Below, piece by piece: positions 1-64,000 of a stretch of 64,000 nt of DNA; positions within the stretch are counted from its first letter, which is position 1; the number at the start of each line of letters is the position of its first letter. The stretch is from Streptomyces sp. VRA16 Mangrove soil (GTDB taxonomy: Bacteria > Actinomycetota > Actinomycetes > Streptomycetales > Streptomycetaceae): contig NZ_JAFVLN010000006.1 in NCBI RefSeq assembly GCF_017377775.1, positions 372,001-436,000 of the forward strand, in the 5' to 3' direction. The notes beneath the pieces were generated by a model. The model saw nothing but the letters and a program-made list of their open reading frames with translations. It was not told the origin of the DNA and ran no database searches. The translations under genes and the position numbers were made by a program.

Positions 1-54
1 GACCCCTCGCGGGACAGTTCTGTGAACTGCCCACCGTGACAAGGGAGTTACGCG

Positions 55-1083
55 ATGAGGGTCGGAGTTCTGACCGGAGGCGGTGACTGCCCCGGGCTCA
101 ACGCCGTCATCCGGGGCATCGTCCGCAAGGGCGTGCAGGAGTACGGATACGACTTCGTCGGCTACCGGGACGGCTGGCGGGGTCCGCTGGAGAACGACAC
201 CGTCCGCCTCGACATCCCCGCGGTCCGCGGCATCCTGCCGCGCGGCGGCACCATCCTCGGCTCGTCCCGCACCAACCCCTTCCAGGCGGAGCACGGGATC
301 CGCCGGGTCAAGGAGAACCTCGCCAAGCAGGAGGTCGACGCGCTCATCGTGATCGGCGGCGAGGACACCCTGGGGGTCGCGGCCCGTCTCACCGACGAGT
401 ACGGGGTCCAGGCCGTCGGCGTACCCAAGACCATCGACAACGATCTCTCCGCCACCGACTACACCTTCGGCTTCGACACCGCCGTCGGCATCGCCACCGA
501 GGCCATCGACCGTCTGCACACCACGGCCGAGTCCCACATGCGGGTCCTGGTGGTGGAGGTGATGGGCCGGCACGCCGGCTGGATCGCCCTGCACTCCGGG
601 CTCGCCGGCGGCGCCAACGTCATCCTCATCCCCGAGCAGCGCTTCGACATCGACCAGGTCTGCGCCTGGGTCACCTCCCGCTTCAAGGCCTCGTACGCGC
701 CGATCGTGGTCGTCGCGGAGGGGGCGATGCCGCGGGACGGCGAGCTGGTCCTGAAGGACGAGTCCCTCGACTCCTTCGGCCACGTCCGGCTCTCCGGGGT
801 GGGGGAGTGGCTGGCGAAACAGATCGAGAAGCGCACCGGCAAGGAGGCCCGCACCACGGTCCTCGGGCACGTGCAGCGCGGGGGCACTCCGTCGGCCTTC
901 GACCGGTGGCTGGCCACGCGGTTCGGGCTGCACGCGATCGACGCGGTGCGGGACGGGGACTGGGGGAAGATGGTCGCGCTGCGCGGCACGGACATCGTGC
1001 GCGTGCCCATCGCCGAGGCGACGGCCCGCCTGAAGACCGTCGATCCTGACCTGTATCGCGAGGTGGGGGTCTTTTTCGGCTGA
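55..1083 (+). CDS. pfkA: 6-phosphofructokinase (PfkA family)
   Basis: This 342-residue protein phosphorylates fructose 6-phosphate to fructose 1,6-bisphosphate in glycolysis. The nucleotide-site loop GGGDCPGLN lies at 8-16. The catalytic motif PKTIDND lies at 124-130, and the substrate motif MGRHAGW at 170-176. The ATG is preceded by AAGGGAG at good spacing, and the length is normal for the short PfkA class. The residues that usually separate ATP from pyrophosphate users are Asp104 (in GGED) and Lys125. That is the combination seen in PPi-dependent enzymes, although the actinomycete clade holds both types. The family is certain from the sequence. The phosphoryl donor cannot be decided from it. 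Confidence 0.95.
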   Translation: MRVGVLTGGGDCPGLNAVIRGIVRKGVQEYGYDFVGYRDGWRGPLENDTVRLDIPAVRGILPRGGTILGSSRTNPFQAEHGIRRVKENLAKQEVDALIVIGGEDTLGVAARLTDEYGVQAVGVPKTIDNDLSATDYTFGFDTAVGIATEAIDRLHTTAESHMRVLVVEVMGRHAGWIALHSGLAGGANVILIPEQRFDIDQVCAWVTSRFKASYAPIVVVAEGAMPRDGELVLKDESLDSFGHVRLSGVGEWLAKQIEKRTGKEARTTVLGHVQRGGTPSAFDRWLATRFGLHAIDAVRDGDWGKMVALRGTDIVRVPIAEATARLKTVDPDLYREVGVFFG

Positions 1084-1086
1084 GGT

Positions 1087-1137
1087 CGCGGGGCTCTGCC
1101 CCGGTCCCGGCTCCTCAATCGCCGGAGGGGCTCACTG
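1087..1137. repeat. short GC-rich hairpin/repeat after pfkA
   Basis: The 70-bp spacer contains the hairpin GGGGCTCTGCCCC (1090-1102), followed by CTCAATCGCCGGAGGGGCT. From memory, such strings recur in many Streptomyces intergenic regions and behave like short interspersed repeats or factor-independent ends. I could not search for other copies, and no U-tract follows. Confidence 0.4.
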
Positions 1138-1153
1138 GGCCTAGACTCGCGCC

Positions 1154-2158
1154 ATGGAGATTCTCGCATTTGGTGTGCAATCCGACGAAAAGCCGCTGAT
1201 CGAGAAGGCCTTCGCCGGCCATCACGAGGTCCGCTGCCTGGACGTCTTCCTGAACGAGGACACCGCCCCCATCGCGGCGGGCTACGAGATCATCTCCACC
1301 AGCGTCAACGCGACCCTGAACAACCGCGTGCTGCAGACCCTCGCGGCCGGTGGCACGCAGATGATCGCCCAGCGCTCCACCGGCTTCAACAACATCGACC
1401 TGGAGGTCGCCGAGCGCCTCGGCCTCACCGTCTCCCGGGTCTCCTACTACTCGCCGTACTCGGTGGCGGAGTTCGCCTGGACGCTCGCGATGGCCGTGAA
1501 CCGTCGCATCGTCCGGGCGAGCACCCGCACCCGCGACTTCGACTTCCGCCTCGACGGCCTGATGGGCCGCGACATGCGCGGCCGCACCGTCGGCGTCCTC
1601 GGCACCGGCAAGATCGGCGAGGCGTTCACCCGGATCGCCCATGGCTTCGGCATGAACCTGCTGGGCTGGGACGTCGCCGAGAACCCGGACTGCGTCGAGC
1701 TCGGCATGAAGTACGTCGAGAAGGAGCAGCTCTTCGCCGAGGCCGACCTGATCAGCCTCCATGTGCCGCTGTTCCCGTCCACCCAGCACATCGTCGACGC
1801 CTCGGCCCTGCGTGCGATGAAGGACGACGCGATCCTCATCAACTCCAGCCGCGGCGCCCTGGTCGACACCAAGGCCCTGGTCACCGAGTTGCGCGCGGGC
1901 CGCTTCACGGGCGTCGGCCTCGATGTGTACGAGGCCGAGGCGGGCCTGTTCTTCCTCGACAAGTCCCTCGACGTCGTCGAGGACGACACCCTGGCCCGCC
2001 TCGTCACCTTCCCCAACGTGATGGTCACGTCCCACCAGGCGTACTACACCGTGGACGCGGTCGGGCAGATCATCGAGACCACGGTGCAGAACGTCCTGGA
2101 CTATCAGGCGGGCCGCCGCTCCGAGAACGTCCTGGTCCCGGCCGCGGCGAGCACCTGA
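1154..2158 (+). CDS. D-2-hydroxyacid dehydrogenase (D-lactate dehydrogenase-like)
   Basis: This 334-residue protein is a member of the D-isomer 2-hydroxyacid dehydrogenases, closest in pattern to fermentative D-lactate dehydrogenase (pyruvate + NADH to D-lactate). The NAD-binding loop GTGKIG is at about 150-155. The catalytic set is visible as Arg233 in NSSRGALVD, Glu in DVYEAEAG (about 257-264) and His294 in TSHQAYY. No Shine-Dalgarno precedes the ATG. A -10-like TAGACT ends 6 bases before it, so the transcript may be leaderless. The 3' end runs 55 bp into the convergent anthranilate synthase gene. Confidence 0.9.
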   Translation: MEILAFGVQSDEKPLIEKAFAGHHEVRCLDVFLNEDTAPIAAGYEIISTSVNATLNNRVLQTLAAGGTQMIAQRSTGFNNIDLEVAERLGLTVSRVSYYSPYSVAEFAWTLAMAVNRRIVRASTRTRDFDFRLDGLMGRDMRGRTVGVLGTGKIGEAFTRIAHGFGMNLLGWDVAENPDCVELGMKYVEKEQLFAEADLISLHVPLFPSTQHIVDASALRAMKDDAILINSSRGALVDTKALVTELRAGRFTGVGLDVYEAEAGLFFLDKSLDVVEDDTLARLVTFPNVMVTSHQAYYTVDAVGQIIETTVQNVLDYQAGRRSENVLVPAAAST

Positions 2159-4008
2159 GCCAGCAGCTCCGGCACGATCGCGGCGCCGCGCAGCGTCAGC
2201 ACCGACTCGGGGTGGAACTGCACCCCGGCGAAACCGGGCCCGCGCACCGCGTGCACCTCACCGTTGGCAGGGTCCCGGCTGACCTCCACGTCGTGCGCGG
2301 CCAGCTCGCGGGCCGCCTCGTCGTCGCAGTGCGCCACGAAGCTGTTGTAGAACCCGACGGTCTCGGTCCGCCCGAACAGATCGATGTCGGTCTGCGCCCC
2401 CTGGTACGGCACGTCCTTGCGGACGATCTCCAGGCCCAGCTCCGCCGCGATCAGCTCGTGCCCGAGGCAGACGCCGAGGACGCCGTGCTCATGGGTGCGG
2501 ATCACCTCGGCGGCCAGTCCGCGCAGGAACCGCATCTTCGGGTCGGCCGGATCCGACGGGTCGCCGGGCCCCGGGCCGAGCACGACGGGCCCCTCGTGCG
2601 CGAGCACCGCCTCCCGCAGGCCCTCCTCGTCGTAGCGCCGCACGGTCACGTCGAGCCCCGACGAGCGCAGCACGTGCGCCAGCATCGCGGTGAACGTGTC
2701 CTCGCCGTCCACGACCAGCGCGTGCCCGCTCAGTTCGGCGGCCCGCTCCTGCATCCGCAGCCAGAACGGGGCCAGGGCCGCCCGGCGCTCGTCGAGCGCG
2801 GCCCGCACGCGCGGATCGTCGGCCAGCGCCGGGCGCCCGCTCTCCTCGCGCGGCCGTGCCGGACGCACCCCCAGAGCGGCAAGGACCCCGGCGGCCTTCG
2901 CGTGCGTCTCGGCGACCTCGCCGTGCGGGTCCGATCCCCGGACGAGCGTCGCGCCGACCGGCACCCGGAGCCGGCCGGTCGCCGTGTCGATGTCGGCGGT
3001 CCTGATCAGGATGGGCGAGTCGAGGGTCTGGGCCCCGCCGGCGTCCCGCCCGACGAGGGCCAGGGCCCCCGCGTAGTAGCCGCGTCCCCCGACCTCGTAC
3101 CGCTCGATGACCCGGCAGGCGTTCTGCACGGGCGAACCGGTGACGGTCGCCGCGAACATCGTCTCCTTCAGCACCTCCCGCACGTCGAGCGTGGAGCGGC
3201 CGCGCAGCTCGTACTCGGTGTGCGCGAGGTGCGCCATCTCCTTCAGCCGCGGCCCGATCACGACACCGCCCTGGTCGCCGACGGTGCACATCATCTTGAG
3301 CTCCTCGTCGACCACCATCGACAGCTCCTCGATCTCCTTGCCGTCGGCGAGGAAGCCGAGCAGGTCGTCGGGGGTGGGCCCGGCGGCCGGATAGCGGTAC
3401 GTCCCGCTGATCGGGTTCATGACGACGGTCCCGCCGGACATCCGCACATGCACCTCGGGGCTGGCGCCGACGAGCGTCCGGTCCCCGGTGTGCACGACGA
3501 ACGTCCAGTACGCGCCGCGCTCCCCGTCGAGCAGTCGCCGGAACAGCGCGAGCGCGTCGGCCCGGGAGAACCCCGGGATCTCACCCTCGTACGTCCTGCG
3601 GATCACGAAGTTCGCGCCCTCGCCCCGCCCGATCTCCTCGCGCAGCACCCGCCCGACGATCTCCGCGTACGTGTCGTCGTCGACGTCGAAGGCGCCGTCA
3701 CGGACGTCGACGGCGTGCCGGGGCAGCTGCTCCAGGGCGGCGGCGAGCGGGATCTCGTACGACGTCTCGGGGCGCAGGACCATGAGTGGGGTGCCGTCGT
3801 CGCGGACGTCGAAGCCGCGCTCGCGGATCTGCCGGAACGGGACCAGGGCGAGGCCCTCGGGGATGTCGGCGAGCTTCTCGTACGTGCCGACCTCGCCGAT
3901 CAGGACCTCGACGGTCTCGGTCTGTTCGGCGGCGCGGCCCGGTGTGTGGCGGCGCAGGAGGGCGAAGGGGCGGTCGTCGGTGAGCAGGGAGTCCAGGGAA
4001 TGCGGCAC
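2104..4008 (-). CDS. trpE: Anthranilate synthase, fused TrpE-TrpG
   Basis: This 634-residue single-chain anthranilate synthase converts chorismate and glutamine to anthranilate, the first step of tryptophan synthesis. The chorismate-binding TrpE domain covers about 1-380. A linker leads to a class I glutamine amidotransferase domain at about 428-630. Its nucleophile is Cys514 (GVCLGHE), with His599 and Glu601 (FHPES). The GTG at 4008 is chosen because GGAAGGA sits just upstream; an in-frame upstream ATG at 4068 lies inside the attenuator-distal leader and is less likely. Expression is probably set by the trpL attenuator immediately upstream. A PhzE-like enzyme has the same architecture, but the Trp leader argues for tryptophan synthesis. 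Confidence 0.93.
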   Translation of the reverse strand: MPHSLDSLLTDDRPFALLRRHTPGRAAEQTETVEVLIGEVGTYEKLADIPEGLALVPFRQIRERGFDVRDDGTPLMVLRPETSYEIPLAAALEQLPRHAVDVRDGAFDVDDDTYAEIVGRVLREEIGRGEGANFVIRRTYEGEIPGFSRADALALFRRLLDGERGAYWTFVVHTGDRTLVGASPEVHVRMSGGTVVMNPISGTYRYPAAGPTPDDLLGFLADGKEIEELSMVVDEELKMMCTVGDQGGVVIGPRLKEMAHLAHTEYELRGRSTLDVREVLKETMFAATVTGSPVQNACRVIERYEVGGRGYYAGALALVGRDAGGAQTLDSPILIRTADIDTATGRLRVPVGATLVRGSDPHGEVAETHAKAAGVLAALGVRPARPREESGRPALADDPRVRAALDERRAALAPFWLRMQERAAELSGHALVVDGEDTFTAMLAHVLRSSGLDVTVRRYDEEGLREAVLAHEGPVVLGPGPGDPSDPADPKMRFLRGLAAEVIRTHEHGVLGVCLGHELIAAELGLEIVRKDVPYQGAQTDIDLFGRTETVGFYNSFVAHCDDEAARELAAHDVEVSRDPANGEVHAVRGPGFAGVQFHPESVLTLRGAAIVPELLAQVLAAAGTRTFSERRPA

Positions 4009-4070
4009 GGCTGTTCCTTCCAGGGAGCGATCTCGGGGAGGAACAGCCGCTGTGTCCGGTAGAAACACTG

Positions 4071-5628
<1,558 letters not shown>

Positions 5629-5649
5629 CGACTGTTCGCTCTGAGCAAC

Positions 5650-5694
5650 GCCGTGGGGCGCGGATCACAACGATCCGCCCCCCACGGCACTTTT
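5650..5694. terminator. Terminator after the DAHP synthase gene
   Basis: GCCGTGGGGCGCGGATC (5650-5666) and GATCCGCCCCCCACGGC (5672-5688) form a 17-bp stem with one mismatch and a 5-base loop. ACTTTTG follows. It is a strong intrinsic terminator 22 bases after the aroH stop, and it insulates the iron-regulated gene downstream. Confidence 0.85.
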
Positions 5695-5718
5695 GTGCTC
5701 CCGGCGGTCCGGGTAAGG

Positions 5719-5737
5719 TTAGGTTAGCCTCACCGAT
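5719..5737. promoter_or_regulatory. Iron box (DmdR1/IdeR-type operator)
   Basis: TTAGGTTAGCCTCACCGAT closely matches the actinobacterial iron box TTAGGTTAGGCTCACCTAA, departing at one central base and at the 3' edge. It lies 59 bp before the Bfd-like ferredoxin start, where it could block a promoter. Iron repression by a DtxR-family regulator is inferred from this match. Confidence 0.8.
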
Positions 5738-5795
5738 CAATCGGGACGGCAGTACTGATCAGTCTCGATTCATCCCGACCGGGAGGTGAACCCGC

Positions 5796-6035
5796 GTGTA
5801 CGTCTGCAACTGCTTCGGTGTCACCGAGGCGCAGGTCAAGAAGCACGCGGAGGACGGCGCCTGCACTCCTCGGCAGATAGCGTCGGCCTGCAAGGCCGGC
5901 ACCGACTGCGGTTCGTGCGTGCGCCGGATCCAGGCGCTGCTCGGCCGGGGCGCGTGCCCGCGCCGCGAACTCGTCGAGCAGGGCGAGACGGTGGCCGCCC
6001 TCGCCCCGCGGGCCGATCTCCCGGAAGCGGCCTGA
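5796..6035 (+). CDS. bfd: Bacterioferritin-associated ferredoxin-like [2Fe-2S] protein
   Basis: This 79-residue protein has the Bfd cluster pattern: Cys4, Cys6, Cys38 and Cys41 (C-x-C, then C-x2-C). It also has extra cysteines at 23 and 32. Bfd proteins pass electrons to bacterioferritin to reduce and release stored iron. The GTG start has an excellent GGAGGTGA at 5782-5789. Its stop is directly followed by the stop of the convergent bacterioferritin gene. The iron box upstream fits induction in iron starvation, when stored iron is mobilised. The C-terminal 25 residues lie outside the usual Bfd domain. Confidence 0.9.
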   Translation: MYVCNCFGVTEAQVKKHAEDGACTPRQIASACKAGTDCGSCVRRIQALLGRGACPRRELVEQGETVAALAPRADLPEAA

Positions 6036-6515
6036 TCAGCTCTCCGGCTGCTCGATGAGCTGCGCGATGTAGAGCGGCTCGCCGAGCTTCTCCACCAGCT
6101 CCAGCTGCGTGTCGAGATAGTCGATGTGGTGCTCCTCGTCCTCGAGGATCGACTCAAAGATGTTTGCTGACGTGATGTCGCCCTTGCCGCGCATCACCTC
6201 GATGCCGCGCTTCAGACGGTCGATCGCCTCGACCTCGACCTGCCGGTCCGCCTGGAACATCTCGGTGACCGTCTGGCCGACCCGGACGTGGAAGAGCCGC
6301 TGGTAGTTGGGCAGACCGTCCAGGAACAGGATCCGGTCGGTGAGCACCTCCGCGTGCTTCATCTCGTCGATCGACTCGGAGCGCGTGTACTTCGCGAGCT
6401 TGGTCCAGCCGAAGTTCTCCTGCATCTTCGCGTGCAGGAAGTACTGGTTGATGGCCGTCAGCTCGGCAGTCAGCTGCTCGTTGAGAAATTCGATGACCTC
6501 GGGGTCGCCCTGCAT
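6036..6515 (-). CDS. bfr: Bacterioferritin
   Basis: This 159-residue protein is a heme-containing ferritin that oxidises Fe(II) and stores it as a mineral in a 24-subunit shell. All ferroxidase ligands are present: Glu18, Glu51, His54, Glu94, Glu127 and His130. Met52, the usual heme ligand, is also there. The ATG at 6515 is preceded by GGAAGGAG. The gene converges on the ferredoxin gene with no bases between the two stop codons and no terminator between them. No iron box is visible upstream, as expected for a gene used in iron sufficiency. Confidence 0.96.
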   Translation of the reverse strand: MQGDPEVIEFLNEQLTAELTAINQYFLHAKMQENFGWTKLAKYTRSESIDEMKHAEVLTDRILFLDGLPNYQRLFHVRVGQTVTEMFQADRQVEVEAIDRLKRGIEVMRGKGDITSANIFESILEDEEHHIDYLDTQLELVEKLGEPLYIAQLIEQPES

Positions 6516-6689
6516 CGCAGAGGCTCCTTCCAAGCGGGTGAACTGGGCAGGTTGCGCGCATCTTTGCATCGGCACCGAAACGCGTCCAGTAAGTGCATGC
6601 TTAGTACGGCTTGCCCGAATTCATGATCGATCCGGGGTGCTCAGGAGGCGTGGTCACGTCCACTCCTCGCGGTCTGTCAGGATGGAGGC

Positions 6690-7322
6690 ATGGGTCATCC
6701 GGTGGGTCGCGAGTCTGAAGGAGCAGTGCAGCCGGAGCTTCCGCCGGGGCAGCGCCTGCAGCGCGGCTGGCCGGTCACGCACTACGGCCCGGTGCCCAAG
6801 TTCCGCCCCGAGCGCTGGGAGTTCCGGGTCTTCGGCGCCACCGCCGACGGTGAGAAGCACACCTGGAACCACGAGGAGTTCTCGTCGCTGCCGTACGGGA
6901 GCGTCGTCGGTGACCTGCACTGCGTCACGAAGTTCAGCATGCTCGGCTCCGAATGGGGCGGCGTGCGCGCCTCCACCGTCCTGGAACTGGCGCCGCCCGC
7001 GCCCGATGTCACGCACGTCATGGTCTGGGCCGAGTACGGCTTCAGTTCGAATCTGCGACTGGGCGACTTCGCCTCGGAGCGGACCATCTTCGCCACCCAC
7101 AAGGACGGTGAGCTGCTCACCGCCGAGCACGGTTTCCCGCTGCGGCTCGTGGTGCCGCACCTGTACGCGTGGAAGGGCCCCAAGTGGGTCCGCGGCGTCG
7201 AGTACATGACCGCGGACCGCCGGGGCTTCTGGGAGGAGCGCGGCTACCACAACGTGGGGGACCCGTGGCGCGAGCAGCGCTATTCGTACCAGGAAGAGCC
7301 CGGGGAAGGCCCCGAGCTCTAA
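6690..7322 (+). CDS. Sulfite oxidase-like molybdopterin-dependent oxidoreductase
   Basis: This 210-residue protein consists only of the molybdopterin domain of the sulfite oxidase/MsrP fold. The metal ligand is Cys78 in GDLHCVTKFS. The typical later motif VVPHLYAWKGPKWV is present. It lacks the C-terminal dimerisation domain and heme domain of classical sulfite oxidase. It also shows no Tat or Sec signal, so it is probably cytoplasmic. The natural substrate is unknown. The spacing gives it its own promoter, downstream of and divergent from bfr. Confidence 0.88.
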   Translation: MGHPVGRESEGAVQPELPPGQRLQRGWPVTHYGPVPKFRPERWEFRVFGATADGEKHTWNHEEFSSLPYGSVVGDLHCVTKFSMLGSEWGGVRASTVLELAPPAPDVTHVMVWAEYGFSSNLRLGDFASERTIFATHKDGELLTAEHGFPLRLVVPHLYAWKGPKWVRGVEYMTADRRGFWEERGYHNVGDPWREQRYSYQEEPGEGPEL

Positions 7323-7334
7323 TCCTGTCGGTAC

Positions 7335-7379
7335 GTGCCGGTGGTGCCGGTGGTGCCGGTGGTGCCGGTGGTGCCGGTG
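7335..7379. repeat. Five exact copies of a 9-bp tandem repeat
   Basis: GTGCCGGTG is repeated five times without a mismatch between the stop of the molybdoenzyme gene and the stop of the convergent DUF4396 gene. It is a microsatellite-like array outside any coding frame, and such arrays often vary in copy number between strains. Confidence 0.9.
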
Positions 7380-7382
7380 CGG

Positions 7383-7952
7383 TCAGTGGTGGTACTGGTG
7401 CACCACTGCGTGGCCCTTGCCGCGGCCGATCATCCAGCGGTTGACCGGCGTCGTCACCACGAAGGCCAGGGCGAGTGAGGCGGCGAGGGCGCCCCAGAAC
7501 AGGGCGTCGTCGAGGTGGGCGTCCATGGCGCTCGGCCACAGGGCGATGACCCCGTTGTCGATCAGCTCCATGACGGCGATCGACAGGGTGTCGGCGGCGA
7601 GGGCGACCCGGAATGCGGTCCGGAAGTCGACGCCGGCCTTCAGGACGCCGCGCAGCGTGAGCGAGTAGCCGAAGACGAAGGCGAGCGCGATCGCCAGGAT
7701 CATCGTCGGCAGGTTGCCCCAGCCGAGCGCGGTGCCGATCACCATGCCGAGGATCTCGCCGATGGCGCAGCCGGTGAGGCAGTGCAGGGTCGCCTGCGCG
7801 GCCATGGCCCAGCTGACCTTGCCGCCGCCGTTGCCGTGGCCGTGGTGCGCGTGGTCCTCGTGGCCGTCGTGGCCCTGGTGGTGGGCGTGGGTCTCGTGAG
7901 TCCCATGAGCCTCGTGAGTCCCGTGGTGCTCGGCGTGCGTGTCGTGCTGCAT
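7383..7952 (-). CDS. His-rich DUF4396 membrane protein
   Basis: This 189-residue protein has about 45 N-terminal residues dominated by His, Gly, Glu and Asp (HAEHHGTHE-type repeats). Several membrane segments follow, with a CLTGCAIGE motif near the first. This resembles the DUF4396 family. The His-rich head suggests metal binding. A CsoR-type palindrome lies 47 bp upstream, so the gene is probably copper-induced and may take part in copper handling. Transport itself is not demonstrated by the sequence. ATG 7952 is used; an in-frame start at 7991 would lie almost inside the operator. Confidence 0.82.
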   Translation of the reverse strand: MQHDTHAEHHGTHEAHGTHETHAHHQGHDGHEDHAHHGHGNGGGKVSWAMAAQATLHCLTGCAIGEILGMVIGTALGWGNLPTMILAIALAFVFGYSLTLRGVLKAGVDFRTAFRVALAADTLSIAVMELIDNGVIALWPSAMDAHLDDALFWGALAASLALAFVVTTPVNRWMIGRGKGHAVVHQYHH

Positions 7953-7998
7953 GGTTCCCCCAACGTCAGTAGCGGTTCCTGTCGCTGACAAGAACCGT

Positions 7999-8015
7999 AT
8001 ACCCCCAGGGGGTAT
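7999..8015. promoter_or_regulatory. CsoR-type copper operator
   Basis: ATACCCCCAGGGGGTAT is a perfect 17-bp palindrome around a central A. It has the AT-flanked C5/G5 tract typical of CsoR operators. It sits between endonuclease IV and the His-rich membrane gene, both read leftward, and most likely controls the latter. Regulation is inferred from motif similarity. Confidence 0.82.
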
Positions 8016-8035
8016 TCCTCAATGGGTGGGGGATC

Positions 8036-8899
8036 TCAGGCGCGCAGCTCTTTGAGGCGGACGATGTCCGCGGCGTGACCTTCCTTGCCGCCGGGCGTCT
8101 CGATGATCAGCGGGACGTTCTCGGTCGCCGGGTGGGCCATGAGCTCGCGGAACGGGTCGGTGCCGATGTGCCCGGAGCCGATGTTCTCGTGCCGGTCCTT
8201 GTGGGCGCCGGCGACGTCCTTGGAGTCGTTGGCGTGGATCAGCTTGAGACGGTCCTCGCCGACGGTGTCGACGAGCAGGTCGAGGGTCTGCTTCATGCCG
8301 GCCGGGCCGGTCAGGTCGTGGCCCGCCGCGAAGATGTGACAGGTGTCCAGGCAGATCCCGAGCTTGGGGTGGCGGTCGAGCGCGTCGAAGTACGGCCCGA
8401 AGTCCCAGGTGCGGGAGCACAGCGACGAGCCCTGCCCGGCGGTCGACTCCAGCAGCAGGAACGGGTCGTCGTCATGGGTCAGCTCGTCGAGCAGCGGCAG
8501 CATGTACGCGCGGACCTGGGCGAGCGCGACCTCGCGCTCACGGCCGCCGGTGGCGGAGCCGGTGTGCACGACGACGCCGAGGGCGCCGATGTCGCGGCCG
8601 CGGCGCAGCGAGTGGCGCAGCGACTCGACGGACTTCTCGACCGTGGCCTCGGTGTGCGAGCCGAAGTTGATCAGGTACGGCGCGTGCACGTACGCCGGGA
8701 TGTTCTCCTCGGCGCACTGCGCACGGAAGGCCTCGTCCTGCTGGGGGTTGCCGGACGGGGTGGCCCAGCCGCGCGGGTTGGCGACGAAGACCTGGACGGT
8801 TTCGGCCTTGAGTTCACGCGCGTAGGAGAGTCCTACGGAGGCGAGGCCGCCGGCCACGGGGACGTGTCCGCCGATCGGATTACGAAGACTGCTGTTCAC
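8036..8899 (-). CDS. nfo: Endonuclease IV (deoxyribonuclease IV)
   Basis: This 287-residue AP endonuclease of the Nfo TIM-barrel family cleaves DNA 5' to abasic sites in base excision repair. Three zinc-site segments are recognisable: VVVHTGS, CLDTCHIFAAGHDL and KLIHANDSK...DRHENIGSGHIG, plus IIETPGG near the end. The start is the GTG at 8899 (VNSSLRNPIGGHV), where similarity to the family begins. The open frame further upstream runs through a repeat-rich spacer and is not credible protein. The Shine-Dalgarno is weak. Confidence 0.93.
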   Translation of the reverse strand: MNSSLRNPIGGHVPVAGGLASVGLSYARELKAETVQVFVANPRGWATPSGNPQQDEAFRAQCAEENIPAYVHAPYLINFGSHTEATVEKSVESLRHSLRRGRDIGALGVVVHTGSATGGREREVALAQVRAYMLPLLDELTHDDDPFLLLESTAGQGSSLCSRTWDFGPYFDALDRHPKLGICLDTCHIFAAGHDLTGPAGMKQTLDLLVDTVGEDRLKLIHANDSKDVAGAHKDRHENIGSGHIGTDPFRELMAHPATENVPLIIETPGGKEGHAADIVRLKELRA

Positions 8900-8992
8900 C
8901 GCCCCAGACTGCCATGCCCCACCCGCACCCTTCGGCCCCGGCCGCCGGTCGCCCCCGCCTTGGCCGATCCGCCGCCGGTCGCCCCGCCGCCG

Positions 8993-9098
8993 TGGGCTTT
9001 CCCGCCCTGGTCGGCTGCCGCGCCGCCTTGGGCAATCTGCCGCCTTGGGCTTTCCCGCCCCGGTCGGCTGCCGCGCCGCCTTGGGCAATCTGCCGCCA
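8993..9098. repeat. Two tandem 53-bp direct repeats
   Basis: Units 8993-9045 and 9046-9098 differ at only about two positions. Each starts TGGGCTTTCCCGCC and contains TTGGGCAATCTGCCGCC. Shorter related pieces (TTGGCC..., CCGCCGGTCGCC) lie just upstream. This suggests an expanding or decaying repeat tract. Confidence 0.88.
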
Positions 9099-9217
9099 TG
9101 GGCGGCAGGGTGGGCAAGGCGGCGCCCCGGCGCGGGGTGAGCGCTCCGTCCGGCGTCCAGCTCGGTCCCGGTCGCGCCATCGCCGGGTGCAGCGCCGTCT
9201 CGGCTGGTCGCGCAGTT

Positions 9218-9376
9218 CCCCGCGCCCCTACGGGGCCCGACCGCAGCCGCAGATCGATACAGCCCCGCGCCCCTACGGGGCCCGACCGTAGCCGCAGATC
9301 GATACAGCCCCGCGCCCCTACGGGGCCCGGCCACAGTCGCGCATCGATACAGCCCCGCACCCCGGGTGGGGCCCGG
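9218..9376. repeat. 45-bp tandem repeat, three full copies and a partial, each with a hairpin
   Basis: Copies at 9218-9262, 9263-9307 and 9308-9352 begin CCCCGCGCCCCTACGGGG and end ATCGATACAG. A fourth, diverged copy starts at 9353. Each contains the stem GCCCC-TAC-GGGGC. The leading string GTTCCCCGCGCCCC looks like an interspersed element I remember from many Streptomyces spacers. Here it has been tandemly amplified just after the kinase gene. Confidence 0.88.
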
Positions 9377-9384
9377 GGCGCCGG

Positions 9385-11346
9385 TCAGCGGATCGTGATC
9401 TTGACGGTCGACCCCTTGGGCGCGCTGTCGCCCGCGCCCGGCGACTGACTCTTCACCGTGTCCCCGAAGAGCCCGAGCAACCCCCGGTCCTCATCGACCT
9501 GGAACCCGGCGTCCTCCAGCGTCGATGTGGCGTCGTCGACGCTCATCCCCGTGACATCCGGGACGTCGACCATCACAGGCCCCTTGGAGATCGTCAGCGT
9601 CACCGTGTCCCCTTCGGCGAGCTGCTTCCCCTCCTCGGGCGACTGCTGGGCCACTTTGCCCTTGTCCTCGTCGGAGTTGACCCGCTCCTGCGCGATCTTC
9701 ACCTTCAGCCCGGCGTCCTCCAGGTCGGCCACCGCCTCGTCCTGCGACTCCCCGACGACATCGGGAACGTCGACCGGCGACCCCTTGGAGACGACGAGGG
9801 CGACCGCGGAACCCGAGTGACGCGTCGTGCCCGCGTCCGGATCCGTACTGATCACGGAGCCTCGCGGAATGTCCTCGCTGAACGCTCTGGTGACCATGCC
9901 CGGCACCAGCCCCGCATCCTTGAGCTCACTCCTCGCCTTCGACAGGGCGGTCCCCTTGAGGTCGGGGACCTTCACCGTCTCGGGCCCCCTGGACACCGTC
10001 AGGTTCACCGTGCCGTTGTCCCGGATGCGCGCGCCGGGCTCCGGGTCGCTGCCCATGACCGTCCCGCGCTTGTACACGTCGCTGTACTTCAGGGCGGTGT
10101 GGCCGACTTGCAGCCCCGCCGACTCGATACGGCGCTCGGCCTGGGCCTGGCTCTGTTGCAGGATCGTCGGGACCTTCGTGAACTGGCCGGAGTTGATGTA
10201 CCAGACGCCCGTACCGATCCCGAGGGCCAGCACGACCGCTACGACGATCATGTAGAGGCGGCGCCGCGGAGCCCCGCCACCCCGACGGCGCTCCGGAGAC
10301 TGCGGAGCGACCGGCGGCGGAGGGGTCTCCAGCCGGCTCGTGCGGTGCAGCGGCTCCTCGCTCGCGCCGTACTCCGCGGGCAGCGGCAGCTGCACGGGAG
10401 CGCCCCCGGTGCGCACCGCGCGCGGGATCACACTCGTACGGTCGTCGGCGCCCGCGTGCTCCACCTCGTGGGCCTGCGGCGGCACCGCGTCCAACTGAGC
10501 GTCGGACAGCGCCGCCCTGGCGCCCAGGGCCTGGGCGAGCAGCGCCACCGCGTCGTGCGGGCGGACCTCGGGGTTGCGCGCCGTCGCCGACGCGACCAGC
10601 TCGTCGAGCTCGTAGGGGAGCCCGGGGACCACGGCCGAGGGCGGCGGCACGTCCTCGTTGAGGTGCTTGAAGAGGATCTGCGCGGGGGTGTCGCCCGAGT
10701 GTGGCTTGCCGCCGGTGAGCATCTCGTAGAGGAGGACGCCACAGGCGTAGACGTCCACCGCCGGGGTGGCCGTGCCGTGCTCGATCTGCTCCGGTGCCAG
10801 GTACGACACCGTGCCGAGGATCGTCCCGGTCGTGTTGGTGACCGTGTCCACGGCCCGTACGAGACCGAAGTCCGCCACCTTGACCCGGCCGTCGTCCCCT
10901 ATCAGGACGTTCTCAGGCTTCATGTCGCGGTGCACGAAGCCCGCACGGTGCGCGGCACCGAGCGCGGCGAGCACCGGCTCCAGGATGTCGAGCGCCGCGC
11001 GGGGGCGCAGCGCCCCGCGGTCGCGCAGAACGTCGCGCAGCGTGCAGCCCGCGATGTACTCCATCGCCAGATACACGTACGCGCCCTCGGCACCCTGGTC
11101 GAAGACGCCCACCACGTTGGGGTGCGAGAGCCGGGCCACCGATTTGGCCTCGCGGATGAAGCGCTCGACGAACGAGGCGTCGGCCGCGAGGGAAGGGTGC
11201 ATCACCTTGAGCGCGAGCACGCGGTCGAGGCGGGTGTCCACGGCCCGGTAGACCGTGGCCATCCCGCCGACCGCGATGCGTGCGTCGATGCGGTACCGGC
11301 CGTCGAGCACGTGCCCGAGCAACGGGTCCTGAAGGGTCGTGTCCAC
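9385..11346 (-). CDS. PASTA-domain serine/threonine protein kinase (PknB type)
   Basis: This 653-residue membrane kinase has its catalytic domain at about 17-275: Lys47, the HRDMKPEN loop with Asp141, and DFG at 159-161. A cytoplasmic proline-rich linker leads to a transmembrane helix at about 364-383. Four extracellular PASTA domains (389-653) follow, each opening with a VPD or VPT motif. PASTA kinases sense muropeptides or lipid II and phosphorylate growth and division proteins. The gene is not next to the dcw cluster, which is typical of Streptomyces. Downstream lies the repeat-rich spacer. Confidence 0.95.
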   Translation of the reverse strand: MDTTLQDPLLGHVLDGRYRIDARIAVGGMATVYRAVDTRLDRVLALKVMHPSLAADASFVERFIREAKSVARLSHPNVVGVFDQGAEGAYVYLAMEYIAGCTLRDVLRDRGALRPRAALDILEPVLAALGAAHRAGFVHRDMKPENVLIGDDGRVKVADFGLVRAVDTVTNTTGTILGTVSYLAPEQIEHGTATPAVDVYACGVLLYEMLTGGKPHSGDTPAQILFKHLNEDVPPPSAVVPGLPYELDELVASATARNPEVRPHDAVALLAQALGARAALSDAQLDAVPPQAHEVEHAGADDRTSVIPRAVRTGGAPVQLPLPAEYGASEEPLHRTSRLETPPPPVAPQSPERRRGGGAPRRRLYMIVVAVVLALGIGTGVWYINSGQFTKVPTILQQSQAQAERRIESAGLQVGHTALKYSDVYKRGTVMGSDPEPGARIRDNGTVNLTVSRGPETVKVPDLKGTALSKARSELKDAGLVPGMVTRAFSEDIPRGSVISTDPDAGTTRHSGSAVALVVSKGSPVDVPDVVGESQDEAVADLEDAGLKVKIAQERVNSDEDKGKVAQQSPEEGKQLAEGDTVTLTISKGPVMVDVPDVTGMSVDDATSTLEDAGFQVDEDRGLLGLFGDTVKSQSPGAGDSAPKGSTVKITIR

Positions 11347-11436
11347 GCAGGCGAGTGTACGAGGAGTGACTGACAGGCCGGTCCTGTGCGGCAGGACCGG
11401 ACCCGTACTGCAGCAGAGCTGTGACCGGGCGTGCGA

Positions 11437-12435
<999 letters not shown>

Positions 12436-12439
<4 letters not shown>

Positions 12440-13647
12440 GCGGGCTGCTCCACGGATGCCAGGGCGCCGAAGCGCCTGGGGCTGAACGGGCGGGCTTCTT
12501 CCGGGAGTTCACCGGTGGCCAGGACGTGCGCCATGGCGTCGCCGGTGACGGGCGTGAGCAGGACGCCGTTGCGGTAGTGCCCGGTGGCCAGGTGCAGGCC
12601 CGGCAGCGTGGTCGGGCCCAGGAGCGGCGCGTTGTCGGGGGAGCCGGGCCGCAGCCCCGCGCGGGTCTCCGTCAGCGGCAGCTCCGTGATGCCGGGCACC
12701 AGCTCGTGGGCGTCGCGCAGCAGCTCGTACACGCCCCCCGCGGTGACCGTGGTGTCCCAGCCCAGCTCCTCGCTGGTGGCGCCGACCACGAGCTCGCCGT
12801 TGACGCGCGGCACCAGGTAGAGGTTGCCGCCGCGCACGACCGCGCGCACGGTGCGGCTCAGGAACGGCGCGTACCGCTTGGGCACCGTCAGGCGCAGCAC
12901 CTGCCCCTTGACCGGGCGGACCGGCGGCAGCACCTCGTCCGGGACGCCCGCGAGCTGCCCGCTGCGGCTGCCCGCGGCCAGCACGACCTGCCCGGCGTCG
13001 AGCTCCGTGCCGCCCCCGGAGCCGAAAGCCTGCGAGTTACCCCCTGCGAGGGTGACGCCGCGCGCCCGGTCCCGTATGACACGGAGCCGCTCGGCCCACG
13101 TCCGGTGGAAGATCACGCCCGCACGCTCACAGGCCGTCACGAGGGCGCTCGCGAGCCTTCTCGGGTCGATCTGGTGGTCGCCGTCGACCCGCAGGCCCCC
13201 GCGCACGCCCGGCGCGAGCATCGGCTCCAGACGCCGGCAGTCCCGGCCCGACAGCCACTCGGACTGGAGCCCCGACTTCGTTTGCAGCGCGTGCAGTTCC
13301 CGTAGATGAGCCCGGTCGTCCGCGTCGAGCGCGACGGCGAGCGTGCCGCACGCGCGGTAGCCGAGATCCTGGCCCGCGGCCTCGGACAGCTCGGCGACGA
13401 AATCGGGGTAGCGCCGCGCGGACGCGACGTTCAGGGCGAGCAACGTCTGCTCGCCGTAGTGCAGTTCGGTGACCGCGGCCAGCATTCCGGCCGCGACCTG
13501 GGCGGCCCCGCCGCCCGGATCGGGGTCCACCACCGCGACGGACAGACCGCGCTGCGCGGCCCGCCACGCGGTGACCAGACCGATGATGCCGCCTCCGACG
13601 ACGATCGCGTCGGTGCTGCTGGGTGGATCGGATGGCGTACGCGACAT
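12436..13647 (-). CDS. thiO: Glycine oxidase ThiO
   Basis: This 403-residue FAD-dependent amine oxidase of the DAO fold supplies dehydroglycine for thiazole synthesis in aerobes. The N-terminal dinucleotide motif IVVGGGIIGLVTAW is at about 13-26. The C-terminal GLRPGSPDNAPLLG and TGHYRNGVLLTP motifs are typical of ThiO. The ATG at 13647 follows GGGAGGG in the expression platform of a TPP riboswitch. It heads thiO-thiS-thiG. Confidence 0.94.
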
Positions 13648-13658
13648 GGGTGTCAAGG

Positions 13659-13754
13659 CCCTCCCTTCGCCGGCATGACCCGGATCAGGTTCGTACGGTC
13701 GGAGGCCGCTCCAGCCTCCCTCTCAGCCCGCTGCGTACGGGCTCCCGCGAGTGC
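13659..13754 (-). promoter_or_regulatory. TPP riboswitch (thi element)
   Basis: Read on the minus strand, the segment has the conserved thi-box cores GGGCTGAGAGGG, CCGACCGTACGAACCTGATC and CGGGTCATGCCGGCGAAGGGAG in the correct order. The thiO ribosome site GGGAGGG abuts the 3' end. Ligand binding would therefore most simply block translation; no U-tract terminator is visible. The ligand is thiamine pyrophosphate. Confidence 0.93.
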
Positions 13755-13810
13755 TTTACGTTGGCCACCCTAGCTCTTCGCCTCCAGCCCCAGTAAGGGA
13801 GCCTTCCCCC

Positions 13811-14158
13811 GTGGCCCGATCGCTCGACGGTCTCCTCCTCGCCCCTGTCGCCGACCAGGCCCCCGGCCAGGTGGGGACGCGGACCCGCTTCGCCTACCAC
13901 GAGAAGGACGGCCGGATCTGGGCCGACTACGAAGGCGGCGACGTCGTCCAGGGGCACCTGGTGGGCACGCGCGCGGGTGACCGGCTCGACTTCCGCTACG
14001 TCCAGCTGAAGACCGACGGCACCACGTCGTCGGGCCACTGCGTGTCCGTCGTGTCCGAGCTGCCGGACGGCCGGGTGCGGCTCGACGAGACCTGGCAATG
14101 GGAGTCGCAGGACGGCAGCGGCACCAGCGTCGTCGAGGAGCTCCCCGACGGGAGTTGA
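13811..14158 (+). CDS. Conserved small actinobacterial protein, unknown function
   Basis: This 115-residue protein is rich in predicted beta strands: alternating hydrophobic stretches such as RTRFAYHEKDGRIWADYEGGDV and DRLDFRYVQL. It has no signal or membrane segment. The GTG start (VARSLDGLL) follows AAGGGAG. From memory, homologues are often labelled N-acetylglutamate synthase in databases. Nothing in this sequence shows a GNAT fold, and I do not support that name. A small beta-barrel binding protein is possible. It is divergent from the thiO riboswitch. Confidence 0.75.
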   Translation: MARSLDGLLLAPVADQAPGQVGTRTRFAYHEKDGRIWADYEGGDVVQGHLVGTRAGDRLDFRYVQLKTDGTTSSGHCVSVVSELPDGRVRLDETWQWESQDGSGTSVVEELPDGS

Positions 14159-14250
14159 TCACTAAACCGGTGACACGTGTGCAGGACGTCACGGCGCGGG
14201 AGTGGCCCGCGCCGCTGACTGACACAAGATCAGGTGCCTAAGGTGACCCC

Positions 14251-15516
14251 GTGAGCGAGCAGCAGAGGACGAACGCGGTCATTGTCGGCGCCGGCATGGC
14301 AGGCGTGCAGACGGCGGTGGCGCTGCGCGAACAGGGCTTCACCGGCACGGTCACACTGATCGGTGCCGAGCCCCATCAGCCGTACGACCGGCCGCCGCTG
14401 TCCAAAGCGGTGCTGCTGGGCAAGGCGGAGGGCTCCGCCTTCGACGTCGACTTCGAGGCGCTCGGCGTCACCCTGGAACTGGGCCGCGAGGTCACCGGGC
14501 TGCGCCCGGACGACCACGAGCTGGACACGGCCGAGGGGCCGGTCCCGTACGACGTGCTGGTCGTCGCCACCGGTGCCGAACCGGTTCGGCTGCCGGGTAC
14601 GGAAGGGCCGTGCGGTGTGCGCGAAGCGCAGTCGGTTGAGGGCGGTGGTGGGAGACGGGCGGGCGTCCCCGGGGTCCACCTGCTGCGCACCCTCGACGAC
14701 GCCGAGCGGCTGCGGCCCGTCCTCGCCGAGCAGCACGACGTGGTCGTCGTGGGCGCGGGCTGGATCGGCGCCGAGTTCGCCACCGCCGCGCGCGAGGCCG
14801 GCTGCAAGGTCACCGTCGTGGAGGCCGCCGAGCGTCCGCTGGCCGGAGCGCTGCCCGCCGAGATCGCCGCCCCCATGGCCGCCTGGTACGCCGACGCGGG
14901 CGCCCAACTGCGCACCCGCGCGCGCGTGGAGCGCATCGAGCCGGGCGTCGTGGTCCTCGACGACGGCACGCGGCTGCCCGCGGGGGCCGTCGTGGTCGGC
15001 ATCGGCGCCCGCCCCGCTACCCGCTGGCTGGCCGGCTCCGGCATCGAACTCGGCGTCCACCGTGAGGTGCTGGCCGACGAGAGGCTCCGTACGTCCGTGC
15101 CCGACGTGTACGCGGTCGGGGACTGCTCGTCGTTCCCCTCGGCCCGCTACGGCGAGCGCCTGATGGTCCACCACTGGGACAACGCCCTGCAGGGGCCGCG
15201 CACGGTCGCGGCGAACATCATCGGCGAGACCCCCGCCGTGTACGACCCGGTGCCCTACTTCTGGTCCGAGCAGTTCGGCCGCTTCGTGCAGTACGCGGGC
15301 CACCACCAAAGCGCCGACACGGCCGTGTGGCGTGGCGACCCGGCGGGCGCGGCCTGGTCGGTGTGCTGGCTGCGCGAGGGCGCCCTGGTGGCCGTCCTGG
15401 CGGTCGGCAAGCCCCGGGACCTCGCCCAGGGACGCAAGCTCATCGAGGCCGGGACCGTGCTGAACCCGGAGCAACTGGCCGATCCCGCCCGCCCGTTGAA
15501 GTCCGCTGTGGCGTGA
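14251..15516 (+). CDS. Ferredoxin reductase-like FAD/NAD(P) oxidoreductase
   Basis: This 421-residue flavoprotein has an FAD motif IVGAGMAGVQTA at 11-22. An NAD(P) motif VVVGAGWIGAEFATAAREAG follows at about 165-185, and VYAVGDCSSF binds FAD. The layout matches class I ferredoxin reductases serving P450 or Rieske systems. No ferredoxin or P450 gene is adjacent. A low-complexity insert, CGVREAQSVEGGGGRRAG at 121-138, interrupts the usual PGTEG-x-PGVHLLRT run. Its DNA resembles an interspersed repeat. The GTG start follows AAGGTGA. Confidence 0.88.
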   Translation: MSEQQRTNAVIVGAGMAGVQTAVALREQGFTGTVTLIGAEPHQPYDRPPLSKAVLLGKAEGSAFDVDFEALGVTLELGREVTGLRPDDHELDTAEGPVPYDVLVVATGAEPVRLPGTEGPCGVREAQSVEGGGGRRAGVPGVHLLRTLDDAERLRPVLAEQHDVVVVGAGWIGAEFATAAREAGCKVTVVEAAERPLAGALPAEIAAPMAAWYADAGAQLRTRARVERIEPGVVVLDDGTRLPAGAVVVGIGARPATRWLAGSGIELGVHREVLADERLRTSVPDVYAVGDCSSFPSARYGERLMVHHWDNALQGPRTVAANIIGETPAVYDPVPYFWSEQFGRFVQYAGHHQSADTAVWRGDPAGAAWSVCWLREGALVAVLAVGKPRDLAQGRKLIEAGTVLNPEQLADPARPLKSAVA

Positions 15517-15557
15517 TCCCGGTCCGGATTGCGGACGACCTCTTGTCGGGCGCGGGC

Positions 15558-15602
15558 TGACGGATGCAGGGTGCAGCGTTCGCTGCACCCCTCAATCCGT
15601 CA
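15558..15602. terminator. Terminator-like hairpin before the PNGase-like gene
   Basis: GGGTGCAGCG-TT-CGCTGCACCC (15569-15590) is a perfect inner stem. TGACGGAT (15558-15565) and ATCCGTCA (15595-15602) form an outer 8-bp stem. No U-tract follows. It probably ends the flavoprotein transcript, and it also lies just before the ribosome site of the next gene. Confidence 0.6.
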
Positions 15603-15621
15603 CCGGACCCGGAGGACATCC

Positions 15622-17319
15622 GTGCACTCCCGCAGACTCGGCACCGCCCTGTGCGGTGCCGCGGCACTTGTAGGCGGCCTCTTCGCGGCCGCCCCCACCG
15701 CCCAGGCCACCGACACGTCGAACCCCGCGGTCTCGTACCAGGACCCGGTCAGCGCCGTCCCCGACGTCACGCGCCCCGACACCAGGTCCTGCACCACCAC
15801 GATCGAGCACGACTTCGGCAACACCCTGGGCCGGCCCCCGTACGCCACCACGCTCGCCCCGCCCGCCGACTGCGCGGGCCCCTGGAACAAGGTCGTCCTC
15901 GACTGGTCGGGCAGCGTCAAGGGACGCCAGTACGACCGTCTCGCGGGCGTCTTCCTGGGCGGCGCCGAGATCTTCCGTACGTCCACTCCCGAGCCCGACG
16001 ACGACGGCATCAAGTGGTCCGTCTCCAAGGACGTCACGGAGTTCGCCCCGCTCCTGAAGGACCCGCACAAGCTCCAGATCGAGCTGGGCAACGTTGTCAA
16101 CGACACGTACACCGGCACCTACAGGATGAAGCTTCAGGTCACGTACTACATGGCCGACAAGAAGCACCCCGCCGCCTCCACCGCCGACCGCGTGGTGCCC
16201 CTCGGCAGCGACAGCACCGACAGCGCCCCCTGGCTGAACGTCGACAAGGGCGGCACCGCCACGCGCGAGGTGACCCTGCCGCGCAACATCACCAAGGCGC
16301 GTCTGGAGGTGTACGCGCGCGGTGGCGGCTGCGACGAGCAGTGGTTCGACGCCGTGCCCAGCGACCTCGCCGCCACCGCGCCCGACTACCTGTGCGGCGG
16401 CGGCCCCTACCGAGAGGTTCAGGTCTCCGTCGACGGCACCCCGGCCGGTCTCGCGCAGCCGTACCCCGTCGTCTACTCCGGCGGCATCGTGCCCACCCTG
16501 TGGCGGCCCGTCGCGGCGATCGACCAGTTCAGGACCGAGGCGTACGACGTCGACCTGACGCCGTTCGCGGGCCTGCTGTCCGACGGGCAGCCGCACAAGG
16601 TGAGCATCACGCCCTACGGTGCCGACGACGGCTGGATCGTGGACGGTTCGCTCTTCCTGGACACCGACGCGCACGCCGCGCGGACCACCGGCAAGGTCAC
16701 CACGAACACCCTCGGCCTCGCCCCTGACGTCAGCACACGGCAGACCGCACGCACGGACGGCGGCACCGACGTCTTTGTGAGAACCGGCCGCTCCTGGAAG
16801 ATCTCCGGCTACGTGAACACCTCGCACGGCCGCGTCACGACGACCGTCGAGCAGGACTTCGCCTACAGCAGCACCGGCACCGTCTCCAGGACCGGCCAGG
16901 ACCAGATCGTCCACCAGCGCGACCACGGGGCCACCGTCGTCACCACGCGCGCGGACGGCCGCGAGAGTGCACAGCGGCACGCCTGGTCGTACCCGATCGA
17001 CGTGGACATGAGCATCCCGCTCTACGGCGACTACAACAACTACGAGCTCAGCGCCGCCGTCACCCAGGGCCGTCAGCTCCGGGACAGCCACCGCACCGGA
17101 TCCGGCCGCTGGCACCTGGACGCCTTCACCGACGACTCCCTGGACGCCACCGGCGACCTCGCCCGCAAGGACGGCGCCGTGCAGCACGCCGACGGCACCT
17201 CGCACGAGACGTACCGCGGCACCACCGACGACGGCGCCTGCTACGCCCGCGACATCACCACGGCCCACGGCTGGGTGACCGCGGACCAGCAGTCGTCCTG
17301 CCGTCTGCCGCGCCACTGA
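15622..17319 (+). CDS. Secreted peptide-N-glycosidase A-like amidase
   Basis: This 565-residue protein has a Sec signal peptide (positive n-region, hydrophobic core about 6-22, likely cleavage after AQA near 29). The mature part resembles the PNGase A family of peptide-N4-(N-acetylglucosaminyl)asparagine amidases: TTTIEHDFGN at the start, VVLDWSGSVKGRQYDRLAGVFLGG, and later LEVYARGGGCDEQWF and WRPVAAIDQF. Such enzymes remove N-glycans from glycoproteins. The GTG has GGAGGA 5 bases upstream. The family is recognised from memory, and the catalytic residues are not assigned here. Confidence 0.8.
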   Translation: MHSRRLGTALCGAAALVGGLFAAAPTAQATDTSNPAVSYQDPVSAVPDVTRPDTRSCTTTIEHDFGNTLGRPPYATTLAPPADCAGPWNKVVLDWSGSVKGRQYDRLAGVFLGGAEIFRTSTPEPDDDGIKWSVSKDVTEFAPLLKDPHKLQIELGNVVNDTYTGTYRMKLQVTYYMADKKHPAASTADRVVPLGSDSTDSAPWLNVDKGGTATREVTLPRNITKARLEVYARGGGCDEQWFDAVPSDLAATAPDYLCGGGPYREVQVSVDGTPAGLAQPYPVVYSGGIVPTLWRPVAAIDQFRTEAYDVDLTPFAGLLSDGQPHKVSITPYGADDGWIVDGSLFLDTDAHAARTTGKVTTNTLGLAPDVSTRQTARTDGGTDVFVRTGRSWKISGYVNTSHGRVTTTVEQDFAYSSTGTVSRTGQDQIVHQRDHGATVVTTRADGRESAQRHAWSYPIDVDMSIPLYGDYNNYELSAAVTQGRQLRDSHRTGSGRWHLDAFTDDSLDATGDLARKDGAVQHADGTSHETYRGTTDDGACYARDITTAHGWVTADQQSSCRLPRH

Positions 17320-17378
17320 AACACCTGGTCAGACGGCCCCGGCTTCCGACTGTCAGTCCGGGATGGCACGCTTGTCCC

Positions 17379-17744
17379 GTGACCGAGATTGACGCAAAGA
17401 TCGATGCTCTCGTCCCCGAGTGGCTCAACCTCCCGGACATCGCCGAGAAGATGGACGTCGAGGTGACCCGTGTGCGGCAGCTGGTGAAGGAAGGCCAGCT
17501 GATCGCCGTACGTCGTGGTGAGAACCGGGCGCTGCACGTGCCCGCCCTCTTCATCGACGGCGACAAGATCGTCAAGGGGCTCGTCGGCCTCCTGACGGTG
17601 CTGAGGGACGACGGCTTCAGCGACGAAGAGATGCTGGAGTGGCTCTTCACCTCCGACCCGACCCTGCCGGGCACGCCCGCGCAGGCCCTGAGCGAGAATC
17701 GCGGCACGGAGGTGAAGCGCCGCGCCCAGGCGCTCGCCGTCTGA
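17379..17744 (+). CDS. Rv2175c-family DNA-binding protein
   Basis: This 121-residue protein has an N-terminal winged helix-turn-helix ([20 protein letters not shown]), then a conserved C-terminal region with [16 protein letters not shown]. It matches the Rv2175c family, whose mycobacterial member is a substrate of a PASTA-type kinase. The GTG start opens close to the predicted mRNA start. A strong hairpin follows 14 bases after the stop. Target genes are unknown. Confidence 0.88.
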
Positions 17745-17758
17745 CCTGACAACCGTCC

Positions 17759-17797
17759 GGCGTGCGCACCCCCCCCAGCGTGTGGGGTGCGCACGCC
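17759..17797. terminator. Strong hairpin between the Rv2175c-like gene and thiE
   Basis: GGCGTGCGCACCCC (17759-17772) and GGGGTGCGCACGCC (17784-17797) form a perfect 14-bp stem with an 11-base loop. No U-tract is present. It sits 23 bases before the thiE start, so it may end upstream transcripts or structure the thiE leader. Confidence 0.75.
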
Positions 17798-17820
17798 ACC
17801 GACACCACCGGGGGACTCCT

Positions 17821-18480
17821 GTGGCCGATCACCTGGCCGATCCGAAGCGCGCCCTGCTCGCCGACGCACGCGTGTACCTGTGCACCGACGCCCGCAAGCG
17901 CCAAGGGGACCTGCCGGAGTTCCTCGACACCGTGCTCGCGAACGGCGTGGACATCGTCCAGCTGCGCGACAAGGGCATGGAGGCCGGCGAGGAGCTGGAG
18001 CACCTCGCCGTGTTCGCCGAGGCGGCCGCCCGCCACGGCAAGCTGTTCGCGGTCAACGACCGGGCGGACGTCGCCCACGCGACCGGCTCGGACGTGCTGC
18101 ACCTGGGCCAGGGCGACCTGCCGGTCCCCGCCGCCCGCGCCATCCTCGGCGAGGACGTCCTGATGGGCCGCTCCACGCACGCGGAGGCCGAGGCCGAGGC
18201 CGCCGCCGTCCAGGAGGGCGTCGACTACTTCTGCACCGGGCCCTGCTGGCCGACCCCCACCAAGCCGGGCCGGTACGCCCCGGGTCTGGACCTCGTGCGC
18301 CACACCGCCGCGCTCGGCACCGACCGCCCCTGGTTCGCCATCGGCGGCATCGACCTGGCGAACCTGGACGAGGTGATCGAGGCCGGCGCCCGTCGCGTCG
18401 TGGTCGTCCGGGCGATCACCGAGGCCGACGATCCCGGCGCCGCGGCGGCCGAGTTCGCCAAGCGTCTGCGCTCGCTCTGA
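17821..18480 (+). CDS. thiE: Thiamine-phosphate synthase ThiE
   Basis: This 219-residue TIM-barrel enzyme joins hydroxymethylpyrimidine diphosphate and thiazole phosphate to thiamine phosphate. Conserved segments are [35 protein letters not shown] and FAIGGI. The GTG (VADHLADP) is chosen because GGGGGAC lies upstream and the frame before it overlaps the hairpin. It is separate from thiO-thiS-thiG, and no TPP element is seen before it. Confidence 0.95.
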
Positions 18481-18557
18481 CCCTGTCCGCACCACCTGTC
18501 GAGTACCGCTGTCCGCAGGGTGGACGGGGATTAGGGTCAACCGGATTCCCTCAGTAA

Positions 18558-19487
<930 letters not shown>

Positions 19488-19532
19488 TGGGCCGTACCCG
19501 CCGGGGGCTGCGGCCGTACGAGAGGGGCGTAC

Positions 19533-20402
19533 ATGGGCTGGGCGGTCCTCTATATCGCGTTCGGACTGGTGGCGCTGTGGCTCCTCGGTGAGGTGCTGCT
19601 GCAGTACAAGGCACGGCTGCGCTGGCGGCTGCTCGCCTTCGTGGGCTTTCTCGGCGTGGTGCTCGGCGTCCTGATGCCTTCGGTGTACGTCATCGGGGCC
19701 GGCGCGATCGCGTTCGCCATCGGGCAGACGTACGTCACGCTGTCGTTCCGCCGCGGTTTCGCGGCGGGCTGGGCGCTCAAGGGCGGCCCCGGTGCCGACG
19801 AGGCCCCGACGAGCAAGCGCCGCCGCAGGGAAACGGTCCGGCAGGACCCCACGCTCGAGGTCTCGGACCTGGAGTACCAGCAGGCCCCCGCCGCCGCCCC
19901 GGACGACTACCCGCCGATGCCGCAGAGCGCCGCCGAGTCGACCGCCGTGTACGCCCCGGAGCCGATGCCCGAGGACACCGGCCAGTACGGCGTCTACAGC
20001 GACGCGGCGTACGCCCAGGCCCAGCAGGGCTCCGAAGGCGGCTACGGCTACGACACCGGGTCCTACGGCTACGACCAGAACGCCGCGTACGGGTACGACG
20101 CCGGGCAGCAGCCCTACGCGGCCCCCTACTCCGACCCGTACATCGGCGCGCAGACGTATCCGGCGCAGCCCCAGTACGGCGACCCGTACGCCACCGGGCA
20201 GCAGCAGTACTCCGACCCGTACGCGACGGCCGCCGGGTACGGATCGGACACCCCGCCCGGCGGGGTCTGGGTGCCGCAGCAGCGCAACGGGGACGAGTAC
20301 GGCGGCGAACTGCCGCCCGAGCAGCCCTATCCCGCGTACCCGCAGCACGATCCGAACACCGGGTACGACACGGGCTACCAGCAGGAGCAGTACCGCTACT
20401 GA
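19533..20402 (+). CDS. Small membrane protein with long Tyr/Gln/Pro/Asp-rich disordered tail
   Basis: This 289-residue protein has two or three N-terminal membrane helices within residues 1-75 (starting MGWAVLYIAFGLVALWLLGE) and a basic patch KRRRR near 94-98. A tail of nearly 190 residues, very rich in Tyr, Gln, Ala, Pro, Gly and Asp, follows. It contains YGYD, SDPY and GDPYATGQQQY repeats and ends in QYRY. The tail is predicted disordered and resembles low-complexity, phase-separating segments. I know of no function. A cytoplasmic scaffold or a tyrosine-phosphorylation substrate is conceivable but unproven. Confidence 0.82.
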   Translation: MGWAVLYIAFGLVALWLLGEVLLQYKARLRWRLLAFVGFLGVVLGVLMPSVYVIGAGAIAFAIGQTYVTLSFRRGFAAGWALKGGPGADEAPTSKRRRRETVRQDPTLEVSDLEYQQAPAAAPDDYPPMPQSAAESTAVYAPEPMPEDTGQYGVYSDAAYAQAQQGSEGGYGYDTGSYGYDQNAAYGYDAGQQPYAAPYSDPYIGAQTYPAQPQYGDPYATGQQQYSDPYATAAGYGSDTPPGGVWVPQQRNGDEYGGELPPEQPYPAYPQHDPNTGYDTGYQQEQYRY

Positions 20403-20430
20403 GCCGCCGGAAGGCTCCGGCCGCCGCGGC

Positions 20431-21927
20431 TCACTGCGAGCCGCGGAACTCCGGCCCCTCCACGATCAGTCCGGCCACCAGCGCCCCCGACATGCCCGCG
20501 TGCGGCAGCCCGCCGCCGGGGTGCGACCAGCCGCCGACCGCGAACAGGCCGGGCAGCGCCGTGCTGTTCGCCGGGTGCAGCAGCCGTCCGCCCGCCGCCG
20601 CGAGAGCGGGCGCCGGTACGCCCCCGCCGTCGGCGCCGGTCGCCTCGGCGATGTCCTGCGGGGTGCGGGCCTCGTGCCACAACAGACGCTCGCGCAGATC
20701 CGGGACGGCCCTCTCGGCCGCGGCGACGACCGCCTCCACGTCCGCGTCCGTCACGCGCGCGTGCGACGGCACCGTCACGGTGAGCGTCACTCCTTCGTGC
20801 TCACCGTCCGGCACCTGCCCGGCGCCGCCGGGGCGCAGCACCGTGACCGTCGGCCGGTGCGGGCGTGCGGCACCGTCGAACAGCCAGGCCAGCTCGGCGT
20901 CCCGGCCCGAGCCGTGCACGACCGTGCGGTGCGGGGTCCCCTCGGGGCGCGCCCCCCGCAGCGCGAGGTGCACCGTCAGCCGACTGGGCGGGGCGGTCCC
21001 GGTCGGGGCCGGGCCCCCGTCCCGCACCGGACGCCCCGGGAGCAGCCCGTCGAGCACCGGCGGCGCCACCCCCGCCACCACGAACTCGGCGTCCTCCACG
21101 GTGCCGTCGGCGAGCTCGACGCCCGCCGCCCGGCCGTCCTTCTCCACGATCCGCGTCACGGCCGAACCGAATCTGAACTCGACCTTCCGCTTCAGGCAGC
21201 GCGCGTGCACCGCGTCGGCCAGCGCGCGCAGGCCGCCGGTCACCGCCCAGGTGCCGAAGGTCTGCTCCATGTAGGGCAGCACGGCCGCGCTCGCCGGGGC
21301 CGTGCGCGGATCGAGGCCGTGCGCGAGCGCGTACTGCTCCAGGAGCGCCACGAGCCGCGGATCCCCGCCCAGCTCCAGCTCGCCGATGTCGGCGAGGGTC
21401 GCCGCCGTGCGAGCCTTGCGCAGCAGGCGCTTCTGCGTCACCGCCGGGTAGGGCTCGCGGTCGGCCAGCACCTGCCAGTTCGGCCACAGCGGCTCTTCGA
21501 GCAGGGGGCGGCGCGAGCGGTCCCACGCCTCCCGGGCCCGGTCCATGAACGCCGACCAGCGGGCACCCGCGCCCGCGCCGACTGCCGCGTCCAATGCCTC
21601 GGCGACGCCCGCCCGCCGTGCGTTCGGCAGGTCCGTCGCCGTGCCGTCCGCGAAGACGTGCCGCACCGCGGGCTCCACCTGCGTCAGCCCGACGAGGTCC
21701 TCCAGGGGCTCCTTGCCGGTCTTGATGAACAGGTCGCGGTAGACCGCGGGCAGGTGGAGCAGGCCGGGGCCCGTGTCGAACGCGAAGCCGTCGCGCTCCA
21801 GGAGACCCACCGCCCCGCCGTACGTCGACGCGCGCTCGAAGACCACCGGTCGGTGGCCCGCGACGGCCAGCCGAGCGGCGGCCGCCATGGCGCCCATCCC
21901 CGCGCCGATCACCGCAATTCGTGCCAT
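20431..21927 (-). CDS. Phytoene desaturase-like FAD oxidoreductase
   Basis: This 498-residue protein of the CrtI/phytoene dehydrogenase superfamily has an N-terminal FAD motif (IAVIGAGMGAMAAAARLA) and a substrate-side FDTGPGLLHLPAVY segment. The C-terminal flavin motif ends in LFAVGGWSHPGGGLPHAGMSG. The start is ATG 21927, directly before the dinucleotide motif. There are no carotenoid synthesis genes nearby, so the substrate may be something other than phytoene. It converges on the Tyr-rich gene upstream. Confidence 0.85.
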   Translation of the reverse strand: MARIAVIGAGMGAMAAAARLAVAGHRPVVFERASTYGGAVGLLERDGFAFDTGPGLLHLPAVYRDLFIKTGKEPLEDLVGLTQVEPAVRHVFADGTATDLPNARRAGVAEALDAAVGAGAGARWSAFMDRAREAWDRSRRPLLEEPLWPNWQVLADREPYPAVTQKRLLRKARTAATLADIGELELGGDPRLVALLEQYALAHGLDPRTAPASAAVLPYMEQTFGTWAVTGGLRALADAVHARCLKRKVEFRFGSAVTRIVEKDGRAAGVELADGTVEDAEFVVAGVAPPVLDGLLPGRPVRDGGPAPTGTAPPSRLTVHLALRGARPEGTPHRTVVHGSGRDAELAWLFDGAARPHRPTVTVLRPGGAGQVPDGEHEGVTLTVTVPSHARVTDADVEAVVAAAERAVPDLRERLLWHEARTPQDIAEATGADGGGVPAPALAAAGGRLLHPANSTALPGLFAVGGWSHPGGGLPHAGMSGALVAGLIVEGPEFRGSQ

Positions 21928-21970
21928 GCCAGGGACTGTATAGGCCCCCACTGACAACGCCGCCGCCAGG

Positions 21971-22582
21971 TCAGGGCGGAGGCGGTTCCTCGCGGGCGAT
22001 CCGCTTCTCCTCGCGCCGCTGCGCACGTCTGCGCAGGAATCTGCGGATGCGTCGGATCAGGAAGACCAGGACCACCAGGCCGAGGACGAGCAGCACCGCC
22101 GCGATCACCGCGGCCGCCACCGGATGGAACATCGCGAACGTCACGACGCCGGCGACGCCGAGATCCTCCGCGGTGCTCATCAGGAAGTTCGACGCGGGCT
22201 CGGGCGACGTGTTGATCGCCATCCGGGTGCCCGCCTTCACGGCATGGCTGGCCAGCGCCGTCGAACCGCCGATCGCGCCCGCCGCCAGATCCGACAGCGA
22301 CCCGCTCTGCCCCGCGAGCAGCGCACCCACGACCGCTCCCGCCACCGGCCGGATCACGGTGTGCACCGAATCCCAGACCGAGTCCACGTACGGAATCTTG
22401 TCGGCGACGGCCTCGCACAGGAAGAGCACTCCCGCGACGATCAGCACGTCGGGGCGCTGCAGTGACTCGGGCACCTCGTCGGTGAGCCCGGTCGCGCCGA
22501 AGACGCCGAGCAGCAGGACCACCGCGTACGCGTTGATGCCACTCGCCCAGCCACTGGTGAAGACCAGGGGGAGTACGGACAC
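21971..22582 (-). CDS. DUF4126 family membrane protein
   Basis: This 203-residue protein has four or five hydrophobic helices. The family's GWASGINAYAV near the start is present, as is DKIPYVDSVWDSVHTVIRP in the middle. The tail after the last helix is strongly basic (RRIRRFLRRRAQRREEKR) and likely faces the cytoplasm. Its function is unknown. It is 43 bp upstream of the oxidoreductase on the same strand, so the two may be co-transcribed. A TCCGTA/TACGGA inverted repeat lies upstream. Confidence 0.85.
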   Translation of the reverse strand: MSVLPLVFTSGWASGINAYAVVLLLGVFGATGLTDEVPESLQRPDVLIVAGVLFLCEAVADKIPYVDSVWDSVHTVIRPVAGAVVGALLAGQSGSLSDLAAGAIGGSTALASHAVKAGTRMAINTSPEPASNFLMSTAEDLGVAGVVTFAMFHPVAAAVIAAVLLVLGLVVLVFLIRRIRRFLRRRAQRREEKRIAREEPPPP

Positions 22583-22644
22583 GGAAAAGATCGTAACCAG
22601 TAGGGAACTCTGCGTGCCTGGGGGTGAGTGCCCATGTCTGAGTA

Positions 22645-22662
22645 TCCGTACCTAGCTACGGA
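22645..22662. promoter_or_regulatory. Inverted repeat flanked by TGAGTA, candidate operator
   Basis: TCCGTA (22645-22650) and TACGGA (22657-22662) form 6-bp arms around CCTAGC. TGAGTA repeats lie on both sides, 26 bp apart. The element is 63 bp before the DUF4126 start and is much poorer in GC than its surroundings. It could be a regulator or sigma-factor site. No regulator is assigned. Confidence 0.45.
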
Positions 22663-22869
22663 GATGAGTAATTGCGCGGATGGGGTCCCACCTGCGCAGA
22701 CGGAAGAGTGGAGACCACGGAGGGGGACGCGGCGCCCGGCACCGCCGACACGGGGCGGCGGAACGGAAGCAGCGTCCTTGGCCGCTCCTCTCGCCCGCGA
22801 GGGTGGGAGCGAGGCACGGGGGACCCGGGGGAGACCGCACGGGGGTCCGACGGGGGAACAACGGGGGAT

Positions 22870-22921
22870 GCGCCGGTCCGGTGGAGCCTGAGAACCATCA
22901 CAGGCCCTGCCGGACCGGCGC
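22870..22921. terminator. Hairpin terminating the TetR-YhgE-ABC operon
   Basis: GCGCCGGTCCGG (22870-22881) and CCGGACCGGCGC (22910-22921) pair perfectly over 12 bp with a 28-base loop. It begins 12 bases after the TetR stop (minus strand). The T-tract is poor. Confidence 0.6.
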
Positions 22922-22933
22922 TTCACGTGTGCG

Positions 22934-23560
22934 TCAGGCCGTGCCGGTGAGGGGCTGTCCGCCGCCCACCCGTCCCTGCAGCAGCAGCGACAGCGCCGCG
23001 TGCACATCGTCCAGCGAGCGCTCCGGCTGGAACGCCTGCCAGTCCAGGGCGGCCACCAGAACCATCCCCACGAGGGCGGCCGCCGTGAGCGGCACGTCGA
23101 TCTCCTCGCTCAGCTCGCCGCTGTCGACGGCGGCGCGCAGCACCCCCTCCACGACCGCGACCGCCTCCTGGCGGACCACGGCGAGCGTGGACTGCCAGGC
23201 GCGGTTGGTGCGCCACAGCTCGGCCACGTACAGCTGGGTGAAGGCCGGGTACCGGTCGATGAAGACGAGCCCCGCGCGGATCATCGCGTCCAGGGCGTCG
23301 ACCTTGCTGCCGCCCTTCTCGTCCGCCTGCTGTGCCGCCTCCCGGAGGGAGGCGGTCAACAGACCGACGCCGTGCCGCAGCAACTCCTCGAAGAGGACCG
23401 ACTTACTGGCGAAGTTGTAGTAGACCGTGCCCTTCGCCACCCCGGCCCGCTCGGCGATCTCGTCGACCGTGGTGGCCGAGAACCCCTGCTCCGCGATGAG
23501 GGTGACAGCGGCTTCGTACAGCTTCTGCCGGGTGGCCTGGCGCCGTGTGCTGCTTTCCAT
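22934..23560 (-). CDS. TetR/AcrR family regulator
   Basis: This 208-residue regulator has a canonical N-terminal helix-turn-helix (residues about 8-55: LIAEQGFSATTVDEIAERAGVAKGTVYYNFASK). A divergent ligand-binding domain follows. It lies downstream of the YhgE/Pip gene on the same strand, and a TetR-like palindrome precedes the operon. The simplest reading is an autoregulated local repressor of the exporter-like pair. The inducer is unknown. Confidence 0.93.
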   Translation of the reverse strand: MESSTRRQATRQKLYEAAVTLIAEQGFSATTVDEIAERAGVAKGTVYYNFASKSVLFEELLRHGVGLLTASLREAAQQADEKGGSKVDALDAMIRAGLVFIDRYPAFTQLYVAELWRTNRAWQSTLAVVRQEAVAVVEGVLRAAVDSGELSEEIDVPLTAAALVGMVLVAALDWQAFQPERSLDDVHAALSLLLQGRVGGGQPLTGTA

Positions 23561-23595
23561 GCCCCTGATTCTCACAGGCCGCTCCGCAGCCGCCG

Positions 23596-25680
23596 TCACA
23601 GGCTCAGCTCGGGGTGCAGCCGGTCCAGCGTCCACACCTGCTTGCGGCGGGCCGTCACGGCGGTGAGCGCGAGGGCGCCCGCGGTGAAGGCGGCCAGCAC
23701 CGCGCACGCCTGCCACACGGGCCCGAGCCCGCCGCCGGAGATCAGCCGGCGCAGCGCCTCCACGATGTAGCTCATGGGCAGGAACGGGTGGATCGCGTTG
23801 AAGAAGCCCGGGCTCGTCTGCACGGGGTACGTGCCGCCCGCCGACGTCAGCTGCAGCATCAGGAAAGCGAGCACAAGGATGCGGCCCGCCGCCCCGAAGC
23901 GTGCGTTCAGCCACTGCACGATAGCCGCGAAGCACGCCGTGACCAGGCACAGGAACGCGATGGTGCCCGCCGCGTGCAGCATCTGCAGCCCGAGCGCCCA
24001 GTGCAGTACGGACATCAGGGCCGCCACCTGAAGGAGGCCGAGCGCCGCCACCGGGAGCCAGCCCGCGAGCGCCACCCGCCAGGAGGAGGCGCCGACGGCG
24101 AGCGCCCGCCGGTTCAGCGGGGCGATCAGCATGTAGGCGACCATCGCGCCCACCCACAGGGAGAGCGGAATGAAGTACGGGGCGAACCCCGTCCCGTAGT
24201 TGGGCGCCTTGTGCAGCGACTGGGAGGCGAGCCGCACCGGGTCCGCCATCACTTCGGTGCGCCGGTCGCGGTCCTTCTTGTCGTAGTCGGGGATCTGCGC
24301 CACCCCGTCGTGCAGCCCGCCGGCCAGCTTCCCCGAGCCGTCGGCCAGCTTGAACATGCCGCCGTCGAGGTCCTGCGCCCCGGTCTTCAGCCGGCCCACT
24401 CCGGAGTCGAGCGTGGTGGAACCCGTCGACGCCGTGCCGAGGCCCGTGTGCAGCCTCTTGGCGCCCGCGGCGACCTCTCCGGCCCCCTTGTTGAGCTTGT
24501 CGATCTGCGCGACGGCGTCCGCGACGTCCTTGTCGAGCGTCGGGGCGCGCTGCGCCAGCGCCGCGGACTGCTTCTGGAGCGTCGCCAGATGCCGGTCCAT
24601 GGTGTCCAGGTCGCCGTTCTCGTCCTGGATCAGCGTGTTCAGGTCGTCGGAGACCGTCGCGACGTCCGCGGCCGCCGTTCTGGCCTTCTTCAGGTCGGGG
24701 CAGGCCGGATCGGCGATGAGCGCCTTCTCGCAGCGGCGCTCGTAGATCGTGTCCAGGATGTCGGAGCCCGCGTGGGCGCCCTCGCGCGCGGTGGGCGCGA
24801 GCTTCACCAGGGTGGCCAGGTTGTGGCGCACGCCCGCGGCGGAGTCGGCCACGAACCGCGCCGTGTCACCGATCGCCTTCTTGTTGTCCTTCAGGAACGG
24901 CAGCACCTGGCCGGCCGTTCCGTCGACCTTGTCGGCGAGCAGCTGGGTGCCGGCGGCGACCTGTCGCGAGCCCGTCTCCAGATCGCCGGCGCCCTTGTCG
25001 AGCTTCTTCAGGCCGCTCGCCAGGTCACCGCTGCCCTTCTTGGCGTCCTTCAGGCCGTCGGCCAGGTCCTTGGAGCCCTTCTTGGCCTTGCCGATGCCGC
25101 CCTTGAGGTCGTCCGCGCCCTTGGCCGCCTTCTTGGTCGCGTCGTGGATGTCCGAGAAGGAGATGAAGATCTTGTCGAGGAACGAGCGCGACGCGTGCGT
25201 GGACGCGGCCGAGCGCACCTCGGAGAACACCGTCCGGGAGATCTGCCCGACGATGTAGTTGTTCGCGTCGTTCGTACGCACCTGAAGCGCGCCCGTCTCG
25301 GGGGAGTCCCCGGAGCTGGAAGCGATGCGCCTGCTGAAGTCCTTCGGCATGGTCAGCGACAGGTAGTACGTGCCGTCCTCCACGCCCGCGCGGGCCTGCG
25401 CGGCGCTGAGCTCGTGCCACTGGAAGGTGTCGCTGTCGTACAGGCCCTTCGTGATGTCGTCGCCCGCGTGGATCTTCTGCCCGGCGGCGCTCGCCCCCTT
25501 GTCGTCGTTGACGAGCGCCACGGGGATCTTGTCGAGCCGCCCGTACGGGTCCCAGAAGGACCACAGGTACAGCGCCCCGTAGAGCAGCGGCAGCAGCAGA
25601 AGTGCGACGAGCGCGGCGCGCGGCAGTTTCCCCCTGCCGAAGCGCCTGAGCTCAAGCGCGGCCAGCTTCGGCGAGCGCAT
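23596..25680 (-). CDS. YhgE/Pip family membrane protein
   Basis: This 694-residue protein has one N-terminal transmembrane helix (about 20-45). A large extracellular region with repeated ADGL/LASGL/LDKGAGDL-type helical heptads (about 190-450) follows. Five or so C-terminal helices close the protein. This is the YhgE/Pip (ABC-2 like) architecture; homologues act as phage-infection proteins or type VII-secretion-linked exporters. Its start lies inside the upstream ABC gene (29-bp overlap), and TetR follows. The exported substrate is unknown. Confidence 0.9.
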   Translation of the reverse strand: MRSPKLAALELRRFGRGKLPRAALVALLLLPLLYGALYLWSFWDPYGRLDKIPVALVNDDKGASAAGQKIHAGDDITKGLYDSDTFQWHELSAAQARAGVEDGTYYLSLTMPKDFSRRIASSSGDSPETGALQVRTNDANNYIVGQISRTVFSEVRSAASTHASRSFLDKIFISFSDIHDATKKAAKGADDLKGGIGKAKKGSKDLADGLKDAKKGSGDLASGLKKLDKGAGDLETGSRQVAAGTQLLADKVDGTAGQVLPFLKDNKKAIGDTARFVADSAAGVRHNLATLVKLAPTAREGAHAGSDILDTIYERRCEKALIADPACPDLKKARTAAADVATVSDDLNTLIQDENGDLDTMDRHLATLQKQSAALAQRAPTLDKDVADAVAQIDKLNKGAGEVAAGAKRLHTGLGTASTGSTTLDSGVGRLKTGAQDLDGGMFKLADGSGKLAGGLHDGVAQIPDYDKKDRDRRTEVMADPVRLASQSLHKAPNYGTGFAPYFIPLSLWVGAMVAYMLIAPLNRRALAVGASSWRVALAGWLPVAALGLLQVAALMSVLHWALGLQMLHAAGTIAFLCLVTACFAAIVQWLNARFGAAGRILVLAFLMLQLTSAGGTYPVQTSPGFFNAIHPFLPMSYIVEALRRLISGGGLGPVWQACAVLAAFTAGALALTAVTARRKQVWTLDRLHPELSL

Positions 25681-26482
25681 CGGCCGTCTCCTTGTCGGTG
25701 TCGTCCCGGTCGGGGGCGGTCGCCTTGGTGGGCGCGGGGGCGGTCGACACGACGACGGCGCCCGCAGGGGCCTTGCTGCACACGGCGACCACCGTGGTGC
25801 CCGCGTCGGCGACGGCCTTCAACTGGCGCCATACGTCGGCCTGTTCGGTGTCCGAGAGCTTGAGATCGGTGTCGTCGACGCCGATCAGCCGCGGCCGGCC
25901 GATGAGGGCGAGGGCCAGAGACAGACGCAGCGCCTCGACGCGCTCCAGGTCGCGCACGGCCGTGCGGCCTGCCTTGGGCAGCGTGTCCGGGTCGAGTCCC
26001 GCGCCGGTCAGCGCGGCCTCGATCCGCTGCTTCGCCTCGGCCACCCGCTCGTCGCGCGAGCGCAGCAGCCCGCGCCACGACCCGTCGAACCGGCGCTGCA
26101 GCAGCGCCCGCTCCCGCAGGTGCTCGGTGACGGTCAGCGCCGGATCGAGATCCGTCACGCCCGGTACGTGCGCGAGCGCGCTCACCCGCCGCACGGCGCT
26201 CATCTGCTTCGGCAGCCGGAACCCGGCGACCCGGGCCTCGCCCGCCGCCGGACGCATCCGCCCCGTCAGCGCGAGCAGCAGACAGGTGCGGCCGCTGCCG
26301 GACGGGCCCTCGACCGCGACGAGTGCCCCGGGCCCCGCGTCGACGTCCACGTCCCGGAACGCCCAGCCGCGCGGCCCCTTCACCCCGAACCCCGCGGCGA
26401 TGACGGCGGCCCCGCCCTCGGACGCCTGCCCCTGAGGCCCCTCAGGTCCCCCGGGTCCCCCGGGTCCCTCCGGCCCGTCCAT
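25652..26482 (-). CDS. ABC-type ATP-binding protein with altered nucleotide motifs
   Basis: This 276-residue ABC ATPase-like protein partners the YhgE/Pip protein. It starts with a Gly/Pro/Glu low-complexity stretch (1-23). The Walker A is GPSGSGRT (59-66), with Arg65 where lysine is normal. The signature region (about 176-186, VRDLERVEALR) lacks LSGGQ. The Walker B ends in DD (203-204) rather than DE. The overall order is conserved, so it is an ABC fold with probably weak or absent hydrolysis. It leads the operon, with GGGGAGGG before the ATG. Confidence 0.82.
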   Translation of the reverse strand: MDGPEGPGGPGGPEGPQGQASEGGAAVIAAGFGVKGPRGWAFRDVDVDAGPGALVAVEGPSGSGRTCLLLALTGRMRPAAGEARVAGFRLPKQMSAVRRVSALAHVPGVTDLDPALTVTEHLRERALLQRRFDGSWRGLLRSRDERVAEAKQRIEAALTGAGLDPDTLPKAGRTAVRDLERVEALRLSLALALIGRPRLIGVDDTDLKLSDTEQADVWRQLKAVADAGTTVVAVCSKAPAGAVVVSTAPAPTKATAPDRDDTDKETADALAEAGRA

Positions 26483-26518
26483 GGCCCTCCCCCTCGGCGG
26501 GCCGACGACGGCCCACTT

Positions 26519-26540
26519 TTGAACTGACTGGTCAGTGCAA
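26519..26540. promoter_or_regulatory. TetR-family operator candidate
   Basis: The dyad ACTGAC-TG-GTCAGT has perfect 6-bp arms extended by TTG/CAA (TTGAACTGAC...TGCAA). It sits 37 bp upstream of the ABC gene, in the promoter position of the leftward operon ending with tetR. Sites of this look are common for TetR regulators. The assignment to this TetR is inferred. Confidence 0.75.
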
Positions 26541-26658
26541 AAAACTAGCCCGAACCTTCGATCGAAGCAAAGCCCCAGGTCAGAGCCGATTGTCAGTGCC
26601 GTACTTCACGATGGGCACATACGGCCACAGAGCCGTCACAGACGACAGGAGGTTCGTC

Positions 26659-27243
26659 ATGGCTGGACATCGCGCATCCACCGCGGCAGCTGCCGCCCGA
26701 CGCCGCGCCACCACCGGCCCTGCCCCCTCACCGACCGGACCGGCGAGCGACGTCCACCCGGTGCTGCGCCGGGCCGGCGCCCCGCCCGCCGCCCTCGACC
26801 TGCTCTCCCAGGCCCGCGCGGGCCTAGACGAGGCGGAGCTCCTCGAAGCGCCGAACGAGCGGTACGCGACGGCGCACCTCGCCGCCCTGCGCACGGCCGC
26901 CGCCGTGCTCGCCGCCCGCGGCCGCCCCGAGGCCACGCCCAAGCGCCGCGCCAGGATCCGCAGCGCCTGGGAAGTGCTCCCCGAGATAGCGCCCGAACTC
27001 GCGGAGTGGAGCGCGCTCTTCGCGGCGGGGGCCGCCCGGCGCGCCCGCGCGGAGGCGGGCATACGCGGCGCGGCCACCGCCCGCGACGCCGACGACCTGC
27101 TGCGCGACGTGGCGATGTTCCTGCGCCTGGTCGAGCGGATGCTCGTCCTGCAGCCGGTACTGCCGGGACCCCGGGGGGAGGGACGGGAGCGGCGCGAGGG
27201 AGACCGGCGCACGGGGGAGCCGGACGTGCCCGACGCCGGGTGA
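26659..27243 (+). CDS. SAV_6107-type HEPN domain protein
   Basis: This 194-residue protein is rich in Ala and Arg. It has a helical core (about 45-160) matching the actinobacterial SAV_6107 HEPN family: LDLLSQARAGLDEAELLEAPNERYATAHLAALRTAAAVLA, then KRRARIRSAWEVLPEIAPELAEWSALFA. The start is the ATG at 26659 with AGGAGG upstream, which drops 23 residues of upstream open frame. Many HEPN proteins are RNases, but no toxin-antitoxin partner (MNT or similar) is adjacent. Function is unknown. Confidence 0.85.
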   Translation: MAGHRASTAAAAARRRATTGPAPSPTGPASDVHPVLRRAGAPPAALDLLSQARAGLDEAELLEAPNERYATAHLAALRTAAAVLAARGRPEATPKRRARIRSAWEVLPEIAPELAEWSALFAAGAARRARAEAGIRGAATARDADDLLRDVAMFLRLVERMLVLQPVLPGPRGEGRERREGDRRTGEPDVPDAG

Positions 27244-27374
27244 GCGCGTGCGCGGCGACCCCGGGGCGACGTGCGGGGATGGCATGGACGTGGGTCGGGG
27301 CCCATTAGGGTGGAGGCGCCCGAACCAGTTCACGCTCCGCCACCAGCCGGAGCCACGCCGAGGAGCCATCTGCA

Positions 27375-28145
27375 GTGTCGGACCCGACCCGCCCCCGCGC
27401 TTCTCTCCGTACCGCCGTGGTCTGGGAGGTCCTCAAGGACGCCCTCGACCGCCGTGCCAAGGCCGCGGGGAGTCAGACGCTCGACGTCCTCGACACCGGG
27501 GGCGGCAGCGGCAACTTCGCGGTGCCGGTCGCCCGCCTCGGCCACCGCGTCACCGTCGTCGACCCGAGTCCGAACGCGCTGTTCGCGCTGGAGCGCCGGG
27601 CCGCCGAGGCCGGCGTCGCCGACCGGGTGCGCGGCGTCCAGGGAGATGTCTCCGGCCTGTTCGACGTCGTCGAGCGCGACGGCTACGACGCGGTCCTGTG
27701 CCACGGCGTCCTAGAGTACGTCGAGGAGCCGGGCGAGGGCGTGCGCAACGCGGTGGGCGCGCTGCGCGACGGCGGTGTGCTCAGCCTGCTCGCCGCGGGT
27801 CTCGGCGGTGCCGTGCTCGCGCGGGCGCTCGCCGGTCACTTCAGGGAGGCCCGGCAGGCGCTCGACGACCCGGCGGGCCGCTGGGGCGAGGGCGACCCGG
27901 TGCCGCACCGCTTCACCGCCGAGCAGCTCACCCAGCTGGTCGGTGACGCGGGCGTGGAGGTCGGCGCCGTGCACGGGGTGCGGGTCTTCGCGGACCTGGT
28001 CCCGGGCGTCCTCGTGGACACCGAGCCCGGCGCCCTTCAGGAGCTGCTGAAGCTGGAGGCGGCCGCCGCCGAGCTGCCCGCCTTCCACGCCGTCGCGACC
28101 CAGCTGCACGTGCTCGGCGAGAAGCGGGCACCCGGCGCCGCCTGA
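27375..28145 (+). CDS. Class I SAM-dependent methyltransferase
   Basis: This 256-residue methyltransferase has SAM motif I VLDTGGGSGNFAVPVA at about 38-53. Motif II VTVVDPSPNAL follows, and VLCHGVLEYV sits in the motif IV position. The pattern resembles CmoA/SmtA-like tRNA or small-molecule methyltransferases. The substrate cannot be read from the sequence. The GTG start follows a GAGGAG site. It is transcribed alone. Confidence 0.88.
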   Translation: MSDPTRPRASLRTAVVWEVLKDALDRRAKAAGSQTLDVLDTGGGSGNFAVPVARLGHRVTVVDPSPNALFALERRAAEAGVADRVRGVQGDVSGLFDVVERDGYDAVLCHGVLEYVEEPGEGVRNAVGALRDGGVLSLLAAGLGGAVLARALAGHFREARQALDDPAGRWGEGDPVPHRFTAEQLTQLVGDAGVEVGAVHGVRVFADLVPGVLVDTEPGALQELLKLEAAAAELPAFHAVATQLHVLGEKRAPGAA

Positions 28146-28420
28146 GCGACCGCCGTGCCGCACCGCTGATCAGCGGCGCAGCGGCAGATGGAGTACGCCA
28201 CAGGCCCCCCGATCGGGCGTCCGGCGCCGTATGATCGGGGTAGACCGCCCGGCATGACGGACCGGCCACCGGGGAATGACGCCCCAGTGAGCCGGAGCGG
28301 CGTGAAGCGGTCCGCAATGGTGAAGTTGGCGTAGAGGGGCGGGTTTCACGGGGGCGATTCCCTGCCTATCCTGAAGGGGACCCCCGGTCGCCCCGGCGAC
28401 TGCACGATGAGGAGGACTCC

Positions 28421-28825
28421 GTGCCGCTCTCGGAGCACGAGCAGCGCATGCTCGAGCAGATGGAGCGAGCGCTGTACGCCGAAGATCCCAAGTTCGCGAC
28501 AGCGCTTGAGGGAAGCGGGCTGCGTACGTACACCCGACGTCGGGTCTACCAGGCCGTTGCCGGTTTCCTGGTGGGTATCGCGCTCCTCATGGCTGGAATG
28601 GTCGCGAAGCAGATCTGGATCAGCGTGGTGGGGTTCCTCGTCATGCTGGGTTGCGCAGTGCTCGCTGTCACCGGTTGGCGCAAGGCGCCCAAGCCGGGCG
28701 AACAGCCGGCCGGAGCCGTGCCGGGCGGCGCCACCGTCCGTCGCCAGAGCAAGCCGAAGCGCTCGATGATGGACCGGATCGAGGAGCGCTGGCAGCGCCG
28801 TCGAGACGAGCAGGGTGGCCGCTGA
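28421..28825 (+). CDS. DUF3040 membrane protein
   Basis: This 134-residue protein opens with the family signature PLSEHEQRMLEQMERALYAEDP and has two transmembrane helices (about 44-82). A basic cytoplasmic tail ends it. The GTG start follows GAGGAGGA. In mycobacteria DUF3040 genes sit close to the dcw cluster; here it is 6 kb upstream of rsmH. A -10-like TATCCT lies near 28368. Function is unknown. Confidence 0.9.
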   Translation: MPLSEHEQRMLEQMERALYAEDPKFATALEGSGLRTYTRRRVYQAVAGFLVGIALLMAGMVAKQIWISVVGFLVMLGCAVLAVTGWRKAPKPGEQPAGAVPGGATVRRQSKPKRSMMDRIEERWQRRRDEQGGR

Positions 28826-28861
28826 GCGCCTGCACGCCGTGCGAATCGACGTACATCTATG

Positions 28862-28890
28862 AAGGGTGACCGCATGATGCGGTCACCCTT
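28862..28890. terminator. Bidirectional terminator
   Basis: AAGGGTGACCGCA (28862-28874), loop TGA and TGCGGTCACCCTT (28878-28890) make a perfect 13-bp stem. T-rich flanks lie on one side. It separates the convergent DUF3040 and transglutaminase genes. Confidence 0.85.
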
Positions 28891-28958
28891 TGTGCGTAAT
28901 GCGGCCGCGACCGTTTCGGCCGCTGCCGGGCATCCCGGCCCCACCGCCCCGGCGGAAC

Positions 28959-31376
28959 TCAGCCCTCCTGACCGGACGGCCGGGACCGGGCGGTACGCGC
29001 CGTCGTCCAGCGCTCCCGCAGCCCCGCCGCGAACCGCGCCCTGCGCTCCGCGAACGCCCAGGCCACCCGGACGGCCGAGCGCGGTGCGAGCGTCGCCCGC
29101 AGCCGCGTCAGACGGCTCACCGTCCCGTGCAGCCCGGCGTGCACCCGCCGCGCGTCCTCGCCGATCCCCGACACCGGCTGCGGCCGCGGCGCGTACAGCA
29201 CCTGCTCCACCGCCGCCGCCACCCGGTGCACCGACTCGGCGGCCGCCGAGTCCAGATGACCGAGCCGCACGATGCGGGCCGCCGCCTTGCGCGGGGTCTG
29301 CGAATCGTCCGGCGGGATGCCGTGGTCCCACGCCGTGTCCGTCACCTCCTGCCAGGCCGCCAGGGTGCGCCCGGCGATGTCGGCGTCGGTGCGGCCCCCG
29401 GATCCCAGGCGCAGTGCCCTGATCCGTATGCGCCACATCATCGGCAACAGGGGCACCACAAGGATCAGCAGCGCCGCGAGCGCCATCAGCAGGACCGTGC
29501 CCATCGGCGGCCCGTCGTCCGTGGAGCCGGTCACCAGCGCGGGGGCCGTGCTGCCGCACTCACCCTGCTTGCGCTGCTGCGCCGAGCAGTTGTCGGACGT
29601 CGACGGCTGCGACGCGGACGGTTCGTTCGAGCTGGAGGCGCTGGGCGCCGCCGAGTCGCTGGAACCGCTCGTCGGAGTGTTGTCCTGCGTGTACTCCGGC
29701 GTGTAGCCGCGGTTCGGCGTCGGCTCGAAACGGGTCCAGCCCACGCCCTCGAAGTACAGCTCGGGCCAGGCGTGCGCGTCCCGCAGCCCCACCGCGTACG
29801 TGCCGTCACCGGTGGGCGAGCCCGGGGTGAAGCCGACCGCGACCCGGGCCGGAATGCCCAGCGTCCTCGCCATCGCCGCCATCGCGAAGGAGAAGTGGAC
29901 GCAGAAGCCCTCCTTCTGCTTCAGGAAGCGGGCGATGGCGACCGAACCGCTGCCGGCCGACACCTCGGTGTTGTACGTGAAGCCGCCGTTGACCGCGAAG
30001 TAGTCCTGGAGCTTCACCGCGCGCTCGTAATTGTTCGCCGAGCCCTTGGTGACGCGCAGCGCGGTCGTGCGCACCACGTCCGGCACCGAGGACGGCACCT
30101 TGGTGAACTCCTTCAGCAGACCGGCCGGCGGCTCCCCGGCGTTGGCCAGCTGCTGCGCCGTCGGCTGCACGATCAGGCTCTTGACGCTGTACTGCTTGCC
30201 CTGCGTCGTCTCCCCGTGGTCGCCCACGAGGGTCCTGCCGACCTCCTCGAACCGCCAGCGCCCGTCGATCGACACCTTGGCGGCGGGGTACGGCATGGGC
30301 AGCCAGTCCTGCGCGTAGTTGTCGGCCGCCTGGATGTTCGTCTGGACCTCGGTCCTGCGGATGTCCGGGCCGAGGCCCGGCGGGTTCGGCAGCGGCGAGG
30401 GGACGTCGGTGATGCTGCGCACCGAAGGACGCCAGGCCGTGCCGTCGAAGTCGTCGAGCGCCACGATCCGCAGATACATCTCGGAGGTCTGCTCGGCGTT
30501 CGTCCGGTACGTCATGACCGTACGGTCCTCGGGCTGGTTCAGGCTGTTCTGCAGCGAGGCCAGCGGGTTGACCGCGGAGATGACGCCGCCACCGCCCGAG
30601 CCGTTGCCCACGCCCGTGCCGGAGGGGCCGAGCAGGCCGCCGTCCAGAGCGGGCAGGCCCAGCGGCACCACCAGGGCGATGCCCAGGGCGACGGCACCGA
30701 TCCGCCGTCCGGTACGGACCGGAGCGGTCGCGGCGCCCGGACCGTCGGCGGTCGGCGCGGCACCGAAGCCGCCGCGCCCCGTGCCGCCGAAGACCCGGCC
30801 CCACTGGGAGAGCCGGTCGCGCCCCTCGGCGAGCAGCAACAGCAGGTAGCCGCCGGCCGCGAGGAGGAACCACAGCCAGTCGGCGCTGCCCTCGGAGAGC
30901 CCGGCGGCCACCGAGTACAGCGCGAGCAGCGGCAGACCGGCCGGGGCGGCGCTGCGGAACGTCACCGCCAGCGCGTCCACCGCGAGCCCGATCACCAGCG
31001 CGCCGCCCACCAGCATCAGCCGGATACCGTCGGACAGCGGCGCCGGGATCGCGTACCGCCCGACGTCGTCGCCGCCCGCCTGGAGCAGCAGCCCGAAGTG
31101 CCGGACGGAGTCCGGGCTCGGGACGATCCCGCCGAACGCCTGCTGGCGGGCGAAGAGCAGCGTGAGCAGCAGCAGCGACACCAGCGCCTGCGCGCCGATC
31201 GTCAGAGGTCTCGCGAGCGGCACCCTGCGGGCCGCCGCGCCCACCCCGGCCTGGATCACCAGCAGGATCGCGGCCTGCAGCAGCCAGGACGACTTGTCGA
31301 CCAGGGGCAGCAGTGCGCACGAGGCCAGGAACGTGGCCAGCGTCGCGCAGATCGACAGACGGGCCCCACCACTCAT
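28959..31376 (-). CDS. Transglutaminase-like membrane protein (TgpA type)
   Basis: This 805-residue protein has six or so N-terminal transmembrane helices (DUF3488-like, residues about 10-245). An extracellular transglutaminase-core domain follows, with Cys492 in GFCVHFS and His535 in DAHAWPEL. Glu551 (RFEPTP) stands where Asp is common. A Ser/Asn-rich linker, another helix (about 620-642) and a DUF4129-like cytoplasmic end close it. It is the last gene of the MoxR-DUF58-TgpA operon, starting in an ATGA overlap. The set is thought to act in envelope protein maturation. Substrates are unknown. Confidence 0.9.
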   Translation of the reverse strand: MSGGARLSICATLATFLASCALLPLVDKSSWLLQAAILLVIQAGVGAAARRVPLARPLTIGAQALVSLLLLTLLFARQQAFGGIVPSPDSVRHFGLLLQAGGDDVGRYAIPAPLSDGIRLMLVGGALVIGLAVDALAVTFRSAAPAGLPLLALYSVAAGLSEGSADWLWFLLAAGGYLLLLLAEGRDRLSQWGRVFGGTGRGGFGAAPTADGPGAATAPVRTGRRIGAVALGIALVVPLGLPALDGGLLGPSGTGVGNGSGGGGVISAVNPLASLQNSLNQPEDRTVMTYRTNAEQTSEMYLRIVALDDFDGTAWRPSVRSITDVPSPLPNPPGLGPDIRRTEVQTNIQAADNYAQDWLPMPYPAAKVSIDGRWRFEEVGRTLVGDHGETTQGKQYSVKSLIVQPTAQQLANAGEPPAGLLKEFTKVPSSVPDVVRTTALRVTKGSANNYERAVKLQDYFAVNGGFTYNTEVSAGSGSVAIARFLKQKEGFCVHFSFAMAAMARTLGIPARVAVGFTPGSPTGDGTYAVGLRDAHAWPELYFEGVGWTRFEPTPNRGYTPEYTQDNTPTSGSSDSAAPSASSSNEPSASQPSTSDNCSAQQRKQGECGSTAPALVTGSTDDGPPMGTVLLMALAALLILVVPLLPMMWRIRIRALRLGSGGRTDADIAGRTLAAWQEVTDTAWDHGIPPDDSQTPRKAAARIVRLGHLDSAAAESVHRVAAAVEQVLYAPRPQPVSGIGEDARRVHAGLHGTVSRLTRLRATLAPRSAVRVAWAFAERRARFAAGLRERWTTARTARSRPSGQEG

Positions 31377-32776
31377 GCCCAACCCCCAGCCGTACTCGTA
31401 CTCGACGGATGCGCTCCCGAGCGGTCCCGGTCCGCCTGCCGCCACATGTCCACCAGGGACGCGCCCGCCGGTACGGCCACCGCCGTCCAGCCCGCCTCCT
31501 GGAGCATCCGCAGTCGCTCCGCGCAGCGCGGAGCCGGCTGCGCGCCGGGCCCCTGCGCCCAGGTCTCGCTGTCCAGCAGGAACGCGATCGCGCCGCCGCT
31601 GCGCTGACGCATCTTGGCGACCACGGACGCCTGCGCCTCGTCCAGGTCGCCGAAGAAGGCGATCAGAAGTCCCTCGTTCCCGCTGCGCAGCACGTCGTAC
31701 GCGGACGAGAGCGACGCCATGTCGGAGTGGTCGACGACGGCGAGCGTGTCCATCATCAGGCCCGCGGCGTCGGCCGACTCCTGGCTGGTGCCGGCGAACC
31801 CGTCGGCCCCCTCACCCGGCACCGAACTGCCCGTGTCCGTCAACAGCCGGACCGAGAAGCCTCGTTCGAGCATGTGCACCAGGGCGGAGGCCGTGCCGGA
31901 CACCGCCCACTCGAAGGCCGAGTCGGGGCCCGCGCCCTGGAAGGCCATGTCGCGCGTGTCGAGCAGCACCGTGCAGCGGGACCGCTGCGGCTGCTCCTCG
32001 CGGCGCACCATCAGCTCCCCGTACCGCGCGGTCGAGCGCCAGTGGACGCGGCGCAGATCGTCGCCGTAGCGGTATCCGCGCGGGATCACGTCGTCCTCGC
32101 CGGCCAGCGCCAGCGAGCGGTTGCGCCCGTCGCCGTACCCCTTCGCCTCCCCGGTCAGCCGCACCGGGGGCAGCGGCTCCACGCGCGGGATCACCGTCAG
32201 GGTGTCGTACGCGGCGAAGGACCTGGTCAGCTCGCACATCCCGAACGGATCGGTCAGGCGCAGCTGGAGCGGGCCCAGCGGATAGCGGCCGCGCAGGTCC
32301 GAGCGGACCCGGTAGGACACCTCGCGCCGGCCGCCCGCCTCGACCCGGTCGAGCACGAAGCGGGGCCGCGGCCCGAGCACGTACGGCACCCGGTCCTGGA
32401 GCATCAGCAGCCCGGTGGGCAGCCGGGAGATGTTGTCGATCCGCAGGTGCACGCGGGCCTCGGAACTCGCGGGCACGCGCGCGGGGGAGAGGCGGCGGCT
32501 GCCCGCCACCCGGTAGCGGGTGCGGTAGAGCACGCCCGCGCAGACCAGCGGCAGCGCCGCGAGCAGCAGGCCGACCCGGAGCAGATCGCTCTGCCCCAGG
32601 ACGTACGCGCAGATGGCCGCGGCGATGCCGGCCGCGAGGAACGAACGGCCGCGGGTGGTCAGTCCGGCGAGCGCGGTGCGCAGGCCGCTCTTGTCGCCCT
32701 TGTCGTTCGTCGCGCCGTCGTCATCCGCGAAGGAGCCCCCCGGATCCGCCCCGTAATACCCCCCCGAGGCCATCAC
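31373..32776 (-). CDS. DUF58 domain protein
   Basis: This 467-residue protein has two N-terminal transmembrane helices (about 45-90). The DUF58 core holds GDDLRRVHWRSTARYGELMVR near 250. A von Willebrand A-like region, VLLDTRDMAF onward, is next. It overlaps its neighbours by ATGA at both ends, so it is translationally coupled to moxR and to the transglutaminase. DUF58 proteins partner with MoxR ATPases, perhaps as chaperoned adaptors. Confidence 0.9.
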   Translation of the reverse strand: MMASGGYYGADPGGSFADDDGATNDKGDKSGLRTALAGLTTRGRSFLAAGIAAAICAYVLGQSDLLRVGLLLAALPLVCAGVLYRTRYRVAGSRRLSPARVPASSEARVHLRIDNISRLPTGLLMLQDRVPYVLGPRPRFVLDRVEAGGRREVSYRVRSDLRGRYPLGPLQLRLTDPFGMCELTRSFAAYDTLTVIPRVEPLPPVRLTGEAKGYGDGRNRSLALAGEDDVIPRGYRYGDDLRRVHWRSTARYGELMVRREEQPQRSRCTVLLDTRDMAFQGAGPDSAFEWAVSGTASALVHMLERGFSVRLLTDTGSSVPGEGADGFAGTSQESADAAGLMMDTLAVVDHSDMASLSSAYDVLRSGNEGLLIAFFGDLDEAQASVVAKMRQRSGGAIAFLLDSETWAQGPGAQPAPRCAERLRMLQEAGWTAVAVPAGASLVDMWRQADRDRSGAHPSSTSTAGGWA

Positions 32777-33816
32777 AGCCCCCGGGCGCCGGGCGGCTGC
32801 TGGCCGTACAACGGAGGCGTCGTGTTGTAGCCGGGCTGCGGGGCGCGGGTGTCCGCGGCCGGGACCGGCGTGCGCTGCAGGATGTCCAGGACGACCTGCT
32901 CGGCCGTGCGCCGGTTCAACTGCGCCTGCGCGGTGGGCAGCAGACGGTGCGCCAGGACCGCGACGGCCAGGGCCTGCACGTCGTCGGGCAGCGCGTACTC
33001 ACGGCCGCTCAGCGCCGCCGACGCCTTGGCCGCCCGCAGCAGGTGCAGCGTCGCGCGCGGGGAGGCGCCGAGTCTGAGATCCGGGTGGGTACGCGTGGCG
33101 GCGACCAGATCGACCGCGTAGCGCCGCACCGGGTCGGCGACATGCACCGTGCGCACGGCGTCTATCAGCTTCACGATCTCGTGCGCGTGCGCCACCGGCT
33201 GCAGGTCGTCCAGCGGGCTCACCCCGCCGTGGATGTCCAGCATCTGCAGCTCGGCCTCCGGGCTCGGATAGCCGATGGACACCCGGGCCATGAAACGGTC
33301 GCGCTGCGCCTCGGGCAGCGGGTACGTGCCCTCCATCTCGACCGGGTTCTGCGTCGCCACCACCATGAAGGGGCTGGGCAGTTCGTAGGTCTTCCCGTCG
33401 ATGGTGACCTGGCGCTCCTCCATGGATTCCAGGAGCGCGGACTGCGTCTTCGGCGACGCGCGGTTGATCTCGTCGCCGATCACGATCTGCGCGAAGATCG
33501 CGCCCGGCTTGAACTCGAAGTCCCGTCGCTGCTGATCCCAGATGGACACACCGGTGATGTCCGACGGCAGCAGGTCGGGAGTGAACTGGATGCGGCGCAC
33601 CGAGCAGTCGATGGACCGCGCGAGCGCCTTGGCGAGCATCGTCTTGCCGACGCCCGGTACATCCTCGATGAGCAGGTGCCCCTCCGCGAGGAGCACCGTC
33701 AGCGAAAGCCGTACGACCTCCGGCTTGCCCTCGATCACACCCTCCACCGACCTGCGGACACGCTCCACAGTGGTGGTCAGATCTGTGAGGCTCGCTCGAT
33801 CGTCATAGGTCGTCAC
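32773..33816 (-). CDS. MoxR family AAA+ ATPase
   Basis: This 347-residue AAA+ chaperone-like ATPase has Walker A EDVPGVGKTML, Walker B IVIGDEINRA and sensor segment VVATQNPVEMEGTYPLPEAQRDRF. The GTG at 33816 has GAGGAGGG upstream; the frame before it is a poor extension. It is the first gene of the three-gene operon with DUF58 and TgpA-type genes. MoxR proteins remodel or activate partner complexes, often metalloproteins. The C-terminal tail is Pro/Gln-rich. Confidence 0.93.
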   Translation of the reverse strand: MTTYDDRASLTDLTTTVERVRRSVEGVIEGKPEVVRLSLTVLLAEGHLLIEDVPGVGKTMLAKALARSIDCSVRRIQFTPDLLPSDITGVSIWDQQRRDFEFKPGAIFAQIVIGDEINRASPKTQSALLESMEERQVTIDGKTYELPSPFMVVATQNPVEMEGTYPLPEAQRDRFMARVSIGYPSPEAELQMLDIHGGVSPLDDLQPVAHAHEIVKLIDAVRTVHVADPVRRYAVDLVAATRTHPDLRLGASPRATLHLLRAAKASAALSGREYALPDDVQALAVAVLAHRLLPTAQAQLNRRTAEQVVLDILQRTPVPAADTRAPQPGYNTTPPLYGQQPPGARGL

Positions 33817-34038
33817 CCGGCCCTCCTCGGCCCGTACTTTCCGGGCCGACGCTCTGTGACGCGGACCGGCCCACCCCGAAACACGGACACCACGCACGAA
33901 AGGTTCCGACGCTCGCGCGAGGTGTCACACACGCATTCTTGTTGGCGTTACCGGTTCGTGTCACTCGCCTGTGGATAACTGGCCGCGATATGTCGGGGCT
34001 TACAACCTTTTGAGTGGACGGCCGATCGACCGGGAACC

Positions 34039-34581
34039 TCAGGCCGGTGTGATCTCCCGCAGCCGGCCCGTCTTCACGTCGAAGACAAATCCGCGGATGT
34101 CGTCGGTGTGCAGCAGGAACGGAGAGGTGCGCACCTTCTGTATCGACTGCCGTACGTCCTGGTCGACGTCGCGGAATCCCTCGACCGCCCAGCTGGGCCG
34201 CTGACCGACCTCCAGCTCCAGCTCGTGCCGGAATTCCTCGGTGAGGGATTCCAGGCCGCAGCCCGTGTGGTGGATGAGGACCACGCTGCGGGTGCCGAGG
34301 GCGCGCTGGCTGATGGTGAGCGAGCGGATCACGTCGTCGGTCACCACACCGCCCGCGTTGCGGATCGTGTGGCAGTCGCCGAGCTGGAGACCGAGCGCCT
34401 TGTGCAGGTCGAGGCGGGCGTCCATGCACGCGACGACGGCGACCTGGAGCACGGGGCGCGCGTCCATGCCGGGGTCGGTGAACGCCGCGGCGTACTGGCC
34501 GTTCGCTTCGACGAGGCGGTCGGTGACGGTGCCGTCGGCCGGTATGGCGCCTTCGGAGGGGAGGTGCGCGGAAGTCGTCAT
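34039..34581 (-). CDS. Beta-class carbonic anhydrase
   Basis: This 180-residue zinc enzyme interconverts CO2 and bicarbonate. The zinc ligands are Cys52 (CMDAR, with Asp54-Arg56 dyad), His105 and Cys108 (HTGC). No signal peptide is present, so it is cytoplasmic. The ATG at 34581 is the first in-frame start with family similarity. Divergent from the rsmH gene across a 410-bp spacer. Confidence 0.94.
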   Translation of the reverse strand: MTTSAHLPSEGAIPADGTVTDRLVEANGQYAAAFTDPGMDARPVLQVAVVACMDARLDLHKALGLQLGDCHTIRNAGGVVTDDVIRSLTISQRALGTRSVVLIHHTGCGLESLTEEFRHELELEVGQRPSWAVEGFRDVDQDVRQSIQKVRTSPFLLHTDDIRGFVFDVKTGRLREITPA

Positions 34582-34991
34582 GGGGACGACGGTAATGGTC
34601 ACAGTGCGGCAGGGCCCGCTGTGAGAGGGGACAAAGAACGCCATCGAGGCTTGTTGTGAGCTAACCCACAGGGGGCGCAGTCCTCGCCCGAACAGGTGAA
34701 TTCGGCGGATGCGCGGCTTCCGCGTGACGCGGCCCGCGACGCGCAGGCCGGTTGATTGACCGGGGGTCACGGTGGACTAAAGTGACGCCGAACCCCATTA
34801 ACGAAGCAACACGGAGATCCCGGCGCTGCCGGACGCTCCCCGCGTGCGCGGCGCGTACGTACGGCTCGGCCTCCTCCCGCTCCGGTCGGCCGGCGTCACT
34901 TCCCCGGCGCCGACGGACCACCATCCCCTTCACGAGCGGGCGGGGACCCGGCAGTGCGTCCGCGCCGCCCCGCCGGACCTGAGAGGGCCTC
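34582..34991. other. 410-bp spacer before the dcw cluster
   Basis: The spacer lies between the divergent carbonic anhydrase and rsmH starts and must carry both promoters and the dcw leader. I see no convincing gene, riboswitch or strong hairpin. An MraZ gene, which leads this cluster in many bacteria, is absent here. A relatively AT-rich stretch at 34792-34812 (CCCCATTAACGAAGCAACAC) could contain a promoter. Confidence 0.6.
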
Positions 34992-35948
34992 TTGAGTCAG
35001 CGACACGTCCCGGTCATGCTCCAGCGCTGCTTGGACATGTTGGCTCCCGCGCTCGCGCAGCCGGGCGCGGTCGTCGTCGACTGCACGCTCGGCCTCGGTG
35101 GCCACAGCGAGGCGCTGCTCTCCACGTTCCCCGCGTGCCGTCTCGTCGCGCTCGACCGCGACAAGGAAGCGCTGCGTCTGTCGGGCGAGCGGCTGGCTCC
35201 CTTCGGTGACCGAGCCACGCTCGTGCACGCCGTCTACGACGAACTGCCCGACGTCCTGGACCGGTTGGGCATCCCGCGCGTGCAGGGCGTCCTGTTCGAC
35301 CTCGGCGTCTCCTCGATGCAGCTCGACGAGGCCGACCGCGGCTTCGCGTACGCGCAGGACGCGCCGCTCGACATGCGCATGGACCAGACGACCGGGATGA
35401 GCGCCGCCGAGGTCCTCAACACGTACCCCGCGGGCGAACTGGTGCGGATCCTGCGCCAGTACGGCGAGGAGAAGCAGGCCAAGCGGATCGTCTCGGCCGT
35501 CGTGCGCGAGCGCGACAGGGAGCCGTTCAGCAACAGCGCCCGGCTCGTCGAGCTGATCCGTGACGCGCTGCCGCAGGCCGCGAAGCGCACCGGGGGCAAC
35601 CCGGCCAAGCGCACCTTCCAGGCCCTGCGCATCGAGGTCAACGGCGAGTTGAGCGTCCTGGAGCGGGCGATCCCGGCCGCGGTGAAGGCGCTCGCCGTCG
35701 GCGGCCGCGTCGCGGTCCTCTCCTACCACTCGCTGGAGGACCGCCTGGTCAAGCAGGTCTTCGCGGCCGGCGCCGCGACCACGGCGCCGCCCGGCCTGCC
35801 GGTCGTCCCCGAGCAGTACCAGCCCCGCCTGAAGCTGCTCACGCGCGGCGCCGAACTCCCCACCGAGGAAGAGGTCGCCGAGAACCGCCGGGCCGCCCCG
35901 GCACGGCTGCGGGGTGCGCAGCGGATCCGCGAGGACGTGAACGGATGA
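34992..35948 (+). CDS. rsmH: 16S rRNA (cytosine-1402 N4) methyltransferase RsmH
   Basis: This 318-residue SAM-dependent methyltransferase (MraW) modifies C1402 of 16S rRNA. Motifs are [50 protein letters not shown] and LSYHSLEDR. The start is a TTG with GAGAGGG 4 bases upstream, matching the usual N-terminus. It is the first gene of the dcw cluster. Confidence 0.96.
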
Positions 35949-35984
35949 CGGTCGAGTGAGGCACGCGCGCGTGGAGGGGTGGTC

Positions 35985-36566
35985 ATGAGCGCCAAGGGCG
36001 GCTCGAAAGGAACCAAGAACTCCAAGGGGGCCAAGCGTTCCCAGGGCTCCAAGGGGGGCCTGCGCGGCCGGGCGGGGCGCTTGACGCGCTTCCTGCCCGT
36101 CACGCCCTCCGGCGGCGCGCAGGCCGCCCGCACCCCGTTCGTGCTCCTCGTCGTGCTGCTGCTCGGCGGCGGGCTCATCACGCTGCTGATGCTGAACTCC
36201 TCGCTCAACGAAGGATCGTTCAAGCTCAGCAAGCTCAGGAAGCAGACCACCGAGCTCACCGACGACGAGCAGGAGCTCCAGCGCGAGGTCGACTCCTACT
36301 CCGCGCCCGACGCCCTGCAGCGCCGCGCCCGCGAGCTCGGCATGGTCCCCGGCGGCGACCCGGCGTTCCTCAACCCCGACGGCACGATCCGCGGCATGCC
36401 GAGCCCGGCCTCGCTGCCCTCGCCGCTGCGACAGCCGGCCAGGCCGCCCGAGGCCGTCCGCACCACCCCCGGCCCGAGCACCGCACCCTCCGCGCGGCCA
36501 GGACCGAGCGCCTCGGCGAAGCCCGGCACGCCCGCCGCCCCCGCCCCTTCGAGCTCCGGCAGGTGA
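35985..36566 (+). CDS. ftsL: FtsL-like septum protein
   Basis: This 193-residue bitopic protein has a basic, Lys/Gly-rich cytoplasmic head. One transmembrane helix lies at about 51-73 (FVLLVVLLLGGGLITLLML). A short coiled coil (KLRKQTTELTDDEQELQREVDSYS) and a Pro/Ala/Ser tail follow. Position between rsmH and ftsI identifies it as FtsL, the divisome component that bridges FtsB and FtsQ. The ATG at 35985 follows GGAGGGG. Sequence conservation is naturally low. Confidence 0.88.
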   Translation: MSAKGGSKGTKNSKGAKRSQGSKGGLRGRAGRLTRFLPVTPSGGAQAARTPFVLLVVLLLGGGLITLLMLNSSLNEGSFKLSKLRKQTTELTDDEQELQREVDSYSAPDALQRRARELGMVPGGDPAFLNPDGTIRGMPSPASLPSPLRQPARPPEAVRTTPGPSTAPSARPGPSASAKPGTPAAPAPSSSGR

Positions 36567-36570
36567 CGCC

Positions 36571-38535
36571 ATGACCGACAGGCAGCCCCCGCGCCGCCGC
36601 GTGCCGGGCCCCGCGCGCTCCGCCAGGCCCTCGCGGCCGGCCCCGCAGCGGCGCCAGGCCCCGGGTGCGCGCCCCGCCGCACGGCGCCCGCGCCCCGCGC
36701 CCGCGAAGGCGTCCGCCCCACTGCGCCTGGGCAGTCCACGGCCCCGCCTGCGCATGGTGAGCCTGGGCCTCACGCTCGTCCTCATGGTCTTCGTCGTGCG
36801 GCTCCTCCAGGTGCAGGGCGTCGACGCGAGCGCGTACGCGGCCAAGGCCCAGCTGAATCGCTACGTCAGCCACACCATCGCCGCCGAGCGCGGACAGATC
36901 ACCGACCGCGGCGGCGTCGCGCTGGCGACGAGCGTGGACGCGTACGACATCACGGCCGACCCGACGATGTTCACCGAGAAGATCACCAAGGTGCCCGACG
37001 CCCCCGATCAGGCGGCCGCGCTCCTCTCGCCGATCATCGGGGTCGACGCCACGACGCTGACCAAGAAGCTCAGGACGAAGAACACCCGGTACGTACGTCT
37101 CGCCGCGCGCCAGACGCCGCAGGTCTGGAAGCAGATCAAGGACCTCAGGTCCACGCTGAACGACAAGGCCAACGCCGAGGGCCGGGAGGCGAGCGTGCTC
37201 TCCGGCGTCCTCGCCGACCCCAGCAGCAAGCGCGTGTACCCGAACGGGGACCTCGCCGCCGGGATACTGGGCTGGGTCAACGCCGACGGCGCGGGCGGCG
37301 GCGGAATCGAGCAGCAGCTCAACAAGGAGCTCTCCGGCAAGGACGGCAAGATCCGGTACGCGCAGTCCGGCGGCCGGCAGGTCCCCACGGCCGGCTCCAC
37401 CGAGCAGCCCGCGGTGCCCGGCGCGAACGTCGAGCTGACCATCGACCGCGACATCCAGTGGGCCGCGCAGAACGCGATCACCGAGCAGGTCAGGAAGTCG
37501 GCGGCCGACAGCGGCTCGGTGATAGTGATGGACAACCGGACCGGCGAGGTCCTGGCCATGGCCAACGCGCCCGGTTTCGACCCGAACGACCTGTCCGACG
37601 CCAACCCGTCGGCCCTGGGCAACGCGGCCGTCCAGTACGCCTTCGAGCCCGGCTCCACCGCCAAGGTCATGTCGATGGCGGCGGTCCTGGAGGAGAACGC
37701 GGCCACGCCGACGACCCATGTCACCGTGCCCAACCGGCTGCACCGCGGCGACCGCCTCTTCCAGGACGACGTCGACCACCCGACCTGGCACCTCACGCTC
37801 AACGGCGTGCTCGCCAAGTCCAGCAACATCGGCACCATCCTGGCGACCGGTCAGCTCGGCAAGACGCAGCCGGAGGCGAACCAGGTCCTCTACTCGTATC
37901 TGCGCAAGTTCGGCCTCGGACAGCAGAGCGGGCTCGACTTCCCGGGCGAGACGGCGGGCATTCTCGCGCCCGCGGACAAGTGGTCGACCTCGCAGCAGTA
38001 CACGATCCCGTTCGGGCAGGGCCTCTCCCTCACCGCCCTGCAGGCGGCCTCCGTGTACGCGACCATCGCCAACGACGGCGTACGGATCGAGCCCACGCTG
38101 GTGCGCGGCTCCACCGGCGCCGACGGCAAGTTCGTCGCCGCGGCCAAGCCCAAGCAGACCCGCGTCGTCAGTACGAAGACCGCGAAGACCGTCGCGCAGA
38201 TGCTGGAGTCCGTCGTCGACGACGAGGAGGGGACCGGTACCAAGGCCCGGATCCCGGGCTACCGCGTCGCCGGCAAGACCGGCACGGCCAACCGTGTCGA
38301 CCCGGCCACCGGCCGCTACAAGGGGTACACGTCGTCGTTCGCCGGGTTCGCGCCCGCCGACAAGCCGCGCGTGACCGTCTACTGCGCCATCCAGAACGCC
38401 ACCAAGGGCAGCTACTTCGGCGGCCAGATCTGCGGCCCCATCTACAAGAAGGTGATGGAGTTCGCCCTGAAGAGCCTTCAAGTGCCGCCCACGGGCGCCA
38501 AGTCCGCGAAGCTGCCCGTCACTTTCAAGCCATGA
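36571..38535 (+). CDS. ftsI: Division-specific penicillin-binding protein FtsI
   Basis: This 654-residue class B PBP catalyses septal peptidoglycan cross-linking. It has a Pro/Arg-rich cytoplasmic head (1-60) and a membrane helix at 62-80. The dimerisation domain and a transpeptidase domain follow, with Ser362-Thr-Ala-Lys, Ser417-Ser-Asn419 and Lys569-Thr-Gly. It starts 5 bases after the ftsL stop. Penicillins acylate Ser362. Confidence 0.95.
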   Translation: MTDRQPPRRRVPGPARSARPSRPAPQRRQAPGARPAARRPRPAPAKASAPLRLGSPRPRLRMVSLGLTLVLMVFVVRLLQVQGVDASAYAAKAQLNRYVSHTIAAERGQITDRGGVALATSVDAYDITADPTMFTEKITKVPDAPDQAAALLSPIIGVDATTLTKKLRTKNTRYVRLAARQTPQVWKQIKDLRSTLNDKANAEGREASVLSGVLADPSSKRVYPNGDLAAGILGWVNADGAGGGGIEQQLNKELSGKDGKIRYAQSGGRQVPTAGSTEQPAVPGANVELTIDRDIQWAAQNAITEQVRKSAADSGSVIVMDNRTGEVLAMANAPGFDPNDLSDANPSALGNAAVQYAFEPGSTAKVMSMAAVLEENAATPTTHVTVPNRLHRGDRLFQDDVDHPTWHLTLNGVLAKSSNIGTILATGQLGKTQPEANQVLYSYLRKFGLGQQSGLDFPGETAGILAPADKWSTSQQYTIPFGQGLSLTALQAASVYATIANDGVRIEPTLVRGSTGADGKFVAAAKPKQTRVVSTKTAKTVAQMLESVVDDEEGTGTKARIPGYRVAGKTGTANRVDPATGRYKGYTSSFAGFAPADKPRVTVYCAIQNATKGSYFGGQICGPIYKKVMEFALKSLQVPPTGAKSAKLPVTFKP

Positions 38536-38594
38536 CGGACGGGACGAGCCGTGACCATGATCACCACACACAGTGAAGACATCCTGAAGAGTCC

Positions 38595-40250
38595 GTGACA
38601 ACCATCACCCCCGATCCAGGGAACCAGCCCGCGCCACGCCCCTCGCTTCGCCCGCCGGGGGCTGCGCCCGGTACGCTCACCGCCGTGCCACACGCTGATC
38701 AGTCCCAAACCACCCAGAAGGGCGCACCCGTGACATACCCCGGGCCGCCGCGACCGGCCGACGTCTCCGCCACACCCCTCGCGGAACTCGCCGGTCAGCT
38801 GGGGGTCCCCGCGCCCCAGGCCACGGTCGAGGTCACCGGCATCACCCACGACTCCCGTGCGGTGCGCCCCGGCGACCTGTACGCGGCCCTGCCCGGCGCC
38901 CGTGCCCACGGCGCCGACTTCGCCGCGCAGGCCGCCTCGCTGGGCGCCGTCGCCGCGCTGACCGACCCGGCGGGCGCCGACCGCGTCACCGCCGCCGGGC
39001 TCGCCGCACTGGTCGTCGAGAACCCGCGCGGCCGCATGGGCGAGCTGGCGGCCACCATCTACGGCCGCCCCGGCAAGGATCTGCTGCAGATCGGCATCAC
39101 CGGCACGTCCGGGAAGACCACCACGGCGTACCTCGTCGAAGGTGGCTTGAAAAAGGTCCGCAGCACCGGGCTCATCGGCACGGTCGAGATGCGCATCGGC
39201 GACGAGCGCATCAAGTCCGAGCGCACCACCCCCGAAGCCACCGACCTCCAGGCGCTGTTCGCGGTGATGCGCGAGCGCGGCGTCGACGCCGTCGCCATGG
39301 AGGTCTCCAGCCACGCCCTCGTGCTCGGCCGGGTCGACGGCTGCGTCTTCGACGTCGCCGTCTTCAACAACCTCAGCCCGGAGCACATGGAGTTCCACTC
39401 CGACATGGAGGACTACTTCCGGGCGAAGGCACAGCTGTTCACGAAGGCACGCAGCAAACAGGGCGTCGTGAACTTCGACGACGAGTACGGGCGTCGACTG
39501 GTCGACGAGTCCGAAGTGCCCGTCGTGACCTTCTCCGCCGAGGGCCACCCGGACGCCGACTGGCGCGCCGAAGACGTCGAAGTCGGTCCGCTCGGCTCCA
39601 CGTTGACCGTCGTCGGCCCCCAGGGCGAGCGGATCACCGCCAAGGCGCCGCTGCCCGGACCGTTCAACGTCGCGAACACCCTCGCTGCGATCGTCACCCT
39701 CGCCGTCGCCGGGATCGACCCGCAGACCGCGGCCGACGGCGTCGCCGCCGTACCCGGCGTCCCCGGGCGCCTGGAGCGCGTGGACGCGGGCCAGCCCTAC
39801 CTCGCCGTCGTCGACTACGCACACAAGACCGACGCCGTCGAATCGGTCCTGCGCGCGCTGCGCAAGGTCACCGAGAACAAGCTGCACATCGTGCTCGGCT
39901 GCGGCGGCGACCGGGACAGGACCAAGCGGATGCCCATGGGCGCCGCGGCCGCCCGGTTCGCCGACACGGCCATCCTCACCTCCGACAACCCCCGCTCCGA
40001 GGACCCCCTCGCGATCCTCGCGACGATGCTCGCCGGCGCCGCCGACGTGCCCGCGCACGAGCGCGGCGAGGTCCAGGTCTTCGAGGACCGGGCCGCCGCC
40101 ATCGCCGCCGCGGTCGCGCGCGCCGAGCCCGGCGACACGGTGCTCGTCGCGGGCAAGGGCCACGAGCAGGGCCAGGACATCGCCGGGGTGGTGCGTCCCT
40201 TCGACGACCGCCTGGTGCTTCGCGAAGCCATCGAGCAAACCCAGGGATGA
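38595..40250 (+). CDS. murE: UDP-MurNAc-tripeptide ligase MurE
   Basis: This 551-residue Mur ligase adds diaminopimelate to UDP-MurNAc-L-Ala-D-Glu. The ATP loop is GTSGKTTTAYL at about 175, and the DAP-recognition motif DNPRSEDP is near 468. Streptomyces uses LL-DAP; the motif shows DAP rather than lysine. The GTG start at 38595 gives an N-terminal Pro-rich extension of about 45 residues before the VTYPGPPRP segment, whose GTG at 38730 is an alternative start. Confidence 0.93.
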   Translation: MTTITPDPGNQPAPRPSLRPPGAAPGTLTAVPHADQSQTTQKGAPVTYPGPPRPADVSATPLAELAGQLGVPAPQATVEVTGITHDSRAVRPGDLYAALPGARAHGADFAAQAASLGAVAALTDPAGADRVTAAGLAALVVENPRGRMGELAATIYGRPGKDLLQIGITGTSGKTTTAYLVEGGLKKVRSTGLIGTVEMRIGDERIKSERTTPEATDLQALFAVMRERGVDAVAMEVSSHALVLGRVDGCVFDVAVFNNLSPEHMEFHSDMEDYFRAKAQLFTKARSKQGVVNFDDEYGRRLVDESEVPVVTFSAEGHPDADWRAEDVEVGPLGSTLTVVGPQGERITAKAPLPGPFNVANTLAAIVTLAVAGIDPQTAADGVAAVPGVPGRLERVDAGQPYLAVVDYAHKTDAVESVLRALRKVTENKLHIVLGCGGDRDRTKRMPMGAAAARFADTAILTSDNPRSEDPLAILATMLAGAADVPAHERGEVQVFEDRAAAIAAAVARAEPGDTVLVAGKGHEQGQDIAGVVRPFDDRLVLREAIEQTQG

Positions 40251-40254
40251 AGTT

Positions 40255-41658
40255 GTGATCGCCCTCTCCCTCGCCGAGATCGCCACAGTCGTCGGCGGGC
40301 AGACGTACGACATACCGGATCCGCAGGTCCGGGTCACCGGGCCGGTCGTCATCGACTCGCGCAAGGTCGAGACCGGAAGCCTGTTCGCCGCCTTCGTCGG
40401 CGAGCGGGTGGACGGCCACGACTACGCGGCCGACGTGGTCGCCAAGGGCGCCGTCGCGGTCCTCGCCTCGCGCCCCGTCGGCGTGCCCGCCGTCGTCGTC
40501 GTCGACGTCCAGGCGGCGCTCGGCGCGCTCGCCCGGCACGTCGTCGCGCGGCTCGGCGCCACGCTCGTCGCGCTGACCGGCTCGGCCGGCAAGACCAGCA
40601 CCAAGGACCTGATCGCGCAGGTGCTGCAGCGCAAGGCCCCCACGGTCTTCACACCCGGCTCGCTCAACAACGAGATCGGCCTGCCGCTCACCGCCCTCTC
40701 CGCCGGCGACGAGACGCGTTTCCTCGTCCTGGAGATGGGCGCCCGCGGCATCGGCCACATCGCGTACCTGACGGACCTGACGCCCCCGAAGGTCGGCGTC
40801 GTCCTGAACGTCGGCACCGCGCACATCGGCGAGTTCGGCGGCCGCGAGCAGATCGCGCAGGCCAAGGGCGAACTCGTCGAGGCGCTGCCCGCCGACGGCA
40901 CCGCGATCCTCAACGCCGACGACCCGCTGGTGAAGGCCATGGCCTCCCGTACGAAGGCGAAGGTGCTCTTCTTCGGAGAGTCCGCCGAAGCCGACGTACG
41001 TGCCGAGAATGTCCGTCTCACGGAGAACGGGCGGCCCGCCTTCAGTCTTCGCACACCCTCCGGGTGCAGCGAAGTGACCTTGCGCCTGTACGGTGAGCAC
41101 CACGTGTCGAACGCGCTCGCCGCGGCCGCCGTCGCCCATGACCTTGGCATGGCCGTGGAGGAGATCGCCCTCGCGCTCTCCGAGGCGGGCACCCTGTCCC
41201 GCTGGCGGATGGAGGTCACCGAGCGCCCGGACGGCGTCACGATCGTCAACGACGCCTACAACGCGAACCCCGAGTCCATGCGAGCGGCATTGCGCGCGCT
41301 CGTGGCCATGGGCAAGGGGCGTCGTACGTGGGCGGTGCTCGGGCAGATGGCCGAGCTCGGTGACGAGGCGCTGGCCGAGCACGACGCGGTCGGACGGCTC
41401 GCCGTCCGGCTCAACGTCAGCAAGCTCGTGGCAGTCGGGGGCAGGGAAGCGTCCTGGTTGCAACTGGGCGCCTATAACGAGGGTTCGTGGGGTGAGGAGT
41501 CGGTGCACGTGTCCGACGCACAGGCGGCGGTCGACCTGTTGCGCAGCGAGCTGCGCGAGGGAGACGTCGTGCTCGTGAAGGCGTCCAGGTCGGTGGGCCT
41601 GGAGAGCGTTGCGCAGGCTCTCCTTGACGACGTGCAGGGCGGGGCTGATGCCCGATGA
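40255..41658 (+). CDS. murF: UDP-MurNAc-tripeptide:D-Ala-D-Ala ligase MurF
   Basis: This 467-residue Mur ligase adds D-Ala-D-Ala to complete the pentapeptide. The ATP loop is [13 protein letters not shown] near 110-122. ILNADDP and [12 protein letters not shown] are conserved. The GTG start lies 4 bases after murE, and the stop overlaps the mraY start by ATGA. Both junctions indicate tight translational coupling. Confidence 0.95.
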
Positions 41659-42728
41659 TGAAGCAGATCCTCTTCTCGGGTGTCATCGGTCTCTTCCTGA
41701 CCCTGGTCGGCACTCCGCTGCTGATCAAGCTCCTGGCCCGCAAGGGCTACGGCCAGTACATCCGTGACGACGGCCCGCGCGAGCACCACAGCAAGCGCGG
41801 TACGCCGACCATGGGTGGTATCGCCTTCATCCTGGCGACGCTCATCGCGTACTTCCTCAGCAAGCTGATCACCGGCGCGGCCCCGACCCTGTCGGGCCTG
41901 CTGGTGCTCGGCTTGATGGCGGGCATGGGCCTGGTCGGCTTCCTCGACGACTACATCAAGATCGTCAAGCGCCGTTCGCTGGGTCTGCGGGCCAAGGCGA
42001 AGATGGCCGGACAGCTGATCGTCGGTATCGCCTTCGCGCTGCTCGCCATCAACTTCGCGGACGTCCGCGGCAACACCCCGGCCTCCACCAAGCTCTCCTT
42101 CGTCGAGGACTTCGGCTGGACGATCGGCCCGGTGCTCTTCGTGGTCTGGGCGCTGTTCATGATCCTCGCGATGTCGAACGGCGTGAACCTGACCGACGGC
42201 CTCGACGGCCTCGCCACCGGCGCCTCCGTGATGGTCTTCGGCGCCTACACCTTCATCGGTGTCTGGCAGTTCCAGGAGTCCTGCGCCAACGCGCAGACCC
42301 TCACCAACCCGGGTGCCTGTTTCGAGGTCAGAGACCCACTCGACCTGGCCGTCGTGGCATCGGCCCTGATGGGCTCCTGCTTCGGCTTCCTGTGGTGGAA
42401 CACCTCACCGGCCAAGATCTTCATGGGTGACACGGGCTCGCTCGCCCTCGGTGGCGCGCTCGCCGGTCTCGCGATCTGCTCCCGTACGGAGCTTCTCCTC
42501 GCCCTGCTCGGCGGTCTGTTCGTGATGATCACGATGTCCGTGGTCATCCAGGTCGGCTCCTTCAAGATGACCGGCAAGCGCGTCTTCCGGATGGCACCAC
42601 TGCAGCACCACTTCGAACTCAAGGGGTGGTCCGAAGTCCTTGTCGTGGTCCGGTTCTGGATCATCCAGGGCATGTGCGTGATCGTCGGACTCGGCCTCTT
42701 CTACGCAGGATGGGCAGCCAAGAAGTGA
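41655..42728 (+). CDS. mraY: Phospho-N-acetylmuramoyl-pentapeptide transferase MraY
   Basis: This 357-residue polytopic enzyme of about ten helices transfers phospho-MurNAc-pentapeptide to undecaprenyl phosphate, giving lipid [13 protein letters not shown], the cytoplasmic [10 protein letters not shown] aspartates and [12 protein letters not shown] are all intact. An ATG at 41658 is an alternative. It is the target of tunicamycin, muraymycin and similar nucleoside antibiotics, many of which Streptomyces make. Confidence 0.96.
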
Positions 42729-44140
42729 CCTCCTGGAGCGGGCAGAACATCACCGTCGCCGGTCTCGGCGTGAGCGGCCTCAGCGCCGCCCGCGCCCTGG
42801 CCGGCCTCGGCGCGTCGGTGACCGTGGTGGACGGCGGCGACAGCCCCGCCCACCACGAAAAGGCGGACCTCCTCAAGAAGGAGGGCATCTCCGTCCGCCT
42901 CGGGGACGCCGAAACGCTTCCCGAGGGCACCGACCTGGTCGTCACCTCGCCCGGCTGGAAGCCTTCCTCGCCGCTGTTCGAGGCCGCACGCGCGCGTGGC
43001 GTGGACGTCGTCGGCGACGTGGAGATCGCCTGGCGCCTGCGCGGCCCGGACGCCGCGCCCTGGCTCGCGATCACCGGCACCAACGGCAAGACCACCACGA
43101 CGCAGATGCTCGCCTCGATCCTGGAGGCGGCCGGCCTGCGCACGGCGGCCGTCGGCAACATCGGCACGCCGATCATCGACGTCGTCCTCGAAGGGGACGA
43201 CGCGTACGACGTGTTCGCCGTCGAGCTGTCCTCGTACCAGCTGCACTGGGCGCCCTCGCTGCGCGCCCACTCCGGCGCCGTCCTGAACCTCGCGCCCGAC
43301 CACCTCGACTGGCACGGCTCCATGGAGGCGTACGCCGCCGACAAGGGCCGCATCTACGAGGGCAACCAGGTCGCCTGCGTCTACAACGTCGCCGACAAGG
43401 CCACCGAGAACCTGGTCCGCGAGGCCGACGTCGAGGAGGGCTGCCGTGCCATCGGCTTCACGCTCGGCACCCCCGGTCCCTCCGAACTCGGCGTCGTGGA
43501 CGGCATCCTGGTCGACCGCGCCTTCGTCGAGAACCGGCAGAAGTCCGCACAGGAACTCGCCGAGATCTCCGACGTCCGCCCGCCGGCCCCGCACAACATC
43601 GCCAACGCCCTCGCCGCGGCCGCCCTGGCCCGCGCCTTCGGCGTCGAGCCGACCGCCGTACGCGACGGGCTGCGCAACTTCACGCCGGACGCGCACCGCA
43701 TCGCGCACGTCGCCGACGTCGACGAGGTCGCGTACATCGACGACTCCAAGGCGACCAACACCCATGCCGCGCAGGCGTCGTTGGCCTCGTACGAGTCCAT
43801 CGTGTGGATCGCGGGCGGCCTCGCGAAGGGTGCCACCTTCGACGAGCTGGTCGCGGGCGCCGCGCAGCGGCTGCGCGGGGTCGTGCTGATCGGCCGGGAC
43901 CGTGGCCTGATCCGTGAAGCCCTGCAGCGACACGCGCCGGAAGTACCCGTCGTCGACCTCGACCGGACCGACACTGGGGCGATGTCGGCGGCGGTCCAGG
44001 AGGCGGCACGGCTCGCCCGCCCGGGGGACACCGTGCTGATGGCCCCGGCCTGTGCGTCGATGGACATGTTCACCAACTACAACAAGCGTGGCGAGGCGTT
44101 CGCGGAAGCGGTCCGCGAACTCGGCGCCACCAGCGTCTGA
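42710..44140 (+). CDS. murD: UDP-MurNAc-L-alanine:D-glutamate ligase MurD
   Basis: This 476-residue Mur ligase adds D-glutamate. The N-terminal Rossmann motif is [15 protein letters not shown], and the ATP loop is [26 protein letters not shown] and [13 protein letters not shown] are conserved. ATG 42710 overlaps mraY by 19 bases; the GTG at 42725, in a GTGA overlap with the mraY stop, is an equally plausible start (471 residues). Neither has a strong Shine-Dalgarno. Confidence 0.93.
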
Positions 44141-44150
44141 CGGGACCCGC

Positions 44151-44175
44151 GGGTGCCCGGTGACGCCGGGCACCC
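44151..44175. terminator. Hairpin between murD and ftsW
   Basis: GGGTGCCCGG (44151-44160), loop TGACG and CCGGGCACCC (44166-44175) form a perfect 10-bp stem just after the murD stop. CTTCGG follows, not a U-tract. It could attenuate or process the dcw transcript so that ftsW-murG expression is partly uncoupled. Confidence 0.5.
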
Positions 44176-44223
44176 TTCGGGAGGGGAACGTGGCAGCGCA
44201 CAGCGACGGCGGGGCGGGGGTCC

Positions 44224-45543
44224 GTGATGGCCGGTAGCACCACCAAGCGCCCCGCCGCACCGCCCAGGAAGACCAGCAAGGTCTACCGGGCCCGCGCCAA
44301 CCCCGCACGCCGCCTGTACGCCCAGGCCAGGCGGGCCTGGGACCGTCCGCTCACCGCGTACTACCTGATCCTCGGCTCCGCGCTGCTCATCACCGGGCTC
44401 GGCCTGGTGATGGTGTACTCGGCATCGATGATCACGGCCCTGCAGATGGGGCTGACCGGCTCGTACTTCTTCCGCAAGCAGTTCATCGCGGCGGTCATCG
44501 GCGGCATCCTGCTCCTGGTCGCCATGCGCATGCCGGTGAAGCTGCACCGCGCGCTCGCCTATCCGATCCTCGCCGTCAGCGTCTTCATGATGGTCCTCGT
44601 GCAGGTGCCGGGGATAGGAGTGTCGATCAACGGCAACCAGAACTGGATCTCGCTCGGCGGCCCGTTCATGCTGCAGCCCAGCGAGTTCGGGAAGCTGGCG
44701 CTGGTCCTGTGGGGCGCCGATCTGCTGGCGCGTAAACACGACAAGCGTCTGCTGACCCAGTGGAAACACATGCTGGTGCCGCTGGTCCCGGTCGCGTTTC
44801 TGCTGCTCGGTCTGATCATGCTCGGTGGTGACATGGGCACCGCGATCCTGCTGACGGCCATCCTTTTCGGCCTTCTGTGGCTCGCGGGAGCACCCACCCG
44901 GCTCTTCGTCGGGGTGCTCTCCGTCGCGGGCGCCATCGGCGTCATGCTCATCAAGACCAGCCCGAACCGCATGGCACGCCTGGCCTGTCTGGGCCGCGCG
45001 GACGCAGGCCCCGACGACATGTGCTGGCAGGGACTGCACGGGATCTACGCTCTGGCCTCCGGCGGATTCTTCGGTTCCGGTCTCGGGGCGAGTGTGGAAA
45101 AATGGGGTCAACTTCCCGAAGCGCACACCGACTTCATCTTCGCCATCACCGGTGAGGAACTGGGCCTGGCGGGGACGCTGTCGGTGCTCGCCCTGTTCGC
45201 GGCTCTAGGCTATGCGGGTATCCGCGTGGCCGGACGCACGGAGGACCCCTTCGTTCGATACGCCGCGGGTGGCGTGACGACCTGGATCACGGCGCAGGCC
45301 GTGGTCAACATCGGTGCGGTGCTCGGCCTGCTGCCGATCGCCGGCGTCCCGCTCCCGCTGTTCTCGTACGGAGGCTCCGCGCTGCTGCCGACCATGTTCG
45401 CCGTGGGACTTCTGATCGCGTTCGCGCGGGACGAACCCGCGGCGCGGGCGGCACTCGCCATGCGGCGGACCACGGGGGAGCGCGGGATGAGATGGAACAC
45501 GATGCGACGGCGCGTCTCGGCGCGTTCGTCCGGAGAGCGGTGA
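44224..45543 (+). CDS. ftsW: Septal peptidoglycan polymerase FtsW
   Basis: This 439-residue SEDS-family glycosyltransferase polymerises lipid II with FtsI at the septum. About ten transmembrane helices are present. Typical segments are LVMVYSASMI, WISLGGPFMLQPSEFGKLALV and EAHTDFIFAITGEELGL near the end. GTG 44224 or ATG 44227 may start it; both follow GGGGG. A basic C-terminal tail (RRVSARSSGER) follows the last helix. Confidence 0.95.
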   Translation: MMAGSTTKRPAAPPRKTSKVYRARANPARRLYAQARRAWDRPLTAYYLILGSALLITGLGLVMVYSASMITALQMGLTGSYFFRKQFIAAVIGGILLLVAMRMPVKLHRALAYPILAVSVFMMVLVQVPGIGVSINGNQNWISLGGPFMLQPSEFGKLALVLWGADLLARKHDKRLLTQWKHMLVPLVPVAFLLLGLIMLGGDMGTAILLTAILFGLLWLAGAPTRLFVGVLSVAGAIGVMLIKTSPNRMARLACLGRADAGPDDMCWQGLHGIYALASGGFFGSGLGASVEKWGQLPEAHTDFIFAITGEELGLAGTLSVLALFAALGYAGIRVAGRTEDPFVRYAAGGVTTWITAQAVVNIGAVLGLLPIAGVPLPLFSYGGSALLPTMFAVGLLIAFARDEPAARAALAMRRTTGERGMRWNTMRRRVSARSSGER

Positions 45544-45549
45544 ATTTCG

Positions 45550-46638
45550 GTGCATGTCGTACTCGCCGGTGGGGGGACCGCCGGCCACATCGAGCCGGCG
45601 CTCGCCCTCGCGGACGCCCTGCGCAGGCAGGACCCGACCGTGGGCATCACGGCCCTCGGCACGGAGAAGGGGCTCGAGACGCGGCTCGTACCCGAGCGCG
45701 GCTATGAACTGGCACTGATCCCCGCCGTGCCACTGCCGCGCAAGCCCACCCCCGAACTGATCACGGTCCCGGGGCGGCTGCGCGGCACGATCAAGGCCGC
45801 GGAGCAGATCCTGGAGCGCACGAAGGCGGACGCGGTCGTCGGTTTCGGCGGTTACGTGGCGCTGCCCGGCTATCTGGCCGCCAAGCGGCTCGGCGTGCCG
45901 ATCATCGTGCACGAGGCCAACGCCCGGCCGGGCCTGGCCAACAAGATCGGCTCGCGGTACGCGGCCCAGGTCGCCGTCTCCAGCCCGGACAGCAAGCTGC
46001 GGGGTGCCCGCTACATCGGCATCCCGCTGCGCCGCACCATCGCCATGCTGGACCGCGCCCAGGTGCGCCCGGAGGCCCGCGCCGCGTTCGGCCTCGACCC
46101 GAACCTGCCGACGCTGCTGGTCTCCGGCGGCTCCCAGGGCGCGCGCCGCCTGAACGAGGTCGTGCAGCGCGTCGCGCCGCTGCTCCAGCAGTCCGGCATC
46201 CAGATCCTGCACGTGGTCGGTCCGAAGAACGAACTGCCGCAGGTCCAGCAGATGCCGGGAATGCCCCCGTACATCCCGGTACCGTACGTGGACCGGATGG
46301 ACCTCGCGTACGCCGCGGCCGACATGATGCTCTGCCGCGCGGGCGCGATGACCGTCGCCGAACTCTCCGCCGTCGGGCTGCCGGCCGCGTACGTCCCGCT
46401 GCCGATCGGCAACGGCGAACAGCGGCTGAACGCCCAGCCGGTGGTCAAGGCCGGCGGCGGTGTGCTGGTCGACGACGCGGAGCTGACCCCCGAGTGGGTC
46501 CAGGGCAACGTCCTGCCCGTGCTCGCCGACCCGCACCGGCTGTACGAGATGTCCCGCGCCGCCTCCGAGTTCGGCCGCAGGGACGCCGACGACCTGCTCG
46601 TCGGGATGGTGTACGAGGCGATCAACGCTCGCCGTTAG
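45550..46638 (+). CDS. murG: UDP-GlcNAc:lipid I GlcNAc transferase MurG
   Basis: This 362-residue GT28 glycosyltransferase makes lipid II from lipid I on the inner membrane face. GGGTAGHIEPAL lies at the N-terminus, VVGFGGYVALP and HEANARPGLAN follow, and the UDP-GlcNAc site is SGGSQGARRLNEV with a later CRAGAMTVAELSAVGLPA. The GTG start lies 6 bases after the ftsW stop. Confidence 0.96.
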   Translation: MHVVLAGGGTAGHIEPALALADALRRQDPTVGITALGTEKGLETRLVPERGYELALIPAVPLPRKPTPELITVPGRLRGTIKAAEQILERTKADAVVGFGGYVALPGYLAAKRLGVPIIVHEANARPGLANKIGSRYAAQVAVSSPDSKLRGARYIGIPLRRTIAMLDRAQVRPEARAAFGLDPNLPTLLVSGGSQGARRLNEVVQRVAPLLQQSGIQILHVVGPKNELPQVQQMPGMPPYIPVPYVDRMDLAYAAADMMLCRAGAMTVAELSAVGLPAAYVPLPIGNGEQRLNAQPVVKAGGGVLVDDAELTPEWVQGNVLPVLADPHRLYEMSRAASEFGRRDADDLLVGMVYEAINARR

Positions 46639-46668
46639 CGCGCATACGGACGTAAAGGCAGGCAAGCT

Positions 46669-47466
46669 GTGGCGGGACCGGCTCTGACGGATCGAGAAGA
46701 CACCGAGGCGTCCGAGTCCGGCCCGCCGTCGCGCCGCTTCCGGGTGCCGCGCGTCCGCACCCTCGTCGTGACCGGGGTGCTGCTCGTTCTGATCGGGGCG
46801 GGCGGTACCTGGCTGCTCTACGGCTCCCAGTGGCTGCGCGTGGAGCGCGTCACGACCTCCGGGACCGAGGTGCTGACGCCCGCGGAGGTCCGGGACGCCG
46901 CCGCCGTACCGGTCGGTGCGCCGCTGATTTCCGTCGACACGGGTGCCATTGAAGACCGGCTGCGCCAGAAATTGCCCCGAATTGACTCGGTTGATGTGGT
47001 GCGTTCCTGGCCGCACGGAATCAGGTTGAAAGTGACGGAACGCAAGCCGGTTCTGATGGCCGAGGACGAGCGAAATTCGGGCAAGTTCGTCGAAGTCGAC
47101 CGCGAAGGCGTGCGTTTCGCGACGATCGAGAAGGCCCTGAAGGGCGTTCCCCGCCTGGAATTGACACCCGATCAGGAGGGTGCGGCGGCCAGCCTGCGGC
47201 GCTTCGGCCCCGAGCGGCTGACCAGGGAGGCCGTCCGGATCGCCGGGCGGCTCCCGAAGGCGATCGCGGGCGACACCCGTACCGTCAAGGTCCGTTCGTA
47301 CGACGACATCTCGCTGGTGCTCGCCGACGGACGGACCGTCGCCTGGGGAAGTGGCGAGCAGAGCGGGCAGAAAGCGCGCGCTCTCGCCGCACTCATGAAA
47401 GCCGCCCCGAAGGCACGGCACTTCGACGTGAGCGTTCCCACCGCCCCTGCGTCAGCCGGGAGTTGA
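46669..47466 (+). CDS. ftsQ: Cell division protein FtsQ
   Basis: This 265-residue bitopic protein has a cytoplasmic head (1-30). One transmembrane helix (about 31-50) leads to an extracellular POTRA domain (LRVERVTTSGTEVLTPAEVRDAAAV) and the FtsQ beta domain. It links FtsL/FtsB to the divisome. The GTG start is typical. It is followed by a 297-bp spacer holding the ftsZ promoters. Confidence 0.94.
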   Translation: MAGPALTDREDTEASESGPPSRRFRVPRVRTLVVTGVLLVLIGAGGTWLLYGSQWLRVERVTTSGTEVLTPAEVRDAAAVPVGAPLISVDTGAIEDRLRQKLPRIDSVDVVRSWPHGIRLKVTERKPVLMAEDERNSGKFVEVDREGVRFATIEKALKGVPRLELTPDQEGAAASLRRFGPERLTREAVRIAGRLPKAIAGDTRTVKVRSYDDISLVLADGRTVAWGSGEQSGQKARALAALMKAAPKARHFDVSVPTAPASAGS

Positions 47467-47763
47467 CGCGCATCAGTGCAGGCCAGCACCCTGGTTGGGC
47501 AGCGCTACGGCTGATCACATAGGGTGAAAAGAAAAACGGGAGGTTCGGCGTGTTCGTTGAACGGGCGCCACTTGTCGACTTAGTGTCAGGTTCGGAAGAG
47601 TCCAGGGAACAGACACACTGGTAACCCTAAACTTCAGCGTTAGGGTTCGGGTCGGCAGTCGACTAGTAGTCAACTAGTAGTCCGGACCGCCCCAATTCGG
47701 CATCAGTCGTCACATCGCAGGACGCGAGTGACGACACGTAACTCGAGGCGAGAGGCCTTCGAC
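47467..47763 (+). promoter_or_regulatory. ftsZ promoter/leader region
   Basis: This 297-bp spacer before ftsZ contains an inverted repeat AACCCTAA (47623-47630) / TTAGGGTT (47640-47647) and a GACAC pentamer (47612-47616). Phased ACTAG motifs lie at 47662-47678. Streptomyces ftsZ is known to have several promoters, one raised in sporulating hyphae. GACAC is the core of WhiA sites. Individual start points cannot be assigned from sequence. Confidence 0.65.
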
Positions 47764-48996
47764 GTGGCAGCACCGCAGAACTACCTCGCAGTCATCAAAG
47801 TCATCGGTGTCGGCGGCGGTGGTGTCAATGCCATCAACCGGATGATCGAGGTCGGTCTCAAGGGCGTCGAGTTCATCGCCATCAACACCGACGCGCAAGC
47901 CCTGTTGATGAGCGACGCGGACGTCAAGCTCGACGTCGGCCGTGAACTCACCCGCGGACTCGGCGCCGGAGCCAATCCGGCCGTCGGACGCAAGGCGGCC
48001 GAGGACCACCGCGAGGAGATCGAGGAGGTCCTCAAGGGGGCCGACATGGTCTTCGTCACCGCCGGTGAAGGTGGCGGCACCGGCACCGGCGGCGCACCCG
48101 TCGTGGCCAACATCGCGCGCTCGCTCGGCGCCCTCACGATCGGTGTGGTCACGCGGCCGTTCACCTTCGAGGGACGACGCCGGGCGAACCAGGCGGAGGA
48201 CGGCATCGCCGAGCTCCGCGAAGAGGTCGACACCCTCATCGTCATCCCGAACGACCGGCTCCTGTCCATCTCGGACCGCCAGGTCTCCGTCCTCGACGCC
48301 TTCAAGTCGGCGGACCAGGTCCTGCTCTCCGGTGTCCAGGGCATCACCGACCTCATCACCACCCCGGGGCTGATCAACCTCGACTTCGCCGACGTCAAGT
48401 CCGTGATGTCCGAGGCGGGTTCGGCGCTGATGGGGATCGGCTCGGCCCGCGGCGACGACCGCGCGGTGGCCGCCGCCGAGATGGCGATCTCCTCGCCGCT
48501 CCTGGAGGCGTCCATCGACGGCGCCCGCGGGGTGCTGCTCTCCATCTCCGGTGGCTCGGACCTCGGTCTCTTCGAGATCAACGAGGCCGCGCAGCTGGTC
48601 AGCGAGGCGGCCCACCCCGAGGCCAACATCATCTTCGGCGCCGTCATCGACGACGCACTCGGTGACGAGGTCAGGGTCACGGTGATCGCCGCCGGCTTCG
48701 ACGGGGGACAGCCCCCGGCCAAGCGGGAGAACGTGATCAGCTCGTCGTCCGTCAAGCGCGAGGACCCGGCCGCGGCCGCCCGCGCCGCGTCGGCCGCCGC
48801 CGAACAGACCTCGCGCCCGACCTTCGGCAGCCTCGGCAGCGTCACGCCGCGCGAGGAGCCCAAGCCGGAGCCGGTCGAGGCGCCCGCCCCGGTCAACGAG
48901 GCCCCGGCGGCGCCGGTCGCCCCGCCCCACGTGCCCCGGCCGTCCTACCCGGACAGCCAGGCCGAGGAGCTGGACGTCCCGGACTTCCTGAAGTGA
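47764..48996 (+). CDS. ftsZ: Cell division protein FtsZ
   Basis: This 410-residue tubulin-like GTPase builds the Z ring and, in sporulating hyphae, Z ladders. The GTP loop GGGTGTG is at 103-109, and the T7 loop NLDFADV at 205-211. The C-terminal linker is Pro/Glu/Ala-rich (about 315-400). The conserved tail DVPDFLK that docks SepF and FtsW ends it. The GTG start ([10 protein letters not shown]) is the family N-terminus, and GAGAGG precedes it; an upstream frame from 47728 is not used. Confidence 0.97.
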
Positions 48997-49027
48997 CGTT
49001 CCGGAGCCCGATGGGAACGTCAGCGAC

Positions 49028-49777
49028 GTGATAGGACAGCGCGACGCTGTTGCCTCGGCAGCCCCGGAAAGCGGCGCGCACTTCGCCTTCACCGACCGGT
49101 GGGGCGGGGTGAGCGCCGCTCCGTACGAGGAGCTCAATCTCGGCGGCGCCGTGGGAGACGACCGCGAAGCCGTGCTCCGCAACAGGGAGCTGGCCGCCGG
49201 GGCCCTCGGTCTCGAACCGGCCCGGGTCGTCTGGATGAACCAGGTGCACGGCCCCGACGTCGCGGTGGTGGACGGGCCCTGGGCCACGGACGCCGACATC
49301 CCGAGTGTCGACGCCCTGGTCACCGCCCGGCGGGGACTCGCCCTCGCCGTGCTCACCGCGGACTGCACGCCCGTACTGCTCGCCGACCCGGTCGCCGGAG
49401 TCGTTGCCGCCGCACACGCGGGGCGGCCCGGCATGGTCGCGGGAGTGGTGCCCGCCGCGGTCGGGGCGATGGTGGAGCTCGGCGCGCAGCCGGGCCGGAT
49501 CGTCGCCCGCACCGGACCCGCGGTCTGCGGACGCTGCTACGAAGTACCCGAGGACATGCGGGCCGAGGTCGCAGCGGTCGAGCCCGCGGCGTACGCCGAG
49601 ACCCGTTGGGGCACTCCGGCCGTCGATGTGACCGCCGGTGTGCACGCGCAACTGGAACGGCTCGGGGTGCACGACCGGCAGCAGTCGCCGGTGTGCACGC
49701 TGGAGTCGCACGACCACTTCTCGTACCGCCGCGAGCGCACCACCGGTCGCCTCGCGAGCTATGTCTGGCTGGACTGA
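49028..49777 (+). CDS. pgeF: YlmD/PgeF-type multicopper oxidoreductase-fold protein
   Basis: This 249-residue protein of the laccase-domain family (YlmD, PgeF/YfiH) has the segments NQVHGPDV, LTADCTPVLLAD and VVAAAHAGRPGM. GPAVCGRCYEVP follows. The family is reported to act as a purine nucleoside phosphorylase or in peptidoglycan editing. Here AHAGRPG replaces the frequent AHAGWRG. The GTG start is 32 bases after ftsZ, so it belongs to the ftsZ-divIVA run. Confidence 0.9.
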   Translation: MIGQRDAVASAAPESGAHFAFTDRWGGVSAAPYEELNLGGAVGDDREAVLRNRELAAGALGLEPARVVWMNQVHGPDVAVVDGPWATDADIPSVDALVTARRGLALAVLTADCTPVLLADPVAGVVAAAHAGRPGMVAGVVPAAVGAMVELGAQPGRIVARTGPAVCGRCYEVPEDMRAEVAAVEPAAYAETRWGTPAVDVTAGVHAQLERLGVHDRQQSPVCTLESHDHFSYRRERTTGRLASYVWLD

Positions 49778-49783
49778 AACGAC

Positions 49784-50521
49784 ATGACGGACCTTCAGGA
49801 CCTTCGAGTGCGCAGGGACGAACTCGCCGCGAACCTGGCCAAGGTGGAGGAACGTATCACCGCGGCCTGTGCGGCGGCCGGGCGCAAGCGGGCGGACGTG
49901 ACCCTCATCGTGGTCACCAAGACCTATCCCGCGAGCGATGTGCGGATCCTGTCCGACCTCGGTGTGCGCCATGTCGCCGAGAACCGCGACCAGGACGCCG
50001 CCCCCAAGGCTGCACAGTCCACGGATCTGCCTCTCACCTGGCACTTCGTCGGTCAGCTGCAGACCAACAAGGTGCGGTCCGTGGTGAGTTATGCCGATCT
50101 GGTGCAGTCCGTGGACCGGGCGAAGCTCGTCACGGCGCTGTCCAAGGAAGCGGTACGGGCCGAGCGCGAGCTCGGCTGCCTGATCCAGGTCGCTCTCGAC
50201 GCCGAGGAGAACGGGCGCGGTGAGCGCGGCGGCGTGGGAGTGGGCGGAGTGGAGGAGTTGGCCGCGCGCGTGGCCGAAGCGCCGGGGCTGCGACTCGACG
50301 GACTGATGACCGTCGCGCCGCTCACCGGGGCCTACGCGGGGCGGCAACAGGCGGCGTTCGAGCGGCTCATGGATTTGTCGACTCACCTGCGCGTGGCTCA
50401 TCCGGCTGCGAACATGGTCTCGGCAGGGATGAGTTCGGACCTCGAACAGGCTGTGGCGGCCGGGGCGACACATGTACGCGTCGGTACGGCGGTCCTCGGA
50501 GTCCGGCCGAGGCTCGGGTAA
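49784..50521 (+). CDS. YggS family pyridoxal phosphate homeostasis protein
   Basis: This 245-residue TIM-barrel PLP-binding protein has its cofactor lysine in VTKTYP near residue 46. Other conserved pieces are HFVGQLQTNKVR and SAGMSSDLEQAVAAGATHVRVG. It regulates free PLP and has no catalysis of its own. The usual NExRVQE-type segment near residue 66 reads AENRDQDA, a local divergence. The start is 6 bases after the PgeF-like gene. Confidence 0.9.
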   Translation: MTDLQDLRVRRDELAANLAKVEERITAACAAAGRKRADVTLIVVTKTYPASDVRILSDLGVRHVAENRDQDAAPKAAQSTDLPLTWHFVGQLQTNKVRSVVSYADLVQSVDRAKLVTALSKEAVRAERELGCLIQVALDAEENGRGERGGVGVGGVEELAARVAEAPGLRLDGLMTVAPLTGAYAGRQQAAFERLMDLSTHLRVAHPAANMVSAGMSSDLEQAVAAGATHVRVGTAVLGVRPRLG

Positions 50522-50648
50522 CGTCGCCAAGAAGTCGGACCACAGCAGAAAATATGGTCATTCTCGCTGATGGGCGGGGAGATCACGTGGATCGCGGGCA
50601 CCTTTGGTTGACGTCAGCCGATCCACCACAGAGCGGAGGACTCAGAGC

Positions 50649-51293
50649 ATGGCCGGCGCGATGCGCAAGATGGCGGTCTACCTCGGCCTCGTGGAGGACG
50701 ATGGGTACGACGGCCGGGGGTTCGACCCCGACGACGACTTCGAACCCGAGCTCGACCCGGAGCCCGAGCGTGACCACCGACGGCACGAACAGTCGCATGT
50801 GTCACACAACTCGCGTGCGGTGGTCGAAGAGGACGAACCGGTACGAGTAGTACAGCCGCCCGCCCAGCGCGAGCCGGTTCGCCCCGCGGCTTCGCTCCCC
50901 GCTGAATCCGGACGTCCGGCGCGAATCGCCCCCGTGGCATCCATCACACCTGAACGTCAGAGCCTGGAGAAGAACGCACCGGTGATCATGCCCAAGGTCG
51001 TGTCCGAGCGGGAGCCCTACCGCATCACCACGTTGCACCCCCGGACCTACAACGAGGCCCGTACCATCGGGGAACACTTCCGCGAGGGCACTCCGGTGAT
51101 CATGAATCTGACGGAGATGGACGACACCGACGCGAAGCGACTTGTCGACTTTGCCGCTGGTCTCGTCTTCGGTCTTCACGGGAGCATCGAGCGGGTGACT
51201 CAGAAGGTGTTCCTGTTGTCGCCTGCTAACGTCGATGTCACGGCGGAGGACAAGGCCCGCATCGCAGAGGGCGGGTTCTTCAACCAGAGCTGA
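50649..51293 (+). CDS. sepF: Cell division protein SepF
   Basis: This 214-residue protein anchors FtsZ to the membrane. An N-terminal amphipathic segment ([18 protein letters not shown]) leads to an acidic linker. The SepF/DUF552 domain covers about 115-205: [32 protein letters not shown] and [16 protein letters not shown]. The ATG at 50649 is preceded by GGAGGA. SepF substitutes for FtsA, which actinobacteria lack. Confidence 0.95.
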
Positions 51294-51301
51294 GACGCAG
51301 C

Positions 51302-51330
51302 ACTAGTTCAACGACTAGCTATGTACTAGT
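51302..51330. promoter_or_regulatory. Three phased ACTAG motifs before yggT-divIVA
   Basis: ACTAG occurs at 51302, 51314 and 51325, spaced 12 and 11 bp, in an otherwise GC-rich genome. GACTAG/CTAGTC also forms a small inverted repeat (51313-51318 and 51326-51331). The same pentamer, phased at 11 bp, lies before ftsZ. A protein binding one DNA face is possible but unproven. Confidence 0.4.
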
Positions 51331-51368
51331 CATGAGGCACGAGTCACAGGGGAGAGGGAACCACCGAC

Positions 51369-51653
51369 ATGGGCGTGGTTTTGGATGTGGTCTACATCGC
51401 GCTGATGTGTTTCCTCATCGTGCTGATCTTCCGGCTGGTCATGGACTACGTCTTCCAGTTCGCCCGCTCGTGGCAACCCGGCAAGGCGATGGTGGTCGTT
51501 CTGGAGGCCACCTACACTGTCACTGATCCACCGCTCAAGCTTCTGCGGCGGTTCATTCCGCCGTTGCGTCTCGGGGGCGTGGCGCTCGACCTGTCCTTCT
51601 TCGTACTGATGATCATCGTCTACATCCTGATCTCCGTCGTGAGCCGGCTGTGA
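51369..51653 (+). CDS. YggT family membrane protein
   Basis: This 94-residue protein has two transmembrane helices (about 4-26 and 70-92) and the family core PLKLLRRFIPPLRLGGVALDLSFFVLM. YggT proteins are linked to osmotic shock or division in various bacteria. Here it sits between sepF and divIVA, the standard Gram-positive order. The ATG follows GGGGAGAGGGAA. Confidence 0.9.
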   Translation: MGVVLDVVYIALMCFLIVLIFRLVMDYVFQFARSWQPGKAMVVVLEATYTVTDPPLKLLRRFIPPLRLGGVALDLSFFVLMIIVYILISVVSRL

Positions 51654-51708
51654 GCGCGATGTCAACTACGGTCTTGCCGAATGCCGACGACAACGTTGAG
51701 GTGAAGAG

Positions 51709-52872
51709 ATGCCGCTGACCCCCGAGGACGTGCGGAACAAGCAGTTCACGACCGTCCGCCTCCGAGAAGGCTATGACGAGGACGAGGTCGATGCCTTCCT
51801 CGATGAGGTCGAAGCCGAACTGACCCGTCTCCTTCGTGAGAACGAGGACCTGCGCGCCAAGCTGGCCGCTGCTACGCGCGCTGCCGCGCAGAACCAGCAG
51901 CAGGGTGGCATGCGCAAGGGCCCCGGCGGCCCCGAGGGCCCCGGTGGCCCGCAGGATCAGCAGGGTCCCCCGCAGGGTATGCGCGGCCCGGGCGCCCCGG
52001 TGCCCGCCGGCATATCGGGCCCGCCGCAGCAGCAGATGGGCGGTCCCATGGGTGGCCCGCCGCAGCTGCCGAGCGGTGCCCCGCAGCTTCCGGCCGGTCC
52101 GGGCGGCCCGATGGGTCAGGGTCCGCAGGGCGGCCCGCAGGGTCCCGGCCCCATGGGCCAGGGTCCGATGGGTCAGGGTCCGATGGGTCAGCAGCCCCAG
52201 CTCGGTGGTCCGATGGGCGGCCCCATGGGCGGCCACGGTGGTCCGCCGCAGATGCAGCAGCCCGGTCAGGGCCCCGGTGGCGACAGCGCCGCCCGTGTCC
52301 TCTCGCTGGCCCAGCAGACCGCCGACCAGGCGATCGCCGAGGCCCGCTCCGAGGCCAACAAGATCGTCGGCGAGGCCCGCAGCCGCGCCGAGGGTCTCGA
52401 GCGTGACGCCCGTGCCAAGGCCGACGCCCTGGAGCGGGACGCGCAGGAGAAGCACCGCGTCGCGATGGGCTCCCTGGAGTCCGCCCGCGCCACGCTGGAG
52501 CGCAAGGTCGAGGACCTGCGCGGCTTCGAGCGCGAGTACCGCACGCGCCTGAAGTCGTACCTGGAGTCCCAGCTGCGTCAGCTGGAGTCCCAGTCCGACG
52601 ACTCGCTCGCTCCGCCGCGCACTCCGGCCACCGCCTCGCTGCCGCCGTCCCCGGCGCCGTCGATGGCCCCGGCCGGTGCGGGTGCCCCGTCCTACGGCGG
52701 CAACCAGACCATGGGTGGCAACCAGCCGTCGGCCCCGTCCTACGGTGGCCAGCAGCAGATGTCGCCCGCGATGACGCAGCCGATGGCTCCGGTGCGGCCG
52801 CAGGGTCCGCAGCCGATGGGGCAGGCTCCGTCGCCGATGCGCGGTTTCCTCATCGACGAGGACGACAACTGA
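51709..52872 (+). CDS. divIVA: Polar growth protein DivIVA
   Basis: This 387-residue coiled-coil protein marks hyphal tips and directs polar growth in Streptomyces. The N-terminal lipid-binding domain ([33 protein letters not shown]) is followed by a first coiled coil. A long Gly/Pro/Gln/Met-rich linker (about 65-190, with MGQGP-type repeats) is next. A second coiled coil (190-300) and a Pro/Gln tail end it. The linker makes it longer than most DivIVA proteins. ATG follows GAGGTGAAGAG. Confidence 0.96.
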
Positions 52873-52913
52873 GCCCGGTTGTAGCGCCCTAGAGGCGTCG
52901 GCGTTCATTCAGG

Positions 52914-52955
52914 CCCTGGCCCGGATCGTTTCTGCGATCCGGGCCAGGGTCTTTT
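52914..52955 (+). terminator. divIVA terminator
   Basis: CCCTGGCCCGGATCG (52914-52928), loop TTTCTG and CGATCCGGGCCAGGG (52935-52949) form a perfect 15-bp stem followed by TCTTTT. It is a textbook intrinsic terminator at the end of the dcw-divIVA run. Confidence 0.93.
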
Positions 52956-53010
52956 GCGGGCGATACTCACTGGTGGCCGCGTGTGGGCGGCAGATAGCGT
53001 GCGGGCAGTG

Positions 53011-53087
<77 letters not shown>

Positions 53088-53119
53088 TGCGTCAGCTGTG
53101 CGAGCGGATGAAACGCCGA

Positions 53120-53160
53120 AGGGCCGGCCCCACCAGAACGAACGGGTGGGGGCCGGCCCT
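53120..53160 (-). terminator. ileS terminator-like hairpin
   Basis: AGGGCCGGCCCC (53120-53131) and GGGGCCGGCCCT (53149-53160) form a perfect 12-bp stem extended by ACC/GGT. It lies 20 bases beyond the ileS stop on the minus strand. It also shields the tRNA-like element. Confidence 0.7.
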
Positions 53161-53179
53161 GCGCGCTGTGCCTGCGGTC

Positions 53180-56350
<3,171 letters not shown>

Positions 56351-56354
56351 CAGT

Positions 56355-56650
56355 CTTCCTCCGGCGGACGTGCTTCTCTCCGTCGGAGGGACGAGAGCCT
56401 CGGCTTTGCCGTACGCCGTGTGCGGCGCGCTCCCGCGGTACCACCCTCCTTGGCTCCCCTGGGCGCCGGTACGCGCTTCGGTGAGCCCCCTCATTGGGGT
56501 CGCGATGCCGGGTCTACCAACCCGAGGGTCTTCTTCCGGCGGCTCCGGGGTGATCTTCGCGTCGCGCTCGCCTCCGGGCTCCCACCGTCCCCGGATCGCT
56601 CTTGGGCTGCGTACGCCGCTACTCGTCCCCATCCATGCTTCTCGCTCCGC
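56355..56650 (-). promoter_or_regulatory. ileS T-box riboswitch (translational type)
   Basis: Read on the minus strand, the leader contains the T-box core AGGGTGGTACCGCGGGA (56447-56431), which binds the uncharged tRNA acceptor end. Upstream stems contain a candidate Ile specifier ATC (56554-56552). Downstream, CCCTCCG (56390-56384) can pair with the ribosome site CGGAGG just before the ATG. There is no U-tract. This fits the actinobacterial T-boxes that control translation of ileS with a shortened stem I. The exact 5' end is not known. Confidence 0.88.
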
Positions 56651-56977
56651 CCAGTGTACGGCGCCCGGGAGGGCGCGGCCGACCGGATTTCGCGGGGCGG
56701 CGGCGGGCGGGCGCGGCTGCGTCCTGTGACCCGAATGGCGATACGTACGGTGTCCGATCCCGGCCGGCCGGTCCCCGGGGGCCGCGCGGGCGGCCGGTGG
56801 GCGGATTACCAGGCGGGGAGCTGGGCACAACGCTTGCAGGTTCGTCGCGAGGCGGTCGGCGGGCCGTGCCGGAGGGGGTGGATCGGGGTGGGCGTCCCGT
56901 TGCCGCGGGCCGTGAGTCGATTTATCGTCCCAGCACGATTCGCGAGCAAGATCACAGTTTGTGAAGGGGCCGCGGCC
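56651..56977. other. Spacer between the ileS leader and the DksA-like gene
   Basis: About 327 bp that must hold the divergent promoters of ileS (leftward) and the DksA-like gene (rightward). It is GC-rich with no credible gene. I see CGATACGTACGGTG near 56740 and a run CGTCCCAGCACGATTCGCG near 56925 as mildly AT-richer segments, but I assign no promoter. Confidence 0.5.
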
Positions 56978-58108
56978 ATGGTGGCGAAAAAGACCGCCGT
57001 TCAGCAGTCGACGTCCGGCAGATCCACGGGCTCGGGTGCCTCCGGTGGAGCGGCCCGTGCCACTGCCTCCGGCGGGGCCGGGAAGGACGTGGGGGGCAAG
57101 AAGAGCACGCAGTCGGGGTCGGCCTCGGTGCCGCGGAAGACGGCCAAGGCCGCGAAGGCGACCAAGGCGGCCAAGGCGGCCAAGGCGGCCAAGGCGGCCG
57201 AGGCTGCCGGGTCGGCCGCCGCGGCCGAGGACGTGACCGAGGAGGCCGCGCCCGTGCAGAGCGCAGCCAAGAAGGCCGCGGCCAAAAGAACCCCGGCCAA
57301 GAAGACCCTGGCGAAGAAGAGTCCGGCCAAGAAGGCTGCGGCCAAGGAGAGCGCCGGGGCCGAGGCCGCCGGGGCGCCGGCCGCGGACAAGACCGCGCCG
57401 CGGGGCGCCGCCGCGAAGGCGAAGAGCAGCACACGCACCACCCAGGCGGCTTCCGAGGCCGGGCAAGGGGCTGAGGAGACGGCGGCCGGGGAACGTACGA
57501 GCAAGAGGACCGGCGCCGGGGACGACGGCAAGAAGGCCGCTGGGCGCAAGAGCGCGGTGAAGAAGGCGGTCGCCTCCGCGGCCGAGGACGCGGCCGAGGC
57601 CGCGAAGACGACGGGAGCCACGACGGTGGTTGCGAAGAAGACTCAGGGCACGGCCACGGCGGCGAAGAAGCCCGGCGCGGTTCCCAAGGCACGGGGAGCG
57701 GCCGTGGAACCCGGTGAGCTGGCCGTCCGGCCCGGCGAGGAGCCGTGGACCCCGGACGAGGTCGAGGAGGCGCGCGCCGAACTGCAGAGCGAGGTGCTGC
57801 GCCTCGGCAGCGAGATCGCCGCGGCCGAGGAGGGGCTCGCGGGCCTGATGCGGGACTCGGGGGACGGCGCGGGGGACGACGACGCGGACACGGGCACGAA
57901 GAACATCACGCGCGAGCACGAGATGGCGCTGGCCGCCAACGCGCGCGAGATGCTCTCCCAGACCGAGCGCGCCCTGGAGCGGCTGGACGCCGGGACCTAC
58001 GGGCTCTGCGAGAACTGCGGCAACCCGATCGGCAAGGCCCGTATGCAGGCCTTTCCGCGCGCGACCCTGTGCGTGGAGTGCAAGCAGAAGCAGGAGCGGC
58101 GCTACTGA
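56978..58108 (+). CDS. TraR/DksA zinc-finger protein with histone H1-like tail
   Basis: This 376-residue protein has two parts. Residues 1 to about 235 are Lys/Ala-rich with AKKAA, PAKK and KAAKA repeats, like eukaryotic H1 tails and mycobacterial HupB tails. The C-terminal 130 residues form a DksA/TraR module: a coiled-coil pair, then the C4 finger CENC-x17-CVEC (about 347-371). Plain DksA proteins are about 120-150 residues and act on RNA polymerase. The tail may bind DNA or nucleoid. The ATG follows GAAGGGG. Confidence 0.9.
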   Translation: MVAKKTAVQQSTSGRSTGSGASGGAARATASGGAGKDVGGKKSTQSGSASVPRKTAKAAKATKAAKAAKAAKAAEAAGSAAAAEDVTEEAAPVQSAAKKAAAKRTPAKKTLAKKSPAKKAAAKESAGAEAAGAPAADKTAPRGAAAKAKSSTRTTQAASEAGQGAEETAAGERTSKRTGAGDDGKKAAGRKSAVKKAVASAAEDAAEAAKTTGATTVVAKKTQGTATAAKKPGAVPKARGAAVEPGELAVRPGEEPWTPDEVEEARAELQSEVLRLGSEIAAAEEGLAGLMRDSGDGAGDDDADTGTKNITREHEMALAANAREMLSQTERALERLDAGTYGLCENCGNPIGKARMQAFPRATLCVECKQKQERRY

Positions 58109-58127
58109 GCCTCCCCTTCGGGGAAGC
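58109..58127 (+). terminator. Short hairpin after the DksA-like gene
   Basis: GCCTCCCC-TTC-GGGGAAGC forms a 7-of-8 bp stem starting right after the stop codon, with a UUCG-like loop. It could end the transcript, though no U-tract follows. Confidence 0.5.
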
Positions 58128-58234
58128 AACCGGGTCGTGGTTGCAGCGGGTGTACCGGCCGTACCGTCCTCGTACGGCCGCACACGTGTGCCGTACTCTC
58201 GTCCACAGTCAGGTACCGAGGTTGAGGGACTCAC

Positions 58235-58813
58235 GTGGCAGAAGCGGAGCGCGTCATCAGTACGCCGGATTCCCCCGAGACGGGTGCAGCCGAGCCGGAG
58301 CAGGAGGCCGCCGCAGAGCGGCCCAGGGGCAGGCGGCGCCTCGTCGCGCTGTTCGCCGTGGCCGCGTGCGCGTACGCCCTCGACCTGATCAGCAAGCTGA
58401 TCGTGGTCGCGAAGCTGGAGCACCACGACCCGGTGCAGATCCTCGGTGACTGGCTCCAGCTCGAGGTGATCCGGAACCCGGGTGCCGCTTGGGGCGTGGG
58501 CGAGGCGTTCACGATCGTCTTCACCGTGATCGCGGCGGCCGTGATCGTGGTCATCGTGCGGCTCGCGAAGAAGCTCTACAGCACCCCCTGGGCCATCGCG
58601 CTCGGGCTGCTCCTGGGCGGAGCCCTCGGCAATCTCACCGACCGGATCTTCCGGGCGCCCGGTGTGTTCAAGGGCGCCGTGGTCGACTTCATCGCGCCGG
58701 CCCACTACCCGGTGTTCAACCTGGCCGACTCGGCGATCGTGTGCGGCGGCATCCTGATCGTGCTGCTCTCCTTCCGCGGGATCGACCCCGACGGGACCGT
58801 CCACAAGGACTGA
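58235..58813 (+). CDS. lspA: Lipoprotein signal peptidase LspA
   Basis: This 192-residue inner-membrane aspartyl protease cleaves prolipoprotein signals. It has four transmembrane helices after a Glu/Ala-rich head (1-35). The conserved Asp dyad lies in GNLTDRIFR and [22 protein letters not shown] is also typical. The GTG start is preceded by GAGGGAC. It is the target of globomycin. Confidence 0.95.
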
Positions 58814-58814
58814 G

Positions 58815-58840
58815 CCAGAGGCCGCGCCCGCGGCCTCTGG
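58815..58840. terminator. Hairpin after lspA
   Basis: CCAGAGGCCGCG (58815-58826) and CGCGGCCTCTGG (58829-58840) pair perfectly over 12 bp around CC, starting 1 base after the lspA stop. No U-tract follows. It may reduce read-through into the pseudouridine synthase gene. Confidence 0.65.
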
Positions 58841-58876
58841 TGCGGGAGTGTCGGCGGGCTCCTGCATACTCGATGC

Positions 58877-59818
58877 GTGAGCACGATTCCCGAGATCCGA
58901 ACCCTGCCCGTGCCCGACGGCCTGGAGGGCGAGCGCGTCGACGCCGCCATCTCCCGCATGTTCGGCTTCTCCCGCACCAAGGCCGCCGAGCTCGCCGCCG
59001 CCGGGAAGGTCCAGGTCGACGGTTCGGTCGTGGGCAAGTCCGAGCGGGTGCACGGTGGCGCCTGGCTGGAAGTGGAGATGCCGCAGGCGCCCGCTCCGGT
59101 GCAGATCGTCGCCGAGCCCGTCGAGGGCATGGAGATCGTGCACGACGACGACGACATCGTCGTGATCGTCAAGCCGGTCGGCGTCGCCGCGCACCCCAGC
59201 CCCGGCTGGACCGGCACCACCGTGATCGGCGGCCTGGCCGCCGCCGGGTACCGGATCTCCACCTCCGGCGCCGCCGAGCGCCAGGGCATCGTGCACCGGC
59301 TCGACGTCGGCACCTCCGGCCTGATGGTCGTCGCCAAGTCCGAGCGGGCCTACACATCGCTGAAGCGCCAGTTCAAGGAGCGCGTGCCGGACAAGCGCTA
59401 CCACGCGCTCGTGCAGGGCCACCCGGACCCGATGAGCGGCACCATCGACGCCCCCATCGGGCGCCACCCGAACCACGACTACAAGTGGGCCGTGACCGCC
59501 GACGGCAAGCCGTCCGTCACGCACTACGACCTCATCGAGGCCTTCCGCGCCGCCTCCCTGCTCGACATCAAGCTGGAGACCGGCCGCACCCACCAGATCC
59601 GGGTGCACATGTCCGCGCACCGGCACCCCTGCGTCGGCGACCTGACGTACGGCGCCGACCCGACGCTCGCCAAGCGGCTCGGCATCACGCGGCAGTGGCT
59701 GCACGCGGTGCGGCTCGGCTTCGAGCACCCCGCGGACGGGCAGTGGGTCGAGTTCGAGAGCCAGTACCCCGAGGACCTGCAGATCGCGCTCGACCGTGTC
59801 CGGGCGGAGAGCTCGTGA
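58877..59818 (+). CDS. RluD-type pseudouridine synthase
   Basis: This 313-residue RluA-family enzyme isomerises uridines, probably in 23S rRNA. An N-terminal S4 domain ([31 protein letters not shown]) is followed by the catalytic domain with Asp in [31 protein letters not shown] is next. The stop overlaps the GNAT gene start by GTGA, so the two are coupled. Position beside lspA is the common bacterial order. Confidence 0.94.
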
Positions 59819-60285
59819 GCGCCGGGTTCGTGCTGCGCGTCGCCGAGTCCGAGGCGGACCGGGAGGCCTGTTTCGCCGTACGGCGTGAGGTCTTCTGCGT
59901 CGAGCAGGGGGTGCCGGAGGAGCTGGAGTACGACGCGTACGACGCCGGGGCGGTGCACGTCATCGCGGTCCGGGACGACGGGGTGACCCTCGGCACCGGC
60001 CGGTTGCTGACCGGCGAGGCCGCCGCGGTGAAGAACGGCGGGGCGCAGGACGTCGGCGCCCTCGGCCGGCTCGCCGTGGCGAAGGCCGCGCGTGGGCTCG
60101 GCGTCGGCGCCGCGCTGGTGGGCGCCATCGAGGAGGCCGCCAAGGAGCGCGGGCTCAGCGCGGTCGACCTGCACGCGCAGACCCATGCCCTGGGGTTCTA
60201 CGAGCGCCTCGGGTACGAGGTGTACGGCCCGGAGTTCCCGGACGCCGGGATTCCGCACCGGGCGATGCGCAAGGCCATCGGCTGA
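59815..60285 (+). CDS. GNAT family N-acetyltransferase
   Basis: This 156-residue acetyltransferase has the acetyl-CoA loop [17 protein letters not shown] (about 84-100) and the strand-turn [22 protein letters not shown] near the C-terminus. The N-terminal [18 protein letters not shown] segment is the ElaA-type signature. The substrate is unknown. Its GTG start overlaps the RluD-type stop. It converges on the zinc-ribbon gene with 2 bases between stops. Confidence 0.9.
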
Positions 60286-60287
60286 CG

Positions 60288-60911
60288 TCAGCCGAGTCCC
60301 GCGGCGCGCAGCAGTTCCTCGACGGCCCGCTCGGCGACGAGCCGCTTCGGCGCGCCGCCGCCGCTCCGCTTGAGGAGGGCGCTCACCCGCTGGGCCTGCG
60401 CCGTCGTCGGCAGCAGACCCACGAGCAGCGCGGGCAGCAGCAGGCGCCGTACGAGCAGTTCGTCCGGCGAGACGCCCTGCGGCCTGCGCACGACCGAGAC
60501 GTTCACCCGCACCGCGTGCTCGTTGCCCGGCGCGGAGCCCGGGCGGTCCGTCTCGATCGCCGCGTACCGGAAGCCGTGCGCCTGGTCGCAGGGGTGGCAG
60601 CCGACCGGGCCGCGCCCCAGCCGGCCACCGCAGTCGGGGCAGGGCAGCCGGTCGAGGGCGGCGTCGACCACCCGCCAGTCGTGCCGGTCCGGCTCGGCGG
60701 CCACCAGGGCGGCGAGCTCGGCTTCCTGGTCCGGAGCGGTCGTGGCGCCGCCGGGGTCCCAGGCGCGCAGGAAGGCGGCCCACTCCGCCTCGACGATGCC
60801 GTCCACCAGGGCGCGGCAGGTGACGCAGGCGGGAGCGCCCCCGTACACGTAGCCACCGCATTCCGTGCAGCGGCGCACGGCCGCGCCGACCGCTGGTCTC
60901 GCCCCGGCCAC
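60288..60911 (-). CDS. Zinc-ribbon protein, unknown function
   Basis: This 207-residue protein has two zinc-ribbon units: CTECGG...ACVTC near 15-32, and CPDCGG...GCHPC near 91-109. A helical C-terminal region follows that contains LLVRRLLLPALLVGLLPTTAQAQ, perhaps one membrane or buried helix. The GTG at 60911 starts it. An 8-bp tandem repeat (GCCCGCAA, four copies, 60936-60967) lies just upstream. A role in nucleic acid binding is possible. No family name is given. Confidence 0.75.
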   Translation of the reverse strand: MAGARPAVGAAVRRCTECGGYVYGGAPACVTCRALVDGIVEAEWAAFLRAWDPGGATTAPDQEAELAALVAAEPDRHDWRVVDAALDRLPCPDCGGRLGRGPVGCHPCDQAHGFRYAAIETDRPGSAPGNEHAVRVNVSVVRRPQGVSPDELLVRRLLLPALLVGLLPTTAQAQRVSALLKRSGGGAPKRLVAERAVEELLRAAGLG

Positions 60912-60935
60912 CCGCCACCCGCCTTCACCCAGGAA

Positions 60936-60967
60936 GCCCGCAAGCCCGCAAGCCCGCAGGCCCGCAA
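60936..60967. repeat. Four copies of an 8-bp tandem repeat
   Basis: GCCCGCAA is repeated at 60936, 60944, 60952 (one mismatch) and 60960. It lies in the leader of the zinc-ribbon gene, 25-57 bp before its start. Copy number may vary between strains. Confidence 0.85.
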
Positions 60968-60991
60968 GTCTCTCAGTCTCTGCCGTGCAGG

Positions 60992-63301
60992 CTACGGCAG
61001 ACCCCAGCCCGTCCAGTCGCCCAGGGACGGTACGTCCCGCGGGCCCGGGGCGGCCGGTGAGGAGCCCTTCGGGGCGATCAATGCCGTTGCCCCGCGCGGG
61101 AGTTGGACGGCGATGCGGCCGGGCCCCGTCTCCCGCCAGCGCAGTGGCCGTCCCTTCTCCTCCCGTACCGTCACGTCCCCCGGGATGCCGTGCTCCAGCG
61201 TCAGCGGCGCCCCCGCCTCACTGTGCACCCGGACCCAGCGCGTCGCCCCCGCCGCGCGGTCCGCGTCCACCAGGAACGCGCCCTGGGTGCGCAGCGACGC
61301 GACCGACGCGTCCGGCCAGCGCGCCGAGACCGACGGGAAGACCTTCACCACGCCCTCGTGGCCCTGCACCGCCATGTCGAGCAGCGACTGCGCGGCGGAC
61401 AGCGGGCTCTCCAGCGCGAAGTTCCTGCCCTCCCGGTACATCGTGTTCGGCGTCATCGCGCAGTCCGCGACGACGTTCAGGTCCGTGAAGAAGGTCAGGA
61501 AGTCGAGGGCCTTCTCCGGATCGTCCATGACCGAGTACATGGACGACGCGGTCGCGTAGCTGTAGCCGTGCCAGGCGGACTGCATCGAGACCCAGTGGGC
61601 CATGCTGCGCGCCATGACGTCACGGTCGGCGGTGCGGTCCCAGGTGCGCTCGCGCAGCGGGTACAGCCACAGCAGGTGCGAGTGGTGGCGGTGGGAGTCG
61701 GCCAGCGGGACGTCCTTGCCGATCATGACGCCGGCCGTCGGGTCCTCGGCGTACGGGGTGAGCCGGGCCGCGATGTCGCGCCACAGGGGGGCCTTGGGAT
61801 GGTCCGTGCGCAGGATGCGGGCGGCGTCGAGGAGCGTGCGGGCGCCCCAGCGGATCAGCGACAGGTCGTACGTGCAGTCCTCGGCGTCGGCGTACTCGGG
61901 GGAGCGGGTCTTGAGGAGATGAAGCTTGCCGTCCGGGCCCTCGTGCAGGAAATGGGCGTAGAAGTTGATCGCGTTCGTGAGGACCGGGAAGAGCGTGTCC
62001 CGCAGGATCGCCGTGTCGCGGGTGTGGGCGTAGGACTGCCACACGTTGTGCATCGCCCAGGTCAGATTGCCGAAGTTGTCGGAGACGTGGTCGCTGCCGG
62101 GCGCGCCGACGTCGTACGTGTCGCCCGCGCGCAGCTGCCAGTCCGAGGGATGGCCGAGGGCGTAGCTCTCGCCGTCCCGCCAGGCCGCCGGGACGGACGT
62201 CGGCAGGTTCTTCTCGTACCTCGCGAACGTGCTGGTCACCGAGTCGAGTTCGGGGTGGTTGGAGCCGTGCACCGGGGCCATGCCGATCTGCACGTTCAGG
62301 TTCCACCACACGGCCGTCCAGTTGTTGCCGACCTCCGGGAACCACGGGCCCCACTCGGAGATCGTCGGGCCGCCCGCGCGGGTGGACGCGGCGAGTTTGT
62401 AGAGCTGGAGGATGTAGAAGGACTGCAGGCGCTTGTCGGGGAGCGAGACGAGGCTGCGGTGGTGGAAGCGGTGCCACCAGCGGCGGTGCCGGGCCGTCTG
62501 GTCGTCGGGGTCGGCGGTCAGGGCGCGGTCGACCGCGGCGTGCGCCGCTTCCGTGGTGCGCGACACGTCGCCGGACGCGGCGTACGCGACGTGCGCGGCC
62601 AGCAGCCGGCCGGTGCCCGCGGTCCGCTCGCGCCAGGCCGTGGTCCAGCCGCCGCCCGCGATCAGCGGCTGCCGCACATGCGTGGCCGTGACCGTGGGAT
62701 CGGGGTTCGCGGTGTAGTCGTCCGGCTTGCCGGAGGTGCGGGTGGTGGCCGCCCGCAGCCAGGTGAACGTCCAGGCCGCGGACTCCTCGCCGGGGCTCGG
62801 GCGGGTGGAGACGAGCAGCGTCGAGGTGTCGTTGTGGACCAGCGCGGCGAGGCTCAGGCTGCCGCGGGTTGTGGTGACGGTGCCGCGCAGCTCGGCGTCG
62901 TACGGGTCCAGGGTCCAGTCGACCGCCGTGACGTCACCGGCGAGGGTGAGGAGGAGGTACCCGATGGGCAGACGGGAGTAGCCGATGCCGCCGCGCCACT
63001 GGCCGCGCTGGTCCTGGACCTCGGTGTGGCTGAGCATCAGCTTGAGGGTGTTCGGCGCGCTGCCCCGGTAGAGCTGGGCGCCGAGCCGGCCGTTGGCGAG
63101 GAACGGGGCGTCCTGCCAACTCGTGGGCGGACGGCGCCACTTCATGGCGGCCGCGCGGACCGTCCGCTCGTACGGGACCGCGGCCGGGCCGGCGGCAGCG
63201 GGAGCGGCCCAGGCGGTGGGGGAGGCGGCCGTCCAGGCGGCGGTGGCCGTGGCCGCCGCGGTGGCGGCGAGGAAGTGTCTGCGGTTCGGGCGGAGTGGCA
63301 T
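60992..63301 (-). CDS. Tat-exported GH95-like glycoside hydrolase
   Basis: This 769-residue protein begins with a twin-arginine signal (RRHFLAAT, hydrophobic core to about 32, cleavage near AWA). The mature N-terminus (MKWRRPPTSWQDAPFLANGRLGAQLY) and mid-region WNLNVQIGMAP, NHPELDSV and HRHHSHLLWLYPL match the (alpha/alpha)6 GH95 family, which includes alpha-L-fucosidases and galactosidases. It is likely secreted folded, for use on plant or glycan debris. Substrate is not assigned. The start has a weak ribosome site. Confidence 0.85.
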   Translation of the reverse strand: MPLRPNRRHFLAATAAATATAAWTAASPTAWAAPAAAGPAAVPYERTVRAAAMKWRRPPTSWQDAPFLANGRLGAQLYRGSAPNTLKLMLSHTEVQDQRGQWRGGIGYSRLPIGYLLLTLAGDVTAVDWTLDPYDAELRGTVTTTRGSLSLAALVHNDTSTLLVSTRPSPGEESAAWTFTWLRAATTRTSGKPDDYTANPDPTVTATHVRQPLIAGGGWTTAWRERTAGTGRLLAAHVAYAASGDVSRTTEAAHAAVDRALTADPDDQTARHRRWWHRFHHRSLVSLPDKRLQSFYILQLYKLAASTRAGGPTISEWGPWFPEVGNNWTAVWWNLNVQIGMAPVHGSNHPELDSVTSTFARYEKNLPTSVPAAWRDGESYALGHPSDWQLRAGDTYDVGAPGSDHVSDNFGNLTWAMHNVWQSYAHTRDTAILRDTLFPVLTNAINFYAHFLHEGPDGKLHLLKTRSPEYADAEDCTYDLSLIRWGARTLLDAARILRTDHPKAPLWRDIAARLTPYAEDPTAGVMIGKDVPLADSHRHHSHLLWLYPLRERTWDRTADRDVMARSMAHWVSMQSAWHGYSYATASSMYSVMDDPEKALDFLTFFTDLNVVADCAMTPNTMYREGRNFALESPLSAAQSLLDMAVQGHEGVVKVFPSVSARWPDASVASLRTQGAFLVDADRAAGATRWVRVHSEAGAPLTLEHGIPGDVTVREEKGRPLRWRETGPGRIAVQLPRGATALIAPKGSSPAAPGPRDVPSLGDWTGWGLP

Positions 63302-63588
63302 GCGGGTTCCTTGGAGTCGCGGTCCGGCGGCGCCGTACCAGGGGGCTGTGGAAGTTCCCGACTACGAACACGGGTCAGATACGTAGTGAGCGTTCGGATC
63401 CGTGAACCTGCGCACCCCGCATGGTGCCCGCGCCTCCGCCGTACCGGAAGACCTCGCGCACGACTTCAGGGGGCACGAAAGCCACAGACATCGGATGGGC
63501 GGCCGGTCGGCGATGCCGTTTTGCCCAGGATCGCGTGGCACCCTGGACGCTGGAACGTCCCAGATCGTCGAGCCTCGTCGGAGCACCC

Positions 63589-64000
63589 GTGGATCAATTG
63601 GCCCTGCTGTTCCTGCTGTTGCTCGGGGCCGTCCTGAGCGTGCCGCTCGGCGACCGGCTCAAGCTGCCCGCGCCGGTGCTCATGACCCTGCTCGGCATCG
63701 TCCTCGCCCTGATCCAGGCCGTCCCGAACGTCGACATCGACCCCGATCTGATCCTGCCGCTGGTGCTGCCACCGCTGCTCTACGCGGCCGTGCACCGCAC
63801 GTCCTGGCGACAGTTCGCGGCGAACAAGCGGCCCATCTTCCTGCTCGCCGTCGCCCTCGTCTTCGTCACCACGGCCGCCGTCGCCTTCGTCGCGAACGCG
63901 GTCGTGCCGGGGCTGCCGATCGCCGGGGCCGTCGCGCTCGGCGCGCTCGTGGCGCCGCCCGACCCGGTCGCCGCGACCGCCGTCGCCGGTCAACTCGGGC
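63589..64000 (+). CDS. Na+/H+ antiporter (CPA1), 3' end outside the window
   Basis: The first 137 residues of a CPA1-type Na+/H+ antiporter are present. Four or five hydrophobic helices are visible (MDQLALLFLLLLGAVLSVPLG, VLMTLLGIVLALIQAV, LVLPPLLYAAVHRTSW, FLLAVALVFVTTAAVAFVANAV). GALVAPPDPVAATA carries the family's PDPVA motif and the key Asp. The GTG follows CGGAG. The window ends inside the gene; it is not a truncation of the gene itself. Confidence 0.85.
   Translation, partial: MDQLALLFLLLLGAVLSVPLGDRLKLPAPVLMTLLGIVLALIQAVPNVDIDPDLILPLVLPPLLYAAVHRTSWRQFAANKRPIFLLAVALVFVTTAAVAFVANAVVPGLPIAGAVALGALVAPPDPVAATAVAGQLG

Follow-up and report, generated by a model that had tools for sequence, protein, structure and literature searches.

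In some Firmicutes, phage infection depends on YhgE/Pip proteins, whose relative EsaA, of the EsaA/YueB family, is a component of type VII secretion. Several described systems come close to the ABC-like gene and the YhgE/Pip gene examined here, which lie in the window, the whole 64,000-nucleotide stretch of Streptomyces DNA that was analysed. NBDs of the DrrA, NodI and ABCA kind (PF00005) resemble the ABC-like product, hereafter the pseudo-NBD, in fold and overall sequence, and the pseudo-NBD gene likewise stands upstream of an ABC-2-like membrane protein; its best NCBIfam match is drrA, at 55.5 bits far below the cut-off of 312.45, and its best sequence matches in the PDB are ABCA3 and ABCA4. 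However, the pseudo-NBD differs from these NBDs at the Walker A lysine, the Q-loop glutamine, the signature motif, the catalytic glutamate, and the H-loop histidine.

Heterodimeric exporters such as MsRv1273c/72c, CydDC, PatAB, and TAP, according to the accessible parts of the reports on them, also have a conserved NBD site without catalytic residues, and their partner NBD keeps one working site. In contrast, the putative operon in the window contains no canonical NBD, and the pseudo-NBD also lacks the residues of the signature motif, the Q-loop, and the H-loop. The accessible part of a report on PIP-EF of Enterococcus presents this protein as an orthologue of Lactococcus PIP that is related to EsaA, describes the YhgE/PIP domain as being without known function, and mentions no ABC subunit (PMC4999554), whereas a pseudo-NBD gene lies beside YhgE in the window. 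The EsaA N-domain model scores 56.7 bits on this YhgE, below its cut-off of 122. MmpL-type RND lipid exporters come into the comparison through 14 relatives of the pseudo-NBD that are fused to an MmpL-like protein, while the pseudo-NBD of the window has no MmpL part, PF00005 being the sole Pfam match of its ORF. In the open PMC literature (subscription papers and preprints lay outside the scope of the search), we came across no account of YhgE paired with a dead ABC subunit and none of a fusion between MmpL and a pseudo-NBD. We consider it probable that the pseudo-NBD is a descendant of an ABC ATPase without hydrolytic residues, which serves as a cytoplasmic docking or regulatory partner of YhgE in a TetR-switched operon.

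An ABC fold with five altered motifs

The pseudo-NBD, a protein of 276 residues, is encoded on the minus strand (25652..26482) by an ORF with an ATG start. It matches ABC_tran (PF00005; 45.6 bits, cut-off 25), and its predicted AlphaFold2 structure (mean pLDDT 82, pTM 0.78) has the ABC-ATPase fold, with VIA-align placing it on 4yer_B at Z 23.2 and rmsd 2.3 over 205 aligned residues.

Alignment with 11 canonical ABC domains revealed five altered motifs, all encoded on the minus strand, as compared to three in the first-pass annotation. The latter had reported an arginine at the Walker A lysine, the absence of LSGGQ, and a Walker B ending in DD, all of which are borne out by the alignment. The Walker A equivalent GPSGSGRT (residues 59-66; 26285..26308) carries Arg65 in place of lysine; the signature position is occupied by DLERVE (residues 178-183; 25934..25951), with LERVE where canonical domains have LSGGQ; and Walker B reads LIGVDD (residues 199-204; 25871..25888), with Asp204 for the catalytic glutamate of the canonical DE. 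The two further changes affect the Q-loop equivalent VPG (residues 106-108; 26159..26167), where HVPGV lacks the glutamine of the canonical VFQ, VPQ or similar, and the H-loop equivalent CS (residues 235-236; 25775..25780), where Ser236 replaces the histidine (VCSKAP versus canonical VTHD). Judged from these residues, ATP hydrolysis by the pseudo-NBD has presumably been lost; an arginine P-loop with Asp for Glu could retain slow hydrolysis.

Conservation of the pseudo-NBD and its YhgE partner

In a first alignment of the query and 39 other rows (two identical and not deduplicated; matches above 1e-40 excluded), arginine occupied the Walker A lysine position in all 40 rows (39 distinct). From one set of 15 loci, L048-L052 were kept out of this alignment because they hold other ABC genes, which match part of the query at 21-53% identity. 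Arg65 is present in 85 of the 86 distinct rows from the main Streptomyces lineage, the single exception being a fragment of a disrupted copy (L137), and none of 179 distinct YhgE-adjacent rows has an LSGG signature. Arginine in the 40 rows and in 85 of the 86 rules out a local defect or a sequencing artefact. Homologues beside YhgE, which the first-pass annotation had proposed to check, show similar losses, and the 179 rows include no orthologue with the signature intact. The unusual transporter design that it had suggested is thus not a peculiarity of this strain.

Across the 86 Streptomyces rows, G59, P60, S61, G62, G64, R65, T66, D203, and D204 are 98-100% conserved, and S63 and Trp40 reach 91% each; the mean over 223 columns is 79%, with 38 columns at 98% or above. 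Position 65 is Ala in L139 (genome G010) and Arg in L140 (genome G137), two divergent Streptomyces copies that were grouped with the non-Streptomyces rows. Outside the main Streptomyces lineage, the lysine is kept or the P-loop is lost, with P-loop erosion going further in several lineages. Position 203 is Gly in all 16 rows of the family labelled f4 and position 65 is Gln in six of them, while Trp40 is retained in nine of 27 rows of the family labelled f17. A tree built from 12 Streptomyces rows, those other rows with E < 1e-20 whose P-loop was filled, and 11 of the 15 canonical domains separated 78 pseudo-NBD rows from the 11 canonical NBDs with an SH-aLRT of 99, in a quick search that carried a long-branch warning. 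An ABC-like partner is kept across many families of the class Actinomycetia. Since similar losses occur beside YhgE across many actinobacteria, the pseudo-NBD looks less like one broken gene than like a member of an old family whose members are partners without a motor function.

The partner is a membrane protein of 694 residues with ABC-2-type membrane segments (23596..25680, minus strand). It belongs to the YhgE/Pip family by TIGR03061 (195.6 bits, cut-off 96.15) and TIGR03062 (235.9 bits, cut-off 102.2), and to the ABC-2 superfamily by ABC2_membrane_3 (PF12698; 93 bits, cut-off 31.6). Its AlphaFold2 model is poor (mean pLDDT 66, pTM 0.35), and searching the solved structures with a YhgE alignment profile was uninformative, the seven matches at E <= 0.01 being mostly designed coiled coils and chemoreceptors. 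The reading frames of the pseudo-NBD and YhgE overlap by 29 nt (25652..25680, minus strand), and the same kind of overlap is found in the named Streptomyces loci L038-L046. Translational coupling to YhgE, as claimed earlier, is plausible because of this overlap, whereas the claimed coupling to TetR was too strong, as the TetR gene starts 35 nt past the YhgE stop on the same strand without overlap.

Of 150 Streptomyces genomes, 123 contain the ABC gene (E <= 1e-25), and every one of these also encodes a YhgE N-domain (E <= 3.1e-53); among the 27 genomes that lack the ABC gene, 22 have no such domain at 1e-20 and five have only weaker matches (best 9.2e-44). In the fetched loci, an ABC-like ORF lies just upstream of 212 of 228 YhgE domains (177 of 193 distinct), and 16 of the 228 have no ABC ORF at threshold beside them. 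Sixty loci were chosen where an earlier search gave no ABC homologue at 1e-18; 48 of these have an ABC ORF at E <= 1e-4, in a sample that was not blind, since eight had already shown a weak one. No ABC ORF was found at 1e-4 in the other 12, six of which (L192, L200, L201, L204, L209, and L210; the rest being L211, L222, L223, L225, L227, and L235) have an ORF ending at most 31 nt from the YhgE domain start. These ORFs may be further eroded copies of the pseudo-NBD; a Pfam scan of three of them (L192, L201, and L204) gave no match. The second profile included divergent rows, which makes the E-values for such rows partly circular; a profile of Streptomyces alone gave about 1e-13 to 1e-24 against family f4. 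Gene order, co-occurrence, and conservation strongly support the partnership of the pseudo-NBD with YhgE that the first-pass annotation had proposed, and the two proteins presumably make physical contact. In the sampled Actinomycetia, full-length YhgE is most often found in this pairing.

Possible roles of the pseudo-NBD

The docking and regulatory role that we prefer draws on the observed sequence losses, conservation, gene order, co-occurrence, palindrome, and fusions. The pseudo-NBD, which lacks the residues for ATP hydrolysis, would derive from an ABC-transporter ATPase and would dock on the cytoplasmic side of YhgE/Pip and regulate it, while a TetR repressor would sit on a palindrome upstream and a ligand, perhaps lipophilic, would turn on all three genes. 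We infer the ligand, the energy source, and the substrate of the YhgE system in the same conditional sense. Because Streptomyces retains the P-loop, the arginine, and the aspartates of Walker B, the protein may still bind nucleotide or phosphate there, as a ligand with a structural or sensory role. Scaffolding is more likely to be the common function of the family, since family f4 lacks the Walker B aspartate and has partly lost the P-loop. However, a pure scaffold would not need nucleotide, and the strict retention of the P-loop counts against it in Streptomyces, suggesting that nucleotide matters there. A canonical NBD from elsewhere could pair with the pseudo-NBD, which is a point against the preferred reading.

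A sharper form of the docking and regulatory role, which we regard as a real possibility at somewhat under even chances, is that the protein binds ATP or ADP tightly but does not turn it over, with the occupancy of the protein gating YhgE. The near invariance of the P-loop, Thr66, and the Walker B Asp203 in Streptomyces is consistent with such sensing, as are the positive charge preserved by arginine and the conserved Trp40, which by its position could be an adenine-stacking A-loop residue. On the other hand, Gly203 and Gln65 in family f4 argue that binding is not needed family-wide, and the low share of Trp at position 40 in f17 also weakens this proposal.

The fusions concern 14 rows from six families, in which an MmpL-like RND transporter and, C-terminal to it, the pseudo-NBD domain share one reading frame just before YhgE. 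TIGR00833 (NCBIfam) scores 156-188 bits on the four fused proteins scanned, and since the cut-offs of TIGR00833 and MmpL3 (874.7 and 1400) are far higher, these proteins are termed MmpL-like by sequence and assigned to neither model. The free Streptomyces MmpL closest to a fused one (L237, 49% identity) was considered as an obligate partner and rejected. It occurs at E <= 1e-150 in 144 of 150 Streptomyces genomes, many without the operon, and is missing from four operon-bearing ones (G008, G086, G090, and G137); given this lack of a co-occurrence signal, MmpL involvement in Streptomyces is unsupported by this test, which covered this MmpL alone.

The MmpL fusions alter the probable energetics of YhgE, which, if it is a pump, would be driven by something other than its own NBD, with proton-motive force as a candidate source in at least some lineages. 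It is doubtful, though worth stating, that the ATP motor of YhgE was swapped for a proton-driven RND pump in a hybrid export machine of actinobacteria, with the dead NBD as an adaptor between MmpL and YhgE, either fused or free (e.g., in Streptomyces). With YhgE accompanied by a dead NBD in much of the actinobacteria, and this NBD in some cases fused to an MmpL-like transporter, the function of YhgE becomes a testable question, namely whether the pseudo-NBD is an adaptor between a lipid pump and YhgE.

We find it unlikely that the locus encodes a working ABC exporter with an unusual site, in which Arg and Asp support slow hydrolysis or hydrolysis in a pair with a canonical NBD encoded at another locus. 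In its favour, the predicted ABC fold is intact, YhgE carries an ABC-2-type membrane domain, and the genome has 51 other ABC-like matches (motifs not checked one by one). However, five motifs are lost together, the signature of a canonical partner would complete only the site formed with the pseudo-NBD P-loop, and an LSGG-bearing NBD directly upstream of YhgE is found in none of the 179 rows. Gene decay under relaxed selection, with the overlap with YhgE and a contribution to YhgE translation as the sole reasons for retention, would fit the further P-loop erosion and the disrupted ABC copies L137 and L138, which adjoin an open YhgE frame, but is very improbable in view of Ka/Ks values below 1 (0.23-0.52 in five comparisons), the 38 nearly invariant Streptomyces columns, the retention across many families of the class, and the MmpL fusions in six families. 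Among the actinobacterial proteins that fit the ABC ATPase model, some are probably not ATPases.

The TetR regulator and its probable operator

A TetR-family regulator of 208 residues (22934..23560, minus strand; PF00440, 66.4 bits) probably forms one operon with the pseudo-NBD and YhgE. TetR homologues lie downstream of YhgE in all 26 Streptomyces loci with room for one and in 30 of 107 other loci. The palindrome ACTGAC-TG-GTCAGT (26523..26536), located 40 nt before the start codon of the pseudo-NBD gene, is the probable operator of this TetR, which would repress the operon; the assignment is based on its uniqueness in the genome and its conservation upstream of homologues. The exact palindrome occurs once in the whole genome, with one further site at one mismatch, and 183 shuffles in a shuffled-sequence control gave no exact match. 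Outside Streptomyces, the TetR and the palindrome are not universal, the latter occurring in its exact form in 22 of 53 loci there and in none of eight MmpL-fused loci. Within Streptomyces, it is exact in 75 of 85 loci and present with one mismatch in three more.

Fold, motif losses and constraint of the ABC-like subunit

The 276-aa pseudo-NBD encoded at 25652–26482 on the minus strand matches PF00005 with 45.6 bits (cut-off 25), and its AlphaFold2 model (mean pLDDT 82, pTM 0.78) aligns with solved NBDs, the best being 4yer_B (Z 23.2, rmsd 2.3, 205 residues). The first-pass annotation had recognized three altered motifs, Walker A, signature and Walker B; all three stand, but alignment with 11 canonical ABC domains revealed five changes. 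The Walker A lysine position is Arg65, the Q-loop Gln is replaced by VPG, LSGGQ by LERVE, the catalytic Glu by Asp204 and the H-loop His by Ser236.

We found that homologues encoded beside YhgE uniformly lack LSGG and, in main-lineage Streptomyces, nearly all have the Arg; the annotation had proposed to check whether such homologues share the substitutions. Arg occupies the lysine position in all 40 rows of the first alignment (query plus 39; 39 distinct), which takes in an Actinomadura protein of 46% identity that has the Arg yet keeps the H-loop His. In an enlarged set of 180 YhgE-adjacent rows, LSGG was absent from all 179 distinct rows, and Arg was present in 85 of the 86 distinct rows of main-lineage Streptomyces, the exception being a fragment of a disrupted copy (L137). 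The 93 other rows, among which two divergent Streptomyces copies are counted (L140 with Arg, L139 with Ala), comprise 48 with Arg, 13 with Lys, 10 with His, 6 with Gln and 16 with something else or a gap. By family of the Actinomycetia class sample, Arg is found in 27/27 rows of f17, f4 (n = 16) divides into 10 Arg and 6 Gln, and Lys is found in 9/14 of the rows fused to MmpL. A local defect of the window gene is ruled out by the Arg that it shares with its Streptomyces relatives and by the LSGG loss common to the YhgE-adjacent rows. At two Streptomyces loci (L137, L138) the ABC frame is disrupted and the YhgE frame is open, and the Actinomadura homologue (L047:3-641, plus strand) combines the Walker A Arg with an H-loop His (TCHDP), apparently an intermediate state.

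A quick tree separates 78 pseudo-NBD rows from 11 canonical domains by one branch (SH-aLRT 99), with at least seven changes of the Lys/Arg/other state; a single origin of the pseudo-NBDs is supported, not proved, because the canonical sampling is small and several branches are long. Across the 86 Streptomyces rows, G59, P60, S61, G62, G64, R65, T66, D203 and D204 are 98–100% conserved and S63 reaches 91%, whereas the 223 columns average 79% and only 38 of them attain 98%; this pattern indicates that the nucleotide-binding loop itself is retained in Streptomyces. Ka/Ks values for the pseudo-NBD domain in five comparisons (0.23, 0.37, 0.52, 0.33 and 0.35; YhgE partner, 0.17–0.52) indicate purifying selection on its gene.

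Association with YhgE and MmpL-like proteins

The ABC frame overlaps by 29 nt the start of the 694-aa YhgE/Pip protein (23596–25680, minus strand), which scores above the cut-offs for TIGR03061 and TIGR03062 and matches ABC2_membrane_3 with 93 bits. The ABC protein was detected at E ≤ 1e-25 in 123 of 150 Streptomyces genomes, and a YhgE N-domain was detected in every one of these (E ≤ 3.1e-53); 22 of the other 27 have no YhgE N-domain at 1e-20 and five (G010, G014, G035, G045, G060) have only weaker ones, nine genome rows (seven ABC, two YhgE) being read from absence among the matches listed. G010 does carry a more divergent ABC–YhgE pair, L139. Of the 394 genomes in the class sample, 69 contain ABC homologues (E ≤ 1e-18) and 144 contain YhgE (E ≤ 1e-15).

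An ABC-like ORF lies immediately upstream of 212/228 YhgE domains in all fetched loci (177/193 distinct), many of which were fetched because of an ABC hit. A fairer sample, 60 loci around YhgE places without an ABC homologue in the class search, has such an ORF (E ≤ 1e-4) in 48, although eight of the 60 had earlier shown one, so that the sample is not blind. The weakest scores fall to 1e-7, with P-loops eroded past recognition, and the profile behind distant assignments held divergent rows and is partly circular; a Streptomyces-only profile matches f4 at about 1e-13 to 1e-24. Seven upstream ORFs were scanned against Pfam, of which four had a profile match and three lacked one; one passed the PF00005 cut-off, one fell below it and five gave nothing, so the weakest ABC assignments rest on position and an in-house profile. 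Tandem YhgE–YhgE gene pairs with no ABC domain detected (L211, L223) are possibly heterodimeric forms, and a shorter YhgE class in Streptomyces genomes (L141, L142; frames of 441 and 464 aa) had no detected ABC partner.

In 14 rows from six families (f26, f17, f36, f42, f43, f45), one frame joins an MmpL-like RND N-terminal part to a C-terminal pseudo-NBD, with YhgE next (L105, L106, L110, L111, L113, L115, L116, L119, L226, L228, L229, L231, L232, L233). The four scanned against NCBIfam match RND/MmpL models (E 1e-45 to 1e-59) with scores far short of the curated cut-offs, and the others are called MmpL-like from phmmer similarity to the MmpL portion of L111; the ABC part is strongly eroded in several (e.g., L228, L229, L231). 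In some genomes (G400, G510) a free pair of the Arg type coexists with an MmpL-fused pair of the Lys type. According to the portion of PMC9782250 consulted, a transcriptome study, F1721_04135 (YhgE/Pip, 3.82-fold) and F1721_04140 (MMPL family, 3.33-fold) are up in Saccharopolyspora hirsuta with cholesterol; their locus tags suggest that they are neighbours. The closest free Streptomyces MmpL showed no co-occurrence with the operon, which counts against a general MmpL role.

Proposed mechanism and known context

The losses, conservation, gene order and co-occurrence observed here are best accounted for by an NBD-derived subunit that would dock on YhgE, and perhaps signal to it, without hydrolysing ATP, much as first proposed. 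We regard this account as fairly probable, our confidence being lowered slightly by the partial circularity of the distant assignments. Nucleotide binding by the Streptomyces pseudo-NBD is plausible; the Walker B Asp position is Gly in 16/16 f4 rows, and binding is therefore not generalizable family-wide. Because of the MmpL fusions, proton-motive force is a candidate energy source for YhgE. Heterodimeric exporters are a well-known setting for degenerate sites; in the excerpts consulted, a working partner site remains beside the degenerate one.

Searches of the open PMC library gave no account of the pseudo-NBD/YhgE pairing among the papers listed. The consulted part of PMC3924187 places a 357-aa Streptomyces coelicolor protein in the Phage Infection Protein family, among ABC-2 homologues, and makes no mention of an ABC partner for it; in that of PMC12584985, a YhgE/Pip gene of mycobacteria, located upstream of Mce genes, comes up solely as a recombination hotspot.

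The TetR gene and the upstream palindrome

The YhgE stop is followed after 35 nt by the start of a TetR regulator (22934–23560, minus strand). A TetR homologue lies downstream of YhgE in 26/26 Streptomyces loci with room and in 30/107 other loci. A 14-bp palindrome, ACTGAC-TG-GTCAGT (26523–26536), is situated 40 nt ahead of the ABC start codon; the whole genome holds this one exact match and one other site with one mismatch. Its core was sought in the 300 nt upstream of the ABC domain and in the initial 60 nt of the domain itself. Of 85 deduplicated Streptomyces loci, 75 had an exact copy, 3 had a copy with one mismatch and 7 had neither. Elsewhere it was exact in 22 of 53 loci and had one mismatch in 2; it was found in 0/8 MmpL-fused loci, and no exact copy arose in 183 trials of shuffled sequence. 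Position and co-conservation suggest that TetR may repress the operon at this palindrome. Adjoining the operon and divergent to it is a SAV_6107-like HEPN protein (26590–27243, plus strand; PF18726, 123 bits).
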